This document shows, piece by piece, positions 1-35,132 of a stretch of 35,132 bases of DNA. Within the stretch, counting starts at the first letter, position 1. Each line of letters begins with the position of its first letter. Where the stretch lies: positions 1 through 35,132 of the forward strand of contig JAFGAK010000338.1 in assembly GCA_016933745.1 (NCBI GenBank). Direction: 5' to 3'. The stretch is from Bacteroidales bacterium (GTDB lineage: Bacteria; Bacteroidota; Bacteroidia; Bacteroidales; UBA12170). The translations under genes and the position numbers were made by a program. The notes beneath the pieces were generated by a model that ran no database searches, had not been told where the DNA came from, and saw nothing but the letters and a program-made list of their open reading frames with translations.

Positions 1-2
1 AA

Positions 3-2366
3 AATAATCAGTGTGAATTACAAAAAGTGACTGCATTTGTTGGAATTGATGCGGATCGATTTAGTCGATTACGCAAAACCAGAGCTTATATCGAACCTGA
101 TACATCCAATCCTTTTTTCACACTCGATCATAATAAATGTATCCTTTGTGGAATATGTGTTAGAACCTGTGATGAAGTGCAAGGAGTAAATGCTTTGGAT
201 TATGCCGATCGAGGTTTTGACACCGTGATTAGCACCTTTATGAATAGACCGATTATCGAATCGGTATGTGAAAGCTGTGGCGAATGTGTTGTGCGCTGTC
301 CGGTTGGAGCTCTAACTCCAAAAAAACAACAAGTACCAACGCGTGAAGTAAAGACTGTATGTTCTTATTGTGGAGTAGGTTGCAATATTTTCTTGGGCGT
401 CCGCGATAACAAAATTGTAAGCGTTAGAGGAGATCGAGAAAGTATTGTAAATAAGGGACGACTTTGCGTGAAAGGAAGGTTCGGTTTTAATTTTGTTAAC
501 CATCCCGATAGGCTAACGACTCCACTCATTAAGAAAAATGGTGCATTTGTTGAAGCGAGTTGGGAAGAAGCTTTGGATTTAATTGCTTCTAAATTCGCGA
601 AAAGCAAAAAAGATCAATTTGCTGCACTAGCATCTGCAAAAATTACAAACGAAGACAATTATGTAATTCAAAAGTTTACGCGAGCTGTGATGGAAACCAA
701 CAATGTTGATCATTGTGCACGGCTGTGTCATTCCCCAACAGTTGCTGGATTAGCACAAACCTTTGGAAGCGGAGCAATGACAAACTCCATTGATGAATTT
801 ACGGATGCAAAAACTATTTTTTCTATTGGATCGAATACAACACATGCGCATCCAATCATTGGGTTGCATATCAAAGAAGCCAAACGAAAAGGTGCAAAAA
901 TAATCGTAGCAAATCCTAAAGAAATTGATTTAGTGCGGTTTGCAGATATTCATCTTCGTCAGAAATCCGGCTCGGATGTAGCTTTGCTTATGGGAATGGC
1001 TCGAGTAATTATAGAAGAAGGGTTGGTAGATCAGAAATTTGTTACTGAAAGAACAGAGGATTATGAGAAACTGGTTGAATCGCTTGCAGAGTTTAGTTTA
1101 AACCAAGTGGAAGTGCTCACAGGAGTTCCAAAAGAGCAAATAATTGAGGCCGCAAAACTGTATGCAACAAATAAACCATCGTCTATTGTTTATGCAATGG
1201 GAATAACACAACATACGCACGGCACTGATAATGTATTAGCAATTAGTAATTTAGCCCTTTTAACAGGAAATATAGCCCTTGAATCTGGCGGTGTAAATCC
1301 GCTCCGTGGACAAAACAATGTTCAAGGAGCTTGTGATATGGGCGGATTACCAGACGTTTATACCGGTTATCAGAAAGTGAATAATCCAATTGCTCAAGCG
1401 AAATTTGAAAAAGCTTGGGGCGTACCATTAAGTAATAGAGTAGGGATAACCCATACAGAAATCTTTGATTTAATTGATGAAGGAAAAATTACAGCTTTAT
1501 ACCAAGTTGGGGAAAACCCGGTTATAAGTGAAGCTGATGCCAATCATGTTAAGAGATCCTTAGATAAACTCGACTTTTTTGTGGTTCAAGATATTTTTTT
1601 AACAGAAACAGCAAAATATGCGGATGTTGTATTACCAGCTACCACCTTTGCAGAGAAAGATGGGACTTTTACCAATACAGAACGCAGAGTTCAACGCGTA
1701 AGAAAAGCTATAAATCCAGTTGGAAATTCAAAAGAAGATTGGGAAATTACTTGCATAATAGCTCAAAAAATGGGCGCAAAAGGATTTGATTATCAAAATG
1801 TTGAAGAGATATCAAAAGAAATTAACTCTTTAACACCAAGCTATGCAGGTATTACATTTCAACGTATTGAAAAAGAAGGGTTGCAATGGCCTTGTCCAAC
1901 AGAAACACATCCGGGAACCAAAATTTTGCATACCGAAAAATTTGCAACTGCAAACGGAAAAGCTCGGTTTATGCCATTGGAATATCGATTATCAGATGAA
2001 CTTCCTGATGAGGATTATCCGTTATTACTAACTACAGATCGGAGTTTGTATCATTACCATACAAGTTCAATGACTGGACGTGTTGAAGGATTAATGCTAT
2101 TGGATAAGGAAGAATTATTGCGAATTCATCCGGAGGATGCAAAGAAGTGTGGAATTGTAGACGGCGAAATGGTGAAAGCATTTTCTCGTCGTGGAGAAGT
2201 TACTGTAAAAGCAAATATTACTGATATTGTTCAGCCTGGAGTTGTATCAATGACTTTTCACTTTTTCGAAACTCCAACAAATGAACTAACCATTTGTTCT
2301 TTAGATCCGGTCGCTAAGATTCCGGAAACCAAAGTCTGTTCTGTAAAAGTCGAGAAAATTGTATAG
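3..2366 (+). CDS. Formate dehydrogenase alpha subunit (molybdopterin oxidoreductase with N-terminal NuoG-like Fe-S domains), 5'-truncated by window edge
   Basis: Frame is open to the window edge (NNQCELQKVTAFVGIDADRF...), CxxCGxC ferredoxin clusters, VCSYCGVGCN Mo-bisMGD 4Fe-4S motif, DHCARLCHSPTVAGL active-site region with Cys. Confidence 0.9.
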   Translation, partial: NNQCELQKVTAFVGIDADRFSRLRKTRAYIEPDTSNPFFTLDHNKCILCGICVRTCDEVQGVNALDYADRGFDTVISTFMNRPIIESVCESCGECVVRCPVGALTPKKQQVPTREVKTVCSYCGVGCNIFLGVRDNKIVSVRGDRESIVNKGRLCVKGRFGFNFVNHPDRLTTPLIKKNGAFVEASWEEALDLIASKFAKSKKDQFAALASAKITNEDNYVIQKFTRAVMETNNVDHCARLCHSPTVAGLAQTFGSGAMTNSIDEFTDAKTIFSIGSNTTHAHPIIGLHIKEAKRKGAKIIVANPKEIDLVRFADIHLRQKSGSDVALLMGMARVIIEEGLVDQKFVTERTEDYEKLVESLAEFSLNQVEVLTGVPKEQIIEAAKLYATNKPSSIVYAMGITQHTHGTDNVLAISNLALLTGNIALESGGVNPLRGQNNVQGACDMGGLPDVYTGYQKVNNPIAQAKFEKAWGVPLSNRVGITHTEIFDLIDEGKITALYQVGENPVISEADANHVKRSLDKLDFFVVQDIFLTETAKYADVVLPATTFAEKDGTFTNTERRVQRVRKAINPVGNSKEDWEITCIIAQKMGAKGFDYQNVEEISKEINSLTPSYAGITFQRIEKEGLQWPCPTETHPGTKILHTEKFATANGKARFMPLEYRLSDELPDEDYPLLLTTDRSLYHYHTSSMTGRVEGLMLLDKEELLRIHPEDAKKCGIVDGEMVKAFSRRGEVTVKANITDIVQPGVVSMTFHFFETPTNELTICSLDPVAKIPETKVCSVKVEKIV

Positions 2367-2468
2367 GGTTCATATAAGATCGATTGGTCTTAGAGACCAG
2401 TCAGGTATTCTTCACAAACACTAAAGTCCTATAATTAATATTATGTTAAATAGATTGTTTAACAAAAA

Positions 2469-2492
2469 GGGACATTAAATGCTTAGTGTCCC
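2469..2492 (-). terminator. Rho-independent terminator for the minus-strand TPR gene
   Basis: GGGACATTAA-ATGC-TTAGTGTCCC stem-loop; on the minus strand it is followed by a T-run (aaaaa at 2464-2468 on +). Confidence 0.7.
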
Positions 2493-2503
2493 CTCTATGT
2501 ATA

Positions 2504-3637
2504 TTATAAATTATTCAATTCCTTCAATTTATCCATTTGACGTGTTGAAGTATAGATCTGTCTTAATGCTTTTATTACATCGTTATCTTCAGCATCAATT
2601 GAATGAGCTCTTTCAAAATATGGTAATCCTTTTAAGAAATACTCATTGGCTTCTAACATAATTTTATCATACTTTTCAGTTTGATCAAATGGTAAATCAT
2701 TGGCTTCCATATTTAAATCAAACGCTCTTTGATAATAAACAACTCCTAAATTATATAAGGCTAAGAAATAATCAGGATCTATTTCCAAAGCTTCTTGATA
2801 ATACTTAATGGCCTCTTCATTATTTTTAATTTCCTTGTAAGAATCTCCAAGAGCTAAATATAGACTTGCATTTTCCGGCTCTAATTCTATCGATTTTTTA
2901 AGTTTTGAAATCACTTCGTCAAATCTGCCCTGCCCTAATAAAATATTAATTTCAGCAATTAGAATCCCATTATTTTCAGGGTACTTAGCTCTTCCTTGTG
3001 AAAGGATCTCTTCTGCTTTTTCAAAATTTTCTTCTTTTTTATAAACGGTTGCTAACTCACTATAAATTGCTGGATTATTGTAGCCCATTACAATCAACTT
3101 GGTATAAGTTTCCTTGGCAACATCATCTATTCCACCATTTGAAGCAGATAATGCGGTTGCATAAACTGTCATGGTATCTACTACATCAATAATTGCATTA
3201 CTCATTCCGGCACGATTAAAACAATCAATTGCTTTATCAAAAACTTGACCTTCGAAATTAGCTATTCCGTTACTATAGAATGTGTTAGCTAGTTGCATTA
3301 CGTTGGTTGATAGATCTAAATACAAAGTATTTTTTTCATCGTATCCGGTTACTTTTTGGTAAGCTTCTAAGGCTTTCTCCAAACCATCTGGAGCCAAACT
3401 TTTGATGTTCTCATCAGTTGATGCACCAATTTTAGAATAAATCATACCATAATAGAGCCAAGTTTTAGCATCTTCTTTGGTTTTGTCGTTTTCGATCGCA
3501 ATATCAATCAATTCTTTGGCTTTTGCTAAATCGCCACTGTCAAGATTAACTTTTGCTGCATTTCTTTTGCTTGTCTGGGCACTTGCTATCATTGAGATTG
3601 CAAATATAAATGCCAATAAAACACTGTATCTTTTCAT
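2504..3637 (-). CDS. Tetratricopeptide repeat protein with signal peptide
   Basis: MKRYSVLLAFIFAISMIASAQ signal peptide; repeated TPR signatures (ALGDSYKEIKNNEEAIKYYQEALEIDPDYFLALYNLGVVYY). Confidence 0.85.
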   Translation of the reverse strand: MKRYSVLLAFIFAISMIASAQTSKRNAAKVNLDSGDLAKAKELIDIAIENDKTKEDAKTWLYYGMIYSKIGASTDENIKSLAPDGLEKALEAYQKVTGYDEKNTLYLDLSTNVMQLANTFYSNGIANFEGQVFDKAIDCFNRAGMSNAIIDVVDTMTVYATALSASNGGIDDVAKETYTKLIVMGYNNPAIYSELATVYKKEENFEKAEEILSQGRAKYPENNGILIAEINILLGQGRFDEVISKLKKSIELEPENASLYLALGDSYKEIKNNEEAIKYYQEALEIDPDYFLALYNLGVVYYQRAFDLNMEANDLPFDQTEKYDKIMLEANEYFLKGLPYFERAHSIDAEDNDVIKALRQIYTSTRQMDKLKELNNL

Positions 3638-3680
3638 GTTGTAAAAATTAAATAATTCCCTCTTTATCTATCTATTTTAG

Positions 3681-6239
3681 TTATTCATTATCTGGTTGAA
3701 TTTCAGTATTTGTTTCCTCATTTAGGTCAACTTCTTCAATTATTGTGCCATCATTAAGTAGATCATCTTCTAATTGATCGTCATCTTCAAACTGTTCTAC
3801 TTTAGCAACAGACGCAATCGAATCGCCTTCAGATATCTTTATAAGTCTAACGCCCTGTGTATTACGTCCCATTACGCGAATTGGATTTGTATCTCCACCA
3901 ACGGCCATACGAATTAAAATTCCCGATTTGTTAATAATCATTAAATCATCGAAATCAGTTACGTTTTTAATGGCGATTAATCCACCTGTTTTATCGGTGA
4001 TATTCAGTGTTTTAACACCTTTACCACCTCGATTAGTTTCGCGATAATCATCCAATTTTGATCGTTTTCCATAACCATTCTCAGAAACAACTAAAATATC
4101 AAAAACAGGATTACTTAAACAAATCATTCCAACAACTTCATCTTTTGGTCCGTCTAATTTAATTCCTCGAACACCAGATGCGTTTCTTCCCATAGGCCTT
4201 ACCAATTTTTCGTTAAAACGAATTGCCCTACCCGATTTGCTTGCAATAATAACTTCGTTTTCACCATTGGTCAAACGTGCTTCTAAAAGCGTATCGTTTT
4301 CTCGAATCGTAATCGCATTGATACCATTGGTTCTTGGACGACTATAAGCTTCCAACGATGTTTTCTTAATTACACCATTTTTAGTTGCCAAAATGATGAA
4401 ATTATTCTCGACATAGTCTTTGTTTCGAATATCTTTCACATTAAGATAGGCTTTCACAGCATCATCAACAGGAATATTAATAATGTTCTGAATTGCTCTT
4501 CCTTTGGTTGTTCTACTTCCTTCGGGGATTTCAAAAACACGTAACCAGAAGACGCGGCCTTGCTCAGTAAACATAAGCATATAATCATGCATACTAGCTA
4601 CAAACAAATGTTCAAGGAAGTCTTCGTTGCGCGCAACGGATCCTTTGGAACCACGTCCTCCCCTGTTCTGGCGACGATATTCTGTAAGCGCTGTACGCTT
4701 AATATAACCTGCATGTGAGATGGTAATTACCACTTCATCATCCGGGATGGTATCTTCAATTCTGAAATCAGTTGCAGCGTATTCGATTTTGCTTTTACGC
4801 TCATCACCATATTTCTCTTTAATCTCAATCATTTCTTGAGTAATGATCTCCATGCGAAGTTCTTTACTTTCTAAAATAGATTTAAGATGTTCGATGAGTT
4901 TGATGATTTCGTCGTATTCAGCACGAAGTTTATCTTGTTCTAATCCGGTTAAATGACGCAAACGCATATCCACAATAGCGCGCGCTTGCAAATCGCTAAG
5001 ATTGAATCGTGCCATCAAATTTTCTCGAGCTTCATCAGTGCTTTTCGATGCACGGATGATTTTAATTACTTCGTCGATATTGTCTGAGGCGATGATTAAA
5101 CCTTCTAATATATGTGCTCTCTTTTCTGCTTGATCAAGCTCAAATTGTGTTCTACGTGTTACAACTTCATGGCGATGCTCTACAAAGTGATAAATCATAT
5201 CCTTCAAGTTAAGCATCATCGGTCTGCCATGTACTAATGCAATATTATTAATACTGAAAGAAGTTTGCAAGGGCGACATTTGATAGAGTTTATTCAAAAC
5301 TACGTTTGTATTTGCATCTTTTTTCAATTCAAATACAATACGCATCCCGTTTCGATCACTTTCATCTCGAATATCCGAAATACCAACAATCTTCTTGTCG
5401 TTTACTAAATCAGCAATTTTCTTAATCATTTCCGCCTTATTCACCTGATATGGGATCGAAGTGGCAATGATTGCTTCTTTTCCTGGTCGAACTTCTTCTA
5501 AAGCCGTTTCTCCGCGCATTACAATTCTGCCGCGTCCGGTTTCATACGCTTCAATCACGCCATCATAACCATAAACAATACCTCCTGTTGGAAAATCAGG
5601 GGCTTTAATATATTGCATCAGTTCTTTGATGGTTATTTCGTTGTTTTGAATATAAGCGATGGTTCCATTGATAACTTCAGTTAAGTTATGCGGAGCCATA
5701 TTGGTAGCCATACCTACCGCAATCCCGGATGCACCATTGATAAGCAAACTAGGAATTCGTGTTGGTAAAACTGTTGGTTCTTTTAAGCTATCGTCAAAAT
5801 TCAATTGAAAATCAACGGTATTCTTGTCAATATCAACCAATGCTTCTTCCGATATTTTTCGTAATCGAGCTTCGGTATAACGCATGGCAGCGGGACTATC
5901 GCCATCAATACTACCAAAGTTACCTTGTCCATCAACCATTGGATAGCGAAGCGACCAATCTTGTGCCATTCTAACCATGGCATCGTATACAGATGAATCA
6001 CCATGCGGATGGTATTTACCAAGTACTTCCCCTACTATTCTGGCTGATTTTTTATAGCTTTTATTTGAAAATAATCCCAAATCTAACATTCCATATAATA
6101 CACGGCGATGCACTGGTTTCATACCGTCACGTACATCTGGCAATGCTCTCGAAACGATTACCGACATTGCATAATCGATGTATGCCGATTTCATTTGGGA
6201 GGCAATGTTTACCTTAATTATTCTTTCTCCTTCGTTCAT
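3681..6239 (-). CDS. gyrA: DNA gyrase subunit A
   Basis: [59 protein letters not shown] active-site Tyr, [11 protein letters not shown] GyrA-box-like motif. Confidence 0.97.
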
Positions 6240-6300
6240 AGTGTTTTATAAATTAATTTCATCCACCAAATACCCGTTTTACTGAAACTAAAAAGTGGAT

Positions 6301-6331
6301 TATTTTTGTGCATCATTTTTCCACAAAAATA
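6301..6331. repeat. Perfect 10-bp inverted repeat TATTTTTGTG-N11-CACAAAAATA upstream of gyrA
   Basis: Arms 6301-6310 and 6322-6331; each arm contains a TATTTTTG (-7-like TAnnTTTG) box, on opposite strands. Confidence 0.6.
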
Positions 6332-6426
6332 GGATGCGAATATACGGATTTTAATCGGAAAATGAAGGTTTTTAAAAGGTCAATCTGGGATAATTTTAAC
6401 AAGATTCTGTTGAAAAATAGTAGTGC

Positions 6427-6458
6427 TCTAGATAATTCCCCCTATTTTTGTATCTAGA
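6427..6458 (+). promoter_or_regulatory. Candidate clpC promoter -7 box (TATTTTTG, 6443-6450) bracketed by inverted repeat TCTAGATA-N16-TATCTAGA
   Basis: Matches Bacteroidota TAnnTTTG consensus 43 nt upstream of the clpC ATG; arms 6427-6434 and 6451-6458. Confidence 0.5.
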
Positions 6459-6493
6459 TTTGTTTTTTGAATTAAAATCCACAATACATAAAT

Positions 6494-9034
6494 ATGGAAG
6501 CAAAATTTTCACAACGCGTTCGCGATGTTCTTTCCTTTAGCAGAGAAGAAGCCTTAAGACTTGGAAATGAGTTTATTGGAGTAGAACATCTATTTCTCGG
6601 AATACTTAGAGAAGGCAAAGGAATCGCTTTTCATCTCATGGCGGAAGAAGGCATTGATCTGATAAAAATTAAAAAGCATATAGAAAAATCCATTCGAAGC
6701 ACAGATAAACCAGCTGCTAAACAAGAAGGAATTCCTTTTGTTCGTCAAGCTGAAAGAACCATTAAATTAACCTATTTAGAAGCCAAACTTTTTAAAAGCG
6801 AATTGGTAGGAACAGAGCATTTACTTTTGGCCATTTTAAAGAATGAAGATAATATGGTAACTAGATTGCTCGAAGACAGCGGATTTAATTATAAAAAAGC
6901 GGCCGAAGAACTGAGTCAGTTTTACACAAACACTTCAAATACAGAAGATAAGCCACCTGAATTATTTAATAGTGAATTGGAAGATGAACCAGGAGAAAAG
7001 CAAGATTTTGGAAGAGAGGAATCAAATATTCCACGTAAAGCCGGTGATGCAAAAACGACGACTCCTGTTTTAGATAATTTTGGAAGAGATTTAACTCGCA
7101 TGGCCGAAGAAAATCGTTTAGACCCAATTGTTGGCAGAGAAAAGGAATTGGAACGAATTGCGCAAATTTTAAGTCGGCGAAAGAAAAATAACCCAATTTT
7201 AATTGGAGAACCGGGCGTTGGTAAATCAGCCATTGCCGAAGGATTAGCAATTCGAATAGTTAATAGAAATGTTTCACGAGCTCTGTTTGGAAAAAGAATA
7301 TTTACGCTCGATCTTGCTTCTATTGTTGCAGGTACAAAATACCGTGGTCAGTTTGAAGAACGAATGAAAGCAATTCTTGCTGAATTGGAGAAACATCCAG
7401 AAATCATTCTGTTCATTGATGAGATACACACCATTGTTGGCGCAGGAAATGCTTCGGGATCTTTAGATGCATCGAATATGTTCAAACCAGCTCTTGCGCG
7501 CGGCGAATTGCAATGTATTGGAGCAACTACTTTGGATGAATACAGACAGCATATTGAGAAAGATGGAGCTTTGGAACGCAGGTTTCAAAAAATTATGGTA
7601 GAAGCCACCAGTCCCGAAGAAACCGTAACAATTCTTCATAATATCAAAGAAAGATACGAAGATCATCATTTGGTAAAATACACAGATGAAGCGCTCAAAG
7701 CATGTGTATCGCTAACTAATCGATATATTAGCGATCGTTTTTTGCCGGATAAAGCGATAGATGCATTGGACGAAGCTGGCGCACGAGTTCATATAACTCA
7801 TATGAATGTTCCACAAAACATCATGGACATTGAAACGAATGTTGCTCTTGTGAAAGCGAAGAAAAAAGAAGCTATCAGCAAACAAAAATTTGAAGTAGCT
7901 GCCGAACTTCGCGATAGCGAAAGAAAATTAAACGAAGCACTGAAAGCTGCTAAAATTGAATGGGAAGAAAAATCAAAGATAAATCGGGAAACTGTTGGTG
8001 AAGAAGAAGTGGCTCAAGTAGTTGCCATGATGACGGGAGTTCCTGTTCAACGTATTGCTCAAAATGAGAGCGATAAATTGATGAATTTAGACCAAGAACT
8101 TGAAGGTCAGGTTATCGGACAAAGCGATGCAATTAAGAAAGTTGTTAAAGCAATTCGCAGAAATAGAGCGGGTTTAAAAGACCCAAATAAACCAATTGGA
8201 ACATTTATTTTTCTTGGTCCAACCGGTGTAGGAAAAACCTATTTAGCTAAAATGTTGGCTAAAAGCATGTTCGATTCTGCAGATACGCTAATCCGAATCG
8301 ATATGAGTGAATACATGGAAAAATTTGCTGTTTCGAGATTGGTTGGAGCTCCCCCGGGCTATGTTGGATACGAAGAAGGTGGACAGTTAACTGAAAAAGT
8401 TCGACGCAAACCCTACTCTATTATTTTGCTTGACGAAATAGAGAAAGCACATCCTGATATCTTTCATTTATTACTACAAGTTTTGGATGATGGACAGCTA
8501 ACAGATAGTTTTGGACGTAAAGTGGATTTCAAAAACACAATTGTTATCATGACTTCTAATATTGGTTCCCGACAATTAAAAGAGTTTGGTAGTGGTGTTG
8601 GATTTAATACTTCTTCGCGGAAACAAGGAAAAGCAATTGCCAATTCTGGAGTTATCGAAAATGCGTTAAAACGTGCTTTTGCTCCCGAATTTTTAAATCG
8701 TATTGATGACGTGATCATTTTCGAAAGCCTTGAAAGAGATGATATTCATAAAATTATCGATATCGAGTTGCAAGGGCTGTATTCACGAATTAACCAAATG
8801 GGATACAGAATTAAAGTTACCGAACCTGCTAAAGATTTTCTGCTCGAAAAAGGTTGGGATCCTCATTTTGGCGCAAGACCATTAAAACGTGCTATTCAAA
8901 AATACATCGAAGATGAATTAGCAGAAGAAATTATCAAAACAAAACTTTCCGAAGGAGATCTTATCACAATCGATTTTGATAAAAAAACGGATTTATTGAA
9001 AGTGAAGATTTCAAAATCGAAAAAGAAAGCTTAG
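6494..9034 (+). CDS. clpC: ATP-dependent Clp protease ATP-binding subunit ClpC
   Basis: Clp-N repeats, two AAA+ modules ([32 protein letters not shown]), UVR-like linker, C-terminal D2-small domain. Confidence 0.95.
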
Positions 9035-9045
9035 ATCAATCTAAG

Positions 9046-9082
9046 AAAAAAAAAGGCTGTTTCAATTGAAACAGCCTTTTTT
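9046..9082. terminator. Bidirectional rho-independent terminator between convergent clpC and endonuclease I genes
   Basis: AAAAAAAAA-GGCTGTTTCAATTGAAACAGCC-TTTTTT; perfect 22-nt palindrome (9055-9076) with A-run and T-run flanks. Confidence 0.85.
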
Positions 9083-9099
9083 ATTTCGTGTTCTTTTGT

Positions 9100-10971
9100 T
9101 TATTGAATAATCAATCGGATATTTTGTGTACCTAGCTCTTTTGAGTCGAGTTGCAGAATGTAAATTCCTGCTTTTAATGATCCAACATACACTTGATGAT
9201 TGCTTGTATTTTTCAAATTTTCTTCCAACTGAAGCTGTCCTAAATAATTGAAAATTAATATCCGAGTATCATTTGCCAATTCACCATTTAACTGCACCCA
9301 AGAAGTTGTTGGATTTGGATAAATAGAAACTTTTTGTAATCCCAATTCATACAAACCTGTATTGACAGGGGTTCCGCTGATAATCACATCATCCAATTCC
9401 CAAGATTCAGCTGCAGTAGAAGTATTGGCATATTTGAACGCTATTGTAACAGCATCTCCAACAATCGTTGACAAATCAATCGTTCCGGATTCAACAAAAA
9501 CATATCCTCCTGTTGACCAATTCGCTTGACTAGATAAATCAGTCCAATTTGCAGCATTTGGGTCTCCACTTCCACTATAATTGGTAGAATACATTGCTTG
9601 GAATGTTGTGGAAGCGTCGTCAGGATAATTCATGGCTGTTCTAAAACTCATGGTTTCACTTGTGTAAGAATTAAAATCAATCAATGGAGTTAGCAACCAA
9701 TCTTCGTTTGGCACTGCACCATAATCATATCCCGACATTTTAGCCATCAAGTTTCCAGAATAAGAATAACTTGCCCAGTACTGACTAGTACCAGTAACAT
9801 TTACAGCCGTGAATATGCCCATATCACCGGATTCAAAATCCTCGTTAATTGGTAACTGAATAGTTCCATCAAATGCACTCAAATAATAGCTGTATTCTGA
9901 AGAAACTCCAGTTTCTTGATCATTATCAACAGCAGTAATTTGGTAATACACTCTCGTTCCGGCAGCTTGCGCAGGAATAGTTGCAGTATATAGGCTTCCA
10001 TTTGCTTGCATAGGAATTGTATTCGAAAGAACTCCGGTTTCAGTTCCCCATTTAAGCGTCACTTGACTTAGAGTTCCGTTGTCTGTAATTGAAGCACTTA
10101 CTACAACTGCCACATTTGGTTCTGGTGCAGCTGGATTTGTCGAAACATTTCCAATGATTGGTGATGTTGTAACACTTCCCCACACTGCCGCTACATATTC
10201 CGGATGATCGATATAAGGATTCCGGTTGTGTTGTAAGGCGTAGATTGCATTGTTTCTATCAATTTCTTTTTGACTCACAGGATCATTTTCATGCCAACTG
10301 ATAAGCAATTCTAATTGCCATTCTACATAAACAGGATATTTACTTCCATCTAAAACTTCGCTATTCCAATTTTGAATAACATCTTCGTAGCGAGTTGCCA
10401 TATAAAAATAAGTTCTTGCTAAATCTCCTTTGTATTCATCGATTGGCTCAAAAACAGTTCCTGAATATCCGCTTGTGGAATTTGAACCAACTTTCGATCC
10501 ATTTGTTGAAGTCCAAGATGCACTATTTACTTCACCATAAGGATAATTCCCTCTTTGTCCATTTACATAACCATCCGTAGGATAAATATGAAATAACTCT
10601 GTATACATAGGGCTTGCATCATTAAACCAACTTTTCGGGAAACTATGTTCTCTGTTATAGCAACTACCCTCTCCAGAATAAGTTCCACATTGGTCTGTTC
10701 CAAAGGTCCATTCATAGGCTGGAGTTCCTCCAGGCACATCGCTGTATATATCCCAAACTTTTCCATTATCCTTTTTATCGGTAGTTTCAAAAGCTACCCA
10801 AATACCGGGTGTATATGAAACAGATGTGTGACCTTTAATAATATTAAAAAGAGTAGTTTTGAGCTGAGCTCCGGTTTGTCCTTGCGCATAATCGTAATAA
10901 CCGGCAGGAGCTTGAGCAAAAAGTGTGCTTACAAAAATAGCCGCACTTAATAAGAGTAAAATTTTCTTCAT
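9100..10971 (-). CDS. Secreted endonuclease I family nuclease with choice-of-anchor-J-like domain and T9SS C-terminal sorting domain
   Basis: Signal peptide; endonuclease I signatures (CYNREHSFPKSWFND...LFHIYPTDGYVNGQRGNYPYGEV); cleaved-adhesin/anchor-J-like region; C-terminal VSIYPNPTTSWVQL...GIYILQL. Confidence 0.88.
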   Translation of the reverse strand: MKKILLLLSAAIFVSTLFAQAPAGYYDYAQGQTGAQLKTTLFNIIKGHTSVSYTPGIWVAFETTDKKDNGKVWDIYSDVPGGTPAYEWTFGTDQCGTYSGEGSCYNREHSFPKSWFNDASPMYTELFHIYPTDGYVNGQRGNYPYGEVNSASWTSTNGSKVGSNSTSGYSGTVFEPIDEYKGDLARTYFYMATRYEDVIQNWNSEVLDGSKYPVYVEWQLELLISWHENDPVSQKEIDRNNAIYALQHNRNPYIDHPEYVAAVWGSVTTSPIIGNVSTNPAAPEPNVAVVVSASITDNGTLSQVTLKWGTETGVLSNTIPMQANGSLYTATIPAQAAGTRVYYQITAVDNDQETGVSSEYSYYLSAFDGTIQLPINEDFESGDMGIFTAVNVTGTSQYWASYSYSGNLMAKMSGYDYGAVPNEDWLLTPLIDFNSYTSETMSFRTAMNYPDDASTTFQAMYSTNYSGSGDPNAANWTDLSSQANWSTGGYVFVESGTIDLSTIVGDAVTIAFKYANTSTAAESWELDDVIISGTPVNTGLYELGLQKVSIYPNPTTSWVQLNGELANDTRILIFNYLGQLQLEENLKNTSNHQVYVGSLKAGIYILQLDSKELGTQNIRLIIQ

Positions 10972-11051
10972 ATAAATTGACGCATAAAAATAAGGTTACA
11001 AATGTAACTATAAATATGTTACAATACTTTGATGTGAATAGCTATATGGGT

Positions 11052-11720
11052 TTATTTATCAAGAATAAACAACTGGGCGTTTAGTTTTTGATTTTCGATT
11101 CGATCTCTGAATGAAATAAATGTATAATCGCCTGCTGATTCAATCATTTTTAATGAAAGTACTTGTCCGTCTTTTTTAGAAAAATACAATTCAATGGCTG
11201 ATAAGTATTGTTTTAACTGACTACTTTTCGGTATAAACTGAATGATATATGTATCTGCTGATTCAAAGTACAATTGATCATAATCAAGTTCATTCTCTAG
11301 TAAAGTTCCTTGAATACTCATGCTGATCAACGAATTCATTTGCTGAAACATTTGATTCGAACGCATATCCATGGTATAAGTCTCTCCTTCGTCATTTACT
11401 GTCATTTTTCCATCGCTCATAATAATGAGGTAAGGATATGGTGTATTGTACTGCCATCGAATTTTATCAGGAGTTGAAAACCAAAATTCCCCTTCGCTCA
11501 CCAATTTATCTTCCATAAAAGTAAATACCTTTTCTTGGGTAAACTTGGCTTGTAAGGAAGTTATATTTTTTGCAAATGCATTTAATATCCCAGCTACTTC
11601 TTTTTGCTTATTTCCATCCAAAGTTTTGATATCCTGTGCAATAACCGCCGTCTCATTTAACATGAAGGCTGTTAACACGAATAAAAAAGACTGAATACAT
11701 CGGTATAATCTATTTTTCAC
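11052..11720 (-). CDS. LolA-like outer-membrane lipoprotein carrier protein (probable GTG start at 11720; track start 11786 overlaps the upstream gene)
   Basis: Signal peptide VKNRLYRCIQSFLFVLTAFMLNETAVIAQ; LolA-like pattern (FTQEKVFTFMEDKLVSEGEFWFSTPDKIRWQY...PYLIIMSDGKMTVND). Confidence 0.8.
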   Translation of the reverse strand: MKNRLYRCIQSFLFVLTAFMLNETAVIAQDIKTLDGNKQKEVAGILNAFAKNITSLQAKFTQEKVFTFMEDKLVSEGEFWFSTPDKIRWQYNTPYPYLIIMSDGKMTVNDEGETYTMDMRSNQMFQQMNSLISMSIQGTLLENELDYDQLYFESADTYIIQFIPKSSQLKQYLSAIELYFSKKDGQVLSLKMIESAGDYTFISFRDRIENQKLNAQLFILDK

Positions 11721-12183
11721 TTGTTTCTTTTTTTGGTTTCCGGTAAATAAGATTAATTTCTTGAACGGTTTCTTGTTTCGAATCAATATAAAATCGTGCC
11801 ATATTAAACCAAGGCGGTTTAAAACGCATCAAAGCATTATTCGAAAATCCAAACGGTTCGGCGGGAATTCTGAATCTTTTCGTATCCAAGCTATCATTCT
11901 GATTTAAATCTTGAAAAAGGGCGACTGCATACCAACCTTCCGTCAAATTTGCAAATTCAATTGTATGGATATCAGCTGTAATAGGAATTGTTTTCACTAA
12001 AGAATTTCCAGGATTTGAAAAGTTAGCAAAGTAAACAGAATCCTTGCATAAGGACACAAACAACTCCCCTTCAATCAATTGTATATTTGAAACAGTCAAC
12101 TTTAACTTGCCTTGCTGAGCATTGGCTTGAATAAATATCGACCATGTTAAAAGCGAAACCAGAAGAATTCTAATTTGTTTCAT
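11710..12183 (-). CDS. DUF2141-like secreted protein (likely start MKQIRILLV at 12183)
   Basis: Signal peptide; LKLTVSNIQLIEGELFVSLCKDSVYFA...GWYAVALFQDLNQNDSLDTKRFRIPAEPFGFSNNA pattern typical of DUF2141. Confidence 0.8.
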   Translation of the reverse strand: MKQIRILLVSLLTWSIFIQANAQQGKLKLTVSNIQLIEGELFVSLCKDSVYFANFSNPGNSLVKTIPITADIHTIEFANLTEGWYAVALFQDLNQNDSLDTKRFRIPAEPFGFSNNALMRFKPPWFNMARFYIDSKQETVQEINLIYRKPKKETSEK

Positions 12184-12922
12184 TTTCCAGATCTCCTTGT
12201 TCAAAATTACTCAAAAACGGCAATGCAAGCTCTAAAACATCTACTGCTTTTTTCCGATTGTCGTGAAATAAGAGTATTTCACCACCTTTGATAGTTGCTT
12301 TGATTCTCGCTGCAATTTCTTCTGCGCTTTTATTTTTTAGTGTATCGAAACTTCGGAAGGTCCAGCCAACGCTAAGTAAATTTGTTTTCGTTAAAGCTTT
12401 TTTCAGGTTCGGATTGGTGACGCCAAATGGTGGTCGAAAATATTTTACTTGTTGTTTACCAAGCTTACTTAATATTGAAGTTGTTTTTGTAATTTCTTCA
12501 TGCATTTCTTTTGCACAGAAAAAATCGAACCAATGACTGTGCATAAACGAGTGATTGCCCAGCGAATGACCACGTTTAACGATTTCCTTCACTAATTCGG
12601 GGTATTTCTCAGCTTTTTCTCCTATGAGAAAAAAAATGGCTTTCACCTGATTTTTATCTAAAATATCTAAAACTTGCGGTGTTATTTTGGGATCGGGCCC
12701 GTCATCAAAAGTTAGCAAAACAGCCTGCTTATTTTTGAGTTCATTAATGGATTTGAAATAGAAATTGCGTTGAATATGCATGGAGCCATCAATTACCAGC
12801 AATAAAAAAGCAGCTAACAAAACAATAAGAAACCAAATCGAAATAATATCAAACCAAAAAAGAGGAATTTGAATTCCTTGGATAAGAATAAAAACTGGAA
12901 ATACTGTATTAAATTTTAGCAT
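12170..12922 (-). CDS. Membrane-anchored polysaccharide deacetylase (NodB/CE4) family protein
   Basis: N-terminal hydrophobic segments; TFDDGPDP, NHSFMHSHW and RPPFG CE4 motifs. Confidence 0.87.
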   Translation of the reverse strand: MLKFNTVFPVFILIQGIQIPLFWFDIISIWFLIVLLAAFLLLVIDGSMHIQRNFYFKSINELKNKQAVLLTFDDGPDPKITPQVLDILDKNQVKAIFFLIGEKAEKYPELVKEIVKRGHSLGNHSFMHSHWFDFFCAKEMHEEITKTTSILSKLGKQQVKYFRPPFGVTNPNLKKALTKTNLLSVGWTFRSFDTLKNKSAEEIAARIKATIKGGEILLFHDNRKKAVDVLELALPFLSNFEQGDLENETN

Positions 12923-13980
12923 TTGGAAAATAAGATAAAACTATGTTCCTCTTCTTGAAATTGATTATATAAAAGTATCGTATTCAATTGTTTAGGCTTT
13001 CCTTGACTGTAAAGAATTACATCCGGCACTTCTTGTTTCTGGAGTATTTGAGCCGCAATCCAGCTCCCAAAGGCAGATGCAGTATAATATTCTCCACATA
13101 AATGCTTGAAATACGCAACACTTGCATGTGGGAATAGTTTATCGGTAAAAGCATTGTACACATCCGTTTCTTCCTGAATACCATTGTATCCAATCAAAAC
13201 CAAATCAATCTCATCAACAGAAAGCTGATTTTTGGCTAAGAAGTCATTTGCTTTTGGAACTATTTCAGAAGTAGATTCTGGTTTGAAAAACATTTTCAAA
13301 TTAATTAGCTTGGCATAAGAATTTCGCTTTCGCTCTTTTTCTAACACGAAGAAACTCGCACCTTGTCCGGCAATAGTTCCATTTTCGGTGGTATTTTTAA
13401 GGTCTAAGTTTGAATAGCCTACGGGTTGAAAATGGCCAACAGAACGTAATAATTGGATATGGTTATCCGTCATTTCATCAAAACCTCCAACAAGTGCATT
13501 TTCAATTTCTCCGTCGTGCATCATCATGAATGCATCGTGCAAAGCAGTTTCAAAAGAAAAGCCTCTATGCACATAGGTCATATTGTAATTGTGGCAACCC
13601 AAACCAATGGCGATTGCTCCACCAACTGTATTGTGTGTTGATTGGATAAAACTGGTTGGGGTTAATAATGTTTCCTGATTATCGATCATGGAAAGGAGAA
13701 ACTTTTCCGTATCCACAGCACAACCCAAACCAGTGCCGGTTAAGATTGCATCCGGCATTTCTAATTCGCTATCCTCCAAACTAATTCGGGCAGCTGTAAT
13801 TCCATTCCGAATGATTTTACTCATTCTGCGCAACTCTTTTGGATTGATATAATCTTTGTAAGGAGGTTCTGCAATTGGCAAATAAGCTTCTTTATATTCG
13901 AGTATCGAAGTGAGAAAATTTGCATTATCTCTGGTTTCTTGCGGCGAAATTGCCCCGATGCCATTTATGTAGATTTCCAT
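12916..13980 (-). CDS. Ketosynthase-like chain length factor (catalytically degenerate KAS)
   Basis: KAS fold along the length, but Cys site reads VHRGFSFETALHDA, HGTGT site reads GYNGIQEETD and the KxxxGH site reads FKHLCGEYYT; directly follows a complete KS. Confidence 0.78.
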   Translation of the reverse strand: MEIYINGIGAISPQETRDNANFLTSILEYKEAYLPIAEPPYKDYINPKELRRMSKIIRNGITAARISLEDSELEMPDAILTGTGLGCAVDTEKFLLSMIDNQETLLTPTSFIQSTHNTVGGAIAIGLGCHNYNMTYVHRGFSFETALHDAFMMMHDGEIENALVGGFDEMTDNHIQLLRSVGHFQPVGYSNLDLKNTTENGTIAGQGASFFVLEKERKRNSYAKLINLKMFFKPESTSEIVPKANDFLAKNQLSVDEIDLVLIGYNGIQEETDVYNAFTDKLFPHASVAYFKHLCGEYYTASAFGSWIAAQILQKQEVPDVILYSQGKPKQLNTILLYNQFQEEEHSFILFSKC

Positions 13981-13981
13981 A

Positions 13982-15175
13982 TTAATCTTTTGAGAAAATT
14001 ACCGAGGAATTGTTGCCTCCAAACCCAAATGAATTGGATAAAATAGTTCGTATTTTTTTATCTTTTAAGAGCTTAGTTACGGGTTTAAAATTCAATTCTT
14101 TCATTTGAGTGGTAAAATTGAGATTTGGAAAAACAACCTGTTCTTGCATACTTAAAATTGAAAATACGGCTTCGATAGACCCAGCTGCGGCGAGTGTATG
14201 ACCGGTAAAAGGTTTTGTTGAACTTACCAATGGAATTTCATTTCCGAAAACAGCTTCAATGGCTAATCCTTCGGATAAATCATTATTCAAAGTAGCCGTT
14301 CCATGCGCATTGATATAATCGATTTCGCTTGGATTAAGATTCGCCATTTTTAAAGCTCTACTCATTGCCAAACTAGCGCCTTTTCCTTCGGGCGATGAAG
14401 CTGTTTGATGAAAAGCATCATTAGCATTAGCATAACCAGCTACATAGGCTAAAATGGGCTTTTCTTGCACTTCCGAAGCTCTTTCTAAAACCAAAAAAGC
14501 AGCGCCTTCACCAAGATTTAATCCTGCTCTAGTATCATCAAAAGAGCGACAAGGTTCTTTATCTAGGATCATCAAGCTATTGAATCCGTTCATTGTAAAT
14601 TTCGAAAGAGAATCAGTCCCTCCTACCAAAACTTTGTCGACTACCTTATGATTCAGCAATCTTGCACCCAACATGATGGAGTTTGTTGATGAGGAACAGG
14701 CTGTTGAAATACTAGTTAGATAATCTTTTATTCCCAAGAAATTGGCAATCTTTTCTGTACTATCTCCTGCATCGTGCGTCCCAATAAATTCCTCACTTGT
14801 GCCCTTCGAAATAAATTCTCCATAGAATTGCTCACTTTTACGCATGCCTGCTACCGTAGTTGCTGAAACGATCCCAATTTTAGCATTTTCATCCCTACCA
14901 ATTTTGGAGTGTTCAAAAGCTTCTTTAGCGGCAAGTAAGCCTAATAAGCTTGTTCTTGTCCATTGATCGTTTAATTCAAAACCAAGTTTCTGAGCCAATT
15001 CTTCATCCTTAAAATGAATTTCACCGGCAGGCAAATCCGCTTTATGAATCGTATCTAAAATCTGAATGGAGCTGATGCCCGATTTTCCACTCAATAAGGC
15101 ACGTAAATTCTCATCAGCATTTAATCCCAATGCAGAAACTACTCCCATTCCGGTAATCGCAATTCTATCAGCCAT
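13982..15175 (-). CDS. Beta-ketoacyl-ACP synthase (KAS I/II type), putative KS partner of adjacent CLF
   Basis: STACSSSTNSIM, INAHGTATLNND, SSTKPFTGHTLAAAG catalytic motifs. Confidence 0.9.
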   Translation of the reverse strand: MADRIAITGMGVVSALGLNADENLRALLSGKSGISSIQILDTIHKADLPAGEIHFKDEELAQKLGFELNDQWTRTSLLGLLAAKEAFEHSKIGRDENAKIGIVSATTVAGMRKSEQFYGEFISKGTSEEFIGTHDAGDSTEKIANFLGIKDYLTSISTACSSSTNSIMLGARLLNHKVVDKVLVGGTDSLSKFTMNGFNSLMILDKEPCRSFDDTRAGLNLGEGAAFLVLERASEVQEKPILAYVAGYANANDAFHQTASSPEGKGASLAMSRALKMANLNPSEIDYINAHGTATLNNDLSEGLAIEAVFGNEIPLVSSTKPFTGHTLAAAGSIEAVFSILSMQEQVVFPNLNFTTQMKELNFKPVTKLLKDKKIRTILSNSFGFGGNNSSVIFSKD

Positions 15176-15187
15176 TTAAAATAATTT

Positions 15188-15439
15188 TTATTGGTGTGCT
15201 TGAATATACTCGGCCATTGATTTTACGGAGAAAAAGATTGTTTTTCCGTCTTTAGGATTTTCTATTTTGATTCCGTAATTTTTTTCAAGAAGCACAATGA
15301 GCTCTAAAGCATCAATTGAATCGAGTCCTAATCCATCTCCAAATAAAGCTTCGTTCTCATCAATATCATCCGGCTCCATATCTTCTAGGTTTAAAGCTTC
15401 GATGATTTCTTCTTTTAAGTCTTGAATTAATTTATCCAT
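15188..15439 (-). CDS. Acyl carrier protein
   Basis: 83 aa, acidic; GLGLDSIDALELIVLLEKNYGI phosphopantetheine site. Confidence 0.92.
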   Translation of the reverse strand: MDKLIQDLKEEIIEALNLEDMEPDDIDENEALFGDGLGLDSIDALELIVLLEKNYGIKIENPKDGKTIFFSVKSMAEYIQAHQ

Positions 15440-16067
15440 TAGTTTCTTTTTTATAAGTGGTACAAATATTTTTTAAATTATTTTGTGTAAAACCTTGTTT
15501 TTCAGTTCTTTCTAAAAGCATTAAAAATGATTCATAATCGTCGTCTTTTACTTCGACATAGCCAAGTAAACATGCATCTAATTTATGATTTTCGAACAAA
15601 TTATATGCGTAATTCCAAAGAAAATCGATGTCCATTTTTTGCGAAATAAACAATGCATTTTCGCCTTTAAAACCGTGTCTAATGCAAATTTCCCCGGTCA
15701 TAATATTAGGCAGTGTATACACAAAATTTGCTGGGCTCGGAAAATACGATGTTTTATCGCTGAGCGTACTTTGGTGCTTTGAATCCATTAAATAAGTAGA
15801 TGAAGCATTTCCAATAATCAAACCTATTTTTTCCGAAGCATATTTACTTGTTAAGGGTTGGTCTTTTAAAATTACTTCTGCTGATAAAAAACCCAACTTA
15901 CTCAAGTAATCCATTTTAAAATATTTTGGATAATCAAGTCCTAAGTCTTTATAGATGCCTTTAAATACTTTTGCATAATTCAAGCTCTTTTCAAATTCCA
16001 GTTGTTTTTGAAAATCGACCAAAAGCTGATTTTTGCTTAAATAGATATGTTGACTACATTTGAACAT
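15432..16067 (-). CDS. Half-size thiolase-fold (KAS N-terminal-half-like) protein without catalytic Cys
   Basis: EKIGLIIGNASSTYLMDSKHQ...PSPANFVYTLPNIMTGEICIRHGFKGENALFISQ..LDACLLGYVEV resembles the N-terminal half of KAS proteins; no C-terminal His motifs. Confidence 0.7.
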   Translation of the reverse strand: MFKCSQHIYLSKNQLLVDFQKQLEFEKSLNYAKVFKGIYKDLGLDYPKYFKMDYLSKLGFLSAEVILKDQPLTSKYASEKIGLIIGNASSTYLMDSKHQSTLSDKTSYFPSPANFVYTLPNIMTGEICIRHGFKGENALFISQKMDIDFLWNYAYNLFENHKLDACLLGYVEVKDDDYESFLMLLERTEKQGFTQNNLKNICTTYKKETNG

Positions 16068-17220
16068 CGTCTATCTCGTTTTTAAAAAGTATTGCTGCAT
16101 TTGCACCGCCAAAACCGGATGCTGTTTTTAGCAAAGTATTTATTTCTAATGATTTAGATTCTTTGGTTATTTTTAAGTCAACCGAAACACCATGCTTAGA
16201 ATACCCAAGTGTTTTAATGGATTTATTCTGCTTCATTGCTTCGATTGATGCCAACGATTCGATTAATCCTGCAGCTCCGAGTGTATGACCCCAGTAGCCT
16301 TTTATGCTATTCACTTGTGCATTTTGTACACCAGCTAGCTGAAAAGCTTTGCTTTCCATTTCGTCGTTATAATTTGTAGCCGTTCCGTGAGCGCTAATAA
16401 AATCGACTTGATTTGCAGGGATTTCTGCTTCATTAAGCGCCGAATTTATAGCGAGGTACAATCCATCGCCAGTGCGTGAAGGACCTGAAATGTGGTTTGC
16501 ATCGTTGCTAATACCCGAACCTATGATATGCACTTTGGAAGTGATTGGCAATTCGGAAAGCAAGCAAGACCCAACAGCTTCGCCCAAATTGAGACCAATT
16601 CGCTCGCTATCAAATGGTTTACACATTTCCGCATCAAGCGATTGAAACGACTGAAACCCCGAAACAACAAATTCCGATAAGATATCGGCTCCTGCCACAA
16701 TAACGTTTTTGTATATTCCAGATTGAATCATTCGATATCCTATGGAAAGTGCTTCAACGCCTGAAATACAAGCATTTGAAATAACTTGAACAGGATTTGC
16801 TAAACCAAAAAAGGCTTGAATTACTTCAGCTGATTTCCATAAAAAAACACGGTCTTTTTCCCAATTTCCTTTTTCTTTTTCGTCCAACAAATTGATATTT
16901 CCTTTGGTTGATGATAGAATTAGCAAGGTATCTTTTGTTTGAAAATCAATTTTACATTCGATAAGTGTTTTTTGAATTGATAATAAAAGCAATTGTTCAA
17001 AAAACGGAAATTCAATTTTATTTGTTGGAAAAAGTGATTTGAATTCAGCTTGAAAACGAGCCACATCAATTTTAGAAGCAAAAAAAGTGTCGGGGTAAAG
17101 ATTCGGATCTGATATAGCACAACTTCCACTTTCTCCGGCATAGAGTTTTTTCATGTTCTCCTCCATGCCAAAGCCTAGTGAACTAATTAAATACGAACCG
17201 TTTACAAAAACCTTATTCAT
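16054..17220 (-). CDS. Beta-ketoacyl-ACP synthase (KAS I/II type)
   Basis: SNACISGVEALSIG, ISAHGTATNYND, NSIKGYWGHTLGAAG motifs. Confidence 0.9.
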   Translation of the reverse strand: MNKVFVNGSYLISSLGFGMEENMKKLYAGESGSCAISDPNLYPDTFFASKIDVARFQAEFKSLFPTNKIEFPFFEQLLLLSIQKTLIECKIDFQTKDTLLILSSTKGNINLLDEKEKGNWEKDRVFLWKSAEVIQAFFGLANPVQVISNACISGVEALSIGYRMIQSGIYKNVIVAGADILSEFVVSGFQSFQSLDAEMCKPFDSERIGLNLGEAVGSCLLSELPITSKVHIIGSGISNDANHISGPSRTGDGLYLAINSALNEAEIPANQVDFISAHGTATNYNDEMESKAFQLAGVQNAQVNSIKGYWGHTLGAAGLIESLASIEAMKQNKSIKTLGYSKHGVSVDLKITKESKSLEINTLLKTASGFGGANAAILFKNEIDDVQM

Positions 17221-17227
17221 CGTTTAT

Positions 17228-17647
17228 TTAAAATCCGTTTTTCGTTTTCCAATCAAGCATAAAATCAGGAGTATTTAAAGATAGCTCCCTTGTATTCAGA
17301 AATAAAAACACCTGAATTGTTCGTGCTGTTGCAATAATTTCGTTATTTGATTTGCGACTGATAACATAATCAAAAATAAGTTTAGCCGCTGGACTGTCCA
17401 CATAAGTTGCTTCAACAACAGCTATATCGCCATAGCGCAATTGTCTTTTATAATCTATATCCACTTTTACAATTGGCGTGGCATATCCTGCATTTTCCAC
17501 ATCGCAATAGCCAATAGCATAATCGTTTCCAAAGGCTTCTCTAGCCTCTTCGAGATATTTTACATAATGGCCATGCCAAACAATTCGAAGCGAATCAACT
17601 TCATTGAATCGGACTGCAACTTCTTTAGAAACACAAAGTTTTTTCAT
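17228..17647 (-). CDS. Acyl-CoA/ACP thioesterase, 4HBT hotdog family
   Basis: VRFNEVDSLRIVWHGHYVKYLEEAREAFG signature, hotdog length. Confidence 0.85.
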   Translation of the reverse strand: MKKLCVSKEVAVRFNEVDSLRIVWHGHYVKYLEEAREAFGNDYAIGYCDVENAGYATPIVKVDIDYKRQLRYGDIAVVEATYVDSPAAKLIFDYVISRKSNNEIIATARTIQVFLFLNTRELSLNTPDFMLDWKTKNGF

Positions 17648-17650
17648 TTT

Positions 17651-18652
17651 TTATTTAATTAAGTTGCGAAGATCTTCATACACTTTCTTTTCTCTATCTG
17701 CAATCACCAGAAGCATATTAGCTACACCTTGATACGGATCATTAATTTTAGTTCGCGCTTTGACAATTCGAGCTGTATCAACTGCAAATTCTCGCCACAA
17801 ATCGCCAATGGCAGTCATTTCCAATGCTAAATCGTGCAATTTAGGCATCTTTAAAATATCCGAAGCTTCTTGTAAAAAAGCAGCAAACATGAATCGAAAT
17901 CCTGCTCCACCGGTTCCTATTTCTTCTTGAGATCGCACAATCTGGCCCAAGTATTGAGCAGCTTTTCGATCGCCTAATTTGTTTGGATATTTCCGAACTT
18001 GAGAAGCCAAATAACGAATTCCTTTTACGCCAAACAAAGGGATAGGAATTTTGAGCATGTCTTTGGCTGTTTTTTTAATTCCTTCGACAATGGCTTTTTC
18101 TAAATTAATTTGTTGCGGAATTTTTTCTGCCCAATACATATGCCCTTTTGGAGCAAAAACTCCTTTCGCATATCGCACTCGTTGTAATTCTTTGTATGTC
18201 AGAGTAGTATAAGTTTCCATGATCGGATCACTAATCAAGTAATTCCCATCCTTTTTGCCATAAACAACCAAGTTATGAGCATTAAAATGAAAACGATAAG
18301 GTTTAGGGAAATACGTTAAATGGTACACTCCTACCAACATTCCAACCGGAATTCCTTGTTCTAATTTTTCATCCAAAGCATCCATTGCTTCTTTAGGATC
18401 AGAAAACCTTTTGCTTTTTATTTTGAAACCAATCCTTTTAGCCGCTCGCTTAAAAATAACGCCAGGAAGCGGACGAAAGGTAGTAACAGGAATATGATTT
18501 ACTTTTAGAAACGGCAGATAAGAAAAAAACAATCCGGATCCGATACCAAAAATCATTGGTTCAGATAAATTAATATTGTAGTGCTTGAGTAAGTTTGATG
18601 TTACTCCGTTTTCGCAATGAGCCGATTGAGCATGTTTGAAATCAATATCCAT
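17651..18652 (-). CDS. BtrH N-terminal-domain-like Cys acyltransferase/peptidase-fold protein
   Basis: AHCENGVTSNLLKHYN at N-terminus, FHFNAHNLVVYGKKDGNYLISDP; consistent with a Cys-His-Asp papain-like triad as in BtrH/C39-C45-like enzymes. Confidence 0.72.
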   Translation of the reverse strand: MDIDFKHAQSAHCENGVTSNLLKHYNINLSEPMIFGIGSGLFFSYLPFLKVNHIPVTTFRPLPGVIFKRAAKRIGFKIKSKRFSDPKEAMDALDEKLEQGIPVGMLVGVYHLTYFPKPYRFHFNAHNLVVYGKKDGNYLISDPIMETYTTLTYKELQRVRYAKGVFAPKGHMYWAEKIPQQINLEKAIVEGIKKTAKDMLKIPIPLFGVKGIRYLASQVRKYPNKLGDRKAAQYLGQIVRSQEEIGTGGAGFRFMFAAFLQEASDILKMPKLHDLALEMTAIGDLWREFAVDTARIVKARTKINDPYQGVANMLLVIADREKKVYEDLRNLIK

Positions 18653-19057
18653 TTAGATAAGTTCTTTGTTTTTTAGTTGTCCGAGTTCAATGTCAAAAGT
18701 TTCAGCGTATTTTATAAGAATGCTATCGGGAAGCTTATCAAAAACTTTCATTTTGCAGTGTTTTTTTACAGTCCAGCGCCATAAATTAACGTAGGAAGCT
18801 AATATTTTTGTATCCATTAAATTCTTTTCCATATAGAATGCAATGGGACTAAGTTCTCCCGAAATTACTTTTGCTTTGATATTTTCAATACGTTCATTCA
18901 CAGCATCCCACGCATCTTGCATTACCACATTTTTAGGATCCCAACCAACGCTCCGAACAGTCGTATATTTCCCATTCTCATCAAGCGCATAACAAGGTTC
19001 TTTAAATTTGCCTTCCAACATGTTTGCATTGTCTTGCGGAACTTGTTCTATCTTCAT
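18653..19057 (-). CDS. Conserved protein of unknown function in the pigment operon
   Basis: 134-aa ORF packed between neighbours with 0-2 nt gaps; no family recognised. Confidence 0.7.
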   Translation of the reverse strand: MKIEQVPQDNANMLEGKFKEPCYALDENGKYTTVRSVGWDPKNVVMQDAWDAVNERIENIKAKVISGELSPIAFYMEKNLMDTKILASYVNLWRWTVKKHCKMKVFDKLPDSILIKYAETFDIELGQLKNKELI

Positions 19058-19059
19058 TT

Positions 19060-19494
19060 TTACTGATTCTCTCCCAAAGGATTAATAAATATTTTAAATT
19101 CCCCGTGTGCAATTTTTGTATTTTCAATAAACACTTCTGCAAGTGCCAAAGTTGCATTTAAAACTTCATATTGAACGCTAACCTTCGTTGTGATTGCTTG
19201 ATTTATTTTAGGTAATCTAACTATGCTCAAATTTTTAATTGCACCAATAAATCCCAAAGGAACTTTCTCCTTGCTTTGAACTTTGAAATAACCAACTCCT
19301 AAAGCTGCTGTTTGTGCCATATTTTCAATTAAACCAGATTCGTTAAAATATCCATTTGTAATGAACAAATTAGTCGACAAAGGTATAAAATGAGAAATAA
19401 ATTCGTTTTTTGTGCAACCAGAAAGCGAATCAACCATCACCATTGGCTGTCGCTGTGGAATATACTTTTCTATTTCAAACGGATCTACAAGCAT
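19060..19494 (-). CDS. 3-hydroxyacyl-ACP dehydratase-like hotdog protein (APE/flexirubin type)
   Basis: YIPQRQPMVMVDSL...NGYFNESGLIENMAQTAALGVGYF...VPLGFIGAIKNLSIVRLP. Confidence 0.78.
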   Translation of the reverse strand: MLVDPFEIEKYIPQRQPMVMVDSLSGCTKNEFISHFIPLSTNLFITNGYFNESGLIENMAQTAALGVGYFKVQSKEKVPLGFIGAIKNLSIVRLPKINQAITTKVSVQYEVLNATLALAEVFIENTKIAHGEFKIFINPLGENQ

Positions 19495-19833
19495 TTATTC
19501 AATTGTTATCTTACTCGTCTTTTTACCCCATTTATTGCAAGTAGCAGTTACTTCAAGCACGTCTCCTTTTTTCACATTTTCTAGTTTGTAGCGGAACAAA
19601 TCGCCTTTGGTATCTTTTTGTTTATCGTAATTTTCGTTTACTACTTCTTGATCGTTCAGTTTAACAACTACATTTTCGATAAAATGATCTGTAATATCTC
19701 CAACCGAATGCTGAATATTTACGTCAATTTCTTGTGATTTCAAATCGAATTTTAAAGTAACTTTTTTTGGTGGATTACTCATAGCAGCGAATGAAAACGC
19801 TAAAAGAACTAGAATTAAGCTTATTTTTTTCAT
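19495..19833 (-). CDS. Secreted small protein with desulfoferrodoxin/superoxide-reductase-like C-terminal pattern
   Basis: Signal peptide MKKISLILVLLAFSFAAMS; VNIQHSVGDITDHFIENVVVKL and KKGDVLEVTATCNKWGKKTSKITIE resemble SOR segments PHPNTTEHHIRYIEL and KKGKLYALSYCNIHGLWENEVTLE (recalled from memory). Confidence 0.6.
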   Translation of the reverse strand: MKKISLILVLLAFSFAAMSNPPKKVTLKFDLKSQEIDVNIQHSVGDITDHFIENVVVKLNDQEVVNENYDKQKDTKGDLFRYKLENVKKGDVLEVTATCNKWGKKTSKITIE

Positions 19834-19849
19834 TTTAACCTCCTTTAAT

Positions 19850-20029
19850 TTAATTCGTAAGTATGTAAATAATAATTAATAATACATGAATTGTTGCAAC
19901 TGAAAAGGTTGATATTCCCATTAGTTTATGATATTTAAATGGAATTTGAATTTGTCGCATTCCTACCAACATGGTAAGAAATAACATGCAATACGTTATA
20001 ATTCCGAAAATCAATCCAAGCCAATACAT
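19850..20029 (-). CDS. Small membrane protein, 59 aa, two predicted TM helices, HX13H in second helix (absent from ORF track)
   Basis: Manual translation: MYWLGLIFGIITYCMLFLTMLVGMRQIQIPFKYHKLMGISTFSVATIHVLLIIIYILTN*; starts 2 nt after the darB stop and fills the darB-112aa gap. Confidence 0.7.
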   Translation of the reverse strand: MYWLGLIFGIITYCMLFLTMLVGMRQIQIPFKYHKLMGISTFSVATIHVLLIIIYILTN

Positions 20030-20031
20030 AA

Positions 20032-21168
20032 TTAAACCACGGTTAGCATGCTGTAAGCATAAGAAAAGCGGGCTGATTCAGGAACCATCAAAAAGATCTT
20101 TTCGCCTTTTTTCAGTTTTCCTGAGTAAAACAGCTCTTCCAACATTAAATAGATCGACCCTGCTCCCACATTTCCAACTTTTACCAAATTCGTAAACCAT
20201 TTTTCCTGTGGAATTTCAATGTTTGTCCGTTTGGTTTCTTCAGCAATCCGGCTTCTGAAATACTCCGATGATAGATGCGGTAGGAAATAATCAAAATCAT
20301 TTGGTCCAAATTTCCGTTGCTTCATAATTTCCAATAAAAACTCATTTCCTTTCTGAACAATATTTTCGCCCAGTATTTTAACATCTTGTTTTAATGAGAA
20401 AATTGATTTTTCAGCTTGTTCATTTGCACTTAAATCACGCCAAGGAATTGTATTTCCATCGCTTAGCTTCTCAGTTCCTGCATACATGCACGTTTTTAAT
20501 TCGTTTGAATACGACCTAAAATCGATCCATTCTATTTTGAGCGATAATCCTTCTTTGTTAGGTTTATTTTGTAGCAGTGCTGCACCTGCGCCATCGGATA
20601 ACATCCATCTTAAGAAATCTTTTTCAAAACCAACAATTGGATTTTTCTCTAATTCGATTAGACGGTCAGACTCTTTTTCGAAATTGGAAGCATGCATCCA
20701 ACTCGATAATTTCTCGGAACCGGTACAAACGGCATTTTGAGAATTTCCGGATAAAACGGATAAATAACCATATTTCAATGCTTGCATTCCTGCATTGCAA
20801 GATCCTGAAGCAGATAAAATCTCTATTGGCTTGATTCCTAATTCGCCTTGGACCATACTGATGTGCGATGGCACTAATTGGTCGGGAGAAGTTGTTCCTC
20901 CGGTAAGCAACTCCATATCGCTTAAAGAAAATTTTTCGCTTTCCAAGCCACGAACGGCTTCTGCAGTTAAAGCTGCATTGGAGTGCGTGCTATTTCCTTG
21001 TTTATCAAGTGCATAATAACGTGTATGTATTTTATTACTTCGCAAAATTAGGCCTTTAGATTTGGATGCAACACCACCAATGTATCCAAGGTAGTCTTCC
21101 ATTTCGTTGTTAGAAACGGGTTGATTTGGTAAAAATTTAGATAATGCAGTTATGTATACGTTATTCAC
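20032..21168 (-). CDS. darB: DarB-like ketosynthase (KAS III type), dialkylresorcinol biosynthesis
   Basis: KAS III fold with SASGSCNAGMQALKYG (Cys), FLPHLSSEYF (His), VGNVGAGSIYLMLEEL (Asn); adjacent to DarA-like gene. Confidence 0.82.
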   Translation of the reverse strand: MNNVYITALSKFLPNQPVSNNEMEDYLGYIGGVASKSKGLILRSNKIHTRYYALDKQGNSTHSNAALTAEAVRGLESEKFSLSDMELLTGGTTSPDQLVPSHISMVQGELGIKPIEILSASGSCNAGMQALKYGYLSVLSGNSQNAVCTGSEKLSSWMHASNFEKESDRLIELEKNPIVGFEKDFLRWMLSDGAGAALLQNKPNKEGLSLKIEWIDFRSYSNELKTCMYAGTEKLSDGNTIPWRDLSANEQAEKSIFSLKQDVKILGENIVQKGNEFLLEIMKQRKFGPNDFDYFLPHLSSEYFRSRIAEETKRTNIEIPQEKWFTNLVKVGNVGAGSIYLMLEELFYSGKLKKGEKIFLMVPESARFSYAYSMLTVV

Positions 21169-21292
21169 AATCGTTAAGTGTTAATTAATGGATGTACAAA
21201 TATATTAATTTGTCGCAACTAGCTTGCATTCTTGGCATCTACTTATTTGAGTTTTATCAACAGCTATCGCGATAATAAATTCCAAAATATTG

Positions 21293-22210
21293 CTAATCAA
21301 GTCCTTGAAAATGACGAATATTTTTCCTGATTTTTCTCGCATTTATCGGATAAAATAAATAGAACAAAAGCATGGCTATGGTTGAAACAAAATAAATCAT
21401 AAAGAGTAGATAATACTTGAATAGTTTCAATCTAAATGCCCGATTTGGATTGGAAGGCCCTCCTTTTTTTAGCACAAATTTTGCCCAAATTTGGAAAATA
21501 CGTTTGGCTTTCTTCTCCATACTCATCATATGCGGCAAAACATGAACGCTTCCTGCTTTCACCATTTCCGTTTGAACTTGGCTTAGCTGATTTGATCGCA
21601 CATGTTTTTCTAATAGTTCGCCGTAATTTGCACTGCTTTTTATATCTTCATCAGAGACTCCTGGCTTTGGAAAAATGCCCAAATAGCGATCTTTTATGCC
21701 TCCCAGCATCCAATAAATAATTGTAAAGACACTGATTAGATTTTGTGTTTTATCGTATAATACAAGATGACCTAAATGTTTTGCGCCTGCTTTTTCGATA
21801 TGAAAATTTAATCGATCATAAGCCATGTACCACATATTGCGACAAGCATTGACTGAGAAAACTGCGGTGTCTTTGGCAATTTTCTTAAAATCTTCTGATT
21901 GAACAAAACTACTAATTGGTATGGATAGCGATAAATACCAAACTTGGTAACCAAGAATGATTAAATCGTATTTCTGAATTAACTCTTTCGGAATGGAATT
22001 GATTTTAACGCGTGATTCCATTACAGATTCAGGAAATGCATCGTAAAAACGAGCAGAAGTCCATGGAAATGCAAATTCCGGCTCTGTTTTAATAGTATGA
22101 TAGAAAAGTTGATATTCGTGCGGCTTCTTTTTAAAAGTTTCTAAAAAATTAGAAAGAATGTCAGTTAATTGTCCGCTTTGAGAATAATGCACGACCAAAA
22201 TTTTAAACAT
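21293..22210 (-). CDS. darA: DarA-like dialkylresorcinol condensing enzyme (flavodoxin-like N-terminus, C-terminal TM)
   Basis: KILVVHYSQSGQLTDILSNFL flavodoxin-like start; FAFPWTSARFYDAFPESV; C-terminal hydrophobic YYLLFMIYFVSTIAMLLFYLFYPI; adjacent to darB. Confidence 0.8.
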   Translation of the reverse strand: MFKILVVHYSQSGQLTDILSNFLETFKKKPHEYQLFYHTIKTEPEFAFPWTSARFYDAFPESVMESRVKINSIPKELIQKYDLIILGYQVWYLSLSIPISSFVQSEDFKKIAKDTAVFSVNACRNMWYMAYDRLNFHIEKAGAKHLGHLVLYDKTQNLISVFTIIYWMLGGIKDRYLGIFPKPGVSDEDIKSSANYGELLEKHVRSNQLSQVQTEMVKAGSVHVLPHMMSMEKKAKRIFQIWAKFVLKKGGPSNPNRAFRLKLFKYYLLFMIYFVSTIAMLLFYLFYPINARKIRKNIRHFQGLD

Positions 22211-22261
22211 ATCAAAAGCTTTCTTTGGTTAAAAATAAAGTTAATTGAGGATAAAGTTACA

Positions 22262-23146
22262 CTATTTTTTCTCTTCCCAAAAGTCATAAAAATTAAACCA
22301 CTGTGTTGGGTATTTTGCCACCCTATTTTGCAATAATTGAACATATTCGCTTGCAATGCTTTGCACAATTTCGGTTCGCTTTTTAATGGAACTTAATGCC
22401 GGATAAACTTTTGCCTCACTAGCATAAAAATGGTAGTGTTTTTTTGTTTCTTTGATAGCAAACACAAAACTTATTGGTTGATTGAATTTTGCAGCCATGT
22501 AAAAGGGGCCGTAAGGAAAACGGGCTTTTTTACCAAAGAATTCGATTGAAATAGATTTTGCATTACCTATAAATCGATCGCCATGAAGTACAACCAGTTC
22601 TTTCCTATCAAGTGCTTTTTGAATTTCAATTAAATGAGAAAGATCTTCGTTGATGGCGATAATGTTCATTTTTTTCTCGGCTTGCACACTGCTTAGCAAC
22701 TTCTTAATTTCTGCTCTTTCTGCTTCAAGCATTAAAACATTGACTTTTACTGAGAAGTTATCGAGCAATTCGCTTGCAATCTCCCAATTTCCCATATGAG
22801 CACCAATCAGAAAACCACCTTCCTTCATTCCTTCAATATTTTCGATGCCATCGTGCGTGTATGTAAAGCGCTTTCTATTTCCACTAAGAATGGCTATTTT
22901 ATCGACTAAAACCTGACCAAATAAGAAATTATTTTGGACGATCTTAAAAAAGGATTGAAAACGATTTGTTTTGCAAACTCGATTAAAGAAAAGATATTGA
23001 TGTTCTTTGTTACTAAATAAAACAAAATAAAAACTCACAAATCTTAGAAGACCGTAAGCAAAAACTAAAGGAAAATTTTGAATTAAGTATATGAAAATTG
23101 AGTAACCAAGCTTGTTTCCACGCGATTGGCCTTTCCACTTACTCAT
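22262..23146 (-). CDS. LpxL/HtrB-like lysophospholipid acyltransferase
   Basis: GAHMGNWEIASELL (HX4E), HGDRFIGNAKSISIEFFGKKARFPYGPFYMA. Confidence 0.87.
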   Translation of the reverse strand: MSKWKGQSRGNKLGYSIFIYLIQNFPLVFAYGLLRFVSFYFVLFSNKEHQYLFFNRVCKTNRFQSFFKIVQNNFLFGQVLVDKIAILSGNRKRFTYTHDGIENIEGMKEGGFLIGAHMGNWEIASELLDNFSVKVNVLMLEAERAEIKKLLSSVQAEKKMNIIAINEDLSHLIEIQKALDRKELVVLHGDRFIGNAKSISIEFFGKKARFPYGPFYMAAKFNQPISFVFAIKETKKHYHFYASEAKVYPALSSIKKRTEIVQSIASEYVQLLQNRVAKYPTQWFNFYDFWEEKK

Positions 23147-23150
23147 GATA

Positions 23151-23390
23151 TTAATTTAATTTGGCATGCAAGAAGTTATAAAATTCATCCAGTGTTTTTA
23201 CATCCATCATTTCTTCACCTTTAATCTTTAGGCCAAAAATATTTTCAACAACAACAACTATATCCACAAAGTCAAGACTGTCTATTCCAATTTCTTTCCA
23301 AGTAGCTGATGGAACAAGCAAGTCTTCTTCGATTTCAAATTCTTCAATTAAAAAATTGTTTACTTCTAGTGTAATTTCCGCTATATTCAT
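23151..23390 (-). CDS. Acyl carrier protein
   Basis: 79 aa; EIGIDSLDFVDIVVVVENIFGLKI phosphopantetheine site. Confidence 0.92.
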   Translation of the reverse strand: MNIAEITLEVNNFLIEEFEIEEDLLVPSATWKEIGIDSLDFVDIVVVVENIFGLKIKGEEMMDVKTLDEFYNFLHAKLN

Positions 23391-23470
23391 GTGGTACTAA
23401 TTAAGTTTTGCGAAGTTAGTATTTTCTGAAAAAAAGCGGTGCTATTTTATTGAAAAAATTGAAGAAAAAA

Positions 23471-23483
23471 GCACATATTGTGC
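23471..23483. repeat. Short palindrome GCACA-TAT-TGTGC in an intra-operon gap
   Basis: Inverted repeat in the 149-bp gap between the KS (stop 23540) and ACP (start 23390). Confidence 0.45.
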
Positions 23484-23539
23484 AACTCATTATAAATTTA
23501 TATAGAAGTAATCTGATTCTATTTTTTTTGAGAACCGAT

Positions 23540-24763
23540 TTATAATTCAAAGCGTTTAATAATTAAAGCCGAATTGGTTCCTCCAAATCCAAAAGAATTA
23601 GATAATATCCGATTGAGCTTTGCTTCTTTGGTTTGAGCTATAATATTTATTTTGGCTGAATGCTCATCGGGATTTTCTAGATTAATATTTGGGGCAATAA
23701 AATCGTTATGCATCATCAATAAAGAATAAATAATTTCACTTGCACCTCCCATCCACATTTCGTGCCCAGTCATTGATTTGGTGGAACTTACAGGAGTTTT
23801 ATCACCAAAAATACTATAAATTGCTTGGGCTTCATTGGCATCACCAATAGGTGTTGAAGTAGCATGCGCATTGATATAATCTATTTTTTCGGGAATATAA
23901 CCGCTATCTTTTAAAGCCATTTGAATTGCGCGCGATGGGCCATCGATATTTGGTTGTGATATATGAGCGCCATCTGAAGAAACACCATAGCCTACTACTT
24001 CGCCTAAAATAGTTGCGCCTCGCTTGATTGCTGTGCTTAAATCTTCCAAAACAAGAGTTGCTGCTCCTCCACTGGGAACCAACCCATCCCGATCTCTATC
24101 AAAGGGACGGCAAGCTTTGGTTGGATCGTTTTCTCTTTTTGAAAAGGCGCCTAAACCATCAAAACTACCCATTGAATACTTATTCAATTCTTGTGCGCCA
24201 CCACAAATAACACTGTTTTGCATACCATTCTTAATTAAGAAATAAGCCATTCCAACGGAATGAGAGCCACTGGCACAAGCACCTGCAATCGTAAAATTTA
24301 TTCCTCTTAACTTATAAATAACTGATAAATTCATGCTCACAGTTGAGTTCATCGATTGGAAAATTGAACCTGAACCCATACGTGAAGTATCTTTCTTATC
24401 TCTCAGTATATCAATACCTTCAATAACCGCTTTACTCGAGGAATCATTTCCAAATAGAATTCCAACTTCGTTGTTTGCAAAGTAATTTTCATCCATTCTA
24501 GCCATTTCAACGGCTTGCTGTGTACTCATGAATGCAAACGCTCCTTGCTCAGGTAGTCCAATGCGCATTCTTCGATCTAATTTGCCTTTTAACTCAGGCT
24601 CCTCTATAAAGCCTGTTAAACCAGATTGATAACCAAATTCTTTGCGTTCTGCATCAAAAACAATTCCTGATTTTCCAGCGATTAAAGAGTTTTTAACCTC
24701 TTCAATGGTTTTCCCCAATACACCATAAATTCCTACACCGGTAATAACTACTCTTCTCTTCAT
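23540..24763 (-). CDS. Beta-ketoacyl-ACP synthase (KAS II type)
   Basis: AGACASGSHSVGMA, INAHATSTPIGDANE, SSTKSMTGHEMWMGGA motifs. Confidence 0.92.
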   Translation of the reverse strand: MKRRVVITGVGIYGVLGKTIEEVKNSLIAGKSGIVFDAERKEFGYQSGLTGFIEEPELKGKLDRRMRIGLPEQGAFAFMSTQQAVEMARMDENYFANNEVGILFGNDSSSKAVIEGIDILRDKKDTSRMGSGSIFQSMNSTVSMNLSVIYKLRGINFTIAGACASGSHSVGMAYFLIKNGMQNSVICGGAQELNKYSMGSFDGLGAFSKRENDPTKACRPFDRDRDGLVPSGGAATLVLEDLSTAIKRGATILGEVVGYGVSSDGAHISQPNIDGPSRAIQMALKDSGYIPEKIDYINAHATSTPIGDANEAQAIYSIFGDKTPVSSTKSMTGHEMWMGGASEIIYSLLMMHNDFIAPNINLENPDEHSAKINIIAQTKEAKLNRILSNSFGFGGTNSALIIKRFEL

Positions 24764-24781
24764 TGATGATTGTTTATTGGT

Positions 24782-25519
24782 TTAAGTATATAATCCTCCA
24801 TTAACAGATATAACTTGTCCTGTAATGTAGCTCGCTTTTTCGGAGGATAAAAATGCAACCAAATGAGCCACATCTTCGGGATTTCCAAATTTTCCCATTG
24901 GGATTATTTTTTTATGTTCAATTTCGTCGATGTCTGCAGTCATATCGCTTTTAATAAATCCAGGTGCAATGGCATTAACTGTCACTTTTTTCCTTGCTAC
25001 TTCTTGCGCTAATGCTTTGGTAGCAGCAATCACACCTCCTTTACTAGCCGAATAATTTGTTTGACCGGGTAATCCTTTCAGACCTGATAAAGAAACGATA
25101 TTAATGATTCTTCCTGACTTATTAACAAGCATATCTTTTAATACGACTTGTGTTACATAATAAAATGAATTCAAGTTGGTATTGATTACTTCTTGCCAAT
25201 CTTCATTTTCCATCCAAATCAAAAGTGCATCTTTTCGAATTCCACTATTATTAACTAAAACCTGAATATATGAATCGGGATTTTTAGTTTGCCATTGAGT
25301 TAACGCTTCTTTTACTTCTTCTTGTTTGGAAACATCAAAAGGCATTAAAGTGGCTTCTTTCCCTGATTCTTCGATAAGGGATTTTGTGATTTCTGCTTCT
25401 TGGTTATTGGATTTATAATTGATTAGAACATGAAAATCCATCCTTGCCAATTCCAAACAAATTGCCCTACCAATTCCACGAGAACCTCCTGTTACTAATG
25501 CGTACTTTTTGTCAGACAT
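24782..25519 (-). CDS. 3-oxoacyl-ACP reductase, FabG-type SDR (likely start MSDKKYALVTGG at 25519)
   Basis: TGGSRGIGR, NNSGIRKD, NYSASKGG, VNAIAPGFIKSDM. Confidence 0.92.
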   Translation of the reverse strand: MSDKKYALVTGGSRGIGRAICLELARMDFHVLINYKSNNQEAEITKSLIEESGKEATLMPFDVSKQEEVKEALTQWQTKNPDSYIQVLVNNSGIRKDALLIWMENEDWQEVINTNLNSFYYVTQVVLKDMLVNKSGRIINIVSLSGLKGLPGQTNYSASKGGVIAATKALAQEVARKKVTVNAIAPGFIKSDMTADIDEIEHKKIIPMGKFGNPEDVAHLVAFLSSEKASYITGQVISVNGGLYT

Positions 25520-25523
25520 GAGT

Positions 25524-27068
25524 TTATTCGTCTTGAAGTTTGTTTTCAAATAAATAATCCTTCATTTTCTTCACTTCAGGATATTTTATGCTATCATCCA
25601 CAAATTTTGGAATGATTTCTCTCATTTCCAAAAAGAGTTTTTTGGTATATACGGAAAGTTTATCTGTAAACTCTAAATAATCAACTGCTTGCAAAATACT
25701 TATCATGTGAATTGAAAGTACTTCGTAAGAATTACGAATCACACGTGCGCACATAAGGGCAGCGTTGGTTCCCATACTAACAATATCTTGATTATCGTTA
25801 TTATTTGGTATACTATGGACATACATTGGGTTGGAAAGCGTTTGATTTTCAGCAACTGTTGAAGTGGCTGTAAACTGAACTCCTTGCATTCCGAGGTTTA
25901 ATCCCAATTTACCAAGGTTTACAAATGGTGGTAGAATATTGTTTAACTTATTATTCATCAAAAAGTTAAGCTGTCGCTCAATTAGCATCGAAAGTTTAGT
26001 TATGCCTATTTTCAGTTTATCCATTTCAAACGAAACATAATCGCCATGAAAATTTCCGCCATGAAAAACATTTCTTCTTTCCACATCGATAATCGGATTA
26101 TCGTTTACCGAATTCACTTCGTTAATCAATACTTTACAGGTATTATCAATGGTTTCTAGAATCGGCCCTAAAACTTGCGGAACACATCTTAGGGAATAAT
26201 ACTCTTGTACTTTTTCCAGAAAAACCTGTTGATTATTTCCATTACCATTGAAAAGCTTTTCTTCGCGACGTTTTAGCAACTGCGATCCTTCCAACATTTT
26301 GCGCATTAAAGAGGCAACTTCATTCTGTCCGGGATGTTTCTTTACGTTATTTAACGGAGCTGAAAAATGATCGTCGTAAGATTCAACAAGCTGATTTATC
26401 ATCGAAGAAGCATAGACCGACCATTTGTACAATTTACGTGCTCTTAACGAGTTAATAATGCCAATGCCAGTCATTACAGAGGTTCCATTGATTAAACCTA
26501 AACCTTCTCGGATATGAACTTCGATTGGTTTTAGATTTAATTCTGAAAAAATATCCGTCATTGGGCGAACAACTCCTTGATATTCTGCGTCTCCTTCGCC
26601 AATTAAGCCAAGTGCTAAATGAGATAATTGCACTAAATCGCCACTAGCCCCAACTCCACCGTGTTCAGGAATTAATGGATATATTTCTAGATTTATAAAG
26701 GATTCTAACTGAGTAATCACACTTGGATGAATTCCTGAATAGCCCAAACCCAATGTATTTAATCGGGCAAGCATCAACGCTCGCACATAGATGGAATCAA
26801 TAAATTCTCCCGATCCGGAAGAATGACTTCGAATTAGATTATATTGAAGTTGTCTGATTGCTTCATCGTCAATCTTGTATTGAGCCATTGGCCCAAATCC
26901 GGTCGTAATTCCATAAATAATTTTTCCTTTTGAAAATTCTTTAAGGAAATCGAAACTTTTTTCTACACGTGCGTATGTTTCGTCAGAAACTTTAACTTTT
27001 TGTTTGTTGAGTACAATTTGTTCAAAATCGTCGACAGTAAGATTTTGGTGTCCTATGCGTATTGCCAT
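25524..27068 (-). CDS. HAL/PAL/TAL family aromatic amino acid ammonia-lyase, probably tyrosine ammonia-lyase
   Basis: GGVGASGDLVQLSHLALG MIO motif; LIRSHSSGSG; high overall resemblance to Flavobacterium johnsoniae TAL as recalled; location in flexirubin/APE-type cluster. Confidence 0.9.
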   Translation of the reverse strand: MAIRIGHQNLTVDDFEQIVLNKQKVKVSDETYARVEKSFDFLKEFSKGKIIYGITTGFGPMAQYKIDDEAIRQLQYNLIRSHSSGSGEFIDSIYVRALMLARLNTLGLGYSGIHPSVITQLESFINLEIYPLIPEHGGVGASGDLVQLSHLALGLIGEGDAEYQGVVRPMTDIFSELNLKPIEVHIREGLGLINGTSVMTGIGIINSLRARKLYKWSVYASSMINQLVESYDDHFSAPLNNVKKHPGQNEVASLMRKMLEGSQLLKRREEKLFNGNGNNQQVFLEKVQEYYSLRCVPQVLGPILETIDNTCKVLINEVNSVNDNPIIDVERRNVFHGGNFHGDYVSFEMDKLKIGITKLSMLIERQLNFLMNNKLNNILPPFVNLGKLGLNLGMQGVQFTATSTVAENQTLSNPMYVHSIPNNNDNQDIVSMGTNAALMCARVIRNSYEVLSIHMISILQAVDYLEFTDKLSVYTKKLFLEMREIIPKFVDDSIKYPEVKKMKDYLFENKLQDE

Positions 27069-27091
27069 GGTTTGTTAGTAATAATGAGCTA

Positions 27092-27121
27092 CAAATTTAA
27101 AATAAATTAACAAGAATAGAA
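27092..27121 (-). promoter_or_regulatory. Candidate Bacteroidota promoter for the pigment operon (TTC-N19-TAAATTTG)
   Basis: Minus strand -7 TAAATTTG (27092-27099) and -33-like TTC (27119-27121) in the 65-bp gap between miaA and the ammonia-lyase. Confidence 0.45.
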
Positions 27122-27133
27122 ATGTAAACGGCT

Positions 27134-28036
27134 TTAATTTGGCAGGTTTCGTAGAACGAAAGCAATTTTCTCTGAAGTGCTTAAATTCCCATCAATCCAG
27201 TTGATTTCAAATCCTTGTTTTTCCATCCTTCGGAACCAAGTCATTTGCCGTTTACTAAATTGATGAATTGCTGTATTTAAGCGTCTAAACATCTCGTTGT
27301 ACGCCAAATTTCCTTCCAGATAATCGGTTACCCATTTGTATTCTAAACCATAAAAAGTGAGTTGTTCTGGTTGAATACCCGTTGCCAATAGATTCCGTAC
27401 TTCGTCGATCATACCGTTTTTCAAACGTTCTTCCAATCGCTCTGTAATTCGCATTCGAACAATGCGACGGTCGTAATTGATGCCAAATATTTTCGATTCA
27501 ATTTTTGGGAAATCAATATCAATATCCGGATACACATCGTAATGTTTTTGTATTTCGATTGCTCGAATCAGTCGTTCCCTTTCAGATATATCGGTGGTAT
27601 TATGCAAGGTTTTATAACTTTCCAGTATTGAGACTAATTCTTCGTCGTCTTTGCTTTCCAGTTCTTCTCTGAGCTCCATATTTTTGGGGACGTCAAGCAA
27701 TTTATATCCCTTAAGAATACTTTCGATATACAATCCAGTTCCTCCACAAAGGATTGGAAAATTTCCTCTTTTTTCGATTCCTTCGTATGCTTCTAAGAAA
27801 TCTTTCTGAAATTCATACACATTGTATTCGTAACCGGGATCTACCATATCGATTAGATGATAAGGGATTTTTTTTTCATCTACCATGTATTCCGATAAAT
27901 CTTTACCTGTTCCAATGTCCATTCCTCGATAGACTTGCCTTGAATCTGCGCTAATAATTTCGCCATTTAACAAAGCTGCTAATTGTGTAGCAAAACCTGT
28001 TTTTCCGGTGGCTGTAGGACCTAAAATTACAATCAT
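27134..28036 (-). CDS. miaA: tRNA dimethylallyltransferase
   Basis: ILGPTATGKTGFATQLA P-loop, ISADSRQVYRGMDIGTGK, LCGGTGLYIESIL, SKRQMTWFRR. Confidence 0.96.
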   Translation of the reverse strand: MIVILGPTATGKTGFATQLAALLNGEIISADSRQVYRGMDIGTGKDLSEYMVDEKKIPYHLIDMVDPGYEYNVYEFQKDFLEAYEGIEKRGNFPILCGGTGLYIESILKGYKLLDVPKNMELREELESKDDEELVSILESYKTLHNTTDISERERLIRAIEIQKHYDVYPDIDIDFPKIESKIFGINYDRRIVRMRITERLEERLKNGMIDEVRNLLATGIQPEQLTFYGLEYKWVTDYLEGNLAYNEMFRRLNTAIHQFSKRQMTWFRRMEKQGFEINWIDGNLSTSEKIAFVLRNLPN

Positions 28037-28058
28037 AATTTCTAATAAAAATGCAAAA

Positions 28059-29279
28059 TTAAACTTTTGATTTTAGTTTGCGAAGGTAATATTCAAAATT
28101 CGCCATCTCGTCTCTTAGATTTTGCAAATAATCACTATTTGAGAAATCAATTTCTTTTCCAACAGTTTCAAACTTAAAGGAATAATCTTTATTTAAAGAA
28201 TTGAAATACAAAAGATTACCATTAAGCCTGGCAGTTTGTTCATTCTCTGAACCCGTATTTTGAGATTTGAGAAACTGTAAAATTCGGAGTCCATCGACCA
28301 AGCTTTCACAAGCATTTACAAATTGTTCGTTCGTTTTATAATTTTTCCTTAGCGGCTCCCAAATTTCTGCTCGTTTCAATTGTTTTTTCAGAAAGATACT
28401 CATCGGCGTTTCTTGTGTTTTAGAATACAACAAAGGGAACATTTGATAGGTTTCTTTTACTTGTTTGAATTGATCGTAAGAATAAATTGGATAAGAGCTC
28501 CAGTCGCCATTATTGCCCTTAATCATAGCCGGGCCTGTCCCGAAATTGACACGGTTTGAAAATCGTGCAGCCGGATAAACAAAAACTTCATTGTATTGCT
28601 CAATCTTTCCATATTTCCGAAGTTTTTGTAAAAAATAGAAATCTTCTCCGGAGTTCTTCGGACTCATTCCTCCTATTTTAATATAAACTCCAACCGTAGT
28701 TGCCAAAGCAGATCCCAAGGCGGTAAAATTGTAAGGATTATCAATCAAAAGCATATTGATTGCATAATTTCGCATGTAAATTTCGTAGCGTAGAATTGCA
28801 AGATTGGTTGCCGAATCATTCGTAAGCTTGTGGTAATATGGATTTGCTAGACCTACGGGACTATTTGAACTATTAAAAATTTTAAAAACCGACTCTAAAT
28901 AATTTTCAGGATAAAAAGTATCCGCATCGATGCTGACAATGATATCTTTAGGTTCTCCGAGATTAGCAGCATAATCCATCGCAATTTTACGAGCCCATCC
29001 AACTCCTTTTTGCTTTCCTTTCCATCCTTTCCCTCGACTGCTTTTATCTAAAACATGTGTTGTAAAATGCTTGTAATTCGATATTATTTCAATTGATTGC
29101 TTGTTATTAATGCATTGCTCTTGAGTCAATTTGTTTTCCCACCATTCATCAGGTTGGTTGATGCAAGCAACTAATTCAAAATTCCGGATGCTTTGTTTAT
29201 TCAATGCTTCCAAAAGAGCAGGCAAATTTTCAGCTTCATTTAAGATTGGTAAACAAACAAAAATCTTTTGCATCAGCAT
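28059..29279 (-). CDS. Family 2-like glycosyltransferase
   Basis: FVCLPILNEAENLPALLEAL, IVSIDADTFYPENYLESV, GGMSPKNSGEDFYFLQKL. Confidence 0.8.
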   Translation of the reverse strand: MLMQKIFVCLPILNEAENLPALLEALNKQSIRNFELVACINQPDEWWENKLTQEQCINNKQSIEIISNYKHFTTHVLDKSSRGKGWKGKQKGVGWARKIAMDYAANLGEPKDIIVSIDADTFYPENYLESVFKIFNSSNSPVGLANPYYHKLTNDSATNLAILRYEIYMRNYAINMLLIDNPYNFTALGSALATTVGVYIKIGGMSPKNSGEDFYFLQKLRKYGKIEQYNEVFVYPAARFSNRVNFGTGPAMIKGNNGDWSSYPIYSYDQFKQVKETYQMFPLLYSKTQETPMSIFLKKQLKRAEIWEPLRKNYKTNEQFVNACESLVDGLRILQFLKSQNTGSENEQTARLNGNLLYFNSLNKDYSFKFETVGKEIDFSNSDYLQNLRDEMANFEYYLRKLKSKV

Positions 29280-29291
29280 GGTGATTTAATT

Positions 29292-29327
29292 AAAAAAAAG
29301 TGGCTACTCGTTAATTCGAATAGCCAC
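29292..29327 (-). terminator. Rho-independent terminator of the BNR/VPS10-repeat gene
   Basis: GTGGCTACTCG-TTAATT-CGAATAGCCAC stem (one mismatch), 29300-29327, with minus-strand T-run (aaaaaaaa 29292-29299). Confidence 0.75.
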
Positions 29328-29347
29328 CTTTTAACTTTAATATTGTA

Positions 29348-32300
29348 CTATTTTAGAAATTCAGGTAAACGACCCGGAGTCCACATGGCTCCTGCTTCGT
29401 CTAATTTTTTCTCTATCGTTTCCATTTCAGCTTTTGCTGCTTTAATTTTAGTCAATACAGGTGGAAATTCATCAACCAATATTTCGTAATTAGAAATAGC
29501 TGTTTGAGTTGGAGCTGAAGTCGATTCCCAAAGACCAAGAAGGATAATTCCCAATCTTTCATTCAAAGCAACTTGCTCAGGTGGCACTTCCTCCGGACTA
29601 GCCAACGGAGTTGTTCCATTTAATACAAACAAAATATCATCTAAGTTTTCAGATAATTTTTTAGCTTGTAATGAAAGCTCCAAAGAACAATTAGGTGTGT
29701 TATGAATTGCTTGACGAACCTGTACCAAACGTGATTTCATTTCATTTACATATCGTTCTGAACCATCCATTACTTTTCCTAAGTCAACAACTTGCTTTTG
29801 GAAAGCAACCAAAGCGGCTCTGTCACTTGCGCCTAAAGTAGTGTTATTTAGTACTTTTGCAGTAAATTCAACCGGACCGGCAAGTACTTTAGCTTCCCCA
29901 TTAAATAGCATCGACATACTCACTTTGTATTTCCCGGGCATTGCTAACATTCCGTCAGAACCATTGTTGGTTGGATTAAACTCAGTAATTGGCCTACGAG
30001 GAGGATAAGGTCCTTGATAACGCAAATTCCAAACCGCTCTATTTATTCCTGCTGAAGGTTTTTTGTAAATATTTTTCACCACATCGCCATCCGAATCTGT
30101 TACGGTGAAAACTAACAAGGGAGCTTCTTGATTTTCCTCTGCTTTTAGTTCTTCTTTCGAAACTTTAGGCATTGGTTTTCCTTCTTTGAAAAGCTCAGCT
30201 TCTTTTTTCTGTCTTTGCTTTTTAAGAGTTTCAGGAACTTCTTTTAAGTAATAAGTAAAAGTTGCACCAAACTCAGGATTTTCTCCAAAATACACCGTTG
30301 AACCTTGTCCATATCTTGAGCCAGTTTCTAAATACATGAGCGCATCGGCAACAGGAAATAATTCACCTTCTGTATTCAATAATTCTTCGTTTACATCGCG
30401 TAAAGCAGAATAATCATCAATGATATAAAATCCACGACCAAAAGTTGCAATTACAAGGTCATTTTCGCGTTGCTGAATCGCGATATCTCTTACAGCAACA
30501 TCAGGTAAGCCTGCATCTTGTTTTTTCCAAGACTTACCACCATCAAGACTCAAAAAGAAACTAAATTCTGTTCCTACAAAAAGAATATTTTCTTTCACAA
30601 AATCTTGTTCGATGGTATGCACGGAACCGTTTTCAGGTAAATTGGCAGCAATCGAAACCCATGTTTTTCCTTTATCCACGCTCTTCAATAAATAAGGTTT
30701 AAAATCATCGCCTTTGGTATTATTAAATGAAGCATAAACTACATTTTCATCAAATCTAGAAGGCATGATATCGCTTACAGGTGTATATTCAGGAACACCA
30801 GGGAATTTCGAGATTTTCGTCCAATTTTTTCCATCATTATCAGAAACTTGAATCACTCCATCGTCGGTACCTGCAAATAAAAGTCCGGCTTTTACAGGTG
30901 ATTCAATCAAGGTTAAGATGGTTCCCCATTGAGAAGTAGAAACATGCTTAACTACGGCATTACTAGGCCAATATTTTCCCATCATCGGAAATTGATCACG
31001 GTCTTCGTTGCGTGTTAAATCTTCACTAATTTTAGTCCATGTATTTCCTCTATCTGTTGACTTAAAAACCTTATTAGCAGCCATGTACAAAGTTTGACCA
31101 TTGTGAGAACTCAAAATTAATGGAGCATCCCAATTCCAACGGTAAGTTTCTTCGCCTTTTAAAGGTGCAGGTTTAATACTGGTTGCTTCGCCTGATTTTT
31201 TATCATAACGATACACATTTCCATATTGATATTCAGAATAAACAATGTTTGGATCGTCTGGATCAACAGCTTGCCAGAAACCATCTCCACCAACAGTTAC
31301 AACCCATTCGCCAACTGTTACACCTGCACTGCTTGTATTTTGATTTGGTCCACCATAACTATTGTTATCTTGCGTACCTCCATATACCCAATAAAATGGA
31401 TAACTGTTATCAGCAAATACTCGATAGAATTGTGTTACAGGTAAATTTGATTTAAAAATATAATTTTTTCCGCTATCAAAACTTTCATAAACACCACCGT
31501 CACCTCCAATCATTAAATGATTGGTATCTTTTGGATCTATCCACAAAGCATGATCATCAACGTGACGAGCATTATTTCCGAGTGGAGTCCAATTTTTTCC
31601 ACCATCTAGCGTATATCTAGTAACTGTTTCCATCGAATACACTTTATCTACATCAACGGGATCTGCTACAATGGTATTGTAATATTGTCCGCTAGAAGAA
31701 TACGAACTCATCTTAGTAAAAGAAGCTCCTTTGTCAGTAGATCGGAAAAATCCACCTTGATCATCTTGAGCTTCAATAATTAAATAGATTACATTATTAT
31801 CTACCGGAGAAACAGCAATTCCCATTCCACCCATATCGCCGCTAGGCAAACCTTTACTAACTTTATTCCAAGTAGCTCCGGCATCTGTTGACTTATAAAA
31901 AGCGGTTTCGGGTCCACCTCCAATTTTTCCAAATGCACGTCTACGACGCTGTTCGGAGGTAGCATACACAATTTTAGAATTAGAAGGATCTATAACGACA
32001 TTATTCACACCTGTGTTTTCGGAAATCTCAAGAACTTTGTTCCAAGTTTTTCCTCCATCTGTTGTTTTGTATAAACCTCTGTCACCGCCTGGACCCCAAG
32101 CAGAACCTTCCGCTGCAACATACACAATATCAGAATTTTCAGGATCGATAGCAATCATTCCAATTTGTCGACTTTCTTTCAAGCCCATGTTTTTCCAGCT
32201 TTTTCCGCCGTCTTCGGTTTTGTAAACACCGTTTCCATAACCTAAAGCTCGCTGGTGATTATTCTCACCAGTGCCAGTCCATAAGACATTACTATTGTTT

Positions 32301-32647
32301 GGATCGATGCTAATGCAACCAATGCTGTACACGCCGTTTTTATCAAAAACAGGTGTCCAAGTAGTTCCATTGTTTACCGTTTTCCAGATATGTCCTGCTG
32401 AGGCTGCTACATAATATTCGCTTGTATTGTTTGGATTTACGGCAAAATCTGAAATTCTTCCGGAAGTGAAAGCAGGACCAATCGATCGCCACTTTAGGCC
32501 AGAAAAAGATGTTTTTTCGATGATCGATTTTTCTTTCGTTACCTCTTTTTCTTTTTTTGCAGCAAATGCTGAACTTACGATCAACATGGCCAATAGAAAG
32601 ACACTAAAAGTCTTTAGATTTTGAACTAATTTATTTTTTACTTTCAT
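29348..32647 (-). CDS. Large secreted BNR/VPS10 (sortilin-like) repeat protein
   Basis: Signal peptide; many Asp-box/BNR repeats (STDGGKTWNKV, SVDKGKTWVSI, SLDGGKSWKK). Confidence 0.87.
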   Translation of the reverse strand: MKVKNKLVQNLKTFSVFLLAMLIVSSAFAAKKEKEVTKEKSIIEKTSFSGLKWRSIGPAFTSGRISDFAVNPNNTSEYYVAASAGHIWKTVNNGTTWTPVFDKNGVYSIGCISIDPNNSNVLWTGTGENNHQRALGYGNGVYKTEDGGKSWKNMGLKESRQIGMIAIDPENSDIVYVAAEGSAWGPGGDRGLYKTTDGGKTWNKVLEISENTGVNNVVIDPSNSKIVYATSEQRRRRAFGKIGGGPETAFYKSTDAGATWNKVSKGLPSGDMGGMGIAVSPVDNNVIYLIIEAQDDQGGFFRSTDKGASFTKMSSYSSSGQYYNTIVADPVDVDKVYSMETVTRYTLDGGKNWTPLGNNARHVDDHALWIDPKDTNHLMIGGDGGVYESFDSGKNYIFKSNLPVTQFYRVFADNSYPFYWVYGGTQDNNSYGGPNQNTSSAGVTVGEWVVTVGGDGFWQAVDPDDPNIVYSEYQYGNVYRYDKKSGEATSIKPAPLKGEETYRWNWDAPLILSSHNGQTLYMAANKVFKSTDRGNTWTKISEDLTRNEDRDQFPMMGKYWPSNAVVKHVSTSQWGTILTLIESPVKAGLLFAGTDDGVIQVSDNDGKNWTKISKFPGVPEYTPVSDIMPSRFDENVVYASFNNTKGDDFKPYLLKSVDKGKTWVSIAANLPENGSVHTIEQDFVKENILFVGTEFSFFLSLDGGKSWKKQDAGLPDVAVRDIAIQQRENDLVIATFGRGFYIIDDYSALRDVNEELLNTEGELFPVADALMYLETGSRYGQGSTVYFGENPEFGATFTYYLKEVPETLKKQRQKKEAELFKEGKPMPKVSKEELKAEENQEAPLLVFTVTDSDGDVVKNIYKKPSAGINRAVWNLRYQGPYPPRRPITEFNPTNNGSDGMLAMPGKYKVSMSMLFNGEAKVLAGPVEFTAKVLNNTTLGASDRAALVAFQKQVVDLGKVMDGSERYVNEMKSRLVQVRQAIHNTPNCSLELSLQAKKLSENLDDILFVLNGTTPLASPEEVPPEQVALNERLGIILLGLWESTSAPTQTAISNYEILVDEFPPVLTKIKAAKAEMETIEKKLDEAGAMWTPGRLPEFLK

Positions 32648-32668
32648 TGTGGTTTGTTTAATGATTAC

Positions 32669-33661
32669 TTATTTATCTGTGCTTGATTTTCCTCCTTTTT
32701 TTGGCTTAGCAATGCTTTCACGCATGCTTGTATCCGCCTTAATATTCTCAAATTTATAATAATCCATGATACCTAAATTTCCGTTTCTAAAAGCTTCGGC
32801 AATAGCTCTTGGAATTTCAGCTTCAGCCAAAATTACTGCTGCTCTGGCTTCTTGAGCCTTAGCAACCATTTCCTGTTCTAATGCAACTGCCATCGCTCTG
32901 CGCTTTTCGGCTTGGGCTTGTGCGATATTTTTATCTGCATTTGCCTGATCCATTTGCAAAACAGCACCAATATTTTTTCCAATATCGATATCTGCAATAT
33001 CAATGGATAATATTTCGAAAGCTGTACCAGCATCCAATCCTTTGGATAAAACCACTTTTGAAATAGAATCCGGGTTTTCTAAAACTGCTTTGTGACTAGC
33101 AGAGGATCCGATGGAAGAAACGACGCCTTCGCCGATTCGAGCTAACACGGTTTCCTCTCCTGCACCACCAACTAATTGTTTAATGTTGGCACGTACCGTA
33201 ACTCTTGCTTTTGCAATTAATTGAATTCCATCTTTCGCAACGGCAGTTACAGGGGGCGTATTAATTACCTTAGGATTTACCGACATTTGAACGGCTTGAA
33301 AAACATCTCGTCCTGCTAAATCTATCGCAGTAGCGGTTTTAAAATCCAATCCCATATTGGCTTTATCGGCAGAAATTAAGGCTTCGACAACATTTTTTAT
33401 TTTTCCTCCAGCTAAATAGTGCGCTTCTAAATCGTCGCGCTTCAATTCGAGTCCAGCTTTTTTTGAAGTAATCATTGCATTTACAATAATTTTAGGTGGA
33501 ACATTTCTCCATCTCATGAGGACCAATTGTACCAAGGAAACGCGCACACCCGATACAAGTGCCGAGAACCAAAGTCCAACAGGGATATAAACAAAAAGCA
33601 GCCAAATTGTAATAACAATTGCTACAATGATTCCAATTAACATTCCCATACCATCTTCCAT
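32669..33661 (-). CDS. floA: Flotillin-like protein FloA (YqfA/UPF0365)
   Basis: N-terminal membrane segment; [25 protein letters not shown]-like region; [67 protein letters not shown]. Confidence 0.92.
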
Positions 33662-33696
33662 ATCAAAACTGTTTTTAGTGTTTGTGAATTTGTATT

Positions 33697-34164
33697 TTAT
33701 TTTTCTATTATTTCTACAAAGATTTTATTGTTTTCAATTTCAACCACTTGCACCTCTTTTCCGGGATCAACAAAAGCACCAAAAGTAGACACTTCAACAA
33801 AATCATCACCGAAACGGGCTTTTCCCATCGGAGTTAATCGCGATATTGTAACTCCTGTGCTTCCAACCGTAATATTTTCTACTTGTTGACTTATTTTTGA
33901 ATCAATACTTGTTGAAAGCATTGCTTTATTCCAAGTATTGGATCGAAGCGCCATCACCAAAGTTACGATGCTAAATAATGAAGTTCCAACCAAACTGATG
34001 ATTCCCCATGTATTACCATACAAGATAAAGATTTCGTACACGCCAAATGCCAATGCAACTATTCCAATAATGCCCACAAAAGTAGTTCCGGGTATAACTA
34101 GAAGTTCAAGCAAGATAAAAATGATTCCTAGGGTAATTAAAATTAAAATGATAATCCAAGACAT
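33697..34164 (-). CDS. NfeD-family membrane protein
   Basis: Hydrophobic helices then OB-like [51 protein letters not shown]; upstream of floA. Confidence 0.88.
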
Positions 34165-34284
34165 TGCTTACTAATTTCTGTAAAATTAATAAAACTAATG
34201 GGATTTGGAAAAAGAATGTTGCTTCTTTTTTGGAGGAATCAGCTTGAAATACTTTACCCAAGAATTAAGTATAGATATCTACCC

Positions 34285-34557
34285 TTAATCAATACTTACG
34301 GTTAAATCGCGTCTCGATAATTCATCAAACATTGGCTTTAAAATGGTAAAAGCATCCGTTTTAACAATGCATTTCCCCTTATAATGAACGATAAAAGCAC
34401 ACTGTTCAGCTTGAATTTGGTCGTGTTTACAAACGTCCACAAGAGATTCAATAACATGATCGAACGTATTAAAATCGTCGTTAAATAAAATCAATGATTT
34501 ATTCCCATCTAGGGTTTCATTGTATTCATAAACCGGATTTTGTTTTTCTTTTGTCAT
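34285..34557 (-). CDS. clpS: ATP-dependent Clp protease adaptor ClpS
   Basis: SLILFNDDFNTFDHVIESLVDVCKHDQIQAEQCAFIVHYKGKCIVKTD. Confidence 0.92.
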   Translation of the reverse strand: MTKEKQNPVYEYNETLDGNKSLILFNDDFNTFDHVIESLVDVCKHDQIQAEQCAFIVHYKGKCIVKTDAFTILKPMFDELSRRDLTVSID

Positions 34558-34561
34558 GCTG

Positions 34562-34569
34562 CAAAAATA
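34562..34569 (-). promoter_or_regulatory. Candidate -7 box (TATTTTTG) for clpS, 4 nt from the ATG
   Basis: Minus strand TATTTTTG-CAGC-ATG. Confidence 0.35.
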
Positions 34570-34624
34570 CGAAAAAGTAACTTTAACTTGTTAGAAGGAT
34601 TGAATTATTAACTTTTTGTTACAA

Positions 34625-34654
34625 TTCAATGGATTTAAAATCCTTTTAACTTTG
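34625..34654 (+). promoter_or_regulatory. Candidate promoter TTC-N19-TAACTTTG for the NUDIX gene
   Basis: -7 box 34647-34654, 4 nt upstream of ATG 34659. Confidence 0.4.
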
Positions 34655-34658
34655 CAAA

Positions 34659-35132
34659 ATGCAGAATATACATTTGTTTCGCGAAAAATTAACAAAAGCA
34701 TTCACCAAAGAACTGCCTGGGCCAAAATCACATTTAGAATTGGCTCATTTGGAACGAGTGGAAGAAGTAAAACGACTTGCTAAGCCTAAAAACGCAAAGG
34801 AAAGTGCTGTCCTTGTTATCCTTTTTCCTGAAAACGACGAAATCCATTTGCTTCTAATTCAAAGAACCATCTATAATGGAGCGCACAGCGGACAAATTTC
34901 TTTCCCCGGTGGTAAGGTAGAAGAGACAGATGTTGATTATATACACACTGCTTTACGAGAAACAGAAGAAGAAATTGGACTTTCTGTTTTGTCTCAGCAA
35001 ATCGTTGGAAAACTATCCAATATTTATATTCCGCCAAGCAATTTTGTTGTAGAGCCTTTTGTGGCTGTTATTGATCAACTTAATGATTTAAAATTGAATT
35101 TTTCAGAAGTTGAAACCATTTATAAAATTCCT
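34659..35132 (+). CDS. NUDIX hydrolase, CoA pyrophosphatase-like, 3'-truncated by window edge (absent from ORF track)
   Basis: Manual translation MQNIHLFREKLTKAFTKELPGPKSHLELAHLERVEEVKR...ISFPGGKVEETDVDYIHTALRETEEEIGL; Nudix box; no stop before window end. Confidence 0.88.
   Translation, partial: MQNIHLFREKLTKAFTKELPGPKSHLELAHLERVEEVKRLAKPKNAKESAVLVILFPENDEIHLLLIQRTIYNGAHSGQISFPGGKVEETDVDYIHTALRETEEEIGLSVLSQQIVGKLSNIYIPPSNFVVEPFVAVIDQLNDLKLNFSEVETIYKIP

Follow-up and report, generated by a model that had tools for sequence, protein, structure and literature searches.

A conserved 59-residue two-helix membrane protein paired with a superoxide reductase-like gene near Bacteroidales pigment genes, and its possible reading as half of a cytochrome b

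Several described systems resemble parts of the locus reported here. In the N-terminal diheme core of cytochrome b (PF00033, bc1/b6f) the first helix of a hairpin carries GX13G and the second H[R/K]X12H, and the three cytochrome b proteins that we fetched as a yardstick read GX13G then HX13H, followed by GX13G with HX13H or HX14H. These cores resemble a repeated helix pair, and a living protein made of a single pair would make their origin by duplication testable. The Ferric_reduct family (PF01794) includes NOX, ferric reductases and MsrQ/YedZ, of which MsrQ serves a periplasmic partner. Superoxide reductases/desulfoferrodoxins (PF01880) are beta-sandwich proteins with an H...H...CNxxG motif, whose iron is held by four His and one Cys. 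The superoxide oxidase CybB (cytochrome b561) of E. coli is a minimal four-helix diheme protein that acts on superoxide and quinones (PMC11869295), and CytbX is a de novo minimal diheme four-helix membrane cytochrome with bis-His ligation (PMC10120048). In the LcoA-BcnA pair a cytochrome b561 and a secreted lipocalin partner limit lipid peroxidation in the envelope (PMC9113575), and aryl polyenes, located in the outer membrane, protect from oxidative stress (PMC8253772). No paper linking superoxide reductase with flexirubin in substance was found in the literature searched.

The window, that is the whole stretch of 35,132 nucleotides that was analysed, carries a pigment gene cluster with the following features around a small open reading frame.

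12170..27068, minus strand: aryl-polyene/dialkylresorcinol (flexirubin-type) cluster, from an ammonia-lyase gene to a polysaccharide deacetylase-like gene; the same gene set is seen around homologs of the small gene
20032..21168, minus strand: darB, dialkylresorcinol ketosynthase (NF053539, E 4.6e-177), directly upstream of the small ORF
19853..20029, minus strand: coding part of the gene for a 59-aa two-helix membrane protein (stop at 19850-19852), with G9 and G23 in helix 1 and H34-K35 and H48 in helix 2
19834..19852, minus strand: ribosome-binding region of p112 (AGGAGG) and stop codon of the small ORF
19498..19833, minus strand: p112, a secreted beta-sandwich protein of 112 aa in which H42, H50 and C99 are invariant, a putative distant relative of superoxide reductase/desulfoferrodoxin

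The translation quoted for the small ORF in a preliminary description of this DNA agrees with the letters, although that description omitted the minus strand; the plus strand at 19850-20029 is interrupted by stops throughout. The ATG lies 2 nt past the darB stop (GTT TAA TT ATG), as had been reported, and 16 nt separate the stop of the small ORF from p112, which starts with a good AGGAGG ribosome site. In the two other DAR arrangements the small gene follows darB after 9-10 nt, and this retained short spacing is consistent with the coupled translation suggested earlier; the small ORF is probably translationally coupled. A spurious reading frame in an intergenic gap was considered as well, since in a congener the corresponding gap of 107 nt lacks the ORF. 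Its homologs occur in at least seven genera with invariant residues and a dN/dS of about 0.1, and purifying selection together with these residues rules out the spurious frame, the chance of which we hold to be next to nil. Pairwise dN/dS among 12 homologs of family f97 ranged from 0.03 to 0.21 with a median of 0.11, and one pair of homologs from another family gave 0.05. The small ORF is a real gene under purifying selection, and the synonymous-substitution bias in related genomes proposed earlier as its test is borne out; it is short enough for annotation cut-offs to skip.

Searching 294 genomes of the order with the small protein gave credible homologs in nine other genomes. We dropped the matches at L011 and L012 as chance, since they overlap genes for S9-type peptidases. 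A profile search placed the small gene in 12 of 25 genomes of family f97, and a further homolog, adjoining p112, was found in genome G243. Class- and phylum-wide profile searches of sampled genomes added almost no further homologs, so that the family seems restricted to relatives at the level of the order (records named Bacteroidales). A plasmid search returned distant ketosynthase matches only. Two f97 homologs (L007:1474-1644 and L010:1498-1671) have a shorter C-terminus after H48 than the other members.

The neighbour of the small gene is nearly constant. At all 19 intact loci with a readable neighbour (the window, L002/L015, L008/L019, L009, L003, L004, L103 and twelve f97 loci) it adjoins a gene for a secreted protein of 110-125 aa, mostly in the order small gene then p112, and in f97 as the SOR-like gene followed by the small gene; in G156 the two stand at the ends of separate contigs. 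In G283 the small gene is preceded by two tandem SOR-like genes (L130:10098-10886). The reverse situation, with p112 following darB directly and the small gene missing, occurs at L014 and in G098 (L096 / L140), a member of the same genus as the window, where DarB is 81% identical and the gap is the non-coding one of 107 nt; the small gene can have been lost, or never present, in this congener. Immediately upstream of the small gene and its neighbour p112 in G243 lies a gene for a multi-helix protein of 208 aa, b561-like by eye, several helices of which have a His close to their start (L134:8639-9471); the site is away from pigment clusters.

Within the p112 form H42, H50, C99 and G103 are invariant, and the Desulfoferrodox profile matches 10 of the 13 members of the p112 family. 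p112 itself reaches 15.1 bits against PF01880, below the cut-off of 22.2, and its p125-type relatives lie above it at 34-35 bits. The f97 form, too, matches above threshold (E 2e-8 to 3e-8), and it is retrieved by a profile built on p112-form sequences only. The AlphaFold2 model of p112 is an all-beta sandwich (pLDDT 82.8); superoxide reductases (4d7p, TM 0.63/0.72) and SoxZ are among its top structural matches, with generic Ig-like domains scoring about as high and no E-value below 0.001. Judged by sequence and model, p112 is a degenerate SOR-like protein with a putative metal site of His, His and Cys. It shares the H...H...CNxxG motif, the beta-sandwich and the fold matches with superoxide reductases, and differs from them in its sub-cut-off Pfam score and in its ligands. 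Two invariant His and the Cys are kept, and the last His ligand, that of CNxHG, is present in the f97 form and replaced in p112; as it lacks this fourth SOR His, p112 may not be a superoxide reductase. A p125-type SOR-like gene also heads a flexirubin-type cluster at a contig edge in G152 (L137:103-492), where any small gene would fall beyond the contig.

Among the 20 homologs of the small protein, H34, H48 and G23 never vary and position 9 is Gly in all but one; K or R directly follows H34 in every homolog listed. The His residues, the conservation of which in relatives had been set as a refutation test, thus passed it without exception. Thirteen residues separate H34 from H48, a spacing compared there with b-type cytochromes, but HX13H alone occurs in 425 of 7361 short ORFs (~6%) and is therefore uninformative; by itself it is weak evidence, and we rejected it as support. 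The same 14-residue step joins G9 to G23 in helix 1, and this GX13G pair, overlooked in the preliminary description, is the stronger signal. The combined pattern G-x13-G...H[KR]-x12-H is found in 10 of the 7361 short ORFs, nine of which belong to the small-protein family, and shuffling of the family's sequences produced it 4 times in 100,000. The arrangement looked for in a diheme protein, two invariant His 13-14 apart in one helix and a small-residue pair at the same spacing in the neighbouring helix, is accordingly present in 20/20 homologs for the His and in 19/20 for the glycines. With these glycines and the sub-threshold profile matches given below, the cytochrome idea as such has gained.

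The description of a two-helix membrane protein agrees with AlphaFold2, which gives a confident hairpin for the small protein from three sequences, with helices at 2-23 and 31-58, both His in helix 2 and a mean pLDDT of 92.7 (the models here were based on 3-4 sequences). In every homolog the loop between the helices holds 3-6 Lys/Arg and no acidic residue, and the N- and C-terminal parts are free of basic residues; by the positive-inside rule the loop would be cytoplasmic and H48 would lie towards the periplasm. A match to Ferric_reduct covering the His helix was obtained for 10 of 11 members, with E-values up to 0.1 and 3e-4 at best, and for none of 10 shuffled decoys in which the His were kept fixed. 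The best member scored 21.3 bits against a curated cut-off of 28, and one shuffled decoy matched an unrelated transporter (membrane) family at 1.6e-4, which means that an isolated E-value in this range cannot be relied on; the matches are consistent with a b-type cytochrome and not decisive. No match was obtained with the Cytochrome_B profile PF00033 or with NCBIfam, Foldseek with the hairpin model came back empty, and a profile search of PDB sequences gave weak hits only, among them cytochrome b reductase 1, matched over a short stretch in the first helix (E 0.83).

These observations could also be accommodated by a membrane subunit without heme, which would anchor p112 or another envelope protein or help it to fold, the His pair serving metal delivery or structure. 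Two-helix small proteins often serve as anchors, and the putative His2Cys site of p112 might require loading; besides, the heme, like the dimer, the direction of electron flow and the physiological role discussed below, is something that we infer. Conserved residue pairs with the spacing of cytochrome b in each of the two helices are difficult to account for unless two cofactors are stacked there, and we regard the heme-free subunit as improbable.

We lean, with modest confidence, towards a homodimeric diheme b cytochrome that would pass electrons between menaquinone and periplasmic p112 and would thereby contribute to redox protection of the envelope near the pigment. Each 59-aa chain would span the inner membrane as a hairpin of two helices, its termini in the periplasm and the loop rich in Lys/Arg in the cytoplasm, and a four-helix bundle would arise from two such chains. 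Each of the two stacked b hemes would be bound by one His per chain, always from helix 2, with H34 closer to the cytoplasm and H48 towards the periplasm, while G9 and G23 of helix 1 would leave space for the hemes, as do the glycines of cytochrome b, which we take to be heme-packing positions; no open paper on that glycine motif was found in the literature. Through the dimer, the menaquinone pool would exchange electrons with the putative His, His, Cys metal site of p112, and in flexirubin/aryl-polyene producers the pair would most likely clear superoxide or other radicals, or keep an envelope redox component reduced.

As GX13G-HX13H occurs once in the small protein and twice in cytochrome b, a homodimer would restore the full set. 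The narrower proposal of a natural half cytochrome b, with a single GX13G-HX13H unit, two hemes across the two-fold axis and a quinone-linked pairing with an SOR-like protein, is put forward tentatively, at a little short of an even chance. It would differ from the cytochrome b core in being one 59-aa hairpin with a short loop, where the latter has two hairpins and further helices. If cytochrome b arose by duplication, a one-unit form of this kind would be expected, and the protein, should the proposal be true, would rank with the smallest diheme membrane cytochromes in nature; the open literature, of which our coverage is incomplete, yielded no description of a natural one-hairpin diheme cytochrome. 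The designed CytbX has the minimal diheme four-helix bundle and bis-His ligation proposed for the dimer, in a single chain. Relative to Ferric_reduct proteins the small protein is half as long and lacks an NAD(P)H or flavin domain. The closest organisational likeness is to LcoA-BcnA, likewise a two-gene module of a small membrane cytochrome (here a candidate one) and a secreted partner, sometimes uncoupled; there the partner is a lipocalin and here the SOR/SoxZ-like p112, and the cytochrome would be half the size.

The small protein might instead act on its own as a superoxide:quinone oxidoreductase like CybB, with p112 merely accessory. E. coli superoxide oxidase, as a minimal four-helix diheme protein (PMC11869295), has the size that a dimer of the small protein would have. 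CybB is nevertheless a single four-helix chain and the small protein one hairpin, to which no sequence relation was found, and the near-constant SOR-like neighbour favours a partner; we consider the solitary enzyme improbable.

The idea that the small gene is a general part of flexirubin/DAR operons was not supported: among 80 further darB loci in named genome records, only two (L015, L019) have it, and the congener has darB and p112 without it. The small gene is not a core flexirubin/DAR component. With p112 it lies in DAR clusters in the window, L138 and L139; in G027 (L132) the pair is found beside KS/ACP/AT genes, and in f97 (L129-L131) a few kilobases from ammonia-lyase/SDR/KS/ACP genes. 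An aryl-polyene ketosynthase is encoded by 10/10 carriers of the small gene, compared with 80/294 genomes overall (hypergeometric p ~1.4e-6), or by 10/11 carriers (p ~1.2e-5) when G243 is counted, which has the pair and lacks the ketosynthase. As the carriers are related and not independent, these p values are optimistic, and the count by genus is fairer (7/7 carrier genera, p ~1.5e-4). Physical linkage is not universal, since G140 and G156 carry the ketosynthase and the small gene on different contigs. If the cytochrome reading is true, small cytochrome and SOR-like protein would form an unrecognised redox module tied to aryl-polyene pigments.

The same linkage could mean that the pair tailors the pigment, the small protein exchanging electrons with p112 and p112 performing or supporting oxidation or reduction of the aryl polyene/dialkylresorcinol in the envelope, in place of detoxification. 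The pair does lie inside or ~5-10 kb from pigment genes in several arrangements, and a flexirubin-type cluster in G152 is headed by the SOR-like protein by itself. Most darB clusters nonetheless lack the pair, so the core pigment does not need it, and tailoring seems to us unlikely, though the most serious competitor to redox protection.

Other genes were noted in these neighbourhoods. Proteins that by eye look like B12-binding radical SAM enzymes are encoded in or beside pigment clusters at L139:2444-3799, L132:3525-4874 and L129:6676-8016; in f97 one radical SAM-like gene lies directly upstream of the pair of SOR-like and small genes, and none was seen in the window cluster. At L072 a second darB-like ketosynthase gene follows in tandem, ~92 nt past the darB stop.
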